DNA of 64,000 nt from an uncultured Jannaschia sp. (GTDB lineage: Bacteria; Pseudomonadota; Alphaproteobacteria; Rhodobacterales; Rhodobacteraceae). The notes below the pieces were generated by a model. It did not search any database, was not told the origin of the DNA, and saw only the letters and a list, made by a program, of their open reading frames with translations. Both the position numbers and the translations under genes were made by a program. The DNA lies in contig NZ_CANNEZ010000003.1 in the NCBI RefSeq assembly GCF_947503795.1, forward strand, positions 62,001 to 126,000. Reading direction: 5' to 3'. The number at the start of each line of letters is the position of its first letter. The stretch's first letter is position 1. Below are positions 1 through 64,000 of the stretch, in pieces.

Positions 1-377
1 GCATGGGCGAGACCCTCGACCGCGAGGTCTTCGGTCCTGTCCTGCACGTCAAGCGCTACGCGGCGGGCAAGCTCGACGCCGTGTTGGACGAGATCGACGC
101 GACGGGCTACGGCCTGACCTTTGGGCTGCATTCGCGGATTGACGCGACCATCGCCCGGGTCACCGCCCGGATCGGCGCGGGCAATGTCTACGTCAACCGC
201 AACCAGATCGGGGCCATCGTCGGCAGCCAGCCCTTCGGCGGACGCGGTATGTCGGGGACGGGACCGAAGGCGGGCGGGCCGCTCTACCTGCAGCGCTTCG
301 TCGAGGAGCGGGTGGTGTCCACCGACACGACCGCCGCCGGCGGCAACGCATCGCTGATGGCGATGGAGGAGCAGTGA
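1..377 (+). CDS. putA: PutA C-terminus (proline/glutamate semialdehyde dehydrogenase), partial
   Basis: This is the 3' end of a gene that begins before the window; the reading frame is set by the codon starting at base 3 and stops at TGA 375-377. The visible 124 residues match the C-terminal part of the aldehyde dehydrogenase module of bifunctional PutA, which oxidises glutamate semialdehyde to glutamate with NAD after the proline dehydrogenase module. Diagnostic stretches are EVFGPVLHV near the start and GNVYVNRNQIGAIVGSQPFGG followed by GMSGTGPKAGGP, the conserved end of the PutA ALDH domain. The catalytic cysteine and the N-terminal flavin domain lie outside the window. The assignment to PutA rather than another aldehyde dehydrogenase rests on the VYVNRNQIGA...GTGPKAGGP wording, which is characteristic. 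Confidence 0.9.
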   Translation, partial: MGETLDREVFGPVLHVKRYAAGKLDAVLDEIDATGYGLTFGLHSRIDATIARVTARIGAGNVYVNRNQIGAIVGSQPFGGRGMSGTGPKAGGPLYLQRFVEERVVSTDTTAAGGNASLMAMEEQ

Positions 378-431
378 GGCGGCCGTCATACGGGCTCGGC
401 TTGCGCGATACGACCGCGATGCGGTCCGCGC

Positions 432-460
432 ATCGCCGGGCCGCCCCCCGGCCCGGCGAT
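432..460. terminator. Strong hairpin between convergent putA and livF
   Basis: ATCGCCGGGCC (432-442) is perfectly complementary to GGCCCGGCGAT (450-460) with a 7-nt loop. It lies 55 nt after the putA stop and on the other side faces the end of livF, so it could end or protect either transcript. There is no T-run on either side, so it may be a 3'-end protecting hairpin rather than a classic intrinsic terminator. No gene is seen in 378-640. Confidence 0.5.
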
Positions 461-640
461 CCCGTCGACGTCTTCACCCCGCTCGGGCGTCGTCCTGACC
501 TCGCGACCATAAAGCGCCCCGCTCGGATCCAGCATCGCCGCGCCGCGGCCCGCCGATGCGCTGCTGTCTGCTCCTGGTGATCGCGTGACTTGGCGATCCA
601 TGCCGCACATCTCGACACAGATCGCGATGGCGAGCCCATG

Positions 641-1327
641 TCACACCCCCAGCAACCGATCAGCCGTCGCCGCGTCCAGCGCGTCCAGCCCGCCCGTCCA
701 GACGTCGCGCCCGCGTTCGAGCACGACGGCGCGGTCGGCCACCTCGCGGAGTTCGACCAGCGACTTGTCGACGATCAGGATGGCGAGGCCCGTCTCGGAT
801 TTCAGCCGCCGGATCGCCGCCCGAATCTCGGTGCGCACGAGCGGGGCCAGCCCCTCGGTCGCTTCGTCGAGGATCAGGAGGCGCGGGTTCGTCGCCAGCG
901 CGCGCCCGATCGCCAGCATCTGCTGCTCGCCCCCCGAAAGCGTGCCCGCGACCTGTCCCATCCGGTCGCCCAGCCGTGGAAACAGACCGCGGATCGCTGC
1001 GACATCCCACGGGCCGGGCCGGGCCGCCGCGGCGAGGTTCTCGGCCACGGTCAGCGGCGCGAAGCAACGCCGTCCCTCGGGCACGAGGCCGATGCCCAGC
1101 CGGGCCGCGCGGTGCGATGGCAAGGTCGCGAGGTCGGTGCCGTCGAACACCATCGTTCCACCGGAGGGCATCATCCGACAGATCGCCCGGATCGTCGTCG
1201 TCTTGCCCATCCCGTTGCGGCCCATCAGCGCCACGACCTCGCCCGCGCCCACCTCGAGCGTCACGCCCGAAAGCGCTTGCGCCCCGCCATAGCCGGCGGT
1301 CAGGTCGCGGACGGACAGAAGGGTCAT
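641..1327 (-). CDS. livF: Branched-chain amino acid ABC transporter ATPase LivF
   Basis: Cytoplasmic ATPase that powers uptake of leucine, isoleucine, valine or related compounds through the LivHM channel. The 228-residue length is normal. Walker A is GRNGMGKT at residues 36-43, the ABC signature LSGGEQQ at 130-136, and Walker B LLILDEA at 150-156. LivF is distinguished from LivG by its shorter length and the GRNGMGKTT form. It is the last gene of the minus-strand liv operon and its ATG overlaps the livG stop by 4 nt (ATGA at 1324-1327), which implies translational coupling. One divergence is VDKSLVEL where the H-loop His (usually VEQ/VEH) is expected. This looks like a substitution that LivF proteins tolerate rather than decay. 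Confidence 0.93.
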   Translation of the reverse strand: MTLLSVRDLTAGYGGAQALSGVTLEVGAGEVVALMGRNGMGKTTTIRAICRMMPSGGTMVFDGTDLATLPSHRAARLGIGLVPEGRRCFAPLTVAENLAAAARPGPWDVAAIRGLFPRLGDRMGQVAGTLSGGEQQMLAIGRALATNPRLLILDEATEGLAPLVRTEIRAAIRRLKSETGLAILIVDKSLVELREVADRAVVLERGRDVWTGGLDALDAATADRLLGV

Positions 1328-2064
1328 GCGTCGGCCCCGAGATAGGCATCGCGCACGGCCCGGTCGGCGCGCACCTCCGCGACGGTCCCGGTGGCGATCA
1401 CGGCGCCCTCGACCATGACGGACACCCGGTCGGCCAGCGCGAAGACCGCATCCATGTCGTGCTCCACCAGCAGGATCGGCGCCTCGGCCCGGAGCCCGTC
1501 CAGAAGCCCTGTCAGCCGCCGCGTCCCCTCGCCGCCGAGACCCGCCATCGGTTCGTCCATGACGAAGGCGCGCGGGCCTTGGGCGAGCGCCATCGCGACC
1601 TCGAGTTGCCGCCGCTGGCCATGCGAGATGTCCGACACGCGGGCGTCGGGGCGGTCGAGACCCGCGCGTGCCAAGGCCGCCTCGGCCCTGTCACGGAGGA
1701 CCGCGTCTCCGCGCACTGCCCGCCAGAGCGCCGGCCTTGTGCCGCGCATCGCGGCGAGGAGGACGTTATCGCGCACACTGTCCTCGCCCGCGAGTGCCGA
1801 GACCTGGAACGTCCGCGCGATCCCGGCGCGGGCGCGCGCCTCGATCGACCACGCGGTCACGTCCGCGCCGTCCAGACGCACCGTCCCGGCATCCGGCGCG
1901 ATCTGGCCGCAGAGCTGCGCGATGAGGGTGGACTTGCCCGCGCCGTTCGGGCCGATCACGGCGTGGATCTCACCGGGGCGCAGGTCGAGCGACACATCCC
2001 GGCTGGCCACCAGCGCACCGAACCGCTTGGTCAGGCCGCGGGCCTCGAGCACCGGCTCAGCCAT
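1324..2064 (-). CDS. livG: Branched-chain amino acid ABC transporter ATPase LivG
   Basis: Second ATPase of the liv system, 246 residues. Walker A GPNGAGKST lies at residues 38-46, the Q-loop TFQ at 85-87, a signature of the form SHGQRRQ at 147-153, and Walker B AFVMDEP at 166-172, followed by a VEHDMD switch motif. The IGPNGAGKST and ISHGQRRQLEVAMAL wording is typical of LivG. The start overlaps the end of livM by 8 nt (2057-2064), and the stop overlaps the livF start by 4 nt. It should form a heterodimer with LivF beneath the LivHM permease. Confidence 0.93.
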   Translation of the reverse strand: MAEPVLEARGLTKRFGALVASRDVSLDLRPGEIHAVIGPNGAGKSTLIAQLCGQIAPDAGTVRLDGADVTAWSIEARARAGIARTFQVSALAGEDSVRDNVLLAAMRGTRPALWRAVRGDAVLRDRAEAALARAGLDRPDARVSDISHGQRRQLEVAMALAQGPRAFVMDEPMAGLGGEGTRRLTGLLDGLRAEAPILLVEHDMDAVFALADRVSVMVEGAVIATGTVAEVRADRAVRDAYLGADA

Positions 2065-3034
2065 GGGACCGCCCGGTCAGGCCGCCGATGATGCCGCCCC
2101 GGGCGAAAAGGACAACGGCCAGCAGGAGCAGGCCGAGGAAGACCTGCCAGTAGTCGGAGACGCCGCCCAGCCAGTGCTCCAGCGCCACGAAGAGCGCGGC
2201 CCCCGCCACCGGCCCGCAGAGCCGTGCGACGCCGCCGAGAATGACCAGCACGATCAGCTCGCCCGACATCTGCCACGCGAACATCGTCGGCGACACAAAG
2301 CGGTTGAGATCGGCGAAGAGCGCGCCCGCGAGGCCGGTGATCGCCCCGGAGATCACGAAGGCCGTCAGCCTGAGGCGCATCGGGTCGAGCCCGGCCGCGC
2401 GCACCCGCGCCTCGGATTGCCGCGCGGCGCCCAGCGCGAGGCCGAAGCCCGATGCGGTCAGCCGCGCGACGACCCAAAGCGCAAGGAGGAGCACCGCGAG
2501 GCAGAGGCCGAAGAACTGGATCGGGTCGAGCGTGTTCAGCCCCGGGAACCCGTTCCGGACATAGATCGAGAGGCCGTCCTCGCCTCCATATGCCGGCCAG
2601 GAGATCGCGAAATAGTAGAACATCTGCCCGAAGGCCAAGGTGATCATGATGAAATACACGCCCGAGGTCCGGAGCGTGACGAGGCCGATCAGCCAGGCGG
2701 CGAGGGCCGAGACCGACATGGCCACCAGCCAGATGACGGGCATCGAAGTGCTGCCCTCGAAGAGCACGGGCCAGGTCAGGATCGGATCGTAACTCTGGGC
2801 GTGGCTGGCAAGGATCCCCATCGCGTAGCCGCCGATCCCGAAGAACACCGCGTGCCCGAGGCTGACCAGCCCGCCGAGGCCCAGCGCGAGGTTCAGCCCA
2901 ACCGCCGCGAGCGCCAGGATCGCGACCCGCGTGGCCAGCGTCACGGTGAAGATCTCGCCCGTGACCCAGGCGATCCCGGCGATCGCCGCCAGCCCGCCGA
3001 GGAGGACCGCGTTCAGCACCCGCTCCGGTATCAT
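2057..3034 (-). CDS. livM: Branched-chain amino acid ABC permease LivM
   Basis: Polytopic inner-membrane permease, 325 residues, with about ten hydrophobic segments. The signature LGLGGLVSLGHAVFFGIGGYA near residues 50-70 is the LivM/LivH family motif, and RTSGVYFIMITLAFGQMFYY is the usual LivM cytoplasmic-loop region. It pairs with LivH to form the channel. The ATG at 3032-3034 overlaps the livH stop (ATGA). The first residues are hydrophobic as expected for a first membrane helix, which supports this start. Confidence 0.93.
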   Translation of the reverse strand: MIPERVLNAVLLGGLAAIAGIAWVTGEIFTVTLATRVAILALAAVGLNLALGLGGLVSLGHAVFFGIGGYAMGILASHAQSYDPILTWPVLFEGSTSMPVIWLVAMSVSALAAWLIGLVTLRTSGVYFIMITLAFGQMFYYFAISWPAYGGEDGLSIYVRNGFPGLNTLDPIQFFGLCLAVLLLALWVVARLTASGFGLALGAARQSEARVRAAGLDPMRLRLTAFVISGAITGLAGALFADLNRFVSPTMFAWQMSGELIVLVILGGVARLCGPVAGAALFVALEHWLGGVSDYWQVFLGLLLLAVVLFARGGIIGGLTGRSHG

Positions 3035-3942
3035 CCGAAAAGACCCCGTGGTCGCCAGAAGAGCACCGCCGCCATCAGCGCGTAGACCGCCATCGACGCG
3101 ACGGCCGACCCCGCCGAGGCCGCCGCCGATCCATCCATCACGAGGCGGAACGCGGCGGGGAGGAGCACGCCTCCCAGCGTGTCGGTCAGCCCCACCAGGA
3201 GCGCGCCGACCAACGCCCCCTCGATCGAGCCGATGCCTCCGATAACGATCACCACGAAGGCGAGGATCAGCACCGGCTCGCCCATGCCGACCTGCACCGA
3301 CTGGATCGCGCCCACCAGCGCCCCCGCCAAGCCCGCGAGCGCCGCGCCCAGCGCGAAGACCAGCGTGTAGAGCTTGCCGATATCGACGCCGAGGGCGGCG
3401 ATCATCTCGCGGTCGGCCTCACCCGCGCGGATGCGTATGCCCAGCCGTGTTCGCCGGATCAGCCAGAAGAGCGCGCCCGCCACCCCGAGGCCCACGGCAA
3501 TCAGGAAGAGGCGGTAGCGCGGGTAGTCGATCCCGCCCGGCAGGCGGATCGGTCCCGACAGCCATGCGGGCGTATCGAGATAGAGCGGGAAGGACCCGAA
3601 GGCCCAGCGCGTGCCCTCCGAGGAGATCAGGATCAGCGCGAAGGTCGCCAGCACCTGGTCGAGATGATCGCGGTCGTAGAGCCTGCGGATGACCACGAGC
3701 TCCACGATCGCCCCCGCCGCCGCGGCCGCCGCGAGCGCCGCCGCCAGCCCCAGCAGGAACGACCCCGTGGCACCCGCGACCAATGCGGCCGCGAAGGCCC
3801 CCACCATGTAGAGCGACCCATGCGCGAGATTGATGAGGCCCATCACCCCGAAGACCAGCGTCAGGCCCGCCGCCATCAGGAACAGCATGACGCCCAGTTG
3901 CAGGCCGTTGAGGACCTGCTCGACCAGAAGGATCGCGCTCAT
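3031..3942 (-). CDS. livH: Branched-chain amino acid ABC permease LivH
   Basis: Permease partner of LivM, 303 residues. The open frame extends further upstream, but that part is the antisense shadow of the LysE gene. The ATG at 3940-3942 overlaps the LysE-family stop as ATGA, and from it the protein starts MSAILLVEQVLNGLQLGVML, the normal LivH N-terminus (a helix beginning with QxxNGLxxG). The family motif GLINLAHGSLYMVGA follows at about residues 35-50. Near the C-terminus VIVIGGIGSIEGALVGAL is the conserved EAA-like loop of this permease class. Confidence 0.92.
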   Translation of the reverse strand: MSAILLVEQVLNGLQLGVMLFLMAAGLTLVFGVMGLINLAHGSLYMVGAFAAALVAGATGSFLLGLAAALAAAAAAGAIVELVVIRRLYDRDHLDQVLATFALILISSEGTRWAFGSFPLYLDTPAWLSGPIRLPGGIDYPRYRLFLIAVGLGVAGALFWLIRRTRLGIRIRAGEADREMIAALGVDIGKLYTLVFALGAALAGLAGALVGAIQSVQVGMGEPVLILAFVVIVIGGIGSIEGALVGALLVGLTDTLGGVLLPAAFRLVMDGSAAASAGSAVASMAVYALMAAVLFWRPRGLFG

Positions 3943-4556
3943 GACAGGCGGGCGGTCAGAAGCCGGAGGCCGAAGCCCGCGAACGCGAGCGCCGAAAGGG
4001 CCGCGATGCCGCGATGGGCCCGCCGGTAGGCTGCCATCGGCCCTGCGCGCGAGAAAAGCAGCGCGTAGCCGAGAAAGACCGCCGCGCTCTGGGCGCCGAC
4101 GGCGGCGACGACGATGCCCAATCCTACGGGCGATTGCCCGGGCGTCAGGATCACCGCGTAGAGCGCACCGAAGAAGAAGATTGCCTTGGGGTTCGTAAGA
4201 TGCAGCAACAGGCCCTTGCGGAACGACCCCCGCGCGGTCGCCGCGACCGGTGGCGGCCCGCCGCGCCATGCGGCACGCGCGGATCTGAAGGCCAGCCAGA
4301 AGAGATAGCCCGCCCCGGCGATGCGGATCGCCTCGACCGTCCAGCCGTGGCGCAGCATCAGCGCGGCGAGGCCCGCGGCCGCCGCGACCGACCAGATCAG
4401 CGAACCCGTGAGGACGCCCGCCGCCAGCCGCAGCCCTGCGCGCGCGCCCTGTCCCATCGAGGTGGCCGCGATGGCCAAGGTCGCGGGACCGGGTGAGGCC
4501 GACGCGATCAGTGCAACGCCGAGGATCATCGGCAGGCTCGTCAAGATATCCACCAA
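3939..4556 (-). CDS. LysE/RhtB-family amino acid exporter
   Basis: Small inner-membrane protein of 205 residues with six predicted hydrophobic segments. The N-terminal ASPGPATLAIAATSMGQGARAGL is the LysE/RhtB family signature, and HLTNPKAIFFFGALY near residue 125 is the second conserved motif. Members export lysine, arginine, threonine or homoserine lactones; the substrate here cannot be read from sequence. It lies inside the liv operon, upstream of and coupled to livH, between the binding-protein gene and the permeases. Import and efflux of related amino acids may therefore be co-expressed. The start at 4556 is the only ATG that gives the full first helix. Confidence 0.85.
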   Translation of the reverse strand: MVDILTSLPMILGVALIASASPGPATLAIAATSMGQGARAGLRLAAGVLTGSLIWSVAAAAGLAALMLRHGWTVEAIRIAGAGYLFWLAFRSARAAWRGGPPPVAATARGSFRKGLLLHLTNPKAIFFFGALYAVILTPGQSPVGLGIVVAAVGAQSAAVFLGYALLFSRAGPMAAYRRAHRGIAALSALAFAGFGLRLLTARLS

Positions 4557-4605
4557 TGCCCCCTCGGGCCGCTGGACGGGGCCCCAGCCCCGCCCGGTCG
4601 CATCG

Positions 4606-5739
4606 TCAGAACTGGCACTCGGTCGCGTAGACGTCGCCGTGATCCTCGAGGGCCACGCCGATGATGCGGTTGGTCAGCACGTCGCCCTCGCGCACCACCT
4701 CGCGGACATAGATGTCCTGGATCGGATGGTGGTTCGAGTTAAAGGCGAAATCGCCGCGCGTGCTGTCGAAATCGGCCATCTCAAGCGCCGCGCGGAACGC
4801 GTCGGGATCGTCGATGCTAGCCACATCCATCGCCGAGATCAGGAGCTTGCCCGTGTCATAGCCCTGGCTGGCATAGAGCGACGGCAGGCGTCCGTACTCG
4901 GCCTGGAACGCCTCGACGAAGGCGACGTTCGCGGCATTGTCGAGATCCTTGGACCATTGCGAGGTGTTCGCCACGCCCAGTGCCGCGTCGCCTACCGCCT
5001 GCAGGATGCCTTGGTCGAAGCTGAACGCGGGGCCGACGACCGGCAGGTCGATGCCGCTATCGGCATATTGCTTGAGAAAGCTGATCCCCATGCCGCCCGG
5101 CAGGAAGAAGAACACCGAATCCGCGCCCGACGCCCGGATCTGCGCCAGTTCGGACGCGTAATCCGCCTGTCCCAGCTCGGTGAAGAGCTCGCCCGCAAGC
5201 TCGCCCTCGTAGAAGCGCTTGAACCCGGTCAGCGCGTCCTGTCCCGCGGGATAGTTGGGCGCGAGGATGAATGTGTTGGCGTAGCCCGCGGAATTCGCAT
5301 GCGCGCCCGCCGCTTCGTGCAGGTTGTCGTTCTGCCACGCGACGTTGAAGTAGTTCTCGTGGCAGCCCCGCCCGGCGAGCGCCGACGGCCCGGCATTGGG
5401 CGACAGGTAGAACTTGCCCTGCGCCACCGCGCCCGGCACCACCGCCATCGCAAGGTTCGACCAGATGATCCCGGTCAGCACGTCGACCTCCTCGGACTGG
5501 ATCATCTTGTCCGAGAGTTGCACCGCGATGTCCGGCTTGCGCTGGTCGTCCTCGATCACGACCTCGATTTCCTTGCGGTCCTTGACGGCCAGCATGAACC
5601 CGTCGCGGACGTCGATCCCGAGACCCGCGCCGCCGCCCGACAGCGTGGTAATCATGCCGACCTTCACCGTGTTGTGCCCTTCTGCGATCGCGCCGCTCGC
5701 GATCAGTGCCGCGAGTGCCGCGGTCAGTATCGTCTTCAT
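4606..5739 (-). CDS. Liv-type periplasmic substrate-binding protein
   Basis: 377-residue secreted binding protein for the liv transporter. Residues 1-19 form a signal peptide (MKTILTAALAALIASGAIA), cut before EGHNTVK. The mature start VKVGMITTLSGGGAGLG is the Peripla_BP_6 (LivJ/LivK-like) motif. Two pairs of Cys are visible: GRGCHENYF in the middle, a typical disulfide position in this family, and ECQF at the C-terminus. It is separated from the LysE-like gene by about 50 nt and precedes the permeases, so it is the first transporter gene of the operon. The true ligand may be an amide or aromatic acid rather than a branched-chain amino acid, as is common for paralogues in this order. Confidence 0.88.
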   Translation of the reverse strand: MKTILTAALAALIASGAIAEGHNTVKVGMITTLSGGGAGLGIDVRDGFMLAVKDRKEIEVVIEDDQRKPDIAVQLSDKMIQSEEVDVLTGIIWSNLAMAVVPGAVAQGKFYLSPNAGPSALAGRGCHENYFNVAWQNDNLHEAAGAHANSAGYANTFILAPNYPAGQDALTGFKRFYEGELAGELFTELGQADYASELAQIRASGADSVFFFLPGGMGISFLKQYADSGIDLPVVGPAFSFDQGILQAVGDAALGVANTSQWSKDLDNAANVAFVEAFQAEYGRLPSLYASQGYDTGKLLISAMDVASIDDPDAFRAALEMADFDSTRGDFAFNSNHHPIQDIYVREVVREGDVLTNRIIGVALEDHGDVYATECQF

Positions 5740-5767
5740 GGTCCCTGTCCCCTGTCGTGTCGTCCGG

Positions 5768-6004
5768 TCAGAACGTGTTGAATGTGATCGTCGTGAAGGT
5801 CCGCTCGATTCCGTCGATATCCAGCAGGTTGTCGTTGATGAACCGCCCCGTATCCTCTCCCTCAGGGATGTAGAGCTTCATCAACAGGTCGAACTCGCCG
5901 CTGGTGGAGTAGAGCTCCGAGTGAATCTCCTTGAGAACGATCGCGTCGGCCACGGCATAGGTGGCGCCCGGTCGGCACCGGATCTGGACGAAGACGCAAT
6001 TCAT
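5768..6004 (-). CDS. Stand-alone Lrp/AsnC ligand-binding domain protein
   Basis: 78-residue protein made only of the AsnC/Lrp C-terminal RAM (regulation of amino acid metabolism) fold: an alpha/beta unit running from MNCVFVQIRCRPGATYAVAD through SGEFDLLMKLYIPEGEDTGRFI to IERTFTTITFNTF. The N-terminal helix-turn-helix of full Lrp regulators (about 60 residues) is absent, and a strong ribosome site (AGGGAGGG) before ATG 6002-6004 shows the gene is complete rather than truncated. Such proteins form rings that bind amino acids. Its place just upstream of the Liv binding-protein gene suggests an amino acid sensing role for this transport operon. How it would act without a DNA-binding domain is unknown. 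Confidence 0.85.
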   Translation of the reverse strand: MNCVFVQIRCRPGATYAVADAIVLKEIHSELYSTSGEFDLLMKLYIPEGEDTGRFINDNLLDIDGIERTFTTITFNTF

Positions 6005-6062
6005 GGACGACCCTCCCTGTCGGTAGCGATGACACCACCTCGGGCGCGCGATGGAAAGCGTT

Positions 6063-7466
6063 TCATGTCCGGGCGTATTTGTCTTCGTAGCGGATGATGT
6101 CGTCCTCGCCGAGATAGCTGCCGGTCTGGACCTCGATCAGGACCATGTCGACCTTGCCCGGGTTCTCCAGCCGATGCACCGCGCCGAGCGGGATGTAGAC
6201 CGACTGGTTCTCGCCCAGGAGCCGCACGTCCTCGTCGACGGTGACCCGCGCCGTACCCTCGACGACGATCCAGTGCTCGGACCGGTGGTGATGGCTCTGG
6301 AGGCTGAGGGAGGCGCCGGGTTTCACGACGATGCGCTTCACCTGGAAGCGGTCCCCCTGCACGAGGCTCTCGTACCAGCCCCAAGGCCGGTAATCGACGG
6401 GATGCTGCGCTGCCTGCGGCAGGCCCTCGGCCTTCAGCGCATCGACCGCGAGTTTGACGTCCTGCGCGCGTCCCCGGTCGGCGATGAGCACTGCGTCGCC
6501 CATCGACACCGCGACGATATTCGTCAGGCCCACGCCCACCAGAACCTGGCCCTTGCGTTCGGCCCGCAGAAGGCTGCCTTCGCAATCGATCGCAGTGACC
6601 GCGCCATGGGTCACCATGTCATCGCCATCGGCCCGCCAGATCGCCTGCCAGTCGCCCAGATCGGACCACGCGCCGTCGAACGGCACGACCGAGAGCGCGT
6701 CGGACTTCTCCATCACGGCGTGGTCGATCGAGATGTCACGCGCCCGCGCCCAGGCCGCCGGATCGAGGCGCAGAAACCCAAGATCCACCTCGGCCCCGGC
6801 CACGGCGTCGGCCACGGGGTCGGACAGGTCGGCGCAATGCGCGTCGAAGGCGGCGATCATCGTATCGGCCCGGAAGAGGAAGATGCCCGCGTTCCACAGA
6901 TACGTTCCCGCCGCCAGCATCTCGACGGCGCGTTCGGCGTCCGGCTTCTCGACGAAGCCCAACAGCGTCTGCGCCCCCGACGCCCCCGTCCCATCGAGCT
7001 CGAGATACCCGTAGCCCGTCTCGGGCCGGTCGGGGCGAATGCCGAAGGTGACGATGCGCCCGGCGCGCGCCGCGTCCAGCCCCTCGGCCACGGCGGCCCG
7101 GAACGCGGCGGCATCGGGGATCGCGTGATCCGACGGCAGGACCAGCATCACGGCCGCGGGATCGTCCCGCGCCAGAAGCCGGGCGGCGGCGAGGATCGCG
7201 GGGGCGGTGTTGCGCGGCGCGGGCTCGATCACGATGGCCTGTGGCGTGGTGTCGATCTCGTCGAGCTGCTCCTTGACCACGAAGCGGTAATCGTCGGCGG
7301 TCACGACGAGCGGTGCGGCATAGCCCTCGGAGGCGACCCGCTGCACCGAGGACTGGAACAGGGTCTCGCCGCCCAGAAGATCGGCGAACTGCTTCGGCCG
7401 CGACTTGCGCGACAGTGGCCAGAGCCGCGTGCCCGAGCCGCCGCAGAGGATGACGGGATGTATCAT
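6063..7466 (-). CDS. manC: Mannose-1-phosphate guanylyltransferase/mannose-6-phosphate isomerase
   Basis: Bifunctional sugar-nucleotide enzyme of about 467 residues making GDP-mannose for polysaccharide synthesis. The N-terminal nucleotidyltransferase domain starts with LCGGSGTRLWPLSRKSRPKQF at residues 7-27, the pyrophosphorylase signature. The C-terminal cupin domain carries PWGWYESL and the isomerase stretch LSLQSHHHRSEHW with metal-binding His residues. The ATG at 7464-7466 overlaps the stop of the SMP-30 gene (ATGA); a second ATG 6 nt upstream (7472) is also possible. The open frame continues further upstream but only as a shadow of SMP-30. GDP-mannose could feed the polysaccharide locus at 37.7-47.9 kb. 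Confidence 0.92.
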   Translation of the reverse strand: MIHPVILCGGSGTRLWPLSRKSRPKQFADLLGGETLFQSSVQRVASEGYAAPLVVTADDYRFVVKEQLDEIDTTPQAIVIEPAPRNTAPAILAAARLLARDDPAAVMLVLPSDHAIPDAAAFRAAVAEGLDAARAGRIVTFGIRPDRPETGYGYLELDGTGASGAQTLLGFVEKPDAERAVEMLAAGTYLWNAGIFLFRADTMIAAFDAHCADLSDPVADAVAGAEVDLGFLRLDPAAWARARDISIDHAVMEKSDALSVVPFDGAWSDLGDWQAIWRADGDDMVTHGAVTAIDCEGSLLRAERKGQVLVGVGLTNIVAVSMGDAVLIADRGRAQDVKLAVDALKAEGLPQAAQHPVDYRPWGWYESLVQGDRFQVKRIVVKPGASLSLQSHHHRSEHWIVVEGTARVTVDEDVRLLGENQSVYIPLGAVHRLENPGKVDMVLIEVQTGSYLGEDDIIRYEDKYART

Positions 7467-8353
7467 GGCCATTGCACCCCGCGACGGTTCAGCGCGATGG
7501 AATAGAGGCTGGTCGTACCTGTGATGTAGAGAACGTGCTTGGACCGGCCGCCGAAGCAGACGTTCGACACGGTCTCGGGCACGAGGATCTTGCCCATCAG
7601 GTCGCCGCCGGGCGACAGGCACCAGACGCCGTCCCCGGCCGAGGACCAGATATTGCCGTCCTCATCCAGCCGCAGCCCATCGGTGAAGCCCACGTCCACC
7701 TCGAAGAAATCCCGCCCCGCCAGGATGCCGGGCCCCGTGTCGTAGACGCGCAGGTGTCTGCGGTCGTCAGTGAAGATGCGGCCCGTATCGGCAACGTAGA
7801 GCAGGCTTTCGTCGGGCGAGAACGCGAGGCCATTGGGGCATTGCAGGTCATCGACCTTCACTTCGATCCCGCCCTGGGGATCGACGCGGTAGACGCGGCA
7901 GGGCATCTCTTGTTCGGCGCGGGCGCCCTCGTAATCCATGGCGATGCCGTAATGCGGATCGCTGAACCAGATCGCGCCGTCCGAGGCCACGATCACGTCG
8001 TTGGGCGAGTTGAGCCGGTGACCCTCGAACCCGTCTGCGATCACGGTGATCGTGCCGTCATGTTCGGTGCGCGTGACGCGGCGCGCGCCATGCTCGCAAC
8101 TGATCAGCCGCCCCTGCCGGTCGCGGGTATGGCCGTTCGCGAAGTTCGACGGCGCCCGAAAGGTGCTGATCCCCGTCTCGGGCGACCAGCGCAGGATGCG
8201 ATTGTCAGGGATGTCACTGAAGAGAAGGCAATCGGCATCACCGAACCAGACCGGCCCTTCCGTCCACGAAAATCCCGTGGCCAGCCGTTTGAGCGGCGCG
8301 TTGCCCAGGACGAAGCTGTCGAAGCGGCGGTCGTGGCTTGTCGCCCAGTCCAT
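7463..8353 (-). CDS. SMP-30/gluconolactonase family protein
   Basis: 296-residue six-bladed beta-propeller hydrolase. Conserved metal-site motifs are visible: EGPVWF near residue 30 (metal-binding Glu), NSPNDVIV in the middle (metal-binding Asn) and FTDGLRLDEDGNIW near the C-terminal third (metal-binding Asp). These support a calcium- or zinc-dependent lactonase such as gluconolactonase, with the exact sugar lactone unknown. The start ATG 8351-8353 is chosen over upstream frames because a strong AGGAGG lies 9 nt upstream and the extra N-terminal residues are low-complexity shadow. It is coupled to manC downstream and follows the peptide ABC operon after a 106-nt gap. Confidence 0.87.
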   Translation of the reverse strand: MDWATSHDRRFDSFVLGNAPLKRLATGFSWTEGPVWFGDADCLLFSDIPDNRILRWSPETGISTFRAPSNFANGHTRDRQGRLISCEHGARRVTRTEHDGTITVIADGFEGHRLNSPNDVIVASDGAIWFSDPHYGIAMDYEGARAEQEMPCRVYRVDPQGGIEVKVDDLQCPNGLAFSPDESLLYVADTGRIFTDDRRHLRVYDTGPGILAGRDFFEVDVGFTDGLRLDEDGNIWSSAGDGVWCLSPGGDLMGKILVPETVSNVCFGGRSKHVLYITGTTSLYSIALNRRGVQWP

Positions 8354-8425
8354 GGCGGTGTCCTCCTGTCGCGGTCGTCGGCGCATCTTGCAGGGGGCGG
8401 GAGCGAGGGGCCAGCCCCTCGCGCT

Positions 8426-8450
8426 CCCCGAGGTATTTGGGGCCAGAGGA
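8426..8450 (+). repeat. Dispersed intergenic motif, copy 1
   Basis: The string CCCCGAGGTATTTGGGGCCA followed by GAGGA lies in the gap between the peptide ABC operon and the SMP-30 gene. A close match in opposite orientation lies at 20855-20881. Just upstream (8410-8430) is an imperfect GC-rich inverted repeat, GGGAGCGAGGGGC against GCCCCTCGCGCTCCC. The shared core is GAGGTATTTssGGCCAGAGGA. Confidence 0.5.
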
Positions 8451-8459
8451 AAAGGGGTA

Positions 8460-9446
8460 TCAGGCCGCGGTTTCGAGCCGGACTTGACCCGCGTGGTGAC
8501 AGGCGACTCGGCCGTCACCGAAGGGCTGGAGCCGGGGCCGCTCGGCCGAGCAGATTTCGGTGGCGAGCGGACAGCGGGGGTGGAAGGCGCAGCCCTTGGG
8601 CGGGTCGATCGGATCGGGGATCTCGCCTTCGGGCGGCGTCACCTCGCGGCCGAAGGCGTCGAGCTTCGGCGCCGCGTCGATCAGCATCGCGGTGTAGGGA
8701 TGCGCCGGACGGGTGAAGAGATCGCCGGGCGCGGCCTCCTCGACCAGCCGCCCGAGATAGAGCACCCCGATCGTGTCGGCCATGTGCCGCACGACGGTCA
8801 GGTCGTGGCTGATGAAGAGGTAGGTCAGGCCGTGCTCGTCCTTGAGGTCGGACATGAGATTCAGGACCTGGGCCTGCACCGAGACGTCCAGCGCCGAGGT
8901 CGGCTCGTCGCAGACGATCAGCTTCGGCTCGGAGGCGAGCGCGCGGGCGACGCAGATCCGCTGCCGCTGGCCGCCCGAGAACTGGTGCGGGTACTTTCCC
9001 GCATCCTCGGCGGCGAGCCCGACCTGCTCCAGAAGCCGCTCGGCCAGCCCGGCCACGTCGCCGCCACGCGAGGCGACCGGCTCGGCGATGATGTCGCGTA
9101 CCCGCCAGCGCGGGTTCAGCGATGCGAACGGGTCCTGGAAGATCATCTGGATGTCGGTCCGGATGCGGTCGATGACCTCCGGATCGCGCTCGGCGAAGAG
9201 GTCGATGCCCTCGATCTCGACATTGCCCTCTGTCGGTCGCAGGAGGCCCACGACCATCTTGCCGATCGTCGATTTGCCCGACCCGCTCTCACCCACCAGC
9301 GCGTAGGTCGTGCGTTCGGGGATGTCGAAGTCGACATCGGACACCGCAGTCAGCATCCGCTTCGGCAGCCGTTCGATCAGGCGGTTCAGCCACGGCTTCG
9401 AGACGTCGAACACGCGGGTCAGGGCGCGCACCTTCACGAGGCTCAT
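8460..9446 (-). CDS. Dipeptide/oligopeptide ABC transporter ATPase (DppF/OppF type)
   Basis: 328-residue ATPase. Walker A GESGSGKST lies at residues 52-60, the signature FSGGQRQR at 156-163 and Walker B LIVCDEP at 176-182. The C-terminal oligopeptide-transporter extension includes GCAFHPRCPLATEIC, whose clustered Cys residues mark the Opp/Dpp family. The N-terminal RVFDVSKPWLNRLIERLPKR segment before the core is normal for the DppF side. It is the last gene of the operon, its ATG overlapping the DppD-like stop as ATGA (9443-9446). Confidence 0.92.
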   Translation of the reverse strand: MSLVKVRALTRVFDVSKPWLNRLIERLPKRMLTAVSDVDFDIPERTTYALVGESGSGKSTIGKMVVGLLRPTEGNVEIEGIDLFAERDPEVIDRIRTDIQMIFQDPFASLNPRWRVRDIIAEPVASRGGDVAGLAERLLEQVGLAAEDAGKYPHQFSGGQRQRICVARALASEPKLIVCDEPTSALDVSVQAQVLNLMSDLKDEHGLTYLFISHDLTVVRHMADTIGVLYLGRLVEEAAPGDLFTRPAHPYTAMLIDAAPKLDAFGREVTPPEGEIPDPIDPPKGCAFHPRCPLATEICSAERPRLQPFGDGRVACHHAGQVRLETAA

Positions 9447-10426
9447 GCCGCATCCTCCGCCGCGTCGATCGGGAACCAGCAGGCGGCGCGCCCGTCGGCC
9501 TCGCCCACCTTCGGGCGCGGATCGTGGCGACAGCGATCCTGCGCGCGCGGGCAGCGGGGCGAGAACGCGCAGCCATCGGGCAGCGCGTTCAGCCGCGGCA
9601 TCGCGCCGGGGATCTGCCGCAGCCGCGCCTGCCCGGCGCTGGCGGCGGGCGTCGAGGCCATCAGGCCGTCGGTATAGGGATGCCGCGGCTGGCCGATGAT
9701 CTGGCTGACGGGGCCGATCTCGGCTAGCCGCCCGGCATACATCACTGCGACGCGGTCGGCCGTCTCGGCGATGACGCCCATATCGTGCGTCACCAGCATC
9801 GCGGCCATGCCCCGCTCGCGGCAGAGACGCTTGAGGAGCGCGGTGATCTGCGCCTGGACCGAGACGTCGAGCGCGGTCGTCGGCTCGTCCGCGACGAGAA
9901 GCGTCGGCTCGGCGCAGAGGGCGAGCGCGATGACGACCCGCTGGCGCATCCCGCCCGAGAACTCGTGCGGGTAGGCGCCCATCCGGTCCTTGGCGGCCGG
10001 GATGCCGACCTCGTCGAGGCCGCGCACCGCGCGGGCCAGCGCTTCGGACGCACTCATGTCGAGATGCCGCAGGATGGTCTCGGTCAACTGCTCGCCCACG
10101 GTCAGGAGCGGATTGAGCGAGGTCAGCGGGTCCTGGAACACCATCCCGATCCGCTTGCCCCGGATGCGCCGCATCTCCGGCAGCGTGAGGTTGTCGATCC
10201 GTTTGCCCTCCAGCAGGACCTGCCCGCCCGAGATATGCGCCGGCGGGTCCAGCAGGCCGATCACCGCGTTGCCGGTCATCGACTTGCCGGCCCCGGATTC
10301 GCCCACCACGCCCAGGATTTCGCCCGCGTCGATCGTCCAGGAGACATCGTCGACCGGGCGCAGCGTGCCATGACGCGTGGGAATATCTACGGTCAGCCCG
10401 TCGAGGGTCAGGACGGGGGTAGTCAT
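9443..10426 (-). CDS. Dipeptide/oligopeptide ABC transporter ATPase (DppD/OppD type)
   Basis: 327-residue ATPase partner. Walker A GESGAGKSM at residues 42-50 ends in Met rather than the usual Thr/Ser, as often seen in DppD. The signature FSGGMRQR lies at 156-163 and Walker B LLVADEP at 176-182. The C-terminal GCAFSPRCPRAQDRC extension is the Opp/Dpp cysteine motif. The start ATG 10424-10426 is chosen because it gives ATGA overlap with the upstream permease stop; the frame further upstream is shadow. It acts with the DppF-like ATPase below the permease pair. Confidence 0.92.
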   Translation of the reverse strand: MTTPVLTLDGLTVDIPTRHGTLRPVDDVSWTIDAGEILGVVGESGAGKSMTGNAVIGLLDPPAHISGGQVLLEGKRIDNLTLPEMRRIRGKRIGMVFQDPLTSLNPLLTVGEQLTETILRHLDMSASEALARAVRGLDEVGIPAAKDRMGAYPHEFSGGMRQRVVIALALCAEPTLLVADEPTTALDVSVQAQITALLKRLCRERGMAAMLVTHDMGVIAETADRVAVMYAGRLAEIGPVSQIIGQPRHPYTDGLMASTPAASAGQARLRQIPGAMPRLNALPDGCAFSPRCPRAQDRCRHDPRPKVGEADGRAACWFPIDAAEDAA

Positions 10427-11412
10427 CGCAGCCTCGGGTTCAGCGCGTCGCGCAGCCAGTCGCCCAGAAGGTTCACCGAGAGCGCCAGTGCCAGAAGGGT
10501 GACGGCGGGGAAGAAGAGGATCCACCACTCGCCGGAGAAGAGGAAGTCCTGGCCGATGCGGATCAAGGTGCCCAGGCTGGGCTGCGTCGGCGGCGCGCCC
10601 ACGCCGAGAAAGCTGAGCGTGGCTTCCGCGATGATGGCCAGCGCCAGCGAGATCGTCGCGATCACGAGGACCGGCGACAGGACGTTGGGCAGGATGTGGC
10701 GGAACATGATCGCACCGGGCTTGCGGCCGATCAGACGCGCGGCCTGCACGTATTCCTTGTTCTTCTCGACCAGCGTGGCACCGCGCACAACGCGGGCGAA
10801 CTGCACCCAGTCCGACAGGCCGATGGCGATGATCAGCACCCAGATCGCCATCTGGTCGCGATGCTCGATCGGGATCAGGCCGCGCGCGATCCCGAAGATC
10901 AGGAGGGCGACGAGGATCGAGGGAAAGGTCAGCTGCACGTCGGCCACGCGCATGATGACGCTGTCGACCCAGCCGCCGACATAGCCTGCCAGAAGGCCGA
11001 GCGCGATCCCGAGGACCATCGCGAAGAGCACCGCCATCGCGCCCACGAAGAGCGAGATGCGCATCCCGTAGAGGATGGTCGAGAACACGTCCCGGCCCTG
11101 GTCGTCGGTCCCGAGCCAGAAGCTCTCGCCGGTGAAGGCATTGTCGGTGCCGGGCGGCGTGAAGCCGTTCATCAGGTTGAGCGAGGCGGGATCGAACGGG
11201 TTCGTCGTCGCGATCAGCGGCGCGAAGATCGCGGAGAGCACGAGGAGCAGCGTCACCAACGCGGCGACCATCGCCACCGGCGAGCGTCCGAAGGAATAGG
11301 CGATGTCGCTGTCGCGGATACTCTTCCAGCGGGAGGGGCGAACCTGCTCGGCGGCCTCCAGTCGGCCCTCGGGCTTGGGGCCTTGCCGGGTGGCGTCGGT
11401 GACGTCGCTCAT
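10423..11412 (-). CDS. Dipeptide/oligopeptide ABC permease (DppC type)
   Basis: 329-residue inner-membrane permease with a long charged cytoplasmic N-terminus (about 45 residues) before the first helix, six hydrophobic segments, and the DppC landmarks FWLGTDDQGRDVFSTILYGMR and EYVQAARLIGRKPGAIMFRHILPN, the latter being the EAA loop that contacts the ATPase. The start ATG 11410-11412 overlaps the DppB-like stop (ATGA). The C-terminus NLLGDWLRDALNPRLR is typical of the family. Confidence 0.93.
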   Translation of the reverse strand: MSDVTDATRQGPKPEGRLEAAEQVRPSRWKSIRDSDIAYSFGRSPVAMVAALVTLLLVLSAIFAPLIATTNPFDPASLNLMNGFTPPGTDNAFTGESFWLGTDDQGRDVFSTILYGMRISLFVGAMAVLFAMVLGIALGLLAGYVGGWVDSVIMRVADVQLTFPSILVALLIFGIARGLIPIEHRDQMAIWVLIIAIGLSDWVQFARVVRGATLVEKNKEYVQAARLIGRKPGAIMFRHILPNVLSPVLVIATISLALAIIAEATLSFLGVGAPPTQPSLGTLIRIGQDFLFSGEWWILFFPAVTLLALALSVNLLGDWLRDALNPRLR

Positions 11413-12386
11413 GCGTGCCTCCCGTCGATGCGGAGGCGCGGATCGACCCAAACGTATAGGATGTCGACCAGAAGGTTGATCATCACGAACATCACCGAGA
11501 TCAGCATCAGGTAGGCGGCCATCACGGGGATGTCGACGAACTGCACCGCGTTGATGAAGAGAAGGCCGACGCCGGGCCATTGGAACACCGTCTCGGTGAT
11601 GATGGCGAAGGCGATGATCGCGCCCAGTTGCAGGCCGGTTACCGTAATGACCGGCACCAGCGTGTTCTTGAGCGCATGGCGGAAATTGACGGACCGGGCC
11701 GAGAGTCCGCGGGCGCGCGCGAAACGGATGTAGTCCTGTCGCAGCACCTCGAGCATCTCGGATCGGACCAGCCGCATGATAAGCGTCATCTGGTAGAGCC
11801 CCAGCGTGATCGACGGCAGGATCAGCGATTTGAGACCGCTTTCCGTCAACAGGCCGGTCGTCCACCAGCCGAGATCGACCACCTCGCCGCGGCCGAAGGT
11901 GGGCAGCCACCTGAGCTGTACGCCGAAGATGTAGATCAGAAGGATGCCGATCAGGAAGGTCGGCAGCGAAACCCCGATCAGCGAGGTCGACATGACGATG
12001 TTCGCCCCCCACCCGTCGCGGCGGATTGCCGTGAAGACGCCCAGCGCGATCCCCAGCCCGATGGCGAGGATGCCCGAGACGGCGGCCAGCTCGAGCGTGG
12101 CGGGCGCGCGTTCGGCGATGATCTCGGCCACGGGGCGGGCCTGCCGGTAGCTGATGCCGAAATCGCCCTGCAGCGCGCGACCGAGGAAGCTCGCGTATTG
12201 CACGAGGAACGGGTCGTTGAGGCCCAGTGCCTCGCGCAGCCGCTCCACGTCCTGCACCGTCCGCTCCTGTCCCAGCAGGCTCTCAATCGGGTCGCCGACG
12301 AAGCGGAACATGGAGAACGCGACCAGACCCACGGCCAGAAGGACGATGAAGGACTGGATCACGCGGCGGATAATGTAGGCGAGCAT
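11409..12386 (-). CDS. Dipeptide/oligopeptide ABC permease (DppB type)
   Basis: 325-residue permease. The N-terminus MLAYIIRRVIQSFIVLLAVG is the standard DppB first helix. The large periplasmic region and the EAA loop DYIRFARARGLSARSVNFRHALKN follow, and the protein ends NLLVDILYVWVDPRLR, the DppB consensus C-terminus. It forms the channel with the DppC-like protein. It is preceded on the minus strand by a 91-nt gap containing a strong hairpin after the binding-protein gene. Confidence 0.93.
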   Translation of the reverse strand: MLAYIIRRVIQSFIVLLAVGLVAFSMFRFVGDPIESLLGQERTVQDVERLREALGLNDPFLVQYASFLGRALQGDFGISYRQARPVAEIIAERAPATLELAAVSGILAIGLGIALGVFTAIRRDGWGANIVMSTSLIGVSLPTFLIGILLIYIFGVQLRWLPTFGRGEVVDLGWWTTGLLTESGLKSLILPSITLGLYQMTLIMRLVRSEMLEVLRQDYIRFARARGLSARSVNFRHALKNTLVPVITVTGLQLGAIIAFAIITETVFQWPGVGLLFINAVQFVDIPVMAAYLMLISVMFVMINLLVDILYVWVDPRLRIDGRHA

Positions 12387-12448
12387 GCAACCGGTGTCGC
12401 GCTCGGGCGGCGGGCGGTCAAGGCCGCATGAACGTCAACCCGGATGGA

Positions 12449-12471
12449 GCGGGGGCCGCGCGGGCCCCCGC
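12449..12471 (-). terminator. Hairpin between peptide-binding protein and permease genes
   Basis: GCGGGGGCC (12449-12457) pairs with GGCCCCCGC (12463-12471) around a 5-nt loop. It begins 7 nt after the stop of the binding-protein gene, within the operon. No T-run follows on the minus strand. A hairpin at this position commonly stabilises the upstream mRNA so that binding protein is made in excess over the permease; that role here is inference. Confidence 0.55.
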
Positions 12472-12477
12472 CCGACG

Positions 12478-14028
12478 TCATTCCGCGACGGTGATCCAGC
12501 GCAGGTTCACGAAGTTGTCGGGCCGTTGCACGACGTCGACGCCATCCGCGACGCCCCAGATCAGGGGCTGGACGTAGAGCGGCACATAAGCCGCCTCGTC
12601 GAGCTGGATCCGCGCCACCTCGTCGAGCATCGCCTGACGCGCGGTGTCGTCGATCTCGGACTGGATCATCGGCAGAAGCTCGTCGATGCGGGCGTTCGAG
12701 AAGCCGCCGAAGTTCCACGACCCGAGCCGGGCCTCCTCGTTCGGGGTCGCCAGAAGGAAGCGGATCGGATGCTCGGCGTCGAAGGTGCCGGGCGACCAGC
12801 CGAGGAGATACATGTCGTGATCCTCCTCGCGCAGCGTGTTCCAGTAATTGGCGACCGGCATCGTCTCGAAGAGCGGCGAGAGGCCGACCTGCGCCAGCAT
12901 CGCGTTGATCGCGGTGCAGACCGCCTCGTCGTTGAGGTAGCGGTCGTTGGTGCATTTCAGCGAGAAGGTGAAGCCGTCGGGATAGCCCGCCTCGGCCAAC
13001 AGGGCGCGGGCGCGCTCGGGGTCGTATTCGGGCCGCTCCAGCCCCTCGGTATAGCCGCGCATCCCGGCGCCCATGAGCTGGGCCACCGGCTCGGCCGAGC
13101 CGCGCATCACGGTCTGAAGGATCGCGGGCACGTTGATCGCGTGCGCCACGGCCTGCCGGACGCGGACATCGGTGAAAGGATTGCCCTCGCCGCCCGCGAT
13201 CAGGGCGTCGGCGTCGTGCGGAAAGCCCAGCATGATGACGCGCGCCTCGATGCCCCGGATCACCTCGACGCCCTCCGCGCTCTCGACGCGCGCCGCGTCC
13301 TGCACCGGAACCGGCTCGATCAGGTCGAGCTCGCCCGAGAGCAGTGCCGCCACCGCGGTGGCCGAGTTCTGCACCGGCTGGAACGTCGCGCGGGTGACGT
13401 TGCCGCGATCGTCGTCCCACCAGCCATCATAGGCCTCGAGAACCGTCCGCAGGCCCGGCTGGCGATCGGCGACCATGTAGGGGCCGGTGCCGTTCGTCGC
13501 CGTGGTGGCGAAGTTGCCCTGCTCGATATTGGGGCGCTCGGCGCCGTTCTCGGCGGCCCATCCGCTGTCGAGCATCATCCAGTTGGCGATGCTGTCGGGA
13601 AAGATCGGGTTCGGCGCGGCGGTCATGATCTCGACCGCGAAGTCGCCGTCGGCGCGCACCTCGGTGACGCCTGCGAACCAGCTCGACGTGTCGGATTGCT
13701 CGGACGACGCCCGCTCGTAGCTGAAGATGACGTCCTCGGCGGTGAAGTCTTGCCCGCCATGGAAGGTGACGCCCTCGCGCAGGGTGAACCGCCAGCCTTC
13801 GCCGTCGCCGATCGGCTCCCACGCGGTGGCGAGCGCAGGTTCGATCGACATGTCGCGGCCGCGCCGGACGAGGCCCTCGTAGACATTGCCCAGAAGGCTG
13901 AAGACGGGGGCGGAATTGCCCGCATTGGGGTCGAGCGTGTTGGGATCGGTGGTCGAAGCGTAGCGCAGCTCGGCGGCACCGGCAGGCAGGGCCGCGGCCA
14001 AAAGCGCGGCGGTCAGGATCGGTTTCAT
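12478..14028 (-). CDS. Peptide ABC transporter substrate-binding protein 1
   Basis: 516-residue periplasmic SBP_bac_5 family protein. The signal peptide is MKPILTAALLAAALPAGA, cut before AELRYAS. The mature protein has the family pattern NTLDPNAGNSAPVFSLLGNVYEGL, then WRFTLREGVTFHGGQDFTAEDVIFSYERA, the hallmark of DppA/OppA-type proteins. Two Cys (KCTND and VCTAI) are in the usual disulfide region. The start ATG 14026-14028 gives the signal peptide; the upstream frame is shadow. It is the first gene of the dpp-like operon and is a paralogue of the protein encoded at 16461-18035. Confidence 0.92.
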   Translation of the reverse strand: MKPILTAALLAAALPAGAAELRYASTTDPNTLDPNAGNSAPVFSLLGNVYEGLVRRGRDMSIEPALATAWEPIGDGEGWRFTLREGVTFHGGQDFTAEDVIFSYERASSEQSDTSSWFAGVTEVRADGDFAVEIMTAAPNPIFPDSIANWMMLDSGWAAENGAERPNIEQGNFATTATNGTGPYMVADRQPGLRTVLEAYDGWWDDDRGNVTRATFQPVQNSATAVAALLSGELDLIEPVPVQDAARVESAEGVEVIRGIEARVIMLGFPHDADALIAGGEGNPFTDVRVRQAVAHAINVPAILQTVMRGSAEPVAQLMGAGMRGYTEGLERPEYDPERARALLAEAGYPDGFTFSLKCTNDRYLNDEAVCTAINAMLAQVGLSPLFETMPVANYWNTLREEDHDMYLLGWSPGTFDAEHPIRFLLATPNEEARLGSWNFGGFSNARIDELLPMIQSEIDDTARQAMLDEVARIQLDEAAYVPLYVQPLIWGVADGVDVVQRPDNFVNLRWITVAE

Positions 14029-14051
14029 CTGGGGTCCCCCGTGGATCATAT

Positions 14052-14078
14052 CACCGGAAGGTGGCACAACCTCCGGTG
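14052..14078. promoter_or_regulatory. Imperfect inverted repeat between divergent SBP1 and ycaQ
   Basis: CACCGGAAGGT (14052-14062) and ACCTCCGGTG (14069-14078) are complementary except for one position, with a 6-nt spacer. It lies in the 97-nt gap between divergent starts at 14028 (minus) and 14126 (plus), where a regulator would be expected to bind. No regulator gene is adjacent, so the assignment as an operator is tentative. Confidence 0.3.
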
Positions 14079-14125
14079 GCGTCAAATCACTTCCCCTCGC
14101 GCGACGGGTTTGCGATGCGTCGGGG

Positions 14126-15319
14126 ATGGCCGCCCTGCCCCGCATCGACAACCGAACCGCGCGCGCGATCTTCCTCGACCGGCACGGGCTGGCCGAGACG
14201 CCGTCGGGTCCGGGCCGCGGCGCAGATCTGCAATCGGTGATCTCGGATCTCGGCTTCGTACAGCTCGACAGCGTGCAGACGGTCGCTCGCGCGCATCACA
14301 TGATCCTGCACGCCCGCCGCCCCGCCTACCGGCCGCGCAACCTGCATGTGCTGCATGACCGCGACCGCGCCGTGTTCGAGCACTGGACCCACGATGCCAG
14401 CATGATCGACATGGCCCATTTCCCGCATTGGCGGCTGAAATTCGCCCGCTACGAGGCGCGATTGGCGGAGCAATGGGCCGCGCGCGGACGGGACGCGGCA
14501 GCGAAGATCGACGACGTCCTGCGACATATTCGCGACGAGGGGCCGTGCTGCTCCGCCGATCTCGCCCCCGAGGAGCCGCGCGCCGCGGGCGGGTGGTGGA
14601 ACTGGCATCCCTCGAAGGTCGCGCTGGAATATCTCTGGCGGACTGGGGCGCTCTCGGTGACGCGGCGGGACGCGTTCCGCAAGGTCTACGACCTGACCGA
14701 GAACGTGATCCCGGCCGAGCGGCTGGCCATGCGACACGACACCGAGGCGACGATCGACTGGGCCTGCGGCGCGGCGCTCGACCGGCTGGGCTTCGCTACG
14801 CATGGCGAACTCGCGGCGTTCTGGGACCTGATCTCGCCCGCGGAGGCGAAGGACTGGGTGGCGGCCGCGCGGGCGCGGGGCGAGGTGGCGGAGGCCGAGA
14901 TCGAATGCGTCGACGGGCGTTGGCGGAAGAGCATCTTGCGACCCGCCCTGCTCGGCGCACCGGTCCCCGAGGTGACGAGCCGCCTCCGCATCCTGTCGCC
15001 CTTCGATCCCGCGCTGAGGGACCGCAAGCGCGCCGAGCGCCTGTTCGGCTTCTCCTACCGGATCGAGATCTTCGTGCCCGAGGCGCAGCGCACCTACGGC
15101 TACTACGTCTTTCCTATCCTCGAGGGCGACCGCCTCGTCGGGCGCATCGACGCCAAGGTCGACCGGGACGCCGACCGACTCCAGGTCCGCGCGGTCTGGC
15201 CCGAGCCGGGCATCCGCTTCGGCACGGGCCGAACCGCGCGGCTCGAAGCGGCGCTGGACCGGACCGCGCGGCTGGTTGGCATACCCGAGGTCAGCTTCGA
15301 GGCGGGGTGGCTGCGGTGA
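14126..15319 (+). CDS. ycaQ: YcaQ/AlkX-type DNA glycosylase (winged-helix DUF1006 family)
   Basis: 397-residue protein of the HTH_42 (formerly DUF1006) family, which removes alkylated bases and unhooks interstrand crosslinks. The catalytic motif of the family is Gln-hydrophobic-Gln/Asp; here VQLDSVQ carries Q46-L-D48, the QxD form typical of YcaQ-like rather than AlkZ-like members. Other landmarks are WNWHPSKVALEYLWRTGAL and RILSPFDPALRDRKRAERLFGFSYRIEIF, which continues into YGYYVFPILEGDRLVGRID. The gene stands alone between two minus-strand groups. The start at 14126 follows CGTCGGGG and gives the normal N-terminus beginning a few residues before the first winged helix. Confidence 0.88.
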   Translation: MAALPRIDNRTARAIFLDRHGLAETPSGPGRGADLQSVISDLGFVQLDSVQTVARAHHMILHARRPAYRPRNLHVLHDRDRAVFEHWTHDASMIDMAHFPHWRLKFARYEARLAEQWAARGRDAAAKIDDVLRHIRDEGPCCSADLAPEEPRAAGGWWNWHPSKVALEYLWRTGALSVTRRDAFRKVYDLTENVIPAERLAMRHDTEATIDWACGAALDRLGFATHGELAAFWDLISPAEAKDWVAAARARGEVAEAEIECVDGRWRKSILRPALLGAPVPEVTSRLRILSPFDPALRDRKRAERLFGFSYRIEIFVPEAQRTYGYYVFPILEGDRLVGRIDAKVDRDADRLQVRAVWPEPGIRFGTGRTARLEAALDRTARLVGIPEVSFEAGWLR

Positions 15320-15455
15320 GGGCGGCGCGGCAAAGGTCGGCTTCGAGCCCAATCTGACCGATGCTGCAAGCTACCTGGATGTCCGCTGTTCTGTGCATCG
15401 ATGTTAATCCGACCGCCTTCATCACACCGATAGAGCCACGCTATAGCGTAAAGTT

Positions 15456-16289
15456 CTATGCGCCTTTAACCGCAATCATTTCGATAGGTGAGATGCGCCC
15501 TGCAGCCAAATTTGCTACCATATTTGGGATTTTTTCTGCGGTTGTCTGCTGCATGAGAACATGTAAACCCAAAGGGGGTGGTCCTCCAGCGGCACTGCTT
15601 GCGGCCTTCATTTTCTTGAAGAAATCCATTGCAAAGTCGTGGCGATTAATTTCCTCAGCGACGACAAATCCGTTATTTTCAAGTATCATTCGATAGTCTT
15701 TGGGCTCTGCAACCCAGCTTGTTTCAGAGGTTGTTGCCCAAGGAACAGGGTAAACAAGCTCTTCTTCATTGTCTTTCATGATATCGTAGATACCAAACTT
15801 TGCACCGGATTTCAGAACACGGGACACCTCAGAAATCAGCATATGCTTGTCTTCGATGTTCATACCGACATGCATCATGAATGCGCCGTCGAAACTTGCA
15901 TCCTCAAAAGGAAGTGAAAGTGCACTACCTTGCTGGAGTTTTACGCTATCCAACAAGCCGACCCAATCGCAAAGTTGCTGCCCAACCTCAACGTATTCAG
16001 ATGTCAGATCAATCCCAGTAATCTTTGCTCCGTAAGTCTTCGCAGCGAAACGCGCTGAACCTCCCAAACCGCAGCCGATATCGAGTATGCTTTGGGACGG
16101 CGATATATTTAACTGGTCCAGAAAATGAATGCTCGCGGCCCGCCCACCAATGTGAAATTCATCTACTGGGCCAAGATCCTCAACACTGGCATTTTCAGGT
16201 TTAATGCCCTGTTTTTCAAGGCCAGCCTGAATCGCGGTTAGCAGGTTTCCATGGCGATAGTGTGTGGAAATTTTCTTATCGTTATTCAT
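15456..16289 (-). CDS. SAM-dependent class I methyltransferase, AT-rich, probably acquired
   Basis: 277-residue methyltransferase. Motif I LDIGCGLGG is at residues 69-77, the acidic end of strand 2 is GIDLT at 92-96 and motif IV region is FDGAFMMHVGMNI. The wording (MMHVGMNIEDK, WATTSETSW) resembles small-molecule N- or C-methyltransferases such as sarcosine/dimethylglycine or sterol-type enzymes, but the acceptor cannot be read. The start ATG 16287-16289 is chosen over an upstream ATG (16331) because MNNDKKISTHYRHGN is the usual N-terminus. Base and codon use is far more A+T-rich than all neighbours, a clear sign of transfer. Confidence 0.8.
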   Translation of the reverse strand: MNNDKKISTHYRHGNLLTAIQAGLEKQGIKPENASVEDLGPVDEFHIGGRAASIHFLDQLNISPSQSILDIGCGLGGSARFAAKTYGAKITGIDLTSEYVEVGQQLCDWVGLLDSVKLQQGSALSLPFEDASFDGAFMMHVGMNIEDKHMLISEVSRVLKSGAKFGIYDIMKDNEEELVYPVPWATTSETSWVAEPKDYRMILENNGFVVAEEINRHDFAMDFFKKMKAASSAAGGPPPLGLHVLMQQTTAEKIPNMVANLAAGRISPIEMIAVKGA

Positions 16290-16413
16290 GACAATCAACT
16301 TTTTCCAATTTGTGAATTTTGACCCTACCACGTTTCACTGAATCGCCTAAGCGGCCATTGGCACAGCCGCAGCGAAGGTCGGAAAAGTCCGCACACCAGA
16401 CAGCCGCGCATAA

Positions 16414-16441
16414 GAAAAAAAGGGGCCCCGGAGGGCCCCTT
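16414..16441 (-). terminator. Intrinsic terminator of the second peptide-binding protein gene
   Basis: On the minus strand, AAGGGGCCC and GGGCCCCTT form a 9-bp stem with a 4-nt loop, followed by an uninterrupted run of Ts (the A-run at 16414-16421 on the plus strand). It starts 20 nt after the stop at 16461. This is a textbook Rho-independent terminator, so the gene at 16461-18035 is not co-transcribed with the methyltransferase. Confidence 0.85.
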
Positions 16442-16460
16442 CGATACTCAGGTCGACTGA

Positions 16461-18035
16461 TCAGTTCACGCTGAAATGCTTGAACTTCGGATCGTCCTCC
16501 GGCGAGACCTCGGTGCCGACCGCGTCGGTCATGCCCCAGTTCAGCACCTGGTGGTGGATCGGCAGGTACAGCGTCTCGTCCTGGATCGTGGACCAGATCT
16601 CGGCGACGGTGGCGTTGCGCGCATCGAGATCGGTCTCGGAGGCCAGCGACACGATCTTCGCGTCGAGCTCGGGATTGGAGAAGCCCGTCGCATTCCACGA
16701 CCCGCGCTCACCGTCCTTCGTGTGGGCGAGGAAGTTGAAGATGTACTCCGAATCGTAGGTCGGAACGCCCCAGCCCAGCATGTAGAAGTCGGTCGTGCCG
16801 TTCTGGATCAACGGGAAGTGCTGCGCCTTAGACTGGGCGTTCAGGTTCACCGTGATGCCGATCTGGCCCAGCATGCCGACGGCCGCCTGGCAGATCGCCT
16901 CGTCGTTGACGTAGCGGTCGTTCGGGCAGTCGAGCTGGATCGAGAAGCCGTCGCCGTAGCCGGCTTCGGTCATCAGCGCCTTGGCCGCGTCCATGTCACC
17001 CTCGGGCAGAGCGTCGAGCGCCTCGGTCCAGCCGTTGACGAAGGGCGGCATGATGACGCCCGTCGGCTCGGACTGGCCGCGCATCACGACCTGCTGGATT
17101 GCGCCGCGGTTGATCGCCATGTTCATGGCCTGGCGGACGCGGACATCGGCCAGCGGGTTCGCCCCGTCGACGCTGTCGTTCTCGAGATCCTCGGCCCCGG
17201 AATTCATCCCGAAGAAGATCGTCCGGTTCTGCGGCGTGGTCTTCACGGTCAGGTTGTCGGTGCCCGACACCCGCTCGAGATCCTGCACCGGCACGTCCTG
17301 GATGAAGTCCACCTCGCCCGAGAGGAGGGCTGCGACGCGGGTCGCGGCGTTCTGGATCGGCGTGTACTCGATCCGGTCGTAGCCCATCGGGAACTCGCCC
17401 GCGCCCCAGTACTCCGGGTTGGCTTCCATCACGGTCAGGACATCCGGCTCACGCGAGACAAGGGTGTAGGGCCCCGTGCCGTTGAGGTTCGTCGCGGCAT
17501 AGGTCGTCTCGCCGCTGGCGATGTCCTGCACTGCGGTGACGCCATTCGCCTCGGTCCAGTCCTTGTCCATCATGAACAGGTTGGTGAAGTTGTTCGGCAG
17601 GATCGGGTTCGGCCCGTCGGTCACGAACTCGACCGTGTGGTCGTCGACGGCGCGGACTTCGACGATGGAGGTCAGAAGCTCCTTCATCGCGCTCGTTTCG
17701 GTCTTGGCGCGCTCGAAGCTGAAGACGACATCTTCGGCCGTGAAATCGGCGCCGTCATGGAATTTGACGCCCTGGCGCAGGTTGAAGACCCAGACGTTCG
17801 GGTCGCCCTCTTTCGGGGCCCAGTCGGTGGCGAGCGCGGGCTCGAACGCGCCGGTCTGGTCGCGGATGATGAGCGGCTCGTACATCTGGTGCGCGAGCGT
17901 GTGGGTCGGTCCCTCGTTCTGGGCGTGGGGGTCGAGCGTCAGGCTGTCGCCGGCGCGCGCCCAGCGCAGCGTCTCGGCATTGGCGGCGCCGGCCAGCATG
18001 GCAAGCGTAAGGATCGCAGTCGTGGTGCGAAGCAT
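16461..18035 (-). CDS. Peptide ABC transporter substrate-binding protein 2
   Basis: 524-residue SBP_bac_5 protein. Signal peptide MLRTTTAILTLAMLAGAANA, cut before ETLRWAR. Family landmarks are DSLTLDPHAQNEGPTHTLAHQMYE and FNLRQGVKFHDGADFTAEDVVFSFERA. It aligns along its whole length with the protein at 12478-14028 (for instance shared RDVRVRQA, GYGDGF/GYPDGF and NDRYxNDEA patterns), so the two are paralogues. The start ATG 18033-18035 has GGGAGA 6 nt upstream. It has its own terminator and no permease genes next to it, so it may be an alternative ligand receptor for the dpp-like transporter at 8.4-12.4 kb. Confidence 0.9.
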   Translation of the reverse strand: MLRTTTAILTLAMLAGAANAETLRWARAGDSLTLDPHAQNEGPTHTLAHQMYEPLIIRDQTGAFEPALATDWAPKEGDPNVWVFNLRQGVKFHDGADFTAEDVVFSFERAKTETSAMKELLTSIVEVRAVDDHTVEFVTDGPNPILPNNFTNLFMMDKDWTEANGVTAVQDIASGETTYAATNLNGTGPYTLVSREPDVLTVMEANPEYWGAGEFPMGYDRIEYTPIQNAATRVAALLSGEVDFIQDVPVQDLERVSGTDNLTVKTTPQNRTIFFGMNSGAEDLENDSVDGANPLADVRVRQAMNMAINRGAIQQVVMRGQSEPTGVIMPPFVNGWTEALDALPEGDMDAAKALMTEAGYGDGFSIQLDCPNDRYVNDEAICQAAVGMLGQIGITVNLNAQSKAQHFPLIQNGTTDFYMLGWGVPTYDSEYIFNFLAHTKDGERGSWNATGFSNPELDAKIVSLASETDLDARNATVAEIWSTIQDETLYLPIHHQVLNWGMTDAVGTEVSPEDDPKFKHFSVN

Positions 18036-18118
18036 CGTGGTCTCCCGGTTGGTTGCATCCCCTTGGCGGGGCTTGATGGCGCGGATCGGATCATTCTTCG
18101 CGATCAGGCGCAAGGCGA

Positions 18119-18820
18119 TCACTCGCCGGCTTCGGGCGGCCTCCGGCGGGCATTGCCCGGATGGATCGCGTCGGGCCCCCAGATCGCGGCATAGGTGTCG
18201 ATCACCATGCCGCGCTTCTGGAACAGCCAGAACAGCGTGCCCATCAAACCCCACCAGAGCGGCAGGACGATCCACATCCAGTGCGGCGCATTGGTTTGCC
18301 AGAGCCCGGTCAGCACCGCCCCCATCGACAGGATCAGCGCGGCATAGCCCGAGACCTTGTGCATCGCTTCGAATGCAAGACGACGTGGCGTCATGTCGTA
18401 ATGATCGCCCCGCATCGAGCCCCTCGGATCGTCCGGCCCCCCGCGCGAGCCCCGGAACGCCCCGGACGCGCCCTGCATGATCCCGAGCCACAGGACCGCC
18501 CAGCCGAGCGACCGGTGCAGCCACGACGTCGCCGTCAGCGAGGACGTCACTTCGGGCCGCGTCAGGATCAGCCACATCCCGACCAGCGTCAGGATCAGAG
18601 CGCCGATCTGCGCCGTAAGATGTGCGCGCCACCACGCCCGGTTGTCGACCACCTCGGGGTAGCGCTGCCGGGGAAGGACCTTGAAGAAGCGCGCCGCGAT
18701 CACGCCCAGGGGCACGAGGATGCCCCAGGCGATCACCATCACGCGCGCATGATACTTGACCGCGACGCTCAGGTCGTGGGCGCGGCTCGCATCGATCGGA
18801 GTGAAGAGCCAGTCGATCAC
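18119..18820 (-). CDS. Cytochrome b561-like membrane protein
   Basis: 233-residue integral membrane protein with about five hydrophobic segments. The haem-ligand pattern of the b561/FRRS1-like family is visible: KYHARVMVIAWG in helix 1, RAHLTAQIGAL in helix 2, TSWLHRSLGWAVLW in helix 3 and EAMHKVSGYAAL in helix 4, each with one His facing the membrane. Such proteins move electrons across membranes, often to or from quinone or ascorbate-type donors; the donor domain (DOMON) of fused forms is absent here. It lies 83 nt upstream of the SBP2 gene on the same strand and may share its transcript. Partner proteins are not evident. Confidence 0.78.
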   Translation of the reverse strand: MIDWLFTPIDASRAHDLSVAVKYHARVMVIAWGILVPLGVIAARFFKVLPRQRYPEVVDNRAWWRAHLTAQIGALILTLVGMWLILTRPEVTSSLTATSWLHRSLGWAVLWLGIMQGASGAFRGSRGGPDDPRGSMRGDHYDMTPRRLAFEAMHKVSGYAALILSMGAVLTGLWQTNAPHWMWIVLPLWWGLMGTLFWLFQKRGMVIDTYAAIWGPDAIHPGNARRRPPEAGE

Positions 18821-18900
18821 GGGGCCGCCCCCGCCGATCCTCCGTCGCGCGTGGCGGTGCCGACGGGCAGCCCGTGAAGGGCGCAGGTCGCGGCCCGCGG

Positions 18901-19006
18901 TTTCGCCCGCTCGGCGCTCGAACGGCCCGGCGGGAGGCTCGCCGACGGGGCAGGTCTGCGCCTGCCTTCGGCCCGGGGCTCCGCCCGTTCAGCGCTCGAA
19001 CGGTCC
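18901..19006. repeat. Pair of imperfect direct repeats downstream of the sugar ABC operon
   Basis: A 28-nt unit occurs at 18901-18928 and again at 18979-19006, identical over GCGCTCGAACGG and CGCCCG and differing at a few positions. Between them lies a GGCAGG/CCTGCC hairpin (about 18949-18966). The pair sits in the 220-nt gap between the permease stop (19041, minus) and the b561-like start (18820). No gene is visible in the gap. Confidence 0.5.
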
Positions 19007-19019
19007 ACTGGACCGTTCG
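18997..19019 (-). terminator. Perfect 23-nt palindrome after the sugar permease gene
   Basis: CGAACGGTCCA (18997-19007) and TGGACCGTTCG (19009-19019) are perfectly complementary with a single central base. It lies 21 nt after the stop of the last sugar ABC gene on the minus strand and overlaps the second of the two direct repeats. It lacks a T-run, so it may be a transcript-end structure or a protein binding site rather than a standard terminator. Confidence 0.4.
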
Positions 19020-19040
19020 CCGGCTGCGCCGGACCGCGCC

Positions 19041-19901
19041 TCACCCCTTCACCGCCCCGGCGGTCATGCCGGTGATGATCTGGCGCGAGGCGACCAGCGT
19101 GAAGATGATGGGCGGCACGGCGAGCAGGGTGCCCGTCGCCATGATGACACCCCAGTCGATGTCGTACTCGGTCAGGCTGTTGACGATGGTCACGGGCACC
19201 GTCCGGGTCGAGCGGTCGGCCAGCGCGTTGGCCAGCAGGAACTCGTTCCACGCGATGCGGAAGGTGAAGATCGCCGCCGCCGCCAGCCCCGGCTTGATGA
19301 GCGGCAGCACCACGAGGAAGAACGTCCGGAACGGCCCCGCACCGTCCATCCGCGCCGCTTCCTCCAGCTGGATGGGGACCTGCACGATGAAGCTCTGCAG
19401 GATCCAGATCACGAAAGGCAGGTTCATCGCCACGTAGATCAGCACGATGCCCGCGATGGTGCCGTCGATGCCGAACTGGAACGTCCAGATGCCGAAGACC
19501 GGCACCAAGAGCACCGCCGGCGGCACCATCCGCACCATCAGCGTGGTCAGCGACGTGACCTGCCGCCCCATGAAGCGGAACCGCACCAACGCGTAGGCCG
19601 CCATGCAGCCGAGGATCAGCGTCAGCGCCGTCGAGACCAGCGAGATGACCAGCGAATTGCCCAGCGCCCGCCCGAAGGTCCGGTCGCAGCGGCGGATATG
19701 TTCGGGCTCGTAGGGCAGCCAGTGGCAGAGCGCCGTCTCGTAATTCTGGATCGTCGGCGTGAAGAGGAACGACGCCGTCGGCGATGTGATCTCGACATTC
19801 AGCTTGAACGAATTCGCCACCATCAGGACGATCGGCCCGAGCGCCATGAAGATCAGGGCGATCAGCAGGGCGTAGAAGGCGGGGTTCGGACGGGCGGTCA
19901 T
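19041..19901 (-). CDS. Sugar ABC transporter permease (MalG-like)
   Basis: 286-residue CUT1-family permease with six hydrophobic segments. The EAA loop reads IQLEEAARMDGAGPFRTFFLVVLPLIKPG, which contacts the ATPase. The start ATG 19899-19901 overlaps the stop of the upstream permease gene (ATGA); the longer open frame upstream is shadow. It is the last gene of the operon. An unusual cysteine-containing periplasmic loop, ALCHWLPYEPEHIRRCDRTFGRALGNS, precedes helix 2 and suggests a disulfide there. The sugar is not identifiable. Confidence 0.9.
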   Translation of the reverse strand: MTARPNPAFYALLIALIFMALGPIVLMVANSFKLNVEITSPTASFLFTPTIQNYETALCHWLPYEPEHIRRCDRTFGRALGNSLVISLVSTALTLILGCMAAYALVRFRFMGRQVTSLTTLMVRMVPPAVLLVPVFGIWTFQFGIDGTIAGIVLIYVAMNLPFVIWILQSFIVQVPIQLEEAARMDGAGPFRTFFLVVLPLIKPGLAAAAIFTFRIAWNEFLLANALADRSTRTVPVTIVNSLTEYDIDWGVIMATGTLLAVPPIIFTLVASRQIITGMTAGAVKG

Positions 19902-20815
19902 GTCACCTCGACCTCGCGGGCCTGCGCCAGCCGGGCGGCGCGCGCCTCGGTCAGCTTGGTGTAACCGAACATCACGATCGTCAGGATCAGCAGGAGGATC
20001 AGCAGCAGGTTCGACATCGCGGCGGCATAGCCCAGCTCGCGGAACTCCGACGCGGTGCGCGAGATGCGGAGCGCCAGGATCTCGGTCGACAGGCCCGGCC
20101 CCCCGTTGGTCATCACGAGTATCACCTCGAGCACCTTGAAGGCATCGATCAGGCGCAGGAGCGCGGTCACGATCAGGACCGGCAGCATCAGGGGCAGCTT
20201 GATGTGCCAGATCAGCTGCCAGCCCGACGCGCCGTCGATGCGCGCGGCCTCCATCGCCGATTTGGGCATGGATTGCAGCGCGGCGAGCGACAGGATGAAG
20301 ATGAAGGGCGTCCACTGCCAGACATCGGCGATGACGATGGACGCGAAGGCCCAGTTGCCATCCGACAGCCAAGGCGCCGAGGACAGGCCCAACCCGTCGA
20401 GCCATTTGTTGAAGGTCCCGACGGTGGGGTGGTACATGTAGCGCCAAACGAGGCCGACGACGATGGGCGCGATCATCATCGGCAGGATGAACACCGTCCG
20501 CAGGATCGTCATGCCCCGAAGCTCCCGGTCCAGCAGAAGCGCCAGTCCCACCCCCAGCACCATCTCGACCGAGACGACGATGGCGGCGAACTTGATCGTC
20601 ACCCAGAAGCTCTCGCGGAAGGCCGCGTCGCCCAGCAGGTTGACGTAGTTGCGAAGGCCAACCCACTCGGCCTCGCCGATCCGCTGGGACGGGTTCCAGT
20701 CGAGGAACGAGGCGTAGATCATGTAGCCGATCGGATAGAGCAGCGCGATGCCCATCACCGCCACCGCAGGGGCGAGAAAGAGGTAGGGCGTCAGTCTGTT
20801 AGCGTTGGCTAGCAT
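19898..20815 (-). CDS. Sugar ABC transporter permease (MalF-like)
   Basis: 305-residue CUT1-family permease. The N-terminal LTPYLFLAPAVAVMGIALLYPIGYMIYAS is the typical first helix, and MPKSAMEAARIDGASGWQLIWHIKLPLMLP is the EAA loop. It forms the channel with the downstream MalG-like protein, to which it is coupled by a 4-nt overlap. It is separated from the binding-protein gene upstream by 144 nt that contain two strong hairpins. Confidence 0.9.
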   Translation of the reverse strand: MLANANRLTPYLFLAPAVAVMGIALLYPIGYMIYASFLDWNPSQRIGEAEWVGLRNYVNLLGDAAFRESFWVTIKFAAIVVSVEMVLGVGLALLLDRELRGMTILRTVFILPMMIAPIVVGLVWRYMYHPTVGTFNKWLDGLGLSSAPWLSDGNWAFASIVIADVWQWTPFIFILSLAALQSMPKSAMEAARIDGASGWQLIWHIKLPLMLPVLIVTALLRLIDAFKVLEVILVMTNGGPGLSTEILALRISRTASEFRELGYAAAMSNLLLILLLILTIVMFGYTKLTEARAARLAQAREVEVT

Positions 20816-20854
20816 GGTCTCGCTGGGCTCCGTCGGGACGCGGACGTCCCCTCA

Positions 20855-20881
20855 TCCTCTGGCCGGAAATACCTCCGCCGG
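20855..20881 (-). repeat. Dispersed intergenic motif, copy 2
   Basis: Read on the minus strand this is CCGGCGGAGGTATTTCCGGC followed by CAGAGGA, sharing the core GAGGTATTTssGGCCAGAGGA with 8426-8450. It sits between the sugar-binding protein gene and the permease genes, next to two hairpins. Confidence 0.5.
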
Positions 20882-20886
20882 AGGCC

Positions 20887-20921
20887 GCGTCGGACGGGGG
20901 CTCGATGCCCCCGTCCGACGC
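20887..20921 (-). terminator. 15-bp hairpin within the sugar ABC operon (distal)
   Basis: GCGTCGGACGGGGGC (20887-20901) pairs perfectly with GCCCCCGTCCGACGC (20907-20921) around a 5-nt loop. It lies between the binding-protein stop (20960) and the permease start (20815). There is no T-run. The position fits an RNA-stabilising or partially terminating element that raises binding-protein yield relative to permeases. Confidence 0.65.
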
Positions 20922-20927
20922 CATCCG

Positions 20928-20952
20928 GGCGCGCCGTCACGGACGGCGCGCC
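20928..20952 (-). terminator. 11-bp hairpin directly after the sugar-binding protein gene
   Basis: GGCGCGCCGTC (20928-20938) pairs perfectly with GACGGCGCGCC (20942-20952) around a 3-nt loop, 8 nt after the binding-protein stop. Together with the 15-bp hairpin just downstream it forms a tandem barrier likely to block 3' exonucleases or to attenuate transcription into the permease genes. Confidence 0.6.
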
Positions 20953-20959
20953 ACGGCCC

Positions 20960-22291
20960 TCACTCCTGGTCGGCCCAGGTGTAGTACCCGGCCTCTTCCA
21001 TGGTGGCGCGGGCACGCTCGGCGACGCCGTCCAGCGCCTCCTGCGGGTCCAGCCCCTCGGTCAGGACCTGGCTCATGGTCGTGCCGATATCGGCATTGAT
21101 GCCGCCCCAGACGGGGATGATCGGACGCCAGTCGGGATCGGCATACTTGAGCGCCTCGCCGAAGGTCTCCGAATAGGGGAACGCGGCCTGCACCTCGGGA
21201 TCGGCATAGGTCGAGAAGCGGGACGGGTTGCCGCCCTGCATCGCCACCAGCTTGTCGCCGTGCTTCGACGTCAGCCATTGCAGCAGGAGGAACGCGGCCT
21301 CCTTGTTCTGCGCGTTCTTCGGGATGCCGATGCCGAAGCCGCCGGTCTGCGACGCCCGCTGTACGCCCATCGGGTGGAGCGCGTAGCCGACCTTGCCTGC
21401 GACTGTGGACTGGCTGGGATCCTCGAACCCGGCCGCGAAGGCGATCGAATCGAGGAACATCGCGGCCTGACCCTGGCGGAAGGCCGCGGCGGCCTCGGAG
21501 GGCCCGAATGTGGTGCCGCCCTCGGGTCCGCAATCAACGATGGTCTTCAGCGCGTTGGCTGCGGCGAGCCCCGCCTCGTCATTGATCCGCGGCTCCCAGT
21601 TGTCGTCGAACACGCGGCCGCCCAGCGGCGCGAGGTGCAGCAGGAACGCGTGGCTTGCCTGGTGGCCGGAGGCCGCGCGGGACGCCATGCCGCCGACGCC
21701 GGGCTCCAGCTCGGGGATCTGGCAGGCCAGTTCGAGCAATTCGTCATAAGTCTCGGGCGCCTCGAGCCCGTGACGCTCGAAGATCTCCGTATTGTAGGCC
21801 AGAACGGAGGTCTCGGAGCCGAAGGGCACGCCGAAGGCCGAGCCCAGCTGGCCGGGCAGGTACCCCTTCTCGCCACCAGCGACGCCGATATTCTGGACGT
21901 AGCCGTTGATGAGGTCGGCCTGGTCGTAGGTCGGATCCGCCAGCGCGGGGTTCATGAAATAGCGGGCCAGGTTCTCGAGCTGGTCGGCATAGACGTAGTC
22001 GCCCTTCGAGAAGACGACATAGGAGATCAGGTCGTAATCGCCCTCGTCCTTGGTCAGCTCCAGCGTCTGGCGCTCGCGCATCTTGAGGTATTGCAGCTGG
22101 TCGACCTCGACCTCGATTCCGGTCTCCTCGGTGAACTGGTCCAGCACCTCGATCGCCGCGTCGTAATGCGGATGGGCCGGGAAGTTCACGACCAGCGTCG
22201 TGCCTGCATAGGGTTCGTAGGGATTGGCGTTGGCCGCCCCCGCGATGGCGACGGCGATGGCCGTGCCGGTCAGTTTCCACTTCGTGAACAT
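20960..22291 (-). CDS. Sugar ABC transporter substrate-binding protein
   Basis: 443-residue periplasmic binding protein of the SBP_bac_1 (MalE-like) class. The signal peptide MFTKWKLTGTAIAVAIAGAANA is followed by NPYEPYAGTTLVVNFPAHPHYDAA. A ribosome site AGGGAGGAA lies before ATG 22289-22291. The body has the family ILV-rich hinge regions and ends GYYTWADQE. Two Cys (LACQIPEL and VDCGPEGG) could bridge. It is the second gene of the operon, 27 nt after the ATPase gene. The sugar is not recognisable from sequence; divergence from MalE suggests a polyol or oligosaccharide. Confidence 0.88.
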   Translation of the reverse strand: MFTKWKLTGTAIAVAIAGAANANPYEPYAGTTLVVNFPAHPHYDAAIEVLDQFTEETGIEVEVDQLQYLKMRERQTLELTKDEGDYDLISYVVFSKGDYVYADQLENLARYFMNPALADPTYDQADLINGYVQNIGVAGGEKGYLPGQLGSAFGVPFGSETSVLAYNTEIFERHGLEAPETYDELLELACQIPELEPGVGGMASRAASGHQASHAFLLHLAPLGGRVFDDNWEPRINDEAGLAAANALKTIVDCGPEGGTTFGPSEAAAAFRQGQAAMFLDSIAFAAGFEDPSQSTVAGKVGYALHPMGVQRASQTGGFGIGIPKNAQNKEAAFLLLQWLTSKHGDKLVAMQGGNPSRFSTYADPEVQAAFPYSETFGEALKYADPDWRPIIPVWGGINADIGTTMSQVLTEGLDPQEALDGVAERARATMEEAGYYTWADQE

Positions 22292-22317
22292 CGATGTTCC
22301 TCCCTTGGTGGCGTGGG

Positions 22318-23382
22318 TCAGATCCTTGCGCCTGATCCCTTGTCGAACAGCATGATTTCGGATGTGCGCACCCCGAAGCGCCGGGACTGGCCGGTCGGGA
22401 TGCGGTCGGCGCTGGCGATCTCGGCCAGCACCTCGGCGGGGCCGCAGCGGGTCACGAGGACCGATTGCGCCCCGAGATACTCGGACACGATGACGCGCAG
22501 CTCGATATCGGCGCCGCCCTCGAGGACGATGGAGGACGGGCGGATGCCGACCTCGACCTCGCGGGTGGCGGCGGCGCGCGCCCGGGCCGCCAGCTCGCCG
22601 TCGAGCGGCAGGTCGAAGCCCTCGCCCTTGATCCGGTCGCCGGTGATCTCGCCGGCGAGGAAGTTCATCGAGGGTGAGCCGATGAAGCCGGCCACGAAGC
22701 GGTTCACCGGGTTGGCAAACAGCTCCTCGGCGGTGCCCTGCTGCTGGATCTCGCCTGCGTTCATCACGACGATGCGGTCGCCCAGCGTCATCGCCTCGAC
22801 CTGGTCGTGGGTGACGTAGACCATGTTCTTGTCGATCGTGTCGCGCATCTCGGCCAGTTCGGTCCGCATCTTGGCGCGCAGCTTGGCGTCGAGGTTCGAC
22901 AAGGGCTCGTCGAAGAGGAACGTGCCTGCGTCGCGCACCAGGGCGCGCCCCATGGCGACACGCTGGCGCTGACCGCCCGAGAGCTCGGCGGGCTTGCGGT
23001 CGAGGAGGTGCGCGATGTTCAGCATCTCGGCCACGCGCCCGACCTCGGCATCGATCGTCGCCTTCGGCTGGCGCGCAAGCCGTAGCGCGAATGACATGTT
23101 TCGCGCGATGTTCATATGCGGGTAGAGCGCGTAATCCTGGAACACCATCGCGATGTCCCGCTCCTTCGGCTCCAGCGATCCGATGGGACGGTCATCGAAA
23201 TAGATCTCGCCGCCCGACAGCGTCTCGAGCCCCGCCAGAAGGCGCAGCGTCGTCGACTTGCCGCAGCCCGACGGCCCCACGAGAACGGTGAATTCGCCAT
23301 CGTCCAGCACGAGATCGAGCGGCGGCAGCACACGGGTGCGCCCGAAGGACTTCTCGACCTGGTCGAACGTGATACGCGGCAA
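22318..23382 (-). CDS. Sugar ABC transporter ATPase (MalK/UgpC type)
   Basis: 354-residue ATPase. From the proposed TTG start (23380-23382), preceded by GGAGGGGAGG, Walker A GPSGCGKST lies at residues 36-44, the signature LSGGQRQR at 134-141 and Walker B FLFDEP at 155-160, followed by the MalK-type LSNLDAKLR and a C-terminal TOBE domain. An upstream in-frame ATG at 23455-23457 would add 25 residues that do not resemble the family. The gene is first in the operon and faces the LacI-type regulator across a palindromic operator. Confidence 0.88.
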   Translation of the reverse strand: MPRITFDQVEKSFGRTRVLPPLDLVLDDGEFTVLVGPSGCGKSTTLRLLAGLETLSGGEIYFDDRPIGSLEPKERDIAMVFQDYALYPHMNIARNMSFALRLARQPKATIDAEVGRVAEMLNIAHLLDRKPAELSGGQRQRVAMGRALVRDAGTFLFDEPLSNLDAKLRAKMRTELAEMRDTIDKNMVYVTHDQVEAMTLGDRIVVMNAGEIQQQGTAEELFANPVNRFVAGFIGSPSMNFLAGEITGDRIKGEGFDLPLDGELAARARAAATREVEVGIRPSSIVLEGGADIELRVIVSEYLGAQSVLVTRCGPAEVLAEIASADRIPTGQSRRFGVRTSEIMLFDKGSGARI

Positions 23383-23413
23383 CGCGGCCTCCCCTCCGGC
23401 TGTGCCCGGCCAT

Positions 23414-23442
23414 CCTTCCCACTGGACGGCCCGCTGGGAAGG
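23414..23442 (-). other. Stem-loop in the leader of the sugar ABC operon
   Basis: CCTTCCCA (23414-23421) and TGGGAAGG (23435-23442) pair perfectly with a 13-nt loop, between the operator and the start codon of the ATPase gene. Its role is unknown; it could affect leader RNA stability. Confidence 0.3.
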
Positions 23443-23459
23443 TGCCACGTTCCCCATGG

Positions 23460-23475
23460 ACGTTAACGTTAACGT
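23460..23475. promoter_or_regulatory. LacI-family operator, perfect 16-bp palindrome
   Basis: ACGTTAACGTTAACGT is self-complementary with the central CG/AC step typical of LacI-family sites. It lies between the minus-strand ATPase gene and the plus-strand regulator, 32 nt before the regulator start. Position and symmetry both indicate autoregulation and control of the sugar ABC operon by the adjacent LacI-type protein. Confidence 0.75.
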
Positions 23476-23507
23476 AGCGGGGCGCAAGCGCCTGTCAGGA
23501 CTGGGAA

Positions 23508-24527
23508 TTGCGCAGGCGAAAGAGCGGGGGCGCCGCCGATATCCGCGCCGTGGCCGAAGCGGCGGGCGTGTCGCTGATGACGGTCAGCCGGGCGATGCGC
23601 GGCGTCGACGGCGTATCGGCGACGACGCGCCAGCGGATCGTCCGGCTGGCGCAGGAGATGGGGTACTTCCCGAACTCGGCGGCGCGGGCGCTGGCGGTGA
23701 CGAATTCCACGCTGGTCGGCATCTCGCTGCCGACGCTTCTGAACGACGTCTTCGCGGACGTCCTCTCGGGAATGCGGCGCACCTTCGAGCGGGCCGGGTA
23801 TTCCTCGGTGATGGATACCAGCGACTACGATCTCGACCGCGAGATGTCCTGGGCCGAGCGGACGCTGGCCTGGCGCCCCGCCGCATTGATCCTGACGGGG
23901 GTGCATCACGCGCCGGCGCTCCGCACCCGCCTTCTTGCGGGCCGCACCCCGGTGCTGGAGATCTGGGACGTGACCGACGATCCGATCGACATCTGCGTCG
24001 GCATCGACCACCTGCAGGCGGGGATCACGCTGGCGCGCCACGTCGCCTCGCTCGGCTACCGCAGGCCCGTCTATGTCGGCGCCCCCGAGGGCGTCGATCC
24101 CCGTGCCGACCAGCGTTTCGCGGGCATCGTGCAGGCCTTCCGTGATGTCGGGGCGGGCGGGGTCCGGCGGGTCGCCGTGACCGGGGGCAATAGCTTCGTG
24201 GCCGGCGCCGAGGGCTTTGCCCGGATCGACCGCAGCGACGCGCCCGACGCGGTGTTCTTCCTGACCGACAACATGGCCTTCGGCGGTCTCATGGCGGCCG
24301 AGGCGGCGGGCCTCGACGTGCCGGGCACAATCGGCATCGTCGGGTTCAACGGCCTCGACCTGACGACCGTGATGCCGCGGCCGATCACGACGCTGAAGAC
24401 GCCCCGCCGCCAGATCGGCGAGATCGGTGCGCAGAACCTTCTGGCGCGGCTGAACGGGCTGGCCCCGGACCCCGTGATGCGCCTCGACTGCGTGCTGCGA
24501 CCGGGGGCGACGACCCGGACGCAGTAA
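23508..24527 (+). CDS. LacI-family transcriptional regulator
   Basis: 339-residue repressor-type regulator from the TTG at 23508. Residues 10-56 form the LacI helix-turn-helix (ADIRAVAEAAGVSLMTVSRAM, then VSATTRQRIVRLAQEMGYFPN and the hinge helix ARALAVTNS). The rest is a periplasmic-binding-protein fold that senses a sugar. No ATG is available near the domain start, so TTG or a similar codon is needed. It is divergent from the sugar ABC operon and most like GntR/PurR-class (CcpA-like) regulators. The inducer is unknown. The stop codon TAA at 24525-24527 lies inside a GTAACGTTAC palindrome (24524-24533). Confidence 0.85.
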   Translation: MRRRKSGGAADIRAVAEAAGVSLMTVSRAMRGVDGVSATTRQRIVRLAQEMGYFPNSAARALAVTNSTLVGISLPTLLNDVFADVLSGMRRTFERAGYSSVMDTSDYDLDREMSWAERTLAWRPAALILTGVHHAPALRTRLLAGRTPVLEIWDVTDDPIDICVGIDHLQAGITLARHVASLGYRRPVYVGAPEGVDPRADQRFAGIVQAFRDVGAGGVRRVAVTGGNSFVAGAEGFARIDRSDAPDAVFFLTDNMAFGGLMAAEAAGLDVPGTIGIVGFNGLDLTTVMPRPITTLKTPRRQIGEIGAQNLLARLNGLAPDPVMRLDCVLRPGATTRTQ

Positions 24528-24533
24528 CGTTAC
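24524..24533. promoter_or_regulatory. Palindrome GTAACGTTAC overlapping the lacI stop
   Basis: A 10-bp perfect palindrome overlapping the stop codon of the LacI gene and upstream of paaJ. It resembles a half-size version of the LacI operator at 23460-23475 (shared AACGTT core), and could be a secondary site for that regulator or a site upstream of the paa operon. Binding is untested. Confidence 0.3.
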
Positions 24534-24571
24534 ATGACCTTCTGAATCTGCGTCAGGGCGTAACATGTTTC

Positions 24572-24600
24572 TTGCCGCAGGGAGTCCGATGCGATATATC
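24572..24600 (+). promoter_or_regulatory. Candidate sigma-70 promoter of the paaJ-paaABCDE operon
   Basis: TTGCCG (24572-24577) and TATATC (24595-24600) are separated by 17 bp and lie 30 nt before the paaJ start. An AACATGTT palindrome (24562-24569) sits immediately upstream and could be a regulator site. No clear copy of the paaI-paaZ operator GACCGATCGGTC is seen here. Confidence 0.35.
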
Positions 24601-24629
24601 CCGCCTACCGCCAACCCCGAGGAGTTCCG

Positions 24630-25832
24630 ATGGACGCGTTCATCTGCGACGGCATCCGCACCCCGATCGGGCGCTTCGGCGGCGCCCTCGCCGGGATGCG
24701 CGCCGACGACCTCGCGGCGCACCCGATCCGCGCGCTGATGGCGCGGCACCCGTCGCTGGACCCGGCGGAGATCGACGAGGTCATTCTCGGCGCGGCGAAC
24801 CAGGCGGGCGAGGACAATCGCAACGTCGCCCGCATGGCAGCCCTGCTGGCCGGCCTGCCCGATAGCGTGCCCGGCATCACGCTCAACCGGCTCTGCGCCA
24901 GCGGGCTCGACGCGGTGGGCTTCGCCGCGCGGGGTATCAAGGCGGGCGATTACGACCTCTGCATCGCGGGCGGGTCCGAAAGCATGACCCGCGCGCCCTT
25001 CGTTACCGGCAAGGCCGACGGGGCCTGGTCCCGCAAGGTCGAGACCTACGACACCACCATCGGCTGGCGCTTCCCGAACCCGGCGATGCACAAGGCCCAT
25101 GGCACGCATTCGATGCCCGAGACGGCCGACAACGTCGCCGCCGAGCACGGGATCAGCCGCGCGGATCAGGACGCCTTCGCCGCCCGCTCGCAGGCCCGCT
25201 GGGCCGCCGCCCAGGCCGCCGGGATCTTCGCCGAGGAGATCGCGCCGGTCGTCCTGCCCCAGCGGCGCGGCGATCCGGTCGTCTTCGACACCGACGAGCA
25301 TCCGCGCCCGGGAACGGATGCCGCGAAGCTCGCCACGCTTCACGGCGTGAACGGCCCCGATCTGAGCGTGACGGCGGGCAACGCCTCGGGCGTCAATGAC
25401 GGCGCCGCCGCCTTGTTGATCGCGTCGGGCGCGGCGGCAACGGCGCATGGTCTGGCCCCGATGGCGCGCGTCGTGACGATGGCCTCGGCGGGCGTGGCGC
25501 CCCGCGTCATGGGGATCGGCCCGGTCCCCGCGACCGAGAAGGCGCTGGCCCGCGCGGGCCTGACGATCCGCGACATGGACGTGATCGAGCTCAACGAAGC
25601 CTTCGCCGCGCAGGCGCTGGCCGTGACGCGGGCGCTGGGGCTGGCCGATGACGACGCGCGCGTGAACGCCCATGGCGGCGCCATCGCGTTGGGCCATCCG
25701 CTCGGCATGTCGGGCGCGCGCCTTGCACTGACGGCGGCGCGACACCTGCAACGCATCGACGGGCGCTACGCGCTCGTGACGATGTGCGTCGGCGTCGGAC
25801 AGGGCGCCGCGATGATCTTGGAAAGGACCTGA
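24630..25832 (+). CDS. paaJ: 3-oxoadipyl-CoA thiolase
   Basis: 400-residue thiolase that cleaves 3-oxoadipyl-CoA to succinyl-CoA and acetyl-CoA, the last step of phenylacetate degradation (also able to cleave 3-oxo-5,6-dehydrosuberyl-CoA). The acyl-accepting Cys is C89 in [13 protein letters not shown]; the catalytic His is in [14 protein letters not shown] and the second Cys in TMCVGVGQG. The start is supported by GAGGAG before ATG 24630. It is the first gene of the epoxidase operon, 2 nt before paaA. The pcaF-type paralogue of protocatechuate degradation is nearly identical, so context decides the name. Confidence 0.87.
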
Positions 25833-25834
25833 CG

Positions 25835-26812
25835 ATGTATGCCCAGATGGTGACCTCCGAGGCGACGGCCGACGACCCCGAAAAGCTCGCCGCGTTCCAG
25901 GCCCGGATCGACGCGAACGAGAAGATCGAACCGAAGGACTGGATGCCCGAGGGCTATCGCAAGACCCTGATCCGGCAGGTCGGCCAGCACGCCCATTCCG
26001 AGATCGTGGGCCAGCTTCCCGAGGGCAATTGGATCACCCGCGCGCCGACGCTGGAGCGGAAGGCGATCCTGCTGGCCAAGGTGCAGGACGAGGCGGGGCA
26101 CGGGCTCTACCTCTACTGCGCCGCCGAGACGCTGGGCGTCAGCCGCGACGAGCTGACCGAGATGCTGCTGGATGGCCGCATGAAGTATTCGTCGATCTTC
26201 AACTACCCGACACTCAGCTGGGCCGACATGGGCGCGGTCGGGTGGCTGGTCGACGGGGCGGCGATCATGAACCAGGTGCCGCTGCAGCGGACCAGCTACG
26301 GCCCCTATTCCCGCGCCATGATCCGCATCTGCAAGGAGGAGTCCTTCCACCAGCGGCAGGGCTTCGACATCATGGCCAAGATGGCCCGCGGCACCGAGGC
26401 GCAGCGCCGGATGGCGCAGGATGCGCTCGACCGCTTCTGGTATCCGGCGTTGATGATGTTCGGGCCGTCCGACAAGGACAGCGTGCACTCCGCGCAATCC
26501 ATGGCGTGGCGCATCAAGATGAACACCAATGACGAGCTTCGGCAGAAATTCGTCGACCAGACCGTGCCGCAGGCCGAGTGGCTGGGTCTGACGGTGCCCG
26601 ATCCCGATCTCGCATGGAACGAGCAGACGGGGCACTACGACTTCACCGAGCCCGATTGGTCCGAGTTCTACGACGTCCTGAAAGGCAACGGCCCCTGCAA
26701 CACCGAACGGCTAGAGGCCCGGAACAAGGCCTGGGACGACGGCGCATGGGTCCGCGAAGGGATGATGGCCCACGCCGAGAAGCGGCGTGCCGCGAAGGTG
26801 GCGGCGGAATGA
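25835..26812 (+). CDS. paaA: Phenylacetyl-CoA epoxidase catalytic subunit PaaA
   Basis: 325-residue di-iron oxygenase subunit. It inserts oxygen into the ring of phenylacetyl-CoA to give the 1,2-epoxide, in complex with PaaC, PaaB and the reductase PaaE. The carboxylate-bridged iron ligands are visible as DEAGH (E86, H89) and EESFH (E169, H172) in two four-helix pairs, with E56 in HSEIVGQ. The start ATG at 25835 follows GGAAAGGA. It ends ATGA-overlapped with the next gene (26809-26812), which is an unusual neighbour (DUF3291). Confidence 0.93.
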
Positions 26813-27282
26813 ATATCGCGGAACTCAATGTCGGCTATGCCCGCTACGCGCTGGACGACGACCGGATCGCGCCCTTCATGGACAATCTCGACCGGATCAA
26901 TGCGCTCGCCGAACGCAGCCCCGGCTTCGTCTGGCGCATGCAGTCCGACGGCGGCAACGCGACCGATATCTCGGTGCCGGGTGACCCGGACATGATCTCG
27001 AACCTGTCGGTCTGGACCGATGTCGAAAACCTCGGGGCTTACGTCTTCAACACGGTTCACGCCCGGTTCTACGACCGCGGAACCGACTGGTTCGAGACGA
27101 TGACGAAGCCGCATTTCGTGATGTGGCATGTCCCGGATGGTCACCGCCCCACCTTGGTCGAGGCCATGGACCGGCTGGCCCATCTGCGCGCGCACGGGTC
27201 GACGGACCACGCCTTCGGCTGGGACCATGTCGACATGGCCGCCTTCCGGCGCTGCGCCCACGGCGCGGAGGCGGACGCATGA
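26809..27282 (+). CDS. DUF3291 family protein embedded in the paa epoxidase operon
   Basis: 157-residue protein of the DUF3291 family (dimeric alpha/beta-barrel, related to antibiotic biosynthesis monooxygenase-fold proteins). Matching features are [18 protein letters not shown] at the N-terminus, then [30 protein letters not shown], and [22 protein letters not shown]. Such proteins are mostly uncharacterised. It is joined by ATGA overlaps to paaA upstream and paaB downstream, so it is translationally coupled within the epoxidase genes. This argues for a role with the Paa complex, such as shielding or processing an unstable product or assisting assembly. That function is inference; no biochemical data are implied. 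Confidence 0.85.
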
Positions 27283-27617
27283 GCAATCACGCGACCCAGC
27301 CCTATCCCGGAACCGAGACGCCCGAGGGCCGCGCCCGCCGCGAATGGCCGCTCTGGGAGGTGTTCATCCGGGGTCAGCACGGCATGAGCCACCGGCATGT
27401 CGGCTCGCTCCACGCGGCCGATGCCGAGATGGCGATGCACCACGCGCGCGACGTCTACACCCGCCGCCAGGAAGGCGTCAGCATCTGGGTCGTCCCCTCC
27501 GCCGAGATCACGGCGTCGAACCCGTCGAAGAAGGGCCCCATGTTCGATCCGGCCGAGGACAAGACCTACCGCCACCCGACCTTCTTCGACATCCCCGACG
27601 ACGTGGGTGCGATGTGA
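27279..27617 (+). CDS. paaB: Phenylacetyl-CoA epoxidase subunit PaaB
   Basis: 112-residue structural subunit of the epoxidase complex. The family pattern EWPLWEVFIRGQHGMSHRHVGSLHAADAEMAMHHARDVYTRRQEG is intact, as is the C-terminal SKKGPMFDPAEDKTYRHPTFF. PaaB bridges the PaaAC catalytic heterodimers. The start ATG overlaps the DUF3291 stop (ATGA, 27279-27282), and the end overlaps the GTG start of paaC. Confidence 0.93.
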   Translation: MSNHATQPYPGTETPEGRARREWPLWEVFIRGQHGMSHRHVGSLHAADAEMAMHHARDVYTRRQEGVSIWVVPSAEITASNPSKKGPMFDPAEDKTYRHPTFFDIPDDVGAM

Positions 27618-28369
27618 CCGATCCGCATGTCACCTTCCTGTTGCGGATGGGCGACAACGCCCTCGTCCTCGGGCACCGCATCTCGGAATGGTGCGGCACG
27701 GCGCCGGCGCTCGAGGAGGATATCGCGCTGGCAAACACCGCGCTCGACCTGATCGGACAAGCGCGGATGTGGCTGGCGCGCGCGGGCGAGGTCGAGGGGG
27801 CGGATCGCTCCGAGGACGATCTGGCGATGCTGCGCGACGCCTGGGATTTCCGGAACCTCCTACTCGTCGAACAGCCGAACCGCGATTTCGGCCATACGAT
27901 CATGCGCTCCTTCCTCTTCGATCACTGGCACCTCGCGCAGCTTCGCGCGCTGGCCGGATCGCGCGATGCGGCCGTGGCCGCCATCGCGGCGAAAGCGGTC
28001 AAGGAAGGCGCCTACCACGCCGAGCGGATCGCCGGGCTGGTCGTGGGCCTCGGCGACGGCACCGAGGAGAGCCACGCGCGGATGCAGGCGGCACTCGACC
28101 GGCTGTGGCCCTTCGCGGGAGAGATGTTCGCGGATGACGAGGTCGACGCGGCCATGGCGGAGGCCGGGATCGCCCCCCTGCCCTCTTCGCTGCGCGCGGG
28201 ATGGGACGCGGCGATCGGCGCCGTCCTCGCCGACGCCACCCTGACCCGTCCCGAGGACGGTTTCGCCCATGCCGGCGGGCGAACCGGCGCGCGGCATTCC
28301 GAACATCTGGGCCACATGTTGACCCAGATGCAGTGGCTCCAGCGCGCCTATCCGGGGGCCTCGTGGTAA
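27614..28369 (+). CDS. paaC: Phenylacetyl-CoA epoxidase structural subunit PaaC
   Basis: 251-residue ferritin-like subunit that supports PaaA. The start is GTG 27614, giving a GTGA overlap with the paaB stop and the N-terminus MTDPHVTFLLRMGDNALVLGHRISEW. Helical motifs LANTALDLIGQARMWL, FLFDHWHLAQLRAL and KEGAYHAERIAGLV fit PaaC. The iron-ligand set of PaaA is not conserved in the same way, consistent with its structural role. The end TGGTAA at 28364-28369 overlaps the paaD start region. Confidence 0.92.
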   Translation: MTDPHVTFLLRMGDNALVLGHRISEWCGTAPALEEDIALANTALDLIGQARMWLARAGEVEGADRSEDDLAMLRDAWDFRNLLLVEQPNRDFGHTIMRSFLFDHWHLAQLRALAGSRDAAVAAIAAKAVKEGAYHAERIAGLVVGLGDGTEESHARMQAALDRLWPFAGEMFADDEVDAAMAEAGIAPLPSSLRAGWDAAIGAVLADATLTRPEDGFAHAGGRTGARHSEHLGHMLTQMQWLQRAYPGASW

Positions 28370-28893
28370 CCCCGCGCCCCAGCCCCGCCCCCGTGCCCGG
28401 TAGCATGGCCGGGGCGGCGACCGGGCCGGGCAGTCCGACGCCCCGCAGCGATGCCGAACTCTGGGCGCTTCTGACGGGCATCCCGGACCCCGAGATCCCG
28501 GTCCTCTCGATCACCGATCTCGGCATCGTCCGCGGCGCCGCGCTCGACGGAGACCACGCGCGCGTCGAGATCACGCCGACCTATTCCGGCTGTCCGGCCA
28601 CCAGCGCCATCACCCTCGCCATCGACATGGCACTTCGCGGCGCAGGCCTGGAGCCGGACCTGCGGATCCGCCTGGACCCGCCCTGGACGACCGACTGGAT
28701 GACCGACACCGGACGCGAGAAGCTGCGCCGCTACGGCATCGCCCCCCCCTCGCCCGCGGGCGGCCCCGAGGCCTGTCCGCGCTGCGGCAGCGTCGATGTC
28801 ACCCGGGTCAGCCAGTTCGGCTCGACCCCTTGCAAGGCGCAATGGCGCTGCGACGCCTGCCTTGAGCCCTTCGACTACTTCAAGTGCATCTGA
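28363..28893 (+). CDS. paaD: Phenylacetate degradation protein PaaD (assembly/maturation)
   Basis: 176-residue protein from a GTG at 28363 (7-nt overlap with paaC); an ATG at 28405 giving 162 residues is the main alternative. The core is a MIP18/DUF59-like domain (LLTGIPDPEIPVLSITDLGIVRG), which in PaaD is thought to help Fe or Fe-S maturation of the epoxidase system. The C-terminus has a zinc-ribbon-like CPRCGS...CDACLEPFDYFKCI. The stop overlaps the start of paaE by one base (TGATG). The choice between the two starts is uncertain. Confidence 0.88.
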   Translation: MVTPRPSPAPVPGSMAGAATGPGSPTPRSDAELWALLTGIPDPEIPVLSITDLGIVRGAALDGDHARVEITPTYSGCPATSAITLAIDMALRGAGLEPDLRIRLDPPWTTDWMTDTGREKLRRYGIAPPSPAGGPEACPRCGSVDVTRVSQFGSTPCKAQWRCDACLEPFDYFKCI

Positions 28894-29948
28894 TGGCCCG
28901 TTTCCACGACCTCACCGTGACCGATATCCGCAAGACGATCCGCGACGCGGTCGTCGTCACCCTGGACGCGCCCGACGGCTTCGACTGGACCCAGGGCCAG
29001 TACCTGACCTTCCGCCGCGACTTCGACGGCACCGAGCTTCGGCGCAGCTATTCGATCTGCGCCGCTCCCGGCGAGCCGTTGCAGGTCGGGATCAAGCGCG
29101 TCGAGGGCGGTGCCTTCTCGGGCTGGGCCAATACCGAGCTGGCCGTGGGCGACACGGTGCAGGCGATGCCGCCGATGGGGCGGTTTCACGCGGCCATCGC
29201 GCCCGATGCCGAGCGGCATTACCTGCTCTTCGCGGGTGGCTCGGGCATCACGCCGATCCTGTCGATCCTCCGAACTGTGCTGGACCGAGAGCCCGGGTCG
29301 CGGGCGACGCTGATCTACGCCAACCGCGCCGTGAACACGATCATGTTCCGCGACGAGCTGGACGACCTGAAGTCGCGCTATCTCGCGCGACTCGCGGTGG
29401 TCCACATCCTCGAACAGGACGCGCAGGACATCGACCTCTTCACCGGGCGGGTGGACGGCGAGAAATGCGCCGCGCTCTTCCGGCAGTGGGTGGCCATCGA
29501 CACCGTCGATCTCGCCTTCATCTGCGGACCCGAACCGATGATGCTGGCCATCGCGGCGGCGCTGAAGGATCACGGCCTGCCCGAGGACGCGATCCGCTTC
29601 GAACTCTTCGCCAGCGGTCAGCCGGGGCGCGTGGCCCAGCGCCCGAGGGCCGACGTGGCGGCCAAGCCCACCGAAGTCGCGATCACCCTCGAAGGGGCGA
29701 CCGAGACGATCAGCATGGACCGCGACCAGACGATCCTCGAAGCCGCGCTCGCCGCGGGGATCGATGCGCCCTTCGCCTGCAAGGCGGGCGTCTGTTCGAC
29801 CTGCATGTGCCGCGTGACCGAAGGCGAGGTCGAGATGGTGCAGAACCACGCGCTCGAGGATTACGAGGTCGAGGGCGGCTATGTCCTCTCGTGCCAATCC
29901 TACCCGCTGAGCGACCGGATCGCGCTGGAATACTACACCGGACACTAG
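28893..29948 (+). CDS. paaE: Phenylacetyl-CoA epoxidase reductase PaaE
   Basis: 351-residue electron transfer subunit. It carries an FNR-like FAD domain (RRSYSICAAPGEP, flavin site), an NAD(P)H domain (LLFAGGSGITPILSI) and a C-terminal plant-type ferredoxin domain with CKAGVCSTC (C-x4-C-x2-C) and a last Cys in LSCQSYP, binding a [2Fe-2S] cluster. It passes electrons from NADPH to the di-iron centre. Start ATG 28893 follows the paaD stop; a GTG 9 nt upstream is possible. The stop TAG shares CTAG with the convergent paaR stop. Confidence 0.92.
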   Translation: MARFHDLTVTDIRKTIRDAVVVTLDAPDGFDWTQGQYLTFRRDFDGTELRRSYSICAAPGEPLQVGIKRVEGGAFSGWANTELAVGDTVQAMPPMGRFHAAIAPDAERHYLLFAGGSGITPILSILRTVLDREPGSRATLIYANRAVNTIMFRDELDDLKSRYLARLAVVHILEQDAQDIDLFTGRVDGEKCAALFRQWVAIDTVDLAFICGPEPMMLAIAAALKDHGLPEDAIRFELFASGQPGRVAQRPRADVAAKPTEVAITLEGATETISMDRDQTILEAALAAGIDAPFACKAGVCSTCMCRVTEGEVEMVQNHALEDYEVEGGYVLSCQSYPLSDRIALEYYTGH

Positions 29949-30529
29949 GCCCCGATCGCGCCGACCCCGCCGGTCGCGATGTCGGCCACCGTTCCGGCAT
30001 AGGCGATCCGGGCCGCGCGGTCGGCGCCCGGCGACCAGAGGTAGAACCAGTTCACCATGCCGAACACGCTCATGGTGGCGTCCCGCAGCGCGCCGCGATC
30101 GAGGTGCGGCGCCTGCGCGGCGAGGGCACCTGACAGGCGCGCGACCATCTCGCGCTGATACCCCCGAAGGATCGCGGCCTGCGCAGGCGTCACGAGCGTC
30201 ATCGCCTCGGTCTGGATGCGGTGCTCGTCGTCTCGCCCCTCATAGGCCAGGAGAAGGTCGGTCAGCAGGGCGCGCAGCGGGTCGGGGCCCGTCAGGTCGA
30301 CCGCGGCGAAACGGTCGCGCAAGTCCGACAGATGCGCGTCGAGCAGGTCGAACAGAAGCCCGTCCTTGCCCGTGTGGTAGTGATAGAGGTTCGCCTTCGA
30401 GATCCCGCATTCGGCGGCGATCCCCGACATAGAGGCACGCGCGAAGCCGTCGCGGGCGAACACGCGGGCGGCGGCCTTCAGGATCGCGCGGCGCTTGTCG
30501 TCGTGGTCGCGGGCGACGGCGCGCCCCAT
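29945..30529 (-). CDS. paaR: TetR-family regulator of phenylacetate degradation (PaaR type)
   Basis: 194-residue TetR-family protein. The DNA-binding domain is at residues 10-58: KRRAILKAAARVFARDGFARASMSGIAAECGISKANLYHYHTGKDGLLFD, a standard TetR helix-turn-helix with the recognition helix in GISKANLYHY. The rest is a ligand-binding helical domain expected to sense phenylacetyl-CoA in PaaR proteins. The start ATG 30527-30529 overlaps the paaK stop by one nucleotide. Linkage to paaK, paaI and paaZ and the operator at 32277-32288 support the name; effector identity is inferred from the family. Confidence 0.85.
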   Translation of the reverse strand: MGRAVARDHDDKRRAILKAAARVFARDGFARASMSGIAAECGISKANLYHYHTGKDGLLFDLLDAHLSDLRDRFAAVDLTGPDPLRALLTDLLLAYEGRDDEHRIQTEAMTLVTPAQAAILRGYQREMVARLSGALAAQAPHLDRGALRDATMSVFGMVNWFYLWSPGADRAARIAYAGTVADIATGGVGAIGA

Positions 30530-31803
30530 CAGGCGCCCCGGTTGTCGACCACGCGCCGCGCCTTGCCCTGGCTGCGTTCGACCCCGCCGGGGTCCGCGAC
30601 GACCACCGCGCAGGAGATGCCGACCATGTCCTTGATCCCGCGGGTCAGCGCGGCGGCGCAGGTCTCGGCATCGCCACCGGGCGCACATTCGACATGGACG
30701 CGCATGGCGTCCATCGCACCCTCGCGCAGAAGCTCGATCTGGAAATAGGGGGCGAGGCCGGGCACCGCGAGCACCCGCTCCTCGATCTGGGTCGGGAAGA
30801 CGTTGACGCCGCGCAGGATGATCATGTCGTCGCTGCGGCCCGTCACCTTTGCCATCCGCCGGTGGGTGCGCGCCGTGCCGGGCATCAGCGTCGTCAGGTC
30901 GCGCGTGCGGTAGCGGATGACGGGCATCCCCTCCTTCGTGAGCGTGGTGAAGACCAGCTCGCCCTCGCTGCCGTCGGGCAGGACCGTGCCGGTCTCGGGG
31001 TCGACGATCTCGGGCAGGAAGTGATCCTCCCAGATATGCAGCCCGTCCTTCGTCTCGACGCATTCCTGCGCGACACCGGGCCCCATCACTTCCGACAGGC
31101 CGTAGATGTCGACCGCGTCCATGTCGAAGGCGGCCTCGATCTGGGCGCGCATGGCGGGGGTCCAGGGCTCGGCCCCGAAGATGCCGATCTCGATGGGGCA
31201 GGCCTTGGGGTCGAGGCCCTGCCGGTGATATTCCTCGAGAAGGTTCAGCATGTAGCTGGGCGTCACCATGATCGCGCGGGGGCGGAAGTCCTCGATCAGC
31301 TGGACTTGCCGCGCGCTCTGGCCGCCGGACATGGGAATGACCGTCGCCCCCAGCTTTTCGATCCCGTAATGCGCCCCGAGCCCGCCGGTGAAGAGGCCGT
31401 AGCCGTAGGCGTTGTGGACGATGTCGCCCGCGCGCACGCCGGCCGCGCGCAGGCAGCGGGCCACAAGGTCGCCCCACGTCTCGATATCTTGGGCGGTATA
31501 GCCGACGACCGTGGGCTTGCCGGTGGTGCCCGATGACGCGTGGATCCGGGCGATGCGTTCGCGCGGCACGGCAAACATGTCGAACGGATAGGCGCGGCGC
31601 AGGTCGTCCTTCACGGTGAACGGAAAGCGCGCGAGGTCGGCCAGCGTCGTCAGATCGTCCGGGTGCACCCCCGCCGCGTCGAAGGCCGCGCGATAGTGGG
31701 GGACATTGCCGTAGGCATGGACCAGTGTGGCGCGCAGGCGGTCGAGTTGCAGCGCCTCGATCTCGGCACGGGGGGCGGTCTCGATCGGGTCGAGGGGGGT
31801 CAT
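30529..31803 (-). CDS. paaK: Phenylacetate-CoA ligase
   Basis: 424-residue acyl-adenylate enzyme that activates phenylacetate with ATP and CoA, the committed first step. The AMP-binding P-loop SSGTTGKPTVVGYT is at residues 90-103, with NAYGYGLFTGGLGAHYG and IFGAEPWT, and the C-terminal hinge GRSDDMIILRGVNVFPTQIE, all PaaK hallmarks. The conserved catalytic Lys region near the C-terminus reads SQGKARRV. The start ATG 31801-31803 overlaps the paaI stop, and upstream open frame is shadow. Confidence 0.93.
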   Translation of the reverse strand: MTPLDPIETAPRAEIEALQLDRLRATLVHAYGNVPHYRAAFDAAGVHPDDLTTLADLARFPFTVKDDLRRAYPFDMFAVPRERIARIHASSGTTGKPTVVGYTAQDIETWGDLVARCLRAAGVRAGDIVHNAYGYGLFTGGLGAHYGIEKLGATVIPMSGGQSARQVQLIEDFRPRAIMVTPSYMLNLLEEYHRQGLDPKACPIEIGIFGAEPWTPAMRAQIEAAFDMDAVDIYGLSEVMGPGVAQECVETKDGLHIWEDHFLPEIVDPETGTVLPDGSEGELVFTTLTKEGMPVIRYRTRDLTTLMPGTARTHRRMAKVTGRSDDMIILRGVNVFPTQIEERVLAVPGLAPYFQIELLREGAMDAMRVHVECAPGGDAETCAAALTRGIKDMVGISCAVVVADPGGVERSQGKARRVVDNRGA

Positions 31804-32240
31804 GTCGTTTCCTCGAAAAGCTGGCCGGGGATGGCGCGGGACATGCCGCGGAATTCTGCGATCACGTCTCCGTCCGCACGCGTCACGGTCACGTCGTAAA
31901 GGCCCGAGCGCCCCTTGAGCGACACCTCGCGCGCGGTCGCGGTCAGCACGTCCGCGGCACGGCCGGGCGCCAGGAAGCTGACCTGTGCCGCCTGTGCGAC
32001 CGTGGCCTGGTTGCGCGAGTTGCAGGCGAAGGCGAAGGCGCTGTCGGCGAGGCTGAAGATCACCCCTCCATGGCAGGTGCCGTGGCCATTGCAATGATGC
32101 GGCGCCACCGTCATGCGCAGGGTCGCGGCGCCTTCGGATACGGCCACGCGCTCCATTCCGAACCAGGCGGAAGCGGCGTCGCCCTGCCACATGGCGTCTG
32201 CCGCGCGCGCGGCGCGGTCCTCGGCGGTCATCTCGGGCAT
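31800..32240 (-). CDS. paaI: Hydroxyphenylacetyl-CoA/acyl-CoA thioesterase PaaI
   Basis: 146-residue hot-dog fold thioesterase. PaaI releases CoA from stalled intermediates so that CoA is not trapped during phenylacetate breakdown. The motif CNGHGTCHGGVIFSLADSAFAFACN contains the conserved HGG and catalytic Asp region. GGGAGGG lies 6 nt before ATG 32238-32240. It is the first gene of the minus-strand paaIKR group, divergent from paaZ across an 82-nt gap containing a palindromic operator. Confidence 0.9.
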   Translation of the reverse strand: MPEMTAEDRAARAADAMWQGDAASAWFGMERVAVSEGAATLRMTVAPHHCNGHGTCHGGVIFSLADSAFAFACNSRNQATVAQAAQVSFLAPGRAADVLTATAREVSLKGRSGLYDVTVTRADGDVIAEFRGMSRAIPGQLFEETT

Positions 32241-32276
32241 GGTCCCTCCCCCATGTCGCGGAGGTTGCACATAACC

Positions 32277-32288
32277 GACCGATCGGTC
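32277..32288. promoter_or_regulatory. Candidate PaaR operator between divergent paaI and paaZ
   Basis: GACCGATCGGTC is a perfect 12-bp palindrome at the centre of the 82-nt gap between paaI (minus) and paaZ (plus). The symmetric dyad with CCGATCGG core fits TetR-family PaaR sites and would control both directions. A TTGCAC at 32265-32270 and GATAGA at 32292-32297 flank it and could be part of the paaZ promoter, although their spacing (21 nt) is long. Confidence 0.65.
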
Positions 32289-32322
32289 AACGATAGACGC
32301 GAGCCATCCGGGGAGGATCGTC

Positions 32323-34344
32323 ATGTCGCTGCATCGGGTCGAGAGCTTCGCCGCCGGTCGCTGGATCGGTCCCGGCGCGGATGCGCGCACCATCGCGGAT
32401 GCGGCGACGGGCGCGCCCATCGCGCTGACCGGGGACGGGAACGTCGACATCGCAGCGATGCTCGACCACGCGCGCGCCGTAGGCGGCCCCGCGCTGCGCG
32501 AGATGACGTTCCACGACCGCGCCCGCATCCTCAAGGCGTTGGCCCAGCATCTCACGGCCCACAAGGACGCGCTCTACGAGGTCAGTTATGCGACCGGGGC
32601 CACGCGAAAGGACCATGCCTTCGACATCGACGGCGGGATCGGCACGACCTTCGTTTTCGCCTCGAAGGGCCGGCGCGAAATGCCGGACCAGAAGGTCTAT
32701 CTTGATGGCGGACCCGAACAGCTCAGCCGCGACGGCAGCTTCATCGGCCAGCATGTCTGCGTGCCCCTGCGCGGCGCGGCGGTCCAGATCAACGCCTACA
32801 ACTTCCCCGTCTGGGGGATGCTCGAGAAATTCGCGCCCGCCTTCCTGGCAGGGATGCCGTCCATCGTGAAGCCTGCGACGGCGACCTGCTACGTGACCGA
32901 GGCCGCGGTGCGGCTGATGCTCGACTCGGGCCTTTTGCCCGACGGTGCGCTCCAGATGGTCGCGGGGGGCCTTGGCGACATGCTCGACCGGCTGGGTCCA
33001 CAGGATGTCGTAGGCTTCACCGGCTCGGCGGCGACGGCGGCCAAGCTGCGCGGCAATCGCAACCTCCTCGACCGGGGCGTGCGCTTCACGGCCGAACAGG
33101 ACAGCCTCAACGCCTCGATCCTCGGGCCGGATGCCGTTCCGGGCACGCCTGAGTTCGACCTCTTCGTGACCGAGGCCGTGCGCGAGATGACGACCAAGGC
33201 GGGCCAGAAATGCACCGCGATCCGTCGGATCATCGTCCCCGAGGCGCAGATCGACGCGCTGACCGACGCCGTGCGCGCCAAGCTCGACCGCATCGTCACG
33301 GGCGACCCGCGCGACGACGCCACCCGGATGGGCGCGCTGGTCTCCGAAGAGCAGAAGACGGATGTGCTGGACTGCGTCGCCGCGCTCGCCGATGAGACGG
33401 TGCGCGTCACCGCCCCCGACATGGACCGCCCCGGCGGCCTGCTGGCGCCGATCCTTCTGCGCTGCGACGACCCCGACGCCGCCCGCGCCGTCCACGCGCG
33501 CGAGGCGTTCGGCCCGGTCTCGACCGTCATGCCCTGCCGCGATATGGACCACGCGATCGCGCTGGCGAACCGGGGCGGCGGCAGCCTCGTCGCGTCGGTC
33601 ATCACCCACGATCCGGCGGTCGCGCGGCAGGCGACGCTCGGCATGGCGGCGTGGCACGGACGGCTCTATTTCAACGACCGCGACAGCATGGACCAGAGCA
33701 CCGGCCACGGCGCGCCGATGCCGCATATGATCCATGGCGGGCCGGGCCGCGCGGGCGGCGGCGAGGAATTGGGCGGAATCCGCGGCGTGAAGCATTTCAT
33801 GCAGCGCACCGCCGTGCAGGGCAGTCCGACCCATATCGCCGCCATCGCGGGCCGCCATTTCGCCGGTGCGCGCACCCAAGAGGGCCCGGCGCACCCCTTC
33901 CGCCGCAGTTTCGACGCGCTCGACATCGGCGAGACGCTCGAGACCGGCTCGCGCACCGTCACCTCGGACGATATCGCCCATTTCGCCGCATTCACCGGTG
34001 ACACCTTCTATGCCCACATGGATGACGCGGCCGCGGCCCGGAACCCGTTCTTCCCGGGCCGTGTGGCGCATGGCTACCTGCTGCTTTCCTTCGCGGCCGG
34101 CCTCTTCGTCGATCCCGACGAAGGCCCCGTGCTGGCCAATACAGGCCTCGACGCGCTGCGCTTCCAGAAGCCTGTCGCGCCGGGCACCGCGATCCAGGTG
34201 ACCCTGACGGTCAAGGCCAAGACGCCCCGCACCGACGACTACGGCGAGGTCCGTTGGGACGTGACCGTGACCGACGATGCGGGGGACACCGTGGCGACCT
34301 ACGAACTTCTGACGATGGTGGCGCGGGACGGGGCGACCGCCTAG
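32323..34344 (+). CDS. paaZ: Bifunctional ring-opening enzyme PaaZ (oxepin-CoA hydrolase/aldehyde dehydrogenase)
   Basis: 673-residue fusion. The N-terminal aldehyde dehydrogenase domain (about residues 1-515) has the catalytic Cys C297 in TTKAGQKCTAIRR and E258 in RFTAEQDSLN. The C-terminal MaoC-like (R-specific enoyl-CoA hydratase) domain (about 530-673) has FTGDTFYAHMDDAAAARNPFFPGRVAHGYLL, with the catalytic Asp/His region. PaaZ opens the oxepin ring of oxepin-CoA and oxidises the aldehyde to 3-oxo-5,6-dehydrosuberyl-CoA. The start ATG 32323 has GAGGA upstream. It is 10 nt upstream of the paaX gene. Confidence 0.92.
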   Translation: MSLHRVESFAAGRWIGPGADARTIADAATGAPIALTGDGNVDIAAMLDHARAVGGPALREMTFHDRARILKALAQHLTAHKDALYEVSYATGATRKDHAFDIDGGIGTTFVFASKGRREMPDQKVYLDGGPEQLSRDGSFIGQHVCVPLRGAAVQINAYNFPVWGMLEKFAPAFLAGMPSIVKPATATCYVTEAAVRLMLDSGLLPDGALQMVAGGLGDMLDRLGPQDVVGFTGSAATAAKLRGNRNLLDRGVRFTAEQDSLNASILGPDAVPGTPEFDLFVTEAVREMTTKAGQKCTAIRRIIVPEAQIDALTDAVRAKLDRIVTGDPRDDATRMGALVSEEQKTDVLDCVAALADETVRVTAPDMDRPGGLLAPILLRCDDPDAARAVHAREAFGPVSTVMPCRDMDHAIALANRGGGSLVASVITHDPAVARQATLGMAAWHGRLYFNDRDSMDQSTGHGAPMPHMIHGGPGRAGGGEELGGIRGVKHFMQRTAVQGSPTHIAAIAGRHFAGARTQEGPAHPFRRSFDALDIGETLETGSRTVTSDDIAHFAAFTGDTFYAHMDDAAAARNPFFPGRVAHGYLLLSFAAGLFVDPDEGPVLANTGLDALRFQKPVAPGTAIQVTLTVKAKTPRTDDYGEVRWDVTVTDDAGDTVATYELLTMVARDGATA

Positions 34345-34353
34345 ACCGGGGAC

Positions 34354-35097
34354 ATGTCCGACCTCGACCGCATCGTCCAGATCCTGACCGCCGGTCAGAG
34401 CCCGCGCGTCTGGTCCGTCCTCGTGACGGTGTTCGGCGACCTGGCCCCGACGTCTGGCGACCGGATCAGCGGCGCGCTCCTGCGTCGGATCGGCGCCGAG
34501 ATCGGGTTTCGTCCCGAGGCCGTGCGCGTGGCGCTGCACCGGTTGCGGAAGGAAGGCTGGATCGAGAGCCACCGCTCCGGTCGGACCACCGATTACGACC
34601 TGACGGCCCGCGGCGCGGCCGAGACGCGGTCCGCGGCGCCGTCGATCTATCGTCCCGTGGTGCCAGACGCGGGCTATCTCGTGCTCGACGAGGCCGGCGC
34701 GGCGCTCGATACGCTGTGGGTGACGCCGCAGATGGGGCTCTCGGCCCGTCCGGTGGGCCATGCGCTCCGCCTCGACCGCCCCCCGCCCGAATGGATGCGG
34801 CGGGCGACCGTGTCGCCGGACCTCATGGCCGAAACCGCGCGCGTGGCGCAGGCCTTCGCTTCGCTCGCACGGCAGCCGCTGCCGCCGCTCGATCCGCTGG
34901 GCATTGCGGTCGTTCGCGTGTTGATCGTGCATGACTGGCGACGGATCGCGCTGCGGGCCACGGGCCTGCCCGATGCATTTCATCCCGATGGCTGGGCGGG
35001 TGCCGGCGCTCGCGATGACGCGAAGACCCTGCTCGACCGCCTGCCCCGACCATACCTGTCCGAGCTCGAGGCAGCGGTTCAGGCGAACGCGATCTGA
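34354..35097 (+). CDS. paaX: PaaX-family phenylacetate regulator
   Basis: 247-residue regulator with a winged helix at residues 30-75 (SGALLRRIGAEIGFRPEAVRVALHRLRKEGWIESHRSGRTTDY), the PaaX N-terminal HTH, and the PaaX C-terminal domain including YLVLDEAGAAL and VLIVHDWRRIALRATGLP, the family signature. PaaX repressors respond to phenylacetyl-CoA. It follows paaZ by 10 nt. It is unusual to find it together with a TetR PaaR in one cluster. Its stop overlaps the stop of the convergent dehydrogenase gene by 19 nt. Confidence 0.85.
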   Translation: MSDLDRIVQILTAGQSPRVWSVLVTVFGDLAPTSGDRISGALLRRIGAEIGFRPEAVRVALHRLRKEGWIESHRSGRTTDYDLTARGAAETRSAAPSIYRPVVPDAGYLVLDEAGAALDTLWVTPQMGLSARPVGHALRLDRPPPEWMRRATVSPDLMAETARVAQAFASLARQPLPPLDPLGIAVVRVLIVHDWRRIALRATGLPDAFHPDGWAGAGARDDAKTLLDRLPRPYLSELEAAVQANAI

Positions 35098-36113
35098 GCC
35101 TTCATCGCCTGGCTGCGGTCGCCCGCCACCTCGAACGCGGCCAATGCATCGTCGAGCGACACCGTATGGGTGATGAGCGGGGCCACGTCGATCAGGCCCT
35201 TCCGCATCAGGCTGACGCCGGTGTGGAATTCCTCGTGGAACCGGAAGCTGCCCCGAAGCGACAGCTCCTTCGCCGTCAGAGCCTGCATCGGCACAGTCAT
35301 GTCCCCACCGAGGCCCAGCTGCACCAGCGTCCCGCCGGGGCGCAGCGCGGCGATGGCACCGGCCAGCGCGGGCCCCGCGCCCGAGCATTCGAACGCCACG
35401 TCCATCGTGCCCTTGCCGCGCGCGAAGGGGGCGAGCGCGTCGCGATCCTCGGCCATGTTCAGCACCTCGTCGGCCCCGGCGGCCTGTGCCATCTCCAGCG
35501 GGAAGGCGGCGAGGTCCGTCGCCACGATCCGGTCCGCCCCGGCGCGCCGCGCGGCGAGGATCGTCAGGAGCCCGATGGGCCCGCAGCCCGTCACCAGCAC
35601 CGACCGCCCGACCAGCCCACCGGCCTGCCGCACAGCGTGGAGGCAGACCGCGAGCGGCTCGGCCATCGCCGCCTCGCCGGGGCTGAGATCGCCCGCGGGG
35701 GCGCATTGCGCGGCATCGGCGATCAGGGTCTGGCGGAACGCGCCCTGAATATGCGGGAACGGCATGGCCGAGCCATAGAACCGCATGTTGAGGCAGTGAT
35801 TGGGTTGGCCGCGCAGGCAATATTCGCACGCGCCGCAGGGCCGCGACGGCGACACCGCGACCAGGTCGCCGACAGCGAGATCGACGCCCTCGCCCACCGC
35901 CTCGACATGGCCCGAGACCTCGTGGCCGAGGATCATCGGCTCGCGCAGGCGGATCGTGTCGCCGATACCGCCATGATTGAAGTAATGCAGATCCGATCCG
36001 CAGACGCCCCCCGCCGCCATCGCAACGCGCACCTGACCCGGCCCCGGATCTCCGGGATCGGCCCGATCCTCGATGCGCAGGTCGCGGGCGGCGTGGATGA
36101 CGATGGCGCGCAT
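35079..36113 (-). CDS. idnD: L-idonate 5-dehydrogenase-type zinc alcohol dehydrogenase
   Basis: 344-residue medium-chain dehydrogenase. Catalytic zinc ligands are C38 in GGVCGSDLHYF and H64/E65 in ILGHEVSGHV; the structural zinc Cys set is C93, C96, C99 and C107 in RPCGACEYCLRGQPNHC. The Rossmann motif is TGCGPIGLL. The wording YFNHGGIGD after HYF and the HEVSGHV motif fit L-idonate 5-dehydrogenase, interconverting L-idonate and 5-keto-gluconate with NAD(P). It is divergent from the SDR gene with 83 nt between them, and the two probably form one catabolic unit. Confidence 0.8.
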   Translation of the reverse strand: MRAIVIHAARDLRIEDRADPGDPGPGQVRVAMAAGGVCGSDLHYFNHGGIGDTIRLREPMILGHEVSGHVEAVGEGVDLAVGDLVAVSPSRPCGACEYCLRGQPNHCLNMRFYGSAMPFPHIQGAFRQTLIADAAQCAPAGDLSPGEAAMAEPLAVCLHAVRQAGGLVGRSVLVTGCGPIGLLTILAARRAGADRIVATDLAAFPLEMAQAAGADEVLNMAEDRDALAPFARGKGTMDVAFECSGAGPALAGAIAALRPGGTLVQLGLGGDMTVPMQALTAKELSLRGSFRFHEEFHTGVSLMRKGLIDVAPLITHTVSLDDALAAFEVAGDRSQAMKAQIAFA

Positions 36114-36195
36114 GGGGCCTCCGGTTGACTTGTCGCGGATGACGATCACACAAACAGGTCCGGCCGCGACCGTCGAGGCCCTTGGAGACACGCCC

Positions 36196-36963
36196 ATGAG
36201 CACCGACCTCTTCGACCTGACCGGCACGCGCGCCCTCGTGACCGGATCGAGCCAGGGGATCGGGCTGGCGCTGGCCCGCGGCATGGCGGCGGCAGGCGCG
36301 GCGATCGTGCTGAACGGACGCGACACGGCCAAGCTCGACGCGGCCGCCGCGACGCTGCGCGAGACCGGCGCGACGGTGGACACGCTGCCGTTCGACGCGA
36401 CCGACCACGACGCGGTGCGCGCCGCCGTCGACGCCTTCGAGGCCGGGACCGGCGCCATCGACATCCTGGTGAACAACGCGGGCATGCAGCACCGCACCTC
36501 ACTCGAGGACTTCCCGGCGGATGCGTTCGAGCGCCTGCTCCAGACCAATATCGCCAGCGTCTTCCACGTCGGACAGGCCGTCGCGCGGCACATGATCGGG
36601 CGCGGCGCGGGCAAGATCATCAACATCGCATCGGTCCAGACCGCCCTCGCCCGGCCCGGCATCGCGCCCTACACCGCGACCAAGGGTGCCGTCGGAAACC
36701 TGACCAAGGGAATGGCGACCGACTGGGCGCAGCATGGGCTCCAATGCAACGCGCTGGCCCCCGGCTATTTCGAGACTCCGCTGAACCAGGCGCTCGTGGA
36801 CGACCCCGAGTTCACGGCTTGGCTGTCGAAGCGCACGCCCGCCGGGCGCTGGGGCCGCGTCGAGGAGCTGGTCGGCGCCTGCATCTTCCTCGCCTCGGAT
36901 GCGTCGAGCTTCGTCAACGGGACGACGCTCTACGTCGATGGCGGGATCACGGCGTCGCTCTAG
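36196..36963 (+). CDS. idnO: Gluconate 5-dehydrogenase-type SDR oxidoreductase
   Basis: 255-residue short-chain dehydrogenase. The cofactor loop TGSSQGIG is at residues 16-23, NNAG at 93-96, and the catalytic S146, Y159 and K163 are present (INIASV, YTATK). The N-terminus MSTDLFDLTGTRALVTGSSQGIGLALARG matches IdnO/gluconate 5-dehydrogenase, which interconverts gluconate and 5-keto-gluconate. Its start ATG is at 36196. The stop overlaps the end of the convergent hydrolase gene by 17 nt. Confidence 0.82.
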   Translation: MSTDLFDLTGTRALVTGSSQGIGLALARGMAAAGAAIVLNGRDTAKLDAAAATLRETGATVDTLPFDATDHDAVRAAVDAFEAGTGAIDILVNNAGMQHRTSLEDFPADAFERLLQTNIASVFHVGQAVARHMIGRGAGKIINIASVQTALARPGIAPYTATKGAVGNLTKGMATDWAQHGLQCNALAPGYFETPLNQALVDDPEFTAWLSKRTPAGRWGRVEELVGACIFLASDASSFVNGTTLYVDGGITASL

Positions 36964-37648
36964 GCCCGACCGTGTAGGAGAGGGCTGCGAGCCCTTCGAT
37001 ATCGGCCTCCACCCGGTCGCCGGGGACAAGCGGGCCGACCCCTGCGGGCGTGCCCGTCAGGATCAGGTCGCCGGCCGCCACCGTCATCGAGCGCGACAGG
37101 AACGCGATCGTCTCGGCCACGGGCCAGATCATCTCCGACAGGTCGCCCGCTTGGCGAAGTTCACCGTTCACAGAGAGCCGGATTGCCCCTTGGGCCAGCG
37201 AGGGCACCCGCGCCATCGGCACCAGCGGGGCCAGCGGCGCGGAGGCGTCGAAGGCCTTGCCCCAGTCCCACGGCCGCCGCGCGTCCTTGGCCTCCTGCTG
37301 GCGGTCGCGCCGCGTCAGGTCGATGCCGACCGTCGCGCCCCAGATGCAGCCGCGCGCCGCCTCGGGCGACAGGTCCGTGCCGCCCGCGCCGAGCGCGACC
37401 ACGAGCTCGACCTCGTGATGCAGGTCGGACGTGTCCGGCGGATAGGCGATCACGCCTGTCGCGGGCACGGCCGCATCCGCGGGCTTGGTGAAGAAGAAGG
37501 GCGGCTCGCGCTCCGGATCGCGCCCCATCTCGCGCGCGTGGGCCGCGTAGTTGCGTCCGACGCAGAAGATGCGGCGCAGCGGGAAACGCGCGTCGGTCTC
37601 GGCTACGGCGATGGCGGGGCGGATCGGCGCGGGGATGACGTAGTTCAT
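36947..37648 (-). CDS. Fumarylacetoacetase-fold (FAH) hydrolase/isomerase
   Basis: 233-residue protein of the FAH superfamily. The metal-binding residues are visible as E79 and E81 in LHHEVELVVAL and D110 in VGIDLTRRD. The C-terminal part LILTGTPAGVGPLVPGDRVEADIEGL matches fumarylpyruvate hydrolase/acylpyruvase-type enzymes. Substrate is unknown; possibilities include acylpyruvates or oxaloacetate decarboxylation. The start ATG 37646-37648 gives MNYVIPAPIRPAIAV. It faces the glycosyltransferase gene across a 78-nt gap and ends inside the SDR gene. Confidence 0.82.
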   Translation of the reverse strand: MNYVIPAPIRPAIAVAETDARFPLRRIFCVGRNYAAHAREMGRDPEREPPFFFTKPADAAVPATGVIAYPPDTSDLHHEVELVVALGAGGTDLSPEAARGCIWGATVGIDLTRRDRQQEAKDARRPWDWGKAFDASAPLAPLVPMARVPSLAQGAIRLSVNGELRQAGDLSEMIWPVAETIAFLSRSMTVAAGDLILTGTPAGVGPLVPGDRVEADIEGLAALSYTVGPRATP

Positions 37649-37726
37649 TAACCTTCTTCCTACACGATGCGCGCATGAAAGCCGACCGCATGATGCGACC
37701 GGCCGAACCTGCGGGAGAGTTTGCCG

Positions 37727-40231
37727 ATGAGCCTGATCGTGGATGCACCGCGCCGGAAACGCCTGCGGGTTCCGGCCGTGGTCGGCCTGCCGTGGCAAAT
37801 CTTCCTGCGCTATGCCGGCGCGCATATGACGATGCATCTCGACGGCTTTCCCGTCATCGGCCCGGACGACCGCACCGTCGGCTTCGTCGACAGGATCCGC
37901 TACGCCGGGCACCGCATCCATGTCGACGGCTGGGCCCGCGCGCGCGAGGTGGCGCTGATTTCGCCCGACGCCACGCGCGCGGTCGTGCCGTCGATCCCAC
38001 GACCCGACGTGACGGCCGAACTGGGCCTTGAGCCGGGGGCCGCACCCGGCTGGTCGGTCTCGATGCCATGGGCGCCGCAGGACCACGGGCTCCGCTTCAC
38101 CTGCGCGGACGGGACCACGCTCGACATCCCCCTGCCGGCCTTCACCGAGGGCGATCGCCGCGCCGCGCTCCGCGACACGGCCTGGCCCTTCGTCAAGGCC
38201 GCGACCCGCGCCACACCGGCCGCACTCCGCTGGATCACACGGCGCGACATCGCGGCCCGGAGCCGGGTGCGCGATCTGCTCGGGCTCGGACCCGCACAGA
38301 TCGACACCACGCGCATCGACCCCGCGGTCCTCCAACCGGCTCCGCCGGACCCGGCCAGCACGCGCCCGATCTGCATCGTCCTGCCGGTCTACAACGCCTT
38401 CGACCTTTTGCAGGAGGCGCTGGACCGGGTGCTGCGCCATACCGACCTGCCCTGGCATCTCGTGGCGATCGAGGATTGCTCGCCCGACGACCGGGTGCGG
38501 CCCTGGCTGCGGGCGTGGGCGGCGGCGCGCCCCGAGGGCCAGGTTACCCTGCTCGAAAACGCATCCAATCTTGGCTTCATCGGATCGGTCAATCGCGGTC
38601 TCGCCGTCGCGGGAGCGCGGGGCGAAGACGTCGTGCTGCTCAACTCGGACGCGCTCGTGCCCGAGGGTTGGTCCAGCCGCCTCATGGCTCCGCTCCACGA
38701 TCCCCGCGTCGCGACCGTCACGCCGATGTCGAACGACGCCGAAATCTTCACCCAGCCCCGGCTCTGCATCCGCCACGATGTCGCACCCGGCGCGGCCGAC
38801 ACGATCGACGCGCGCGCGCGTACGCTGTCCGCACCCGTACCGGTCGAGGCGCCCACCGGCGTCGGATTCTGCATGGCGATGTCGCGCCGGTTCCTCGACC
38901 GGATTCCGCGCCTCGATACCGCCTTCGGGCGCGGCTATGGCGAGGAGGTCGATTGGTGCCAGAGGGCGCGCGCGCTGGGCGGCCGCAACGTCGCCCAGCC
39001 CCGGCTCTTCGTCGAGCATCGCGGCGGGCAGTCCTTCGGCAATGAGAAGCTGGCGATGATCGCCCGTGCCGGACGCGTGATCACCGAGCGTTACCCACGC
39101 TACGACGCTGAGGTACAGGCCTTCATCGCACGCGATCCGCTTGCGACGACGCGTCTGGCCCTCGGGATCGCCGAGCTCGGGGCCGACCCGCGCCCGGTAC
39201 CGATCTACCTGGCCCACGCGATGGGCGGCGGGGCCGAGACCGTACAGCGCGGTCTGATCGCAGAGGACGTGACCGGGCGAGGCGGAGCGCTGGTGCTGCG
39301 AGTGGGCGGCGTGGCCCGGTGGCGGCTCGAACTTCACGGACCGGACCGGATGGCCGCCGGCGAGACCGACCTCTTCGAGGATATCGAGGCCCTGCTGTCG
39401 CCGCTCGGCAACCGCCACGTGATCTACGGCTGCGGCGTCGGTGAACGCGACCCTGTCGCGCTGCCGGACCGCCTGATCGATCTGGCCGATGGCGGTCGCC
39501 TGACCGTCCTGATGAACGATTATTTCCCGCTCGGCCCATCGTTCAATCTCATGGATGGCGACGGCGTGTTCCGGGGCGTGCCCGAGGCCACATCGACCGA
39601 CCCGGCGCATCTCTATCGCGCGTCCGGCGGCGCGGAGATCTCCCTGACCGAATGGCGCGCGCGATGGGGTCGGCTGATGGCGCGAGCCGCCGAGATCCGG
39701 GTCTTCTCGACCTCCGGCCGGGACATCGTCGCCGCCGCTTATCCCGAGGCGGCGGCCCGGATCACGGTCCGTCCCCACGCCCTGCCGCACGCGATCCCGC
39801 GCTTGGCCGCGCCCGAAGGTCCGCCGGTGATCGGCGTGCTCGGCAATATCGACCCGGTGAAGGGCGCGCGGGTCCTGTCGCGGCTGAGCGAGGTGATCGT
39901 TGCACGCGGCGGCGCGCGACTGGTCCTGTTGGGAAACATCGCGCCGGGGCACGCGCTCGCCGGCGACGCGATCGTCCACGGCACCTACGCGATCGAGGAT
40001 CTGCCCGACCTCGTGGCGCGCTATGGCGTCGACCGGTGGCTGATCCCGTCGATCTGTCCCGAAACCTTTTCGTTCACCACCCACGAGGCGCTTGCCACCG
40101 GCCTGCCAGTCCATGCCTTCGCGCTGGGCGCGCAGGGCGAGGCCGTCCGGAGCGCCACCGCGCTGGGCGCGCCGGGCGGCCTCCTCAACCTAGACGCGAC
40201 GCCCGAGGCGTGGCTCGACGCGATGCTCTAA
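37727..40231 (+). CDS. Two-domain glycosyltransferase of the surface polysaccharide locus
   Basis: 834-residue protein. Residues 1-210 are of unknown fold. From about 213 a family 2-type (GT-A) domain runs: RPICIVLPVYNAFDLLQEALD, EDCSPDD and the nucleotide-sugar metal motif LLNSDALVPEGW, then FGRGYGEEVDWCQRAR. From about 480 to the end is a GT-B-like region (YLAHAMGGGAETVQ, VIGVLGNIDPVKGARVL, FTTHEALATGLPVHAFA), resembling family 4 transferases. It probably adds sugars to a capsular or exopolysaccharide. A TTG at 37721 is in frame, but ATG 37727 has GGGAGAG upstream. The stop overlaps the kpsM stop by 4 nt. Confidence 0.83.
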   Translation: MSLIVDAPRRKRLRVPAVVGLPWQIFLRYAGAHMTMHLDGFPVIGPDDRTVGFVDRIRYAGHRIHVDGWARAREVALISPDATRAVVPSIPRPDVTAELGLEPGAAPGWSVSMPWAPQDHGLRFTCADGTTLDIPLPAFTEGDRRAALRDTAWPFVKAATRATPAALRWITRRDIAARSRVRDLLGLGPAQIDTTRIDPAVLQPAPPDPASTRPICIVLPVYNAFDLLQEALDRVLRHTDLPWHLVAIEDCSPDDRVRPWLRAWAAARPEGQVTLLENASNLGFIGSVNRGLAVAGARGEDVVLLNSDALVPEGWSSRLMAPLHDPRVATVTPMSNDAEIFTQPRLCIRHDVAPGAADTIDARARTLSAPVPVEAPTGVGFCMAMSRRFLDRIPRLDTAFGRGYGEEVDWCQRARALGGRNVAQPRLFVEHRGGQSFGNEKLAMIARAGRVITERYPRYDAEVQAFIARDPLATTRLALGIAELGADPRPVPIYLAHAMGGGAETVQRGLIAEDVTGRGGALVLRVGGVARWRLELHGPDRMAAGETDLFEDIEALLSPLGNRHVIYGCGVGERDPVALPDRLIDLADGGRLTVLMNDYFPLGPSFNLMDGDGVFRGVPEATSTDPAHLYRASGGAEISLTEWRARWGRLMARAAEIRVFSTSGRDIVAAAYPEAAARITVRPHALPHAIPRLAAPEGPPVIGVLGNIDPVKGARVLSRLSEVIVARGGARLVLLGNIAPGHALAGDAIVHGTYAIEDLPDLVARYGVDRWLIPSICPETFSFTTHEALATGLPVHAFALGAQGEAVRSATALGAPGGLLNLDATPEAWLDAML

Positions 40232-41040
40232 CGGTTCAGAAGGACCCGGTGGTAGCGGCGCAGGAACAGAAGGCCGATCACGGTCAGTCCCATGCCCAGC
40301 CCGATCACATAGGCCACCGAAACGTACTCGCCGGCGTAGTTGAAGTAGAACGCCCGCCGCATCACCCCGACGGCGTGGATCAGCGGGTTCCACCAGAGCC
40401 AGTCGTCATAGGGCGCGGGCACGTCGTCGAAGACGAAGAGCACGCCGGACAGAAGAAAGAGGGGACGGGTCGCGATGCTCCAGACCCGTTGCCAGACCGG
40501 GAGCAGCGTGAAGAGCAGGCAGTTCACCACCCCGACCCCCAGCGCGCAGACCGCCACCATCGCGAGCGCCAGCATGATCAGTCCCAGATCGGGCGCGGTG
40601 CGCGTGTCGAACGCCCACAGGATCCCCGCGAGCACGATGGCGGCAACCATCACCTGCGTCGCGAGGTTCAGCGCGAACCGCGCGATGATCGCATCCGCGA
40701 AGGTCACGCTCGGATAGGTGAGCAGCGCCTTCGAGAAGGTCAGCGCCGCGGCCGTCTTTCCCGCGAGATCGGTGAACATCAGGAACGGGATGACGCCCGT
40801 GGCATAGAAGATCGGGAAGTTGGTGCCGAGGCGCGGCGACTGGAACGCCAGCGCGAAGAGCCCCGTCAGCACGGCGATCGCGGCGACGGGTTCGATCACC
40901 GCCCAGAGATAGCCGCCGGGCGAGCGCCCGTAGCTCGTTGTCATTTCGCGCAGGATCAGCGCGCCGATGGTCCGGGCGCTGCCCCATCGACGCCCGCCGC
41001 AAAGGTCCCGCAGGGCGGGAGGGGGGACCGGTTCTGCCAT
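40228..41040 (-). CDS. kpsM: Polysaccharide ABC exporter permease (KpsM/Wzm type)
   Basis: 270-residue ABC-2 type inner-membrane permease with six hydrophobic segments, exporting capsular or LPS-type polysaccharide. Landmarks are REMTTSYGRSPGGYLWAVIEP near the start and the C-terminal NPLIHAVGVMRRAFYFNYAGEYVS, both typical of KpsM/CtrC. It faces away from kpsE, its partner, across a 52-nt gap. The convergent overlap with the glycosyltransferase is CTAA (40228-40231). Confidence 0.85.
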   Translation of the reverse strand: MAEPVPPPALRDLCGGRRWGSARTIGALILREMTTSYGRSPGGYLWAVIEPVAAIAVLTGLFALAFQSPRLGTNFPIFYATGVIPFLMFTDLAGKTAAALTFSKALLTYPSVTFADAIIARFALNLATQVMVAAIVLAGILWAFDTRTAPDLGLIMLALAMVAVCALGVGVVNCLLFTLLPVWQRVWSIATRPLFLLSGVLFVFDDVPAPYDDWLWWNPLIHAVGVMRRAFYFNYAGEYVSVAYVIGLGMGLTVIGLLFLRRYHRVLLNR

Positions 41041-41092
41041 CTTCGAGCTATGGCATACGAAGCCTTAACGATTTGTGAGGCATGGTCGGGCC

Positions 41093-42340
41093 ATGACAAT
41101 GTCCCGCCCCGAGGCCGCCCAACCGCCCGCCGCGATGCCTTCCCCGGCGGGGCCGCGGCAGGTCGTGGCGATGCCGGCCGCGGGGGCGTTGCGGCCCGTA
41201 CCGCCGCCGCAGCCGCCCCGGCCCGTCGCCCCGCCCGCGACGCTGGCGCGCAGGCAGGGTCGCCATGTCGCCGTCTTCTTCAGCTTTCTCGCGCTCGTCG
41301 TCGCGCCGACAGCGCTGGCCGCGGGGTACCTGCATGCCCGCGCCGCCGATCAATACGCCTCGACCGTCGCCTTCTCGGTCCGGGCCGAGGATGCGCCGTC
41401 GGCGGTCCAGCTTCTCGGCGGCATCACCGAGATCGGCGGCTCGGGCAGTGCGGATGCCGACATCCTCTACGAATACATCGCGTCGCAGCGGATCGTCGCC
41501 GAGATCGACGCCGCGCTCGACCTCCGCGCGATCTGGTCGCGCCCCGCGAACGACCCGATCTTCGCCTACCGCGCGCCCGGTACGATCGAGGATCTCGTGG
41601 ACCATTGGGGCCGCATGGTGCGCACCTCTTACGATGCGGGCACCGGCCTGATCGAAGTGCGAACGCTTGCTTTCACGCCGGCCGACGCGACCGCCATCGC
41701 GACGGCGATCCATGCACGGGGCACCGATCTCGTCAACGCGCTGTCGGACGCGGCGCAGGCCGATGCGATCCGGCTGGCGCGGGTCGAGCTCGACGGGGCG
41801 GTCGAAGCGCTCAAGGACGCCCGCGCGGCCGTCACCGCCTTCCGTAACCGCAACCGACTGGTGGATCCGGGTGCCGAGGCCGGAACCCAGACGGCCCTCA
41901 TCGGCGAGCTGGAGGGGCGTCTCGCCGCCGCGTTGATCGAGCAGGACCTCCTGAGCCAGCGCACCCGCGCGGGCGACCCGAGGTTGGCCCAGGCCGAGCT
42001 GACGGTCGAGGTCATCCGGTCCCGTATCGCCGCCGAGCGCGGCAAGATGGGCACCGGCGACGGCGCGGCACTGGCCGACGTGGTCGGGGAATACGAGCGG
42101 TTGCAGGTCGATCGCCGCTTCGCCGAGAACAGCTATACCGCCGCGCTTGCCGCCCACGCGGCCGCCCGCGCCGAGGCACGGGCCCAGAACCGCTACCTCG
42201 CCGCCCATGTCGAACCGACGGTCCCCGAGGCGGCGCGTTTTCCCAAACGGGGGATGATTGCCGCGATGGTCGGGCTCTTCGCCTTTCTCGGCTGGGCCAC
42301 CATCGTTCTGGTCGCCTACGCGCTCCGCGACCGGCGATGA
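41093..42340 (+). CDS. kpsE: Polysaccharide export inner-membrane protein (KpsE/BexC/CtrB type)
   Basis: 415-residue membrane-anchored periplasmic protein of the polysaccharide co-polymerase class. A proline-rich cytoplasmic tail (about 1-55: PPPQPPRPVAPP) leads into a first membrane helix (about 63-85, VAVFFSFLALVVAPTALAAGYL), a long periplasmic alpha-helical coiled-coil region (about 220-370) and a second helix near 385-410. ATG 41093 is taken; ATG 41099 and GTG 41075 are alternatives. The stop overlaps the kpsT start (ATGA, 42337-42340). It is thought to connect the inner-membrane exporter to the outer-membrane polysaccharide channel. Confidence 0.82.
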   Translation: MTMSRPEAAQPPAAMPSPAGPRQVVAMPAAGALRPVPPPQPPRPVAPPATLARRQGRHVAVFFSFLALVVAPTALAAGYLHARAADQYASTVAFSVRAEDAPSAVQLLGGITEIGGSGSADADILYEYIASQRIVAEIDAALDLRAIWSRPANDPIFAYRAPGTIEDLVDHWGRMVRTSYDAGTGLIEVRTLAFTPADATAIATAIHARGTDLVNALSDAAQADAIRLARVELDGAVEALKDARAAVTAFRNRNRLVDPGAEAGTQTALIGELEGRLAAALIEQDLLSQRTRAGDPRLAQAELTVEVIRSRIAAERGKMGTGDGAALADVVGEYERLQVDRRFAENSYTAALAAHAAARAEARAQNRYLAAHVEPTVPEAARFPKRGMIAAMVGLFAFLGWATIVLVAYALRDRR

Positions 42341-42996
42341 TCCGGCTCGAAGCGTTGCAGAAGCGGTTCCGCACCGGGCCGACCGAAAAGATCGTCGCCC
42401 GCGATATGACAGCGACGTTTCCCACCGGGCGCTCCGTCGCCCTTCTGGGGCGCAACGGTGCGGGGAAATCGACGCTTCTCCAGATGATCGCGGGCACGGT
42501 CCTGCCCGATGCGGGCCGCATCCGCTCGACCGGCACGATCAGCTGGCCCGTGGGATTCGCGGGCGCGTTCCACCCCGACCTGACGGGCGCGCAGAACGCC
42601 CGTTTCATCGCCCGGATCTACGGTGTGGACAGTTCGGCCATGGTCGCCTTCGTGGCCGAATTCGCCGAGCTCGGGGCCCATCTCCACCAACCGGTGCGGA
42701 CCTACTCGGCGGGGATGCGCTCGCGCCTCGCCTTCGGGGTATCGATGGCGGTGCCCTTCGACACTTATCTCGTGGACGAGGTCACGTCGGTGGGCGATGC
42801 GGCGTTCCGCCGCCGCTCGTCCGAGGTCCTGTCGGCCCGGATGGAGAATGCGTCGGCCATCGTCGTCAGCCACGCGATGCCGTTGATCCGGCAGATCTGC
42901 GACGCGGGCGCCGTACTCGAGGACGGTCGGCTGACCTGGTTTGACGATCTCGAGGACGCGATCGCGGCCCACGAGGCGAACCTCGCCCCCGCCTAG
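42337..42996 (+). CDS. kpsT: Polysaccharide ABC exporter ATPase (KpsT/Wzt type)
   Basis: 219-residue ATPase. Walker A GRNGAGKST lies at residues 38-46, the signature is YSAGM (123-127) rather than LSGGQ, as in KpsT/CtrD, and Walker B is YLVDEV (144-149) followed by TSVGD. The short length fits capsule exporters without a C-terminal carbohydrate-binding domain. It is coupled to kpsE. The stop TAG shares CTAG with the convergent sulfotransferase stop (42993-42996). Confidence 0.88.
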   Translation: MIRLEALQKRFRTGPTEKIVARDMTATFPTGRSVALLGRNGAGKSTLLQMIAGTVLPDAGRIRSTGTISWPVGFAGAFHPDLTGAQNARFIARIYGVDSSAMVAFVAEFAELGAHLHQPVRTYSAGMRSRLAFGVSMAVPFDTYLVDEVTSVGDAAFRRRSSEVLSARMENASAIVVSHAMPLIRQICDAGAVLEDGRLTWFDDLEDAIAAHEANLAPA

Positions 42997-43943
42997 CGGG
43001 CCGGGTCGTCCAGCACCTCGCCCAGAAGGGCCATCAGGTCGCGCATCCGGATATTGGGGCGCGGCGTGTCGTCCCGAACCGAAACGGTGTCGGGCGTATA
43101 GGGGTTGTCCTGCCCCAGCCGCGCGAAGAGGGCGGCATTCTCGGCCTCGAACAGGGCAACGATCCGGCGGCGATCCTCGAGGCTCATGTAATAGGGCGGG
43201 TATCCCGCGAAGGTGTGATGCGCGACCACCAGCAGGTTGCGCTGCGCCTCGGTCGAGAACTTCAGGGCCTTGGCCAGCCGCATCGCCTCGACCCCCGCGC
43301 CGGGCAGGCTTGCATTGGCAGAGCCCGCGGGCAGATCCAGATCCCCAGGCAGGCCGAGACAGCCCAGCATCTGCGGGACCGCGGGCCCGTCCTCGTAGCG
43401 CAGGACCGTGACCCGGTCGGTCCCGAACACGTCGAGCCAGCCGCCGAGACAGCGCCCCGCGGAAATGTCGCCATCCAGCGTTTCGGGCTTGTCGAGAAAG
43501 GCCGACACCATGCGGCCGAACCCGTTGCCCGGTTGCTTGGCCTTCTGGTTGTAGATCGACAGGAACATCGTGTCGGGCCGCCGCACCGTGGCGATGACAT
43601 GCACATCATGCGCGGCAAGGCCGTCGCGCAACCGGGCGATCCGGTCGGGCGTGAGGGCGAAGAATTCCTCGGAGGAGACCACCGCCACCGCGACCCCGTC
43701 CAGCGTCGACTCGAGCGCGGCCAGCTCGGTGTCGAAATCGGGGACATCGCCCCGCACGCTGTCGGCCATCTTCTTGAGCGCGAAGGCGAGGCGATGCTGC
43801 GCGTGATGATACCAGCAGGCCCGCGGGTAGGTGACGCCGTGGCGGGCCAGCGTGGCGCGGCCCGCGTCGAATGCCCCCTGAAGGGCGGTCGTGCCGGTCT
43901 TGTGCGCGCCGATATGGAGGTAGAGCTTTGCCATCCCCACCAT
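42993..43943 (-). CDS. Sulfotransferase-family protein in polysaccharide locus
   Basis: About 316 residues (ATG 43943; a second ATG at 43934 gives 313). The N-terminal KLYLHIGAHKTGTTALQGAF carries the 5'-phosphosulfate loop of PAPS-dependent sulfotransferases (HKTGTT), and VRRPDTMFLSIYNQKAKQ resembles the region binding the 3'-phosphate. The rest is diverged. Its position between kpsT and the RTX gene suggests sulfation of the exported polysaccharide or a related glycan, although sulfotransferase homologues of this type are also found with other functions in marine Rhodobacterales. Confidence 0.75.
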   Translation of the reverse strand: MVGMAKLYLHIGAHKTGTTALQGAFDAGRATLARHGVTYPRACWYHHAQHRLAFALKKMADSVRGDVPDFDTELAALESTLDGVAVAVVSSEEFFALTPDRIARLRDGLAAHDVHVIATVRRPDTMFLSIYNQKAKQPGNGFGRMVSAFLDKPETLDGDISAGRCLGGWLDVFGTDRVTVLRYEDGPAVPQMLGCLGLPGDLDLPAGSANASLPGAGVEAMRLAKALKFSTEAQRNLLVVAHHTFAGYPPYYMSLEDRRRIVALFEAENAALFARLGQDNPYTPDTVSVRDDTPRPNIRMRDLMALLGEVLDDPAR

Positions 43944-43969
43944 GTCGCACCCGATGGGTTAACGAACGG

Positions 43970-46777
43970 TTAGAACGCCGCGACGTCGTAGCTCAGGCCG
44001 GCGGTCGATGTGATCCCCTCCAGCGTCAGGCTGTCGAAATCGTGGAACGAGAGGACGAGGTCGCTCCCGACGACCTCGGCCTTGGCGTCGAACGCCGCCT
44101 GGTCCGGGCGCTGTCCGTTCCAGAGCGCGGCATCGAACAGCAGCCGATCGACCGCCGGATCGAAATCGACGATCCGGTCGTGGCCCGCGTCGTAGCGAAA
44201 CGTGTCGGCCCCGCCGCCGCCCAGCAGAAGGTCGCCGCCCGCATCGCCCGACAGCGTATCGTCGCCGAACCCGCCATAGAGCTCGTCGGCCCAAGTGCCG
44301 CCATGCAGAAGATCGTTGCCGCCACCGCCATAGAGCTGGTCGCGTCCGTCATCGCCCCAGATGCTGTCGTTGCCCATGCCGCCCGACAGGCCGTCATCGC
44401 CATGCCCGCCACGCATCACGTCGTTGCCGTCATCGCCGAACATCATGTCATTCCAGCCGCCGCCATCGAGATCGTCGTCGCCGTCCCCGCCTTTCAGCCA
44501 GTCGCGCTGTTCTCCGCCTTCGATGGTGTCGTTGCCCGTGCCGCCCAAAAGCCGGTCGAATCCGTCCCCGCCGAGAAGGAGGTCGTCGCCGTCACCCCCC
44601 TCCAACTTGTCGTCGCCCGTGGCGCCGTCCAGCGTGTCGCGACCCGCGCCGCCATAGAGCATGTCCGACCAGGTGTCCCCGAAGAGAAGGTCATCGCCGT
44701 CGTCGCCATGCATGACGTCCTGGCCTTCGCCGCCCATAAGCGTGTCGTTCCCCACCCCTCCGAAAAGCTGGTCGGTGCCGTCGCCGCCGATGAGGTAATC
44801 GTCGCCCGCATCGCCGTGCAGGATGTCGGACCAGCTTCCCCCGGCGATCCGGTCCTGGCCCGCCCCGCCCCAGATCTGGTCCGCGCCCACGCCGCCGTCG
44901 ATCGTGTCGTCGCCGTCGCCGCCATAGATCCGGTCGTAGCCCTCGCCCCCGGTGATGACATCGTGGCCGAGGCCGCCCTCCATCGTGTCGTTGCCCTGGC
45001 CGCCGTCCAGCGTGTCATCGCCCGCGTCGCCCGCCAGGCTGTCGGACCAATCGCCGCCGAAGATACGGTCCGCGCCGTCGCCCCCCGAGATCGTGTCGGT
45101 GTTCACGCCGCCATCCAGAAGGTCGTCGCCCGCGCCCCCGAACATCAGATCATCGCCGTCGTCGCCGCGCAGCGTGTCGTTCCCGGCATCGCCATAGAGG
45201 ACATCCGCCCAGCTCCCGCCCGACAGGCTGTCATCGCCGTTGCCGCCCCATAGCTCATCCTGGCCGGCACCGCCCGCCAGCGCATCGCTGCCGTCCGCTC
45301 CGACGAGCGTATCGAATCCTTCACCGCCCGAGATCGCATCGCTCTCGGCGGTGCCGAGAATGCTGTCATTGCCCGTCGTGCCCGACAGATCGCGCACCGC
45401 CGTCACGTAATGCGACAGCGGCAAGTCGATGGCCGCGCGCAGATCCTCGACTTCGAGGCCGGTGCCGTCATGCGAGCGGATGACCAGCACCTCGTCGCCA
45501 TAGGTGATCGTCGCCCCGACCGAGTTGCGCTGCAGATCGAGCTGGTCGGTGCCCCGGAGGTTCGTCCAGGCCGAAAGATCGAGGCGATCCGTCGCGATGT
45601 TGAAGCCGGTCACGGTGTCCGGCTGATCGTCGGCGACCAGCACGAAAACGTCGGGACCCGCGCCGCCCGCGAGGGTGCCCGCACCGTCGCCGTCCTGCAG
45701 GACCCGGGGCAGCGTGGCGAGATCGACGGAGAAGCGGGTGATCCCCGCCTCGGTGGTGCTGCTGACGAAGATCTCGATTGCGCCGTTCTGGACCGAGGCG
45801 GCGATGGTGCCGACATTCTGCAGCGTCGTGTCGAGCTGGTCGGCCACCTGCGCCAGATGCAGGAGCCGGCCGTCCGGCAGCAGTTCGAGCAGCGACACGC
45901 CGTCATCGGTTCCGCCCGCGATCAAGAAGGCCCGGCCGTCGGCCTCGACCGTCTCGATCGCGGCGACGCCTTCGAAGCGCGTCTCGCGCCCGTCGAGCAC
46001 GTGATCGGTCACGGCGAGCCGACCGTCCGCGCCGACCTCCATCACCGAGAGGGAGTTGCTGCCCGCCGCGCCGATCACGACAAAGGCGGCGCCGCCGACC
46101 GTCGCCGTCGCGACCGCCGAAAGGGCGTTGACCGGCAGCTCGCCCGCGCCGATCCCGGCCACGTCACCCGCCGCCAGACCGCCCGCGGCATCGACGGTGA
46201 AGCTGCTGACGGTGTTGCCGTCGCGCGAGATGGCGAGGATCACGGTCGTGCCGCCGACCCCCACATGCGCCATGGCCGGGATGTCGATGCCCTCGGTCTG
46301 GAAGGTCGCCGTCCGGGTCATCGCGCCAGCCGCATCCATCTGCCAGCCCTGAAGCGTGCCCGACGCGTCCGCGGTCAGGAGGGTCGCGCCGCCGGTCGTG
46401 GACACGAAGGCCATCGCGGTGAAAGCGTCCCCGCCGGTTCCAGTGGCGCCGTCGGTCTGCGACAGGCGGCCGATCTGGTCGAGGACATGGCCATCAAGGC
46501 CAGGCATCGCGCGCGAAAAGGCGACCATCACATCATGGCCGTCGATGGTGATCGCCTCGAGCTGGACGGTATGGGACAGCCCGTAGCCCGAATCGAGCCG
46601 GGCCGAACGGACGGCCATCCCGCCATCGAGGTCCCAGGTCGATCGCCCGCCCCCCATGGTGGTGACGACATAGAGCCGGCCCACGCCGCCGACGGAATGG
46701 ACGTCCATGTCGGTGATGTTGCGGATCAGCGAGATGTCGCCGCGGGTGTAGGTCTCGATATGGTCGATGCTGGTCAT
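43970..46777 (-). CDS. RTX calcium-binding protein with N-terminal propeller-like domain
   Basis: 935-residue secreted-type protein. Residues 1-400 show repeated beta-strand units ending in DG.L (for example VMEVGADGRL, LELLPDGRL), suggesting a beta-propeller; residues 483-860 (44198-45331) are 42 nonapeptides of the form xGGxGxDxL that bind calcium and form a beta-roll; the last 75 residues (from RYDAGHDRIVDFDP) resemble C-terminal secretion/anchoring regions of type I-secreted proteins. No signal peptide is present, which fits type I secretion, but no type I exporter is in the window. Six nonapeptides carry Trp at position 5 (W523, 577, 649, 703, 775, 829) with alternating spacing of 54 and 72 residues. 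The role is unknown; adhesion or matrix function is likely. Confidence 0.87.
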   Translation of the reverse strand: MTSIDHIETYTRGDISLIRNITDMDVHSVGGVGRLYVVTTMGGGRSTWDLDGGMAVRSARLDSGYGLSHTVQLEAITIDGHDVMVAFSRAMPGLDGHVLDQIGRLSQTDGATGTGGDAFTAMAFVSTTGGATLLTADASGTLQGWQMDAAGAMTRTATFQTEGIDIPAMAHVGVGGTTVILAISRDGNTVSSFTVDAAGGLAAGDVAGIGAGELPVNALSAVATATVGGAAFVVIGAAGSNSLSVMEVGADGRLAVTDHVLDGRETRFEGVAAIETVEADGRAFLIAGGTDDGVSLLELLPDGRLLHLAQVADQLDTTLQNVGTIAASVQNGAIEIFVSSTTEAGITRFSVDLATLPRVLQDGDGAGTLAGGAGPDVFVLVADDQPDTVTGFNIATDRLDLSAWTNLRGTDQLDLQRNSVGATITYGDEVLVIRSHDGTGLEVEDLRAAIDLPLSHYVTAVRDLSGTTGNDSILGTAESDAISGGEGFDTLVGADGSDALAGGAGQDELWGGNGDDSLSGGSWADVLYGDAGNDTLRGDDGDDLMFGGAGDDLLDGGVNTDTISGGDGADRIFGGDWSDSLAGDAGDDTLDGGQGNDTMEGGLGHDVITGGEGYDRIYGGDGDDTIDGGVGADQIWGGAGQDRIAGGSWSDILHGDAGDDYLIGGDGTDQLFGGVGNDTLMGGEGQDVMHGDDGDDLLFGDTWSDMLYGGAGRDTLDGATGDDKLEGGDGDDLLLGGDGFDRLLGGTGNDTIEGGEQRDWLKGGDGDDDLDGGGWNDMMFGDDGNDVMRGGHGDDGLSGGMGNDSIWGDDGRDQLYGGGGNDLLHGGTWADELYGGFGDDTLSGDAGGDLLLGGGGADTFRYDAGHDRIVDFDPAVDRLLFDAALWNGQRPDQAAFDAKAEVVGSDLVLSFHDFDSLTLEGITSTAGLSYDVAAF
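44198..45331 (-). repeat. RTX nonapeptide array, 42 units, with Trp superperiod
   Basis: Internal repeat region of the RTX gene. Consecutive 27-bp units encode xGGxGxDxL; two units are degenerate (DGGVNTDTI, EGGEQRDWL). Units 5, 11, 19, 25, 33 and 39 have W in place of the central G (SGGSWADVL, FGGDWSDSL, AGGSWSDIL, FGDTWSDML, DGGGWNDMM, HGGTWADEL), so the interval alternates 6, 8, 6, 8, 6 units. Confidence 0.85.
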
Positions 46778-46858
46778 GATGCGTGTGCCCCGTGCTGGTC
46801 GATGCAGCCGGGATCGCGCGGCGGGGTGGTGAGGATTTGTTAGGGCGGAGGCGGCATC

Positions 46859-47908
46859 ATGCCCCTGACCGCTGATTTTACACCAATTCGTCACGAGGAA
46901 CGCAGCATCGCCCGACCGCCCCCCGACGTCCTGATCGTCATGGCCACGCGCGATGGCGCAGCCCACCTGCCCGCCCAATTGGCCAGCCTCGAGGCCCAGT
47001 CCCACAAGGGCTGGCGGCTTTGGGTGGGGGATGACGGGTCACGCGACGGCACGCGCGCGATCCTCGAAGACTTCGCGGGCCGGATGGGTGGCCCGGACCG
47101 CGTCAATATCGTCGAGGGTCCGCACTGTGGCGCATCCGGCAACTTCCTGACGCAACTCGGCCATCCTTCGCTTCCGCTCGGGCCGCGTACGCATGTGGCG
47201 CTCTGCGACCAGGACGACGTCTGGTATCCCTCGAAACTGACCCGCGCGATCGACGGGTTGCAGGGCACGCGCGGTCCCGCGCTCTACGGGGCAGGATGGC
47301 GCGTCGTCGATGCCGACGGCCGCGCGACGGGTGGCGCTATTCGGCGCGCCGCCGCGACCGACCTGCCGTCGCTCATGGCGCAGAACGCGGTCTCGGGGCA
47401 TACGGCAATGCTGAACCCGGCGCTGGTGACGGCCCTCCGCGCGGGACCGTGCCCCCGGCGCGAGGTACCGTTTCACGACTGGTGGCTGGCGCAGTTCACG
47501 CGGGCCATCGGCGGGGAGATCCGGCTCGACCGCTGGGCCGTCCTCGACTACCGCCAGCATGACGCCAACGTCCTCGGCGCGCCGGGTGGGCTTGCGGCGG
47601 GCGCGGCCCGTCTGCGCCGCCTCGTCGACGGGACGTTCGGGGGCTGGCTCGCCGCCAACTGCGCCGCCCTTCTCGATCGCGACGCGCAGCTCACACCCGA
47701 GGCACGCCACATGTTCGAGCGTCTGCGCGCGGACCCGACGGCCGCGACCCTGCGCCGCCTCGGCATCCGCCGCAGCTCGGGGATCGAGACGGCCGCGCTG
47801 CGATTGGCGGCGCGGGCCGGACGGCTCGGGCGATACACGAGCGCGCCCGCGAAGAACGGAATCCACGCACCGAGCACCGCATCGCGGCATTCCTCGGCGA
47901 GACCGTGA
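46859..47908 (+). CDS. Family 2 glycosyltransferase
   Basis: 349-residue GT-A glycosyltransferase. Landmarks are VLIVMATRDGAAHLPAQLASLEAQ (residues 24-47), VGDDGSRDGT, and ALCDQDDVWYPSKL, the DxDD metal motif. A later HDWWLAQF resembles rhamnosyltransferase-type acceptor regions. It is next to and divergent from the RTX gene with an 81-nt gap, and belongs to the polysaccharide locus. The last 20 or so residues (after GRYTSAP) are low-information, so the C-terminus may have been altered; the downstream region looks like degraded sequence. Confidence 0.82.
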   Translation: MPLTADFTPIRHEERSIARPPPDVLIVMATRDGAAHLPAQLASLEAQSHKGWRLWVGDDGSRDGTRAILEDFAGRMGGPDRVNIVEGPHCGASGNFLTQLGHPSLPLGPRTHVALCDQDDVWYPSKLTRAIDGLQGTRGPALYGAGWRVVDADGRATGGAIRRAAATDLPSLMAQNAVSGHTAMLNPALVTALRAGPCPRREVPFHDWWLAQFTRAIGGEIRLDRWAVLDYRQHDANVLGAPGGLAAGAARLRRLVDGTFGGWLAANCAALLDRDAQLTPEARHMFERLRADPTAATLRRLGIRRSSGIETAALRLAARAGRLGRYTSAPAKNGIHAPSTASRHSSARP

Positions 47909-48389
47909 CCCCGACGAGGGACTGGACCCGCGCCGGGTCGCGAAAGGCCTCGAGTTCGGTCCGGGCGTTGGGCACACCCCTCCCCCAGCCGGTGCAGCAC
48001 GTACGGACCCGATATGCGTCGGGGTCGTAACCGACCAGCACAGCAGGACATGGCGGCGGCTCAATCAGAGCCTCGAACAGCCTCAGAAGGTCGCCAGCCG
48101 TGGCATTCTTGAACCAAGGCGAGTGGGCGGTATCGGTCGGCAATCTTGCCGCGCGCCCACAGTCCCGGAGACCGGCGCGATCGCGGCTTGCGTCCGCGCA
48201 AGGAGCGGCGAAGCGGACCCGCTGATCCGGCAGACGACATGAGCGTCGCACGCCGGGATCACACGCGCGCCGCCCCATCGAAGAACCGAAGCGCGGCGGA
48301 GGATGGCGGCAAGATTGGGCATGGTCATCGGGCCGTTCCTGCTTGGCAGGATGGCATGGGGACGCAGCGATCACGAAGGGGTTTCCCGT
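47909..48389. other. Gene-poor 481-nt gap, possible degraded coding sequence
   Basis: No convincing intact gene is seen. On the minus strand, the frame through about 47930-48140 reads a coherent run (HSPWFKNATAGDLLRLFEAL, then PAVLVGYDPDAYRV and NARTELEAFRDPARVQSLVG). It has no family-recognisable start or end, and the same strand continues in another frame with AVLGAWIPFFAGALVYRPSRP overlapping the glycosyltransferase end. This may be a frameshifted remnant of a gene next to the tRNA, or chance. Confidence 0.3.
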
Positions 48390-48466
48390 TGGTCGGGCAG
48401 AGAGGATTCGAACCTCCGACCCCCTGCTCCCGAAGCAGGTGCGCTACCAGGCTGCGCCACTGCCCG
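48390..48466 (-). tRNA. tRNA-Pro (anticodon CGG)
   Basis: 77-nt tRNA. On the minus strand the acceptor stem CGGGCAG...CTGCCCG pairs perfectly; the D-arm has GCGCAGCCTGGTAGCGC, the anticodon stem-loop is CCTGCTTCGGGAGCAGG with loop TTCGGGA (anticodon CGG), and the T-arm is GGAGGTTCGAATCCTC. A genomically encoded ACCA follows (48390-48393). It reads CCG codons, abundant in this high-G+C genome. Confidence 0.96.
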
Positions 48467-48537
48467 ACCGTTGGGCGACGGACGCGATGCGTCCGACAGG
48501 GGCGGCAGATACGGCGCAGCCCGCGCCGTGGCAAGGG

Positions 48538-49536
48538 CTAATCCCGCGTCGCGTCGGCGGGCGGCGGCACCGCATGGGCGTCGCGCTCGGCATGGGTGAG
48601 CATTGGGCCGATGCGCAGGTTCGTCCCCGTCTCGGCCCGCGACCGCGTCCGCAGCACCGGCGTCGTGGCGGAGTTTCCGCGCCCCTCGCGGAACACGATG
48701 AAGAGACCCGATGCAATGATCACCGATGCCCCGATCGCGGTGCCCCCGTCGATCGTTTCCCCGAAGAAGAGCCAGCCATAGAGCGCGGCCCAGATGATCT
48801 GCGAGTACTGCATCGGGGCCACGAGAACGGCATCGGCGCGGCGATAGGCCTGGATCATCATGAGGCTGGCGATGAAGGCACCCGCCGCCACGAGGACCCA
48901 GAGGCCGAGATCCTCGACCGGCATCGGTCGGTAGACCAGCGGCATCAGAGCGCCCATGACCACGAAATTGGCCACCATCGGATAGAGCATGAGGACCGCC
49001 GCCCGCTCCTCCCGGCCGATCTTGCGGACGATGACCGAGGCCAGCGAGCTGAAGAACGCGCCGGTCAATGCCGCCGCGTGACCGATCCCCAGCTCGACCG
49101 AGCCCGGACGGAGCACGATCATGACCCCGATCAGGCCGACGATGACGGCCGCCCAGCGCATCAGACGCACCTTCTCACCGAGGACCGGGATCGAGAGGAT
49201 CGTGATGATCAGCGGCGATGCGAAGATTATGGCGTAGGTCTGGGCCAGCGGCAGCACGGTGAACGCGTAGAAGATCGTCATGCCGGTGATGACCGCCGAT
49301 ACCGTCCGGAGCGCGGTCCACCACGGGTGGCGCGGCTTCAGGTTCCCCTCGAAGTCGTCGCGGAGCAGCATCACCACCGCCAGCGGAAAGCTGAAGAGAA
49401 CGCTGAAGAAGACGATCTGGAAGACCGCGTAGCCGTTTCCGCCCAGGAGCTTGATCGCCACGTCATGCGCCGAGAAGAGCGCGAAGGCGCCCAGCGCCAT
49501 CAGGATGCCGGGAAGCGGAGAGGCCTTGTCGCCCAT
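48538..49536 (-). CDS. DMT-superfamily (EamA) transporter
   Basis: 332-residue inner-membrane protein with ten hydrophobic segments. The two EamA repeats are visible: first half [23 protein letters not shown], second half [23 protein letters not shown] and [31 protein letters not shown]. Such proteins export amino acids, nucleosides or other metabolites; the substrate is unknown. The start ATG 49534-49536 is used; the open frame upstream lacks membrane character. The long hydrophilic C-terminal tail (about 40 residues, rich in Arg and Ala) is odd for the family. It lies downstream of leuB after a terminator hairpin. Confidence 0.83.
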
Positions 49537-49600
49537 GATGCGGTCCTTCGGTTGGGTCCGCGCCCCCCTCCCAAGGGTCGCGCTCGGTACTGTCGGATGG

Positions 49601-49628
49601 GCGCGCCCGACCCCCCGGTCGGGCGCGC
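49601..49628 (-). terminator. 12-bp hairpin at the leuB 3' end
   Basis: GCGCGCCCGACC (49601-49612) and GGTCGGGCGCGC (49617-49628) are perfectly complementary with a CCCC loop. It begins 12 nt after the leuB stop on the minus strand. No T-run follows, so it probably works as an RNA 3'-end barrier or terminator with other elements. Confidence 0.5.
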
Positions 49629-49639
49629 GCCCTTGTCGG

Positions 49640-50740
49640 TCAGGCGGCGTCGAGCGCCGCGAGGATGGCATCGCCCATCTGGGTCGTCGAGACGGGCGTG
49701 CCGCCATCGGGGCCCATCAGGTCAGCCGTGCGCACGCCGTCGGCCAGCACCTGTTGCACCGCCCCCTCCAGGAGGTCGGCATGGGCGCCCTCGTCGAAGG
49801 AATAGCGCAACGCCATCGCGAAGCTGAGGATGCAGGCGATCGGATTGGCCTTGCCCTGCCCCGCAATGTCGGGCGCCGAGCCGTGCACCGGCTCGTAGAG
49901 GGCCTTGGGCCGCCCGTTCGCCATCGGCAGCCCAAGGGAGGCCGAGGGGAGCATCCCGAGCGATCCGGTCAGCATCGCGGCCAGGTCGGACAGCAGGTCG
50001 CCGAACAGGTTGTCCGTCACGATCACGTCGAACTGCTTGGGCCAGCGCGTCAGCTGCATCGCGCCCGCATCGGCATACATGTGGCTCAGCTCGACCTCGG
50101 GATATTCGGCGTCGTGGATCTCCTGGACGACGTCGCGCCAGAGGATGCCCGATTCCATCACGTTTGCCTTCTCCATGGAGCAGACCTTGTTCGACCGCTT
50201 CTTGGCCAGTTCGAAGGCCGACCGGGCGACGCGGGCGATCTCGCTCTCGGTGTAGCGCTGGGTGTTGATGCCGACGCGCTCGTTGCCTTCCTTGTGGATG
50301 CCGCGCGGCTCGCCGAAATAGACGCCCGAGGTCAGCTCGCGGATGATCATGATGTCGAGGCCTGCGACCACCTCTTTCTTGAGCGAGGAGAAATCGGCCA
50401 GCGCATCGAAGCATTGCGCCGGGCGCAGGTTCGAGAACAGGTCCATCTCCTTGCGCAGGCGCAACAGGCCCCGCTCGGGCTTCACGCTGAAGTCCAGATC
50501 GTCGTATTTCGGACCACCCACGGCGCCCAGCAGGACGGCATCGACCTCCTGCGCGCGGGCCATCGTGTCGTCATGCAGCGGCGTGCCGTGCTTGTCGTAG
50601 GCGCAACCGCCGACCAGATCCTCGGACACCTCGAAGGACAGGCCGCGCTTGGCCTCGAACCAGTCGATGACACGCCGGACCTCGGCCATGACCTCGGGGC
50701 CGATGCCGTCGCCCGGCAGGATCAGAAGGGAATTGGTCAT
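49640..50740 (-). CDS. leuB: 3-isopropylmalate dehydrogenase
   Basis: 366-residue enzyme oxidising and decarboxylating 3-isopropylmalate in leucine synthesis. The protein is closed by family motifs: [13 protein letters not shown] at the N-terminus, [36 protein letters not shown], and [28 protein letters not shown] with [19 protein letters not shown] near the C-terminus, which includes the metal-binding Asp residues. The start ATG 50738-50740 is chosen; further upstream frame is shadow. It is separated from leuD by two unrelated-looking genes. Confidence 0.96.
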
Positions 50741-50796
50741 CGCGCGCAGGCCTCTCGTTTGGATCGGCATGGGCGTAGTCCCCCCCTTCCGAAGGG

Positions 50797-51924
50797 TCAA
50801 GGAAGCGCGATGTCGACCCAGACCAGCCGCCCGCTGCCCGCGGCGGCCACAGTTTCGGCGAAGGGATCATCCAGCGCGGGCCAAAGGACGCCCGAGTCCC
50901 GGATGTCGAGCGATGTGCCGGGCAGGACGTAGTCGACGCGGAGCGGGCCCGGCCCCTCCCAGGCGACCGTATCCAGCGCGGGATCGCCCGAATGCCCGGC
51001 ACCACCGCCGCCCGCGCCCCGCGGGACGGGGTCCTGCAGGGCGGGATGGTCGAGCAGCGCGCGCATCGCGGCGCGGGGCCCGTCGCCATCCACCGGATCG
51101 ACATTGCCGCGCCCCAGCACGACCGGATGCGGCACCGTTTCGGCCAGCTCCGACACAAGGGCCAGCTCGTCCGCCGTTCGCTTGCCGTTGCGATCCTCGG
51201 GGCCGTCGAACACCGGCGTTCCCGCCGCCAGCGTGATCAACGTCAAGTCGCCCAGCTCGACCACCCACTGCGCCGTGGTCGCCAGCGGCACGATGCCATG
51301 CGCCGCCTCGGGCAAGACGGCGACCGCGTCGGAGCGTGCGGACCAGAGCGTTTTGGAGTGATCCGTGATCCGGCCGATGGGTCGATCCGACAGGAGGGCC
51401 AGGCCGCTGTCGCCCGTGAAGCGACCGTAGCCCATGGCATCCCGCGCCCGGTCATCGGTGCCGTCACCGTCGAGGTCGATCCCCGACGGGATGCCGGAAT
51501 TCGGTTTCAAAGCAACATTGTGCGGGTATTCGAGCCCATGTTCGGCCAGCCGGTCGGTCAGCGCGGCAAGCCCCACGCCATCGAGATCCCAGTCGATGTC
51601 GAGGAGCAGGACAACGTTCGGAGCGGCATGCGCGATGACATCGAGCGCGGCCTCGGCCTGCGGATCGCGCGCGACCGCGAGGTCGCGCAGCATCAGGCCC
51701 GGCCCGCGACGGCCCAGGCCCGAATGGAAGGTTGCGATGCGCAAGGTCTCGGCCACGGCGGCACCGCCGAGCAGCACCGCGAGGGTCGCGGCGATCAGGC
51801 CGGCAGGAAGGCCGGGTCTCCCGCGCCGGTCTCGGCGAAACGGCTGCGCTTCTTCGAGATCATCAGGGCCAGCCGCCGCATGGCGATTCCACGAAGGAAC
51901 AGCGAGGCGGGAAGGAAGGCCCAT
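50797..51924 (-). CDS. Secreted endonuclease/exonuclease/phosphatase-fold protein
   Basis: 375-residue frame. A signal peptide-like hydrophobic run [20 protein letters not shown], preceded by an Arg-rich region (RRDRRGRPG), is followed by [12 protein letters not shown]. The EEP fold (DNase I-like) is suggested by [35 protein letters not shown] and [14 protein letters not shown], matching strands and catalytic Asp/His positions. The only ATG giving the whole signal region is 51924, which makes a 130-nt overlap with the end of the upstream gene; no GTG or TTG occurs in frame nearer to the fold. The start is therefore uncertain and the activity unproven. Confidence 0.65.
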
Positions 51925-52673
51925 AGCGACATCATCCAGACCGTCAGAAGGTGGTTGTCCAGCATCGAGACCCCGTAGGAGCTCGCGATGAAGACGGCCA
52001 GCGGCGGCGTGATGTATGGCAGCAAGACCCCTAACAGGATGTTAACGGCCCCGTCGCGCTTGAGGCGGACCACCACGTCCGCACCGGCCGTGGGATCGAA
52101 GGTGGGAAGGTTGATCCAGACGTTGAAGCTGCCCGTGGGCGAGGGCCAGCCGCGCACACGGATCAGGATCGCGAAGACCGTCAGTGCTACGAGCGATACC
52201 AAGTAGGCGAGGCCCGCCGCCGACCGGATCAGCGTGGCCTCCGACAGGGTCGTGCCGTCCGGCAGCAGCCACATCAGAAGCCGGATCGGGCTGAACGCGA
52301 AATCCATCGACTCGCCCAGAAGTATGCCGATGGCGTGGAACAGCCGCGACAGGGTCGTCGGATCCTCCTGCCCGGCGCACATGATCGAGGTCAGCAGGAG
52401 CGTCATCGCCAACATCGCGAAGCGGACGCGGTTGAACGGAGGGGCGGCGCGGAACTCGATCAGGCCCGGATAGGTCGAGCCGTATTCGACGATCACGAAG
52501 ACCGCCGCGAAGATCGCGATCAGAACAGTGGCATCCGTGACCTGGGGATCCGCCTGAGGCAGTAGCAGCGATGGAGCAAGGACCATCATCACGACGAGCA
52601 CCGCACGGATGCACGCACCTGGTAGCTGCGAAATCACTGCCCAATCGATCCTTAATGGACGGGTCCGGTACAT
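51795..52673 (-). CDS. Polytopic membrane protein of unknown function
   Basis: 292-residue protein from ATG 52671-52673 (a GTG at 52697 would add 8 residues). It has at least six hydrophobic segments, including CIRAVLVVMMVLAPSLLLP, ATVLIAIFAAVFVIVEYG, FAMLAMTLLLTSIMCAG, AAGLAYLVSLVALTVFAILIRV and LLGVLLPYITPPLAVFIASSY. I do not recognise a family. It lies between leuB and leuD on the same strand and overlaps the EEP-fold gene by 130 nt. It ends in a basic cytoplasmic tail ([14 protein letters not shown]). Confidence 0.6.
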   Translation of the reverse strand: MYRTRPLRIDWAVISQLPGACIRAVLVVMMVLAPSLLLPQADPQVTDATVLIAIFAAVFVIVEYGSTYPGLIEFRAAPPFNRVRFAMLAMTLLLTSIMCAGQEDPTTLSRLFHAIGILLGESMDFAFSPIRLLMWLLPDGTTLSEATLIRSAAGLAYLVSLVALTVFAILIRVRGWPSPTGSFNVWINLPTFDPTAGADVVVRLKRDGAVNILLGVLLPYITPPLAVFIASSYGVSMLDNHLLTVWMMSLWAFLPASLFLRGIAMRRLALMISKKRSRFAETGAGDPAFLPA

Positions 52674-52885
52674 GCCGAACCCTTGTTCCAAGATCACACC
52701 CTTATGATGGGTGACTGCCTCATTCTCGCCTCAACCGTGCCTTGTTTAAGTTCACCTCGCAACCGCCTGACGGGGAACGGAAAGACTTGGGCAAATCTGT
52801 GTGTCCCGTTGGCATCATTCCGCCGACGGTGCATCGGTAATCGCACAAAAACAATGACTTGCGGATCGACGTTCAGACGGTCCGG

Positions 52886-53491
52886 TCAGACCCAGGGACG
52901 CTCCTGCGTCATGCGCGTCTCGAACGCGGCGATCGACGGCGCCTTCTCCTGCGTCAGGCCGATATCGTCCAACCCGTTGAGGAGGCAGTGCTTCTTGAAA
53001 GCATCCACCTCGAACGCGTAGGTCGTGCCGTCCGCGCCGGTGACGGTCTGCGCCTCGAGGTCGACGGTAAGGCGGGCGTTGGCGCCGTTCTCGGCATCCT
53101 TCATCAGCGCATCGACCTGCTCCTGCGGCAGCACCACGGGCAGAATGCCGTTCTTGAAGCAGTTGTTATAGAAGATGTCGGCGAAGCTGGGCGCGATCAC
53201 GGCTCGGATGCCGAAATCCAGCAGCGCCCAGGGCGCATGCTCGCGCGAGGAGCCGCAGCCGAAATTGTCGCCCGCCACGATGATCTCCGCATCCCGATAG
53301 GCGGGCTTGTTGAGCACGAAGTTCTCGTTCTCGCTGCCGTCATCCTCGTAGCGCATCTCGTCGAAGAGATTCACGCCGAGGCCCGAACGCTTGATCGTCT
53401 TCAGGAACTGCTTGGGGATGATCATGTCGGTGTCGATGTTGATCAGCGGCAGCGGCGCGGCGATGCCGGTCAGGGTCTCGAACTTTTCCAT
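52886..53491 (-). CDS. leuD: 3-isopropylmalate dehydratase small subunit
   Basis: 201-residue subunit that, with LeuC, interconverts 2- and 3-isopropylmalate. Signature sequences: [27 protein letters not shown] near the start, [40 protein letters not shown] and [10 protein letters not shown]. No leuC is in the window. The start ATG 53489-53491 is clear. The 212-nt gap below it (52674-52885) holds no gene. Confidence 0.96.
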
Positions 53492-53519
53492 GATGTCCTC
53501 CGTGGCGATGCCCGTGGCT

Positions 53520-54329
53520 TTACGCTCCGGGCACGGCGAAGGTCAACGCGGCCCAGAGCGTCAGCCAGACGGGATCGGTCTCGGCCTCGGGCTCGAGCGG
53601 CAGGACAGCGACCGAATCAAGGAGGTAGTCGTGTCCGGCCTTCATCGGCAGCACGGCACGCCCCTCGGCATCAGCGGTATGGAGCGTGATCGCGACCCCG
53701 CCATCGGGCGCTCGCTCGAACATCTCGACCTGCGCGCCCGGTCGGGGCGCGCCCTCGAACAGCACCTGCACGGGAAGGCCGCCCGAAAGATCGTCGGTAT
53801 AGGGGTTCATGCCGGCCACGATCTCGGTGCGAAGGCCCACGGCCCGATCCGATCCAGCCCCGTCGCCCACGGCCACCAGCGACTTGGCGAACCGGCGATA
53901 GGCTTCGCGGAACCCCTTGCGCGGCAGGCCGCGGGCGTCGTGTTCGGCCAGAAGCGGGGTGAAGGCCTTGTGCTCGGCGAAGGCGACGAACTTCTCCCAC
54001 TCCGAATAGACCAGCGACATGTCCGCCGTCTCGTGCACCAGGATCAGGAGGCCCTCGGGCGCCGTGTCGAGCTGGACGGCCGGGTTGTCGCCGATCCGCG
54101 CGGGAACGGGGCTGACATCCTCGCCCGAGATCATGTCGAAGCGCGCCGAGCGGTTGGGGATGAAGCTGAGCGTCGAGCCCGCGAATTCCTGCCCGTTGTG
54201 GAACCGGGCCGTCACCGGATCGCCGGGGGCCACCGCGAACTCCAACGGCTCGATCCAGAACTCATGCGCTTGAAGCGGGGTGCAAAGGATGAACAATGCC
54301 GCGAAGGCAACCAAGGGGCGGATGGGCAT
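53520..54329 (-). CDS. Secreted DUF4198-family protein
   Basis: 269-residue periplasmic protein. The signal peptide [21 protein letters not shown] is cut before [10 protein letters not shown], so the mature N-terminus begins with His. The HEFWIEP motif, the [13 protein letters not shown] region and a late [14 protein letters not shown]-type strand match DUF4198, a family often linked to nickel/cobalt uptake genes. AGGAG lies 8 nt before ATG 54327-54329. It is divergent from the HupE-type gene, with overlapping start codons, and may form one transport-related pair with it. Confidence 0.78.
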
Positions 54330-55503
54330 GACGAATCTCCTGGCGATGGGGCACAGGGTGGCCTTGGCCGCCCTGCTGTCAATGATCGCGGCCTTCACGG
54401 TTGCGGCACACGAGGTCGAGCCGTCCTTTGCCGAAGTCGAGATCGCGGGCGACGTCGCCACCATAATCCTCCGGACGTCCGTCGAGCCCCTGATCGCCGG
54501 CATGGATCTCGGCGCGCTGGACGACACCAACGACTCGCCCCTGTCGGAGGTCCATGACGATCTGCGCGCCCTCTCGCCCGACGCCCTGGGCGCGGCTCTC
54601 TCGGAGGCGTGGGGGCAGATCGACGACCGGATCACGCTGTCGGTCGACGGCATGGACCTGCCCCTGACCCTGGCCGAAACCGAAATCCCGCCCGTCGGCG
54701 ACCCCGAACTGCGCCGCGACAGCGTCTTGACCCTGACGGCGGACCTGCCGCCGGGCGACGCGCCCGTGATCTTCGGCTTCGACGCGGCGCTGGGGAACGT
54801 GATCGTGCGACAGACCGGGGACGAGGCCAGCTACGAGGCGATCCTGACCAATGGCAGCCTGTCCGACCCCCTGCCCCGAACCGGCGTAGCCGAGGTTTCG
54901 GTCTGGGACAGCTTCCTGCGCAACGTCGTCGTGGGGTTCGAGCACATCATCCCGGCGGGGCTCGACCACATCCTTTTCGTGCTGGGCCTCTTCTTCTACG
55001 CGCTCGCGTGGCGGCCGCTGCTCTGGCAGGTGACGTCCTTCACGGTCGCGCACACGGTCACGCTGGCCTTGGCGGTGTTGGGCGTCGTCACGATCCCGCC
55101 ATCGCAGATGTGGGCGGTCGAGGCGGTCATCGCGGCCTCGATCGTCTGGGTTGCTGTCGAGAACATATGGGCCGGGGGCCGGCGGACGATCACATGGGGC
55201 CGGATCGCCGTGGTCTTCGGGTTCGGTCTGCTGCATGGCCTCGGCTTCGCGTCGGTCTTTGCCGAGGCCGGAATGGCGCCCGCGACGCTGGTCGCCTCGC
55301 TGATCGCGTTCAATATCGGCGTCGAGATCGGGCAGCTCACCGTGATCGCGATCGCATTCCTGCTGGTCGGCGCGTGGTTCGGTGGACAGCCCTGGTATCG
55401 CCGGGTGATCGCGATACCGGGCTCGGTCGTCATCGCGGCGATCGGCTTCTATTGGGTGCTGAACCGTATCGGCCTCGTGGGGGACGTCCCCTACCTGACC
55501 TGA
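54328..55503 (+). CDS. HupE/UreJ-type permease with long periplasmic N-domain
   Basis: 391-residue protein from ATG 54328; ATG 54346 (385 aa) is the alternative. A signal peptide-like start (MGHRVALAALLSMIAAFTVAA) ends before HEVEPSFAEVEI. The first half (about 30-220) is periplasmic. The second half has a HupE/UreJ-like membrane domain of six or seven segments, with VGFEHIIPAGLDHILFVLGLFF (His-rich metal-entry motif), SFTVAHTVTLALAVLGVV and FGFGLLHGLGFASVFAEAG. These proteins move nickel or cobalt. GGGG lies 9 nt before ATG 54328, within the divergent neighbour. Confidence 0.82.
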   Translation: MTNLLAMGHRVALAALLSMIAAFTVAAHEVEPSFAEVEIAGDVATIILRTSVEPLIAGMDLGALDDTNDSPLSEVHDDLRALSPDALGAALSEAWGQIDDRITLSVDGMDLPLTLAETEIPPVGDPELRRDSVLTLTADLPPGDAPVIFGFDAALGNVIVRQTGDEASYEAILTNGSLSDPLPRTGVAEVSVWDSFLRNVVVGFEHIIPAGLDHILFVLGLFFYALAWRPLLWQVTSFTVAHTVTLALAVLGVVTIPPSQMWAVEAVIAASIVWVAVENIWAGGRRTITWGRIAVVFGFGLLHGLGFASVFAEAGMAPATLVASLIAFNIGVEIGQLTVIAIAFLLVGAWFGGQPWYRRVIAIPGSVVIAAIGFYWVLNRIGLVGDVPYLT

Positions 55504-55521
55504 GCGGGTGGCGCGGGGCCG

Positions 55522-56487
55522 TCAGCCGCCCAGAAGTGCCAGCAGCGCGCGTTCCGCCTGTCGCAAACCGGTCGGGGTCTCGGGCGTCCTGACGTCTCGC
55601 CACGTCTCGGACAGCGCGATGACCTGCGGATGGACGTAGCTGTTGCGTGCGATCGTCGGCGTGTTGTGCAGCATCTCGGCCGCGGCTTCCGACATCGCCT
55701 TGATGGTGACGCCTTCGCCCGTCGCCTGCGCCACCGCGAGGGCGGCGACCGAGCCGTTCCACGTCCGGAAGGTCTTGGCGGTCGCGGTGTCGAGGCCCGC
55801 GGCATCGCGCAGCCAGTCGTTGACTTGATCGGCATGGATCTCGCGCCGTTCGGTGCCATCGATCCATTCGAAGACCGGAGCGCCCGGCAGGTCGTCCAGC
55901 GCATGGAGCGCGCGGTTCAGCGTCCGGTCGGCGATCTGGCGGCGCACCCGTTTGCCACCCTTGGCGCGCCAGTCGAGCCGCACGCCACGATCCGTCATCG
56001 TCAGGTTGCGCGACCGGAGCGTCGTCGCCCCCTCGGTCCCGTTCTCGGTCCGGTAGATGTCCGAGCCGATACGGATCGACGTGCGATCGATCAGGCGCAG
56101 CACGGCGGCGATGGCGAAGTCCCGCTCGCCCGCCTCGCCGCCGAGCGCCTCGGCCACGCGACGGCGGATACGCGGCAGGGCTTCACCGAAGGCCGGCAGC
56201 TCGTCGAACTTGGCGGCGGCGCGCATTTCGGACCAGTGCGGGTGGTAGCGATACTGCTTGCGCGCACGGTCGTCGTATCCGGTCGCCTGCAGGTGGCCCC
56301 GCTTGCGTGGGCTGATCCAGACGTCGGAATAGGCCGGGGGCACGGCGAGCGCTTCGATCCGCTTGCGCTCTCCGTTGTCATCAATGGTCGTCCCGTCGGG
56401 CGCGCGATAGCTCCAGCCCCGGCCCGCGCGACGCCGGGAAATGCCGGGCCGGTCGTCGGGATAGTAGATGAGATCGGGGTGTTGCAT
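55522..56487 (-). CDS. DNA topoisomerase IB (poxvirus type)
   Basis: 321-residue eukaryotic-type topoisomerase. N-terminal MQHPDLIYYPDDRPGISRRR, then HLQATGYDDRARKQYRYHPHWSEMR and VLRLIDRTSIRIGSD. The active site Tyr is Y284 in ARNSYVHPQVIAL, with the catalytic Arg/Lys/His region in FRTWNGSVAALA upstream. It nicks and reseals DNA to relax supercoils. The start ATG 56485-56487 is used; the long frame upstream is shadow of the adenine deaminase gene. The protein is shorter than human enzymes and matches bacterial/poxvirus topo IB length. Confidence 0.92.
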   Translation of the reverse strand: MQHPDLIYYPDDRPGISRRRAGRGWSYRAPDGTTIDDNGERKRIEALAVPPAYSDVWISPRKRGHLQATGYDDRARKQYRYHPHWSEMRAAAKFDELPAFGEALPRIRRRVAEALGGEAGERDFAIAAVLRLIDRTSIRIGSDIYRTENGTEGATTLRSRNLTMTDRGVRLDWRAKGGKRVRRQIADRTLNRALHALDDLPGAPVFEWIDGTERREIHADQVNDWLRDAAGLDTATAKTFRTWNGSVAALAVAQATGEGVTIKAMSEAAAEMLHNTPTIARNSYVHPQVIALSETWRDVRTPETPTGLRQAERALLALLGG

Positions 56488-56535
56488 GCCGCCCAACGCA
56501 GGAGGGGCCCGCCCGGTTGCACGCTCCCGATCGCC

Positions 56536-58347
56536 ATGACACCCTGCGCCATGACACCCGAGACCCTCCCGTCCTGGCCCGAGGCGGCCGCCGATCTGAT
56601 CGCCGTCGCCGCCGGGCGGCAGCATGCCGATACCGTCGTCACGGGCGGCCGCGTCGCCTGCGTCCACACCCGCGAGATCCTCGACTGGCAGGTCGCCATC
56701 GCGCGCGGCCGCTTCGCCTATGTCGGCCCGGATGCGAGCCATTGCATCGGCCCCGATACCGAGGTGATCGACGCGGGCGGGCGCTACGTGATCCCCGGTC
56801 TGTGCGACGCGCATATGCACATCGAATCCGGGATGCTGACGCCTGCGGAATTCGCCGCCGCCGTGATCCCGCACGGCACGACCGCCATGTTCACCGATCC
56901 CCACGAGATCGCCAATGTCTTGGGCCTCAGGGGCGTGCGGCTGATGCATGACGAGGCGCGGATGCAGCCGTGCTCGATGTTCGTGCAGATGCCGTCCTGC
57001 GCGCCCTCGGCCCCAGGGCTCGAGACGACGGGCCACGAGATCGGGCCCGAGGACGTGGCCGAGGCGATGACCTGGCCCGGTATCGTCGGGCTGGGCGAGA
57101 TGATGAATTTCCCCGGCGTGGCACAAGGCGACCCGAAAATGCTGGCCGAGATGGCCGCGACGGCGGCGGCGGGCAAGACCATCGGCGGGCATTACGCCTC
57201 ACCCGATCTCGGTCCCGCCTTCCATGCCTATGCCGCGGGCGGCCCCGCCGACGATCACGAGGGTACTTGCGAGGCGGACGCCATCGCGCGGGTCCGGCAG
57301 GGGATGCGCTCGATGATGCGGCTGGGCAGCGCCTGGTACGACGTCGAGACGCAGATCACCGCCGTCACCGAGAAGGGCCTCGATCCGCGCAATTTCATCC
57401 TCTGCACCGACGATTGCATGGCCGCGACACTGGTCAATGACGGGCATATGGACCGCGTGCTGCGTCATGCGATCGCGTGCGGCTGCGATCCCCTGGTGGC
57501 GCTCCAGATGTGCACGATCAACACGGCGACGCATTTCGGGCTCGAGCGCGAGTTGGGGTCGATCACGCCGGGGCGCCGGGCGGACCTGATCCTGACCTCG
57601 GACCTGACCGATCTGCCGATCGAGCATGTGATCGCGCTCGGACGGACGGTCGCCAAGGACGGCGTCCTGATCGCCGATTGCCCCCATCTCGACTGGCCCG
57701 ACGACGCGCGGTCCACGGTGAACATGAAGCGCGACCTGAGGGCGGAGGATTTCGCGATCCCCGCGCCCGCGGGCGCAAACGAGGTGACCGCCCGCGTGAT
57801 CGGCGTGGTCGAGAACCAGGCCCCGACCAAGGCGCTGACCCGATCGGTCCCGGTAGTGGACGGGGCCCTCGCGCCCGAGGGCGACACCTGCCGCATCGCG
57901 CTGGTCGAGCGGCATCGCGCGACGGGTGGCGTGACCAACGCGCTGGTGTCGGGCTTCGGATATGCAGGCCGCATGGCGATGGCGTCGACCGTGGCCCATG
58001 ACAGCCACCATATGATCGTCGTCGGCACCGACCCCGACGAGATGGCGCGGGCGGCCAACCGTCTGGCCGAGGTGGGCGGCGGCGTGACGCTTTTTGCCGA
58101 CGGCACCGAGCGCGCGCTGGTCGAACTGCCGATCGCGGGCCTGATGTCCGATCGCCCCGCCGCCGAAGTGGCCGCCCGCGCCGACGCGTTGATGCAGGCC
58201 ATGCGCGACGCGGGCTGCACCCTGAACAACGCCTACATGCAGCATTCGCTGCTCGCACTCGTCGTCATCCCCGAGCTTCGGATCAGCGATCTGGGCCTCG
58301 TGGATGTCACGCAATTTCAACTGACCGACCTTATCGAGACCGCATGA
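56536..58347 (+). CDS. ade: Adenine deaminase
   Basis: About 603 residues (ATG 56536; ATG 56551 gives 598). Converts adenine to hypoxanthine and ammonia. The amidohydrolase metal motif is GLCDAHMHIESGMLTPAEFA; other landmarks are PHGTTAMFTDPHEIANVLG, GLGEMMNFPGVAQGD, and the C-terminal GFGYAGRMAMASTVAHDSHHMIVVG. It starts 49 nt from the divergent topoisomerase start and is coupled downstream to amn by a 4-nt overlap (58344-58347). Confidence 0.93.
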   Translation: MTPCAMTPETLPSWPEAAADLIAVAAGRQHADTVVTGGRVACVHTREILDWQVAIARGRFAYVGPDASHCIGPDTEVIDAGGRYVIPGLCDAHMHIESGMLTPAEFAAAVIPHGTTAMFTDPHEIANVLGLRGVRLMHDEARMQPCSMFVQMPSCAPSAPGLETTGHEIGPEDVAEAMTWPGIVGLGEMMNFPGVAQGDPKMLAEMAATAAAGKTIGGHYASPDLGPAFHAYAAGGPADDHEGTCEADAIARVRQGMRSMMRLGSAWYDVETQITAVTEKGLDPRNFILCTDDCMAATLVNDGHMDRVLRHAIACGCDPLVALQMCTINTATHFGLERELGSITPGRRADLILTSDLTDLPIEHVIALGRTVAKDGVLIADCPHLDWPDDARSTVNMKRDLRAEDFAIPAPAGANEVTARVIGVVENQAPTKALTRSVPVVDGALAPEGDTCRIALVERHRATGGVTNALVSGFGYAGRMAMASTVAHDSHHMIVVGTDPDEMARAANRLAEVGGGVTLFADGTERALVELPIAGLMSDRPAAEVAARADALMQAMRDAGCTLNNAYMQHSLLALVVIPELRISDLGLVDVTQFQLTDLIETA

Positions 58348-59825
58348 ACGACCTGACCCGAATCTGTTCCCCCGACGACCGGCCGCACCGCGAATTCACC
58401 GATGCCGCCGCCGCCGTCGCCTGCCTCCGTGACCTCTACGACGAGGCGACGCGCTACCTTCGGGCGATGTTCCAGGAGGCGGTGTCCGAGGGCATGCCCG
58501 ACTGCCGCTACCGCGCCTACTACCCCGAGATCCGCGTCGTCACGACGAGCTTCGGGCGCACCGACAGCCGCCTGTCCTTCGGCCATGTCGCCGAGCCTGG
58601 GCGCTATGCGGCGACGATCACGCGGCCCGACCTCTTCGCGCATTACCTGACGCAGCAGATCGACCTGCTCATGACCTCACACGACGTCCCCGTCTCGGTC
58701 GGCTGGTCGGACACGGCGATCCCGATCCACTTCGCCGTGCTCAACGATTCTGACGTCAACGTGCCGCAGGACGGCGTGCTGCCCTTCCTGATGCGCGACG
58801 TGTTCGACGTGCCCGACCTCGGGACGACCAACGACGCCATCGTCAACGGCACCGGCTTCACCTTCGGCGACGGCGCGCGGCCGCTGGCGCCCTTCACCGC
58901 GCAGAGGGTGGATTACTCGCTGGCGCGCCTGTCGCATTACACCGCGACCGCGCCCGAGGACTTCCAGAACCACGTCCTCTTCACGAACTACCAGTTCTAT
59001 GTCGACGAGTTCCTCGCCTACGGGCGCGAGGCGCTGCGCGACCCCGCCTCGGGCTATACCGAGCTGGTCGGCCCGATGGGCCAGCGCATCACCGCGGATG
59101 ATCCCGACGCGCCGATGGTCGATCCGCCGAAGATGCCGCAGATGCCGACCTATCACCTGACGCGCGAGGGGCAGGCCGGCATCACGCTCGTGAACATCGG
59201 CGTCGGGCCGTCCAACGCGAAGACCGCGACCGACCATATCGCGGTGCTCCGCCCCCATGTCTGGCTCATGGTCGGGCATTGCGCGGGCTTGCGGAACAGC
59301 CAGTCGCTCGGCGATTTCGTGCTGGCCCATGCCTATCTGCGCGAAGATCACGTCCTCGATGACGACCTGCCGGTCTGGGTGCCGATTCCCGCGCTGGCCG
59401 AGGTACAGGTCGCGCTCGAGGACGCCGTGGCCGAGGTAACACAGCTCGAGGGCTACGACCTGAAGCGGCTGATGAGGACGGGAACGGTGGCCACGATCGA
59501 CAACCGCAACTGGGAGCTGCGCGAGCAGGCGGGTCCCGTCCAGCGACTCAGCCAGTCGCGGGCCGTCGCGCTCGACATGGAAAGTGCCACGATCGCGGCC
59601 AACGGCTTTCGTTTCCGCGTCCCCTACGGCACGCTTCTTTGCGTTTCGGACAAGCCGCTCCATGGCGAGCTGAAACTGCCGGGCATGGCGTCGGCGTTCT
59701 ACAAGACGCAGGTCAGCCGCCACCTCCTGATCGGGATTCGCGCGATGGAGGCGCTGCGCGAGATGCCGCTGGCCCGCCTGCACAGCCGAAAGCTGCGCTC
59801 CTTCGAGGAAACTGCCTTCCTTTAA
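58344..59825 (+). CDS. amn: AMP nucleosidase
   Basis: 493-residue enzyme splitting AMP into adenine and ribose 5-phosphate. The C-terminal phosphorylase-like domain contains ITLVNIGVGPSNAKTATDHIAVLRPHVWLMVGHCAGLR, and ALDMESATIAANGFRFRVPYGTLLCVSDKPLHGELK, the AMN signature. The N-terminal region (1-180) is the usual additional domain. It is joined to ade by ATGA, so the pair should convert AMP to hypoxanthine. The stop TAA lies at 59823-59825. Confidence 0.93.
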   Translation: MNDLTRICSPDDRPHREFTDAAAAVACLRDLYDEATRYLRAMFQEAVSEGMPDCRYRAYYPEIRVVTTSFGRTDSRLSFGHVAEPGRYAATITRPDLFAHYLTQQIDLLMTSHDVPVSVGWSDTAIPIHFAVLNDSDVNVPQDGVLPFLMRDVFDVPDLGTTNDAIVNGTGFTFGDGARPLAPFTAQRVDYSLARLSHYTATAPEDFQNHVLFTNYQFYVDEFLAYGREALRDPASGYTELVGPMGQRITADDPDAPMVDPPKMPQMPTYHLTREGQAGITLVNIGVGPSNAKTATDHIAVLRPHVWLMVGHCAGLRNSQSLGDFVLAHAYLREDHVLDDDLPVWVPIPALAEVQVALEDAVAEVTQLEGYDLKRLMRTGTVATIDNRNWELREQAGPVQRLSQSRAVALDMESATIAANGFRFRVPYGTLLCVSDKPLHGELKLPGMASAFYKTQVSRHLLIGIRAMEALREMPLARLHSRKLRSFEETAFL

Positions 59826-59869
59826 GGCGGAAAACCCCTGTTTTGCAGGTGATCGCCCCACACACGTTC

Positions 59870-59899
59870 TTGTGACGGGGCGCGCGGGAGGGTTATGGT
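59870..59899 (+). promoter_or_regulatory. Candidate sigma-70 promoter for the HU gene
   Basis: TTGTGA (59870-59875) and TATGGT (59894-59899) are 18 bp apart and lie 45 nt before the HU start, which is preceded by GGGAGAG. The HU gene is separated from amn by 118 nt, so its own promoter is expected. Confidence 0.4.
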
Positions 59900-59943
59900 C
59901 GCGCCACAACAACGCCCACCTGGGAAATAGGGAGAGCCTCAAG

Positions 59944-60234
59944 ATGGCAACCAAACCGATGACCAAGACGCAGCTCGTCGCTGCGCTCGCCGAAAAGATG
60001 GACACCGACAAGAAGACCGCCTCCGGTGCTCTTGACGCCATCACCGGCATCATCACCGAAGAGGTCTCGAACGGCGGCGCCGTGACGCTTCCCGGCGTGG
60101 GCAAGATCATGTGCCGCGAGCGTCCCGAGCGGATGGTCCGCAACCCCGCCACGGGCGAGCAATTCAAGAAGGACGCCGACAAGGTCGTGAAGATGACGAT
60201 CGCCAAGGCGCTCAAGGATTCCGTGAACGCCTGA
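59944..60234 (+). CDS. HU-family DNA-binding protein
   Basis: 96-residue nucleoid protein. The family pattern MTKTQLVAALAEKMDTDKKTASGALDAITGIITEEVSNG, then VTLPGVGKI, RPERMVRNPATGE (DNA-binding arm) and KKDADKVVKMTIAKALKD is intact. HU bends and organises DNA. GGGAGAG precedes ATG 59944. It is monocistronic, bracketed by a candidate promoter and a terminator. The sequence is somewhat atypical of HupA/HupB in the arm (RPERMVRNP). Confidence 0.9.
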   Translation: MATKPMTKTQLVAALAEKMDTDKKTASGALDAITGIITEEVSNGGAVTLPGVGKIMCRERPERMVRNPATGEQFKKDADKVVKMTIAKALKDSVNA

Positions 60235-60276
60235 TCCGGGCCGGGCCCTGCCGCCCGATACGACACGCATCACGAC

Positions 60277-60302
60277 GGGGTCGCCCACGGGCGGCCCCTT
60301 TT
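60277..60302 (+). terminator. Intrinsic terminator after the HU gene
   Basis: GGGGTCGCCC (60277-60286) pairs with GGGCGGCCCC (60289-60298) with one T-G pair, followed by TTTT (60299-60302). It begins 43 nt after the HU stop. Confidence 0.75.
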
Positions 60303-60360
60303 GCGTCCGAAGGCACCTCGCATCTTGTCGGGCCCGCGCGAATGCGGTCTGACGCGGGGC

Positions 60361-61230
60361 ATGGACCTTCGCGCCCTTCTCTACGGCCTCGCCTTCGCGC
60401 TGATGTGGTCCTCGGCCTTCACCTCGGCGCGGATCATCGTGGCCGAGGCCCCGCCGCTCCTCTCGCTGTCGCTGCGCTTCGCGATCTCGGGCGTCCTCGG
60501 GATCGCTCTGGCCTACCTCATGGGCCAGCGGATGCGCCTGACGGCGGCGCAATGGCGGGCGGTGGTGATCTTCGGCATCTGCCAGAACGCGCTCTATCTC
60601 GGGCTCAATTTCGTCGCGATGCAATGGATCGAGGCATCCCTCGCGGCCATCATCGCCTCGGCGCTGCCCCTGCTCGTGGCGCTGGCGAACTGGGTGATCT
60701 TCCGCGAAGGCACGCGCCTTCTGGGTGTCATGGGCCTCCTCGGCGGCACCTTCGGCGTCGTCCTCATCATGGGAACGCGCCTTCAGGGTGGCGCGGACCT
60801 CACAGGTATCGCGCTCTGCATCCTCGGGGTGGTCGCGCTGACGGTCGCGACGTTGTCGGTCCGGGGCGCCTCGGGCGGAGGCAACCTGATGATGGTGGTG
60901 GGGCTCCAGATGATCGTGGGATCGCTGGCGCTCCTGCCCGTGGGCCTCGCGCTCGAGACGTGGGACGTGACGTGGTCACCCGTCCTGATCGCCGCCTTCG
61001 CCTATACGACCCTGATCCCCGGCCTCGCGGCGACGTTCATCTGGTTCCTCCTGGTCGCGCGCATCGGGGCCACGCCCGCCGCGACCTTCCATTTCCTCAA
61101 CCCGTTCTTCGGCGTGGTCATCGCATGGGCCCTTCTGTCCGAACAGCTCGGCCCCCTCGACATCGTCGGCGTCCTGATCGTGACCTTCGGCATTCTCGCG
61201 GTGCAGCTCAGCCGCCTGCGCCGGACCTAG
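60361..61230 (+). CDS. DMT-superfamily (EamA) transporter
   Basis: 289-residue inner-membrane transporter, ten hydrophobic segments in two EamA repeats (LLYGLAFALMWSSAFTSARIIV and LTGIALCILGVVALTVATLSVRG), with PGLAATFIWFLLVARIGATPAATFHFLNPFFGVVIAWALLSEQ near the end. It exports an unknown metabolite. ATG 60361 is taken, since the frame upstream (from 60301) overlaps the terminator. Its stop shares CTAG with the convergent secreted protein gene (61227-61230). Confidence 0.85.
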   Translation: MDLRALLYGLAFALMWSSAFTSARIIVAEAPPLLSLSLRFAISGVLGIALAYLMGQRMRLTAAQWRAVVIFGICQNALYLGLNFVAMQWIEASLAAIIASALPLLVALANWVIFREGTRLLGVMGLLGGTFGVVLIMGTRLQGGADLTGIALCILGVVALTVATLSVRGASGGGNLMMVVGLQMIVGSLALLPVGLALETWDVTWSPVLIAAFAYTTLIPGLAATFIWFLLVARIGATPAATFHFLNPFFGVVIAWALLSEQLGPLDIVGVLIVTFGILAVQLSRLRRT

Positions 61231-62111
61231 CGGCAGAGCAATCCCGGCCCGTCATCCACGATCGACGCGATCCGCAGCTTCTGGGCCGGGGTCAGAGCCT
61301 CGTCGCGGACCCGGCTGAACCCCGCCCACGCCGCCTCGCCCGCCGCGTTGGCGCTCGACTTCGACCCAAGACGCGGGCGCATGTAATCCACCGCCTGACG
61401 ACAGGCCGAGTGCAGCCGCCGCTTCGTCGCCCGCGACAGGTTCGCGATCCAGGCATCGGTGTCGATTTCCACCGCGCAGCCGTCCTCGGCCGCCAGCGCC
61501 AACCCCAGCGCCGCCGATTTCGACGCCCCCGCCGCCCATTCGGTCGGAAGGCCCAACTGCAGATAGGCCAGCGCCCGATTGTGGCTGGCGAAGGCCCCGT
61601 CCGGATTGGGGATGGTCCAGAGGTGGACCATGGCGAGCCGGTCGCGCGCGACCCCGTCCGATCCGACGAATTCGGGCGCCACGAACCGCGCCGCCGCCCA
61701 GCGCAGGAGCGGGCGATCCAGCGTGACGTTGGCGGTGAACCGCGCGACGTCGTGCACGTGCCAGACATCGCGCGACCCCGCGAAGCCCTCCGGCAGCATT
61801 TCGCCGGCCGCGAGCCTGTAGTTGTAGGCCGCGCCGACCAGCACCTGCCGCCCGCCGATCTGGGCATAGAGCAGGTTGCTCGGACGTGCGGGGTCGAGCG
61901 GTTGGCCGGTGACGAGGTCCGCGCGCGTGGGCAGGAAATAGTGCTGCCCCATCAGGGCCGCGGGTCCGCCGAACCGCTTCCACCCGGCCCGACGCGCATC
62001 GGCCAGATCCGAATAGACCTGCGCCGCGGCCCGCCCCCGGTCGATCTCGGACGCCCGCACCGGCGCCGCAGCGAGGGTCAGAAGGGACAGGAGGATCAGC
62101 AGGTCACGCAT
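61227..62111 (-). CDS. Secreted protein of unknown function
   Basis: 294-residue protein with a signal peptide MRDLLILLSLLTLAAAPVRA, cut before SEIDRGRAAAQ. The mature part has no family motif I recognise; it contains HVHDVARFTANVTLDRPLLRW, LAMVHLWTIPNPDGAF and AEDGCAVEIDTDAWIANLSR, and two Cys (DGCAVEI and SACRQAV) that could bridge. Clearly coding, probably conserved in Rhodobacterales as a hypothetical. It is followed on the minus strand by the convergent DMT transporter and preceded by aroC with a 75-nt gap. Confidence 0.7.
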   Translation of the reverse strand: MRDLLILLSLLTLAAAPVRASEIDRGRAAAQVYSDLADARRAGWKRFGGPAALMGQHYFLPTRADLVTGQPLDPARPSNLLYAQIGGRQVLVGAAYNYRLAAGEMLPEGFAGSRDVWHVHDVARFTANVTLDRPLLRWAAARFVAPEFVGSDGVARDRLAMVHLWTIPNPDGAFASHNRALAYLQLGLPTEWAAGASKSAALGLALAAEDGCAVEIDTDAWIANLSRATKRRLHSACRQAVDYMRPRLGSKSSANAAGEAAWAGFSRVRDEALTPAQKLRIASIVDDGPGLLCR

Positions 62112-62186
62112 GGGACATCTCCGACGGCGATCGTGTCGCTGGATGATCGCATGCGTCTGATGTTATTCAAGAACGGCGGGCGGAAC

Positions 62187-63290
62187 TCAGCCGATCCGAC
62201 CGCCCGCATCCCCCACCTGACCGCGATGCAGAAGCAGATGGTCGAGCAGGACGCAGGCCATCATCGCCTCGGCCACGGGCACGGCCCGGATGCCGACGCA
62301 GGGGTCGTGGCGGCCCTTGGTAACGATGGTCGTGTCCTTGCCCGACTTGGTGATCGTGCGCCGTTCGGACAGGATCGACGATGTCGGCTTGACGGCAAAG
62401 CGGATGACGACGTCCTGCCCGGTGCTGATGCCACCGAGGACACCGCCCGCATGGTTCGAGCTGTAAACCGGCCCGTCCGGCCCCATCGAGATCTCGTCGG
62501 CATTGTCGCGCCCTGTCAGGCGCGCGGCCTGCATCCCCTCGCCGATCTCGACGCCCTTTACGGCGTTGATCGACATCATCGCCGCCGCGAGGTCGGTGTC
62601 GAGCTTGCCGTAGACCGGTGCGCCGAGACCCGCGGGCACGCCCCGCGCGACGCATTCGATGATCGCGCCGACCGAGTTGTGGTCGTCCTTCCGCAGCCAG
62701 TCGAGATGGTCGGCCATCTTGGCCGCGGCCACCGGATCGGGACACCAGAAATCGTTGCGCGCGATCTCGTCCCAGTCGAACCGCGCGCGGTCGATATCGA
62801 CCGGCCCCATCGCTGTCATGTAGCCGGTGACCCGAAGGTCGGGGACCAGCGCCGCCAGCGCCGCACGCGCAACGCCGCCGGCGGCGACCCGCGCCGCCGT
62901 CTCGCGCGCGCTGCTGCGGCCGCCGCCGCGGTAATCGCGGACGCCGTATTTCTGCCAGTAGGTGATGTCGGCGTGGCCCGGCCGAAATTTCTCGGCGATC
63001 TCGCCGTAATCCTTCGACCGCTGGTCGGTGTTGCGGATCATCAGCTGGATCGGCGTGCCCGTGCTGACGCCCTCGAACACCCCCGACAGGATCTCGACGG
63101 CATCCGCTTCCTTGCGCTGCGTGGTGTGCTTCGACTGGCCGGGCTTGCGCGCGTCCATCCACACCTGGAGGTCCTCGGCCCGCACGGCCACGCCCGGCGG
63201 GCAGCCATCGACCGTCGCACCGAGAGCCGGGCCGTGGCTCTCGCCCCAGGTCGTGACGCGGAACAGGTGGCCGAAGGTGTTCAGGGACAT
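62187..63290 (-). CDS. aroC: Chorismate synthase
   Basis: 367-residue flavin-dependent enzyme making chorismate from EPSP. Signature regions: [26 protein letters not shown] at the N-terminus, [43 protein letters not shown], and the C-terminal [16 protein letters not shown] and [30 protein letters not shown]. The start ATG 63288-63290 is clear. Essential for aromatic amino acid synthesis. Confidence 0.96.
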
Positions 63291-63382
63291 GGGCGCTCTC
63301 CTCGGGTCGGGGGTCTAGCCAGCGGGCCCCGACCGGGCAAGGCGAGACTGTGCGGATGACGCGCGCCGAAGCCGTCGGGGGC

Positions 63383-63400
63383 CCGGGGGGCGTCCCCCGG
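63383..63400 (-). terminator. Hairpin after the NYN-domain gene
   Basis: CCGGGGG (63383-63389) and CCCCCGG (63394-63400) pair around a 4-nt loop, starting 9 nt after the stop of the NYN gene. GC-rich hairpins of this type are frequent at 3' ends in Rhodobacterales. No T-run is present. Confidence 0.45.
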
Positions 63401-63408
63401 CCTTGCCG

Positions 63409-64000
63409 TCAATCGACGCGACGGACCATGAGCTGCGTACCCTCCTTGCGCGTCTCCAGCCGCTTGATTTCGCCCACGAGGTCCGAGAGCTTCCGCTTGC
63501 CGTAGGTCCGCGTATCGAAATCCGGGACCGCCGCGACGATCTGCGATCCGATCGCGCCCAGCGCGTACCAGTCGTCGTCCTGATCCATCCGCTCCATCGC
63601 CTTGAGGATCAGCGGCAGCGCGTCCTGCGCCTTGCGCTTCGACGGCTTGCTCGCGCCATCCTGCTCGGGGGCGTCGTCGACGAGGTTCTCGATCAGGATG
63701 AAGCGGTTGCAGACGTTGCGCAGGCTCTCGGGCGCCTTGCCCTCGCCGATGCCGATCACGTCGAGCCCCTCTTCGCGAATGCGGGAGGCGAGACGGGTGA
63801 AGTCGCTGTCCGACGACACCAGGACGAACCCGTCGAACCGGCCGCCATGCAGGATGTCCATCGCGTCGATCACCAGCCCGATATCCGAGGCGTTCTTGCC
63901 CTTGGTGTTCGCCGTCTCCTGATGCGCGACGAGGCCCAGCTCCAGCACCTTGTCGGACCAGCCGCGCAACTGGCCGCTCGACCAGTCGCCGTAGACCCGC
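63409..64000 (-). CDS. NYN-domain protein (LabA-like) with C-terminal LOTUS-like region, partial
   Basis: The gene continues beyond the window; about 197 codons are present. The PIN-like NYN nuclease domain is visible from the edge: RVYGDWSSGQLRGW, then NTKGKNASDIGLVIDAMDIL, FVLVSSDSDFTRLASRIREEGLDVIGIGEGKAPESLRNVCNRFI, containing conserved acidic residues (SSDSDF). The C-terminal 75 residues (DALPLILKAMERMDQDDDWYALGAIGSQIVAAVPDFDTRTYGKRKLSDLV) match an OST-HTH/LOTUS RNA-binding domain. Such proteins act in RNA decay or regulation; exact target unknown. The upstream start is missing. Confidence 0.85.
   Translation of the reverse strand, partial: RVYGDWSSGQLRGWSDKVLELGLVAHQETANTKGKNASDIGLVIDAMDILHGGRFDGFVLVSSDSDFTRLASRIREEGLDVIGIGEGKAPESLRNVCNRFILIENLVDDAPEQDGASKPSKRKAQDALPLILKAMERMDQDDDWYALGAIGSQIVAAVPDFDTRTYGKRKLSDLVGEIKRLETRKEGTQLMVRRVD

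Follow-up and report, generated by a model that had tools for sequence, protein, structure and literature searches.

Among the closest described systems to the locus studied here is the phenylacetyl-CoA epoxidase encoded by the PaaABCDE operon. PaaB forms the bridge between PaaAC pairs, and PaaD is needed in vivo and has been proposed to act in maturation (PMC4498308). The ring epoxide produced by the enzyme is unstable and rearomatises (PMC7497051), and reverse deoxygenation and the thioesterase PaaI are described as safeguards against the toxic epoxide (PMC4498308). The portions of PMC4498308 and PMC7497051 available to us make no mention of a further component encoded between paaA and paaB. 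In the literature searched, DUF3291 appeared to be unstudied; it was named in an annotation-database table (PMC12828279) that lists it with electron transport, glutathione metabolism, and Fe-S biogenesis, and PF11695 was not named. In some marine bacteria a small uncharacterised gene sits between two genes for the enzyme that initiates phenylacetate ring opening; many of their relatives lack or have lost it.

We analysed such a gene in the window, that is, the whole 64,000-nucleotide stretch of DNA under study. The five epoxidase genes of the canonical operon, as described in PMC4498308, are common to both, and the window also carries paaJ, paaK, paaI, and paaZ. The features are as follows.

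24630..25832, + strand: paaJ/pcaF-type 3-oxoadipyl-CoA thiolase gene, upstream of paaA (NCBIfam)
25835..26812, + strand: paaA, catalytic di-iron subunit (TIGR02156, 518.9 bits)
26809..26812, + strand: ATGA overlap of the paaA stop and the DUF3291 start (sequence; same in 10 of 15 other genomes)
26809..27282, + strand: DUF3291 (PF11695) gene, 157 aa (Pfam match)
27279..27282, + strand: ATGA overlap of the DUF3291 stop and the paaB start (sequence)
27279..27617, + strand: paaB, bridging subunit (TIGR02157)
27614..28369, + strand: paaC, structural subunit (TIGR02158)
28366..28893, + strand: paaD (TIGR02159; start codon uncertain, 28366 or 28405)
28893..29948, + strand: paaE, reductase (TIGR02160, 397.1 bits, under the 420.8 cut-off; start 28893 or 28884)
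30529..31803, - strand: paaK, phenylacetate-CoA ligase (TIGR02155)
31800..32240, - strand: paaI, hydroxyphenylacetyl-CoA thioesterase (TIGR02286)
32323..34344, + strand: paaZ, bifunctional (TIGR02278)

The order paaJ, paaA, DUF3291, paaB to paaE, with ATGA at both ends of the DUF3291 gene, had been proposed in an earlier sequence-only reading and was confirmed from the sequence and the Pfam and NCBIfam matches. Both overlaps are 4 bases long: the DUF3291 ATG at 26809 falls within the paaA stop (TGA 26810-26812), and the DUF3291 TGA (27280-27282) falls within the paaB ATG (27279-27281). The window protein matched PF11695 at 7.4e-51 and 171.9 bits (gathering cut-off 23.5) over model positions 1-137 of 139, and no second Pfam family was matched at 0.01 or at E up to 1. 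Its top NCBIfam match was acylphosphatase, at 18.5 bits far below the cut-off of 113. Among the flanking proteins, the thiolase, PaaA, PaaB, PaaC, and PaaD scored above their NCBIfam cut-offs and PaaE below its own. On the 3' side of the operon lie a TetR-type regulator gene (NCBIfam matches under cut-off), paaK, paaI, paaZ, and a partial, sub-cut-off match to PaaX. The DUF3291 match in the window was the sole one in its genome.

A search for paaA-DUF3291-paaB neighbourhoods had been suggested as a check on the sequence-only reading, and it found the arrangement again: an apparently intact DUF3291 gene occupies the paaA-paaB slot in 15 genomes besides the window's. Scanning contigs, one genome per species, with the window protein yielded six loci, all six with this gene order and 71-80% identity, from Jannaschia, Shimia, Tateyamaria (three), and Sulfitobacter; two of these loci belong to genomes G360 and G167 and were counted once. 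A wider family search detected a DUF3291 match in 151 of 394 genomes and added slot copies in G360, G388, G346, and G283; the best 30 loci were examined, and no linkage rate was derived from that set. The genus search added slot copies in G162, G167, G153, G156, G159, and G161. Across the 15 other genomes, DUF3291 shares the ATGA overlap with paaA in 10, starts at 0 to +5 in four, and follows a 219-base gap in one, so that its start lies -4 to +5 bases from the paaA stop in 14. Because this tight junction repeats in 14 of 15 other genomes, the arrangement is not due to chance. In a survey of the class (385 genomes, with places compared by eye), DUF3291 was found in 27 genomes and paaA in 48 above cut-offs (30 and 92, respectively, at E up to 0.001), and no DUF3291 was linked to paaA except in the window's own genome.

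The same reading had suggested that DUF3291 is a dedicated partner of the epoxidase, with epoxide handling, help in assembly, and product sensing as candidate roles; our results did not support a dedicated partner that the enzyme requires. Among 149 family genomes (one per genus), 57 contained DUF3291 and 74 contained paaA, and the two adjoined in 3 of the 74 (G000, G063, and G144), a count read by eye from places in which contig breaks could conceal more. Of 20 genomes in the window's genus, 10 carried paaA, eight carried DUF3291, and seven carried both, linked, including one decayed copy (G159). This co-occurrence gave a Fisher p of 0.02, uncorrected for phylogeny and with the decayed copy taken as present; three paaA genomes had no detected gene. 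The 10 paa operons of the genus comprised six with an intact DUF3291 gene, one with a decayed gene (G159), one with a remnant (G149), and two with none (G155 and G160), the last two showing no DUF3291 trace and no space between paaA and paaB. Four of the 10 genus operons thus have no intact gene, and relatives of the gene often lie in the complex I operon. A core PaaABCDE component would be expected wherever the epoxidase occurs; with linkage in 3 of 74 family genomes and intact copies in 6 of 10 genus operons, DUF3291 is optional and not a core Paa component. The remaining DUF3291 genome of the genus, G154, has no paaA and carries the gene beside a transketolase-like gene, as judged from its translation without a family search.

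In-place decay of paa-linked DUF3291 was seen in two species of the window's genus (L092 and L154). In the decayed copy of G159 (L092:4814-5278), N7, W69, and H84 are replaced by A, R, and P, and further conserved sites are changed. All that G149 retains of DUF3291 is a short remnant, in a roughly 128-base gap (L154 around 2042-2170).

The slot also accepts other small ORFs. We read 39 paa operons without a DUF3291 gene, a part of those lacking a linked copy that includes G149, G155, and G160: 34 had no insert, three had a VOC-like ORF, one had a membrane-protein-like ORF, and one had the DUF3291 remnant. A small ORF resembling VOC/glyoxalase proteins occupies the slot alone elsewhere in the family (L153, L161, and L165), and in L139 the space between paaA and paaB is taken by an ORF of roughly 110-130 aa that, as judged by eye, is hydrophobic and probably encodes a membrane protein. 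VOC-like ORFs were also observed after DUF3291 at L079:4719-5123 (G167) and L087:4497-4877 (G153). The former matched PF00903 Glyoxalase at 2.3e-8, the latter had no Pfam match at 1e-5, and neither matched NCBIfam at 1e-10.

The history of the insertion was examined with trees of DUF3291 and of PaaABC. In the 83-row DUF3291 tree, whose bootstrap was unsettled, 11 paa rows, including the window and the decayed copy, formed one paa-only clade (99/99); four further paa rows clustered with L095 and one out-of-family row (97/89), and two paa rows stood alone. Five changes were required for the 17 paa-linked rows on this tree. Constraining the 17 rows to one clade was 81 log units worse (AU p = 0.052); with L095 included in the constrained clade, the tree improved by 9.9 units (p = 0.607). 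The AU test thus did not reject a single clade, and one paa origin followed by loss and exchange is at least as good an account. We make no claim that DUF3291 was recruited repeatedly from the nuo lineage. On the PaaABC tree of 56 operons, in which decayed and remnant copies were scored as carriers, the fewest DUF3291 gains and losses numbered eight, and loss, transfer, or both were therefore frequent. G153 offers the clearest case: the window and G153 are 89% identical in PaaA, 89% in PaaB, and 81% in PaaC, and 51% in DUF3291. G153 and G063, which belongs to another genus, share 82% identity in DUF3291 and 87%, 75%, and 66% in PaaA, PaaB, and PaaC. Two diverged DUF3291 lineages thus occupy one slot within the genus, and the copies have been exchanged or differentially lost; the G153 pattern would also arise from an ancient tandem pair whose members were lost differently.

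Within lineages, DUF3291 is under purifying selection, with dN/dS (Nei-Gojobori) of 0.06-0.21 in seven of eight pairs; the eighth (window-L003) was saturated and yielded no estimate. In three pairs spanning the two main paa lineages, dN/dS was 0.49-0.56, so that constraint between lineages is either far weaker or reflects a different history. The idea of a new component of the epoxidase system was thus half right: the gene is real, recurrent, and constrained within lineages, but it is optional.

We compared the protein with other families using a 52-member alignment taken from the 83 tree rows, from which near-duplicates, the decayed L092, the long-branch L113, L051_1096, L012_1399, and others had been dropped. 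N7, N31, G39, W42, W69, H84, W106, G130, and F136 are invariant in these members. N7, W69, and H84 were kept in 15 displayed intact sequences (12 paa-linked) and lost in the decayed copy, a pattern suggestive of an important site. At E up to 1, the 52 members matched 14 Pfam families. PF03992 (ABM) was matched by 12 members, with a best value of 3.7e-4; the others included Monooxy_af470-like (two), haem dehydratase (one), and the unrelated EF-hand_14 (three) and Lactamase_B (two), and other, unrelated families were matched by one to three members each. EthD (PF07110) and muconolactone isomerase (PF02426) were absent from the 14.

The ABM family (antibiotic biosynthesis monooxygenase) forms dimeric alpha+beta barrels, and its profile resembles DUF3291 remotely over DUF3291 residues 17-87; in contrast to ABM, DUF3291 has an extra conserved C-terminal stretch. 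In hhalign, DUF3291 against ABM gave P = 2.4e-4 and a score of 28.0, with an HH-suite probability of only 43%. The best of 60 column shuffles scored 19.4 and the reversed control 10.0, and profile comparisons with PaaA, PaaB, and PaaC gave P of 0.07-0.22. The ABM set consisted of 24 of 30 fetched loci, from the window genome and genomes of its class. DUF3291 is likely, but remotely, related to ABM and the dimeric alpha+beta-barrel families. For the dimeric barrel of the sequence-only reading, support is confined to this remote sequence similarity, and the fold and dimer are putative. AlphaFold2 with a seq­uence alignment of seven members gave a mean pLDDT of 37.5 and no usable model, and a PDB search with the single window protein returned no homologues. 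The top PDB matches of the profile (4.7e-5 and 9.9e-5) were designed TIM barrels, matched through a short stretch that recurs in a four-fold repeat; none of the individual stretches was significant, and we regard these matches as spurious.

A further resemblance concerns the putative active site. The catalytic triad of IsdG-type heme oxygenases is Asn7, Trp67, and His77 (PMC6018153, seen in part), and DUF3291 has an invariant Asn7, an invariant Trp69, and a later invariant His84. The Trp-His spacing is 15 in DUF3291 and 10 in IsdG, placing the DUF3291 His off register by about 5 and weakening an exact IsdG triad. The likeness of Asn7/Trp69/His84 to IsdG is, at this level of sequence comparison, a lead only.

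DUF3291 genes also occur in contexts other than paa. Among the best-scoring 30 loci of the family survey (one genome per genus), 27 had nuoF and/or nuoG within 1.5 kb (21 had both), two were in paa operons, and one had neither. The 83 tree rows, which were picked by score and are not a census, comprised 47 with nuoF and/or nuoG, 17 with paaA/paaB, and 19 with neither. Placement next to nuoF and/or nuoG was seen in many family genomes (L013, L082, L083, and others), sometimes as a tandem pair (L054 and L070), and other small ORFs lie alongside in L082. In L106, from another family, the order is nuoF-DUF3291-nuoG. Outside the family, DUF3291 was found between short-chain dehydrogenase and acyl-CoA dehydrogenase genes in L097 and L098 (Pfam-checked), and the same layout was judged from gene sizes only in L099; L098 also has a thiolase gene nearby, and L099 a thiolase-like one.

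Phage and plasmid origins were considered and set aside. The 50,697 phage records searched contained no match, and a single scan of viral contigs confirmed none. Thirteen plasmid records matched at 1e-5 and 15 at E up to 1, every match being less than 60% identical. Four plasmid regions were opened: no paa gene was present in the three annotated ones, and the Burkholderia region was unannotated. An Erwinia persicina plasmid (L207:1816-4773) carries an unannotated DUF3291 match at 3001-3405 next to a class 1 integrase gene, where the first gene cassette would be expected; a 3-phosphoshikimate 1-carboxyvinyltransferase gene comes after it.

Taken together, we tentatively favour, at somewhat less than even confidence, the reading that DUF3291 is an optional accessory soluble protein, remotely akin to ABM, that is co-translated with the epoxidase and, as a small-molecule enzyme or binding protein, probably acts on a by-product or intermediate of the epoxidase. 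As optional cargo placed precisely between paaA and paaB, the gene would be co-translated with the epoxidase in the cell. The invariant Asn7, Trp69, and His84 point to possible catalysis. The protein would be a small-molecule enzyme or binding protein and not a structural subunit. Its most likely target would be a reactive product of the active epoxidase, such as the ring epoxide or oxepin, a rearomatised product, or a redox by-product, and DUF3291 may then serve as a further safeguard or as a processing enzyme, in either case optional. The ABM kinship is a weakly supported part of this explanation. The nuoF/nuoG placement, which has no link to aromatic catabolism, counts against the reading, as do the high dN/dS between the two main paa lineages and the two genus operons with no trace of the gene.

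A somewhat unlikely alternative, and the one that survives best, is that DUF3291 is a passenger: its role would be a general one, in housekeeping or detoxification, with no connection to phenylacetate, and well-expressed operons such as nuo and paa would be no more than tolerated insertion sites. This agrees with the 27 of 30 best-scoring loci near nuo genes, with the other small ORFs in the paa slot, with the minimum of eight gains or losses on the best PaaABC tree, and with decayed or remnant copies in 2 of 10 genus operons. However, 11 paa rows, one of them decayed, form a paa-only clade with 99/99 support, tight junctions persist across deep divergence, and seven of the eight DUF3291 genomes in the genus carry the gene in the paa operon.

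We consider it less probable still, and on the whole unlikely, that DUF3291 serves multi-subunit NADH-flavin-FeS oxidoreductases generally (complex I and PaaABCE), helping, for example, to assemble them, to handle flavin or iron, or to control damage. The two commonest contexts in the tree are indeed operons of NADH-dependent flavin/Fe-S enzymes, nuoF-DUF3291-nuoG recurs in another family, and the table headings for DUF3291 (PMC12828279) fit such a role. The small protein EthD is likewise required by the multicomponent Eth P450 system, according to the part of PMC7934444 available; EthD offers a works-like analogy only, having no Pfam kinship to DUF3291. Against this, 71 of 74 paaA genomes in the family have no DUF3291 in the operon, a maturation role has already been proposed for PaaD (PMC4498308), and the out-of-family loci lie between dehydrogenase genes of other kinds (two, and a third by gene sizes).

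Two readings bring in PaaG. It is quite improbable that paa-type DUF3291 proteins represent a new ABM-like enzyme of phenylacetate catabolism that takes the ring-1,2-epoxide (or oxepin) leaving PaaA and replaces or by-passes a lost PaaG, with Asn7/Trp69/His84 as its active site and nuo-linked relatives performing related chemistry on another reactive product. Very unlikely, too, is a PaaG surrogate in the stricter sense, isomerising or steering phenylacetyl-CoA ring-1,2-epoxide in clusters that lost paaG. The best PaaG-model match of the window genome reached 288.6 bits against a cut-off of 345, and homologues of that size (275-294 bits) were found in 20 of 20 genus genomes, including paaA-negative ones; only G156 and G160 exceeded the cut-off, and G159 reached 321 bits. 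No paaG was nearby in six of seven operons with DUF3291 versus 6 of 19 without (Fisher p = 0.026), among 26 scored of 41 regions (40 fetched plus the window). Fifteen regions went unscored, namely 13 without paaK/paaI in view (five DUF3291-positive: G388, G346, G063, G144, and G161), G097 (cut at the region end), and G159 (decayed copy); the G149 remnant was counted as lacking DUF3291. The search covered 19-20 kb around paaA, and 64 kb for the window, so outside the genus a distant paaG would be missed. The cut-off may also be too strict, because no control genome exceeded it, including the PaaA-matching Thermus and Deinobacterium. Under phylogenetic control, three independent pairs on supported branches gave a median sign-test p of 1, and G156 has both genes whereas G155 has neither by the model cut-off. 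The tendency of DUF3291-bearing paa operons to lack a nearby paaG is suggestive only.

That DUF3291 is a fifth, structural subunit of PaaABC or a chaperone for its assembly, as the position and overlaps between paaA and paaB might suggest, is highly improbable, given that 71 of 74 family paaA genomes have no linked gene and that window and G153 PaaA and PaaB are 89% identical each versus 51% for DUF3291, unlike a subunit coevolving at an interface.

The optional small-molecule enzyme or binding protein remains our preferred reading. Its function can be tested because the gene is tightly coupled to a well-understood pathway, and the answer would bear on the DUF3291 genes adjacent to nuoF/nuoG in the same family. 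Within PF11695, to which the window protein is a nearly full-length match, nuo rows outnumber paa rows (47 versus 17 of 83), and 11 of the paa rows form their own clade. Compared with the canonical PaaABCDE operon, as far as PMC4498308 was available, the window adds a gene that overlaps both paaA and paaB, in a genome without a clear paaG. The DUF3291 insertion is real and recurrent, and it is a variation on the known paa operon and not a new system.
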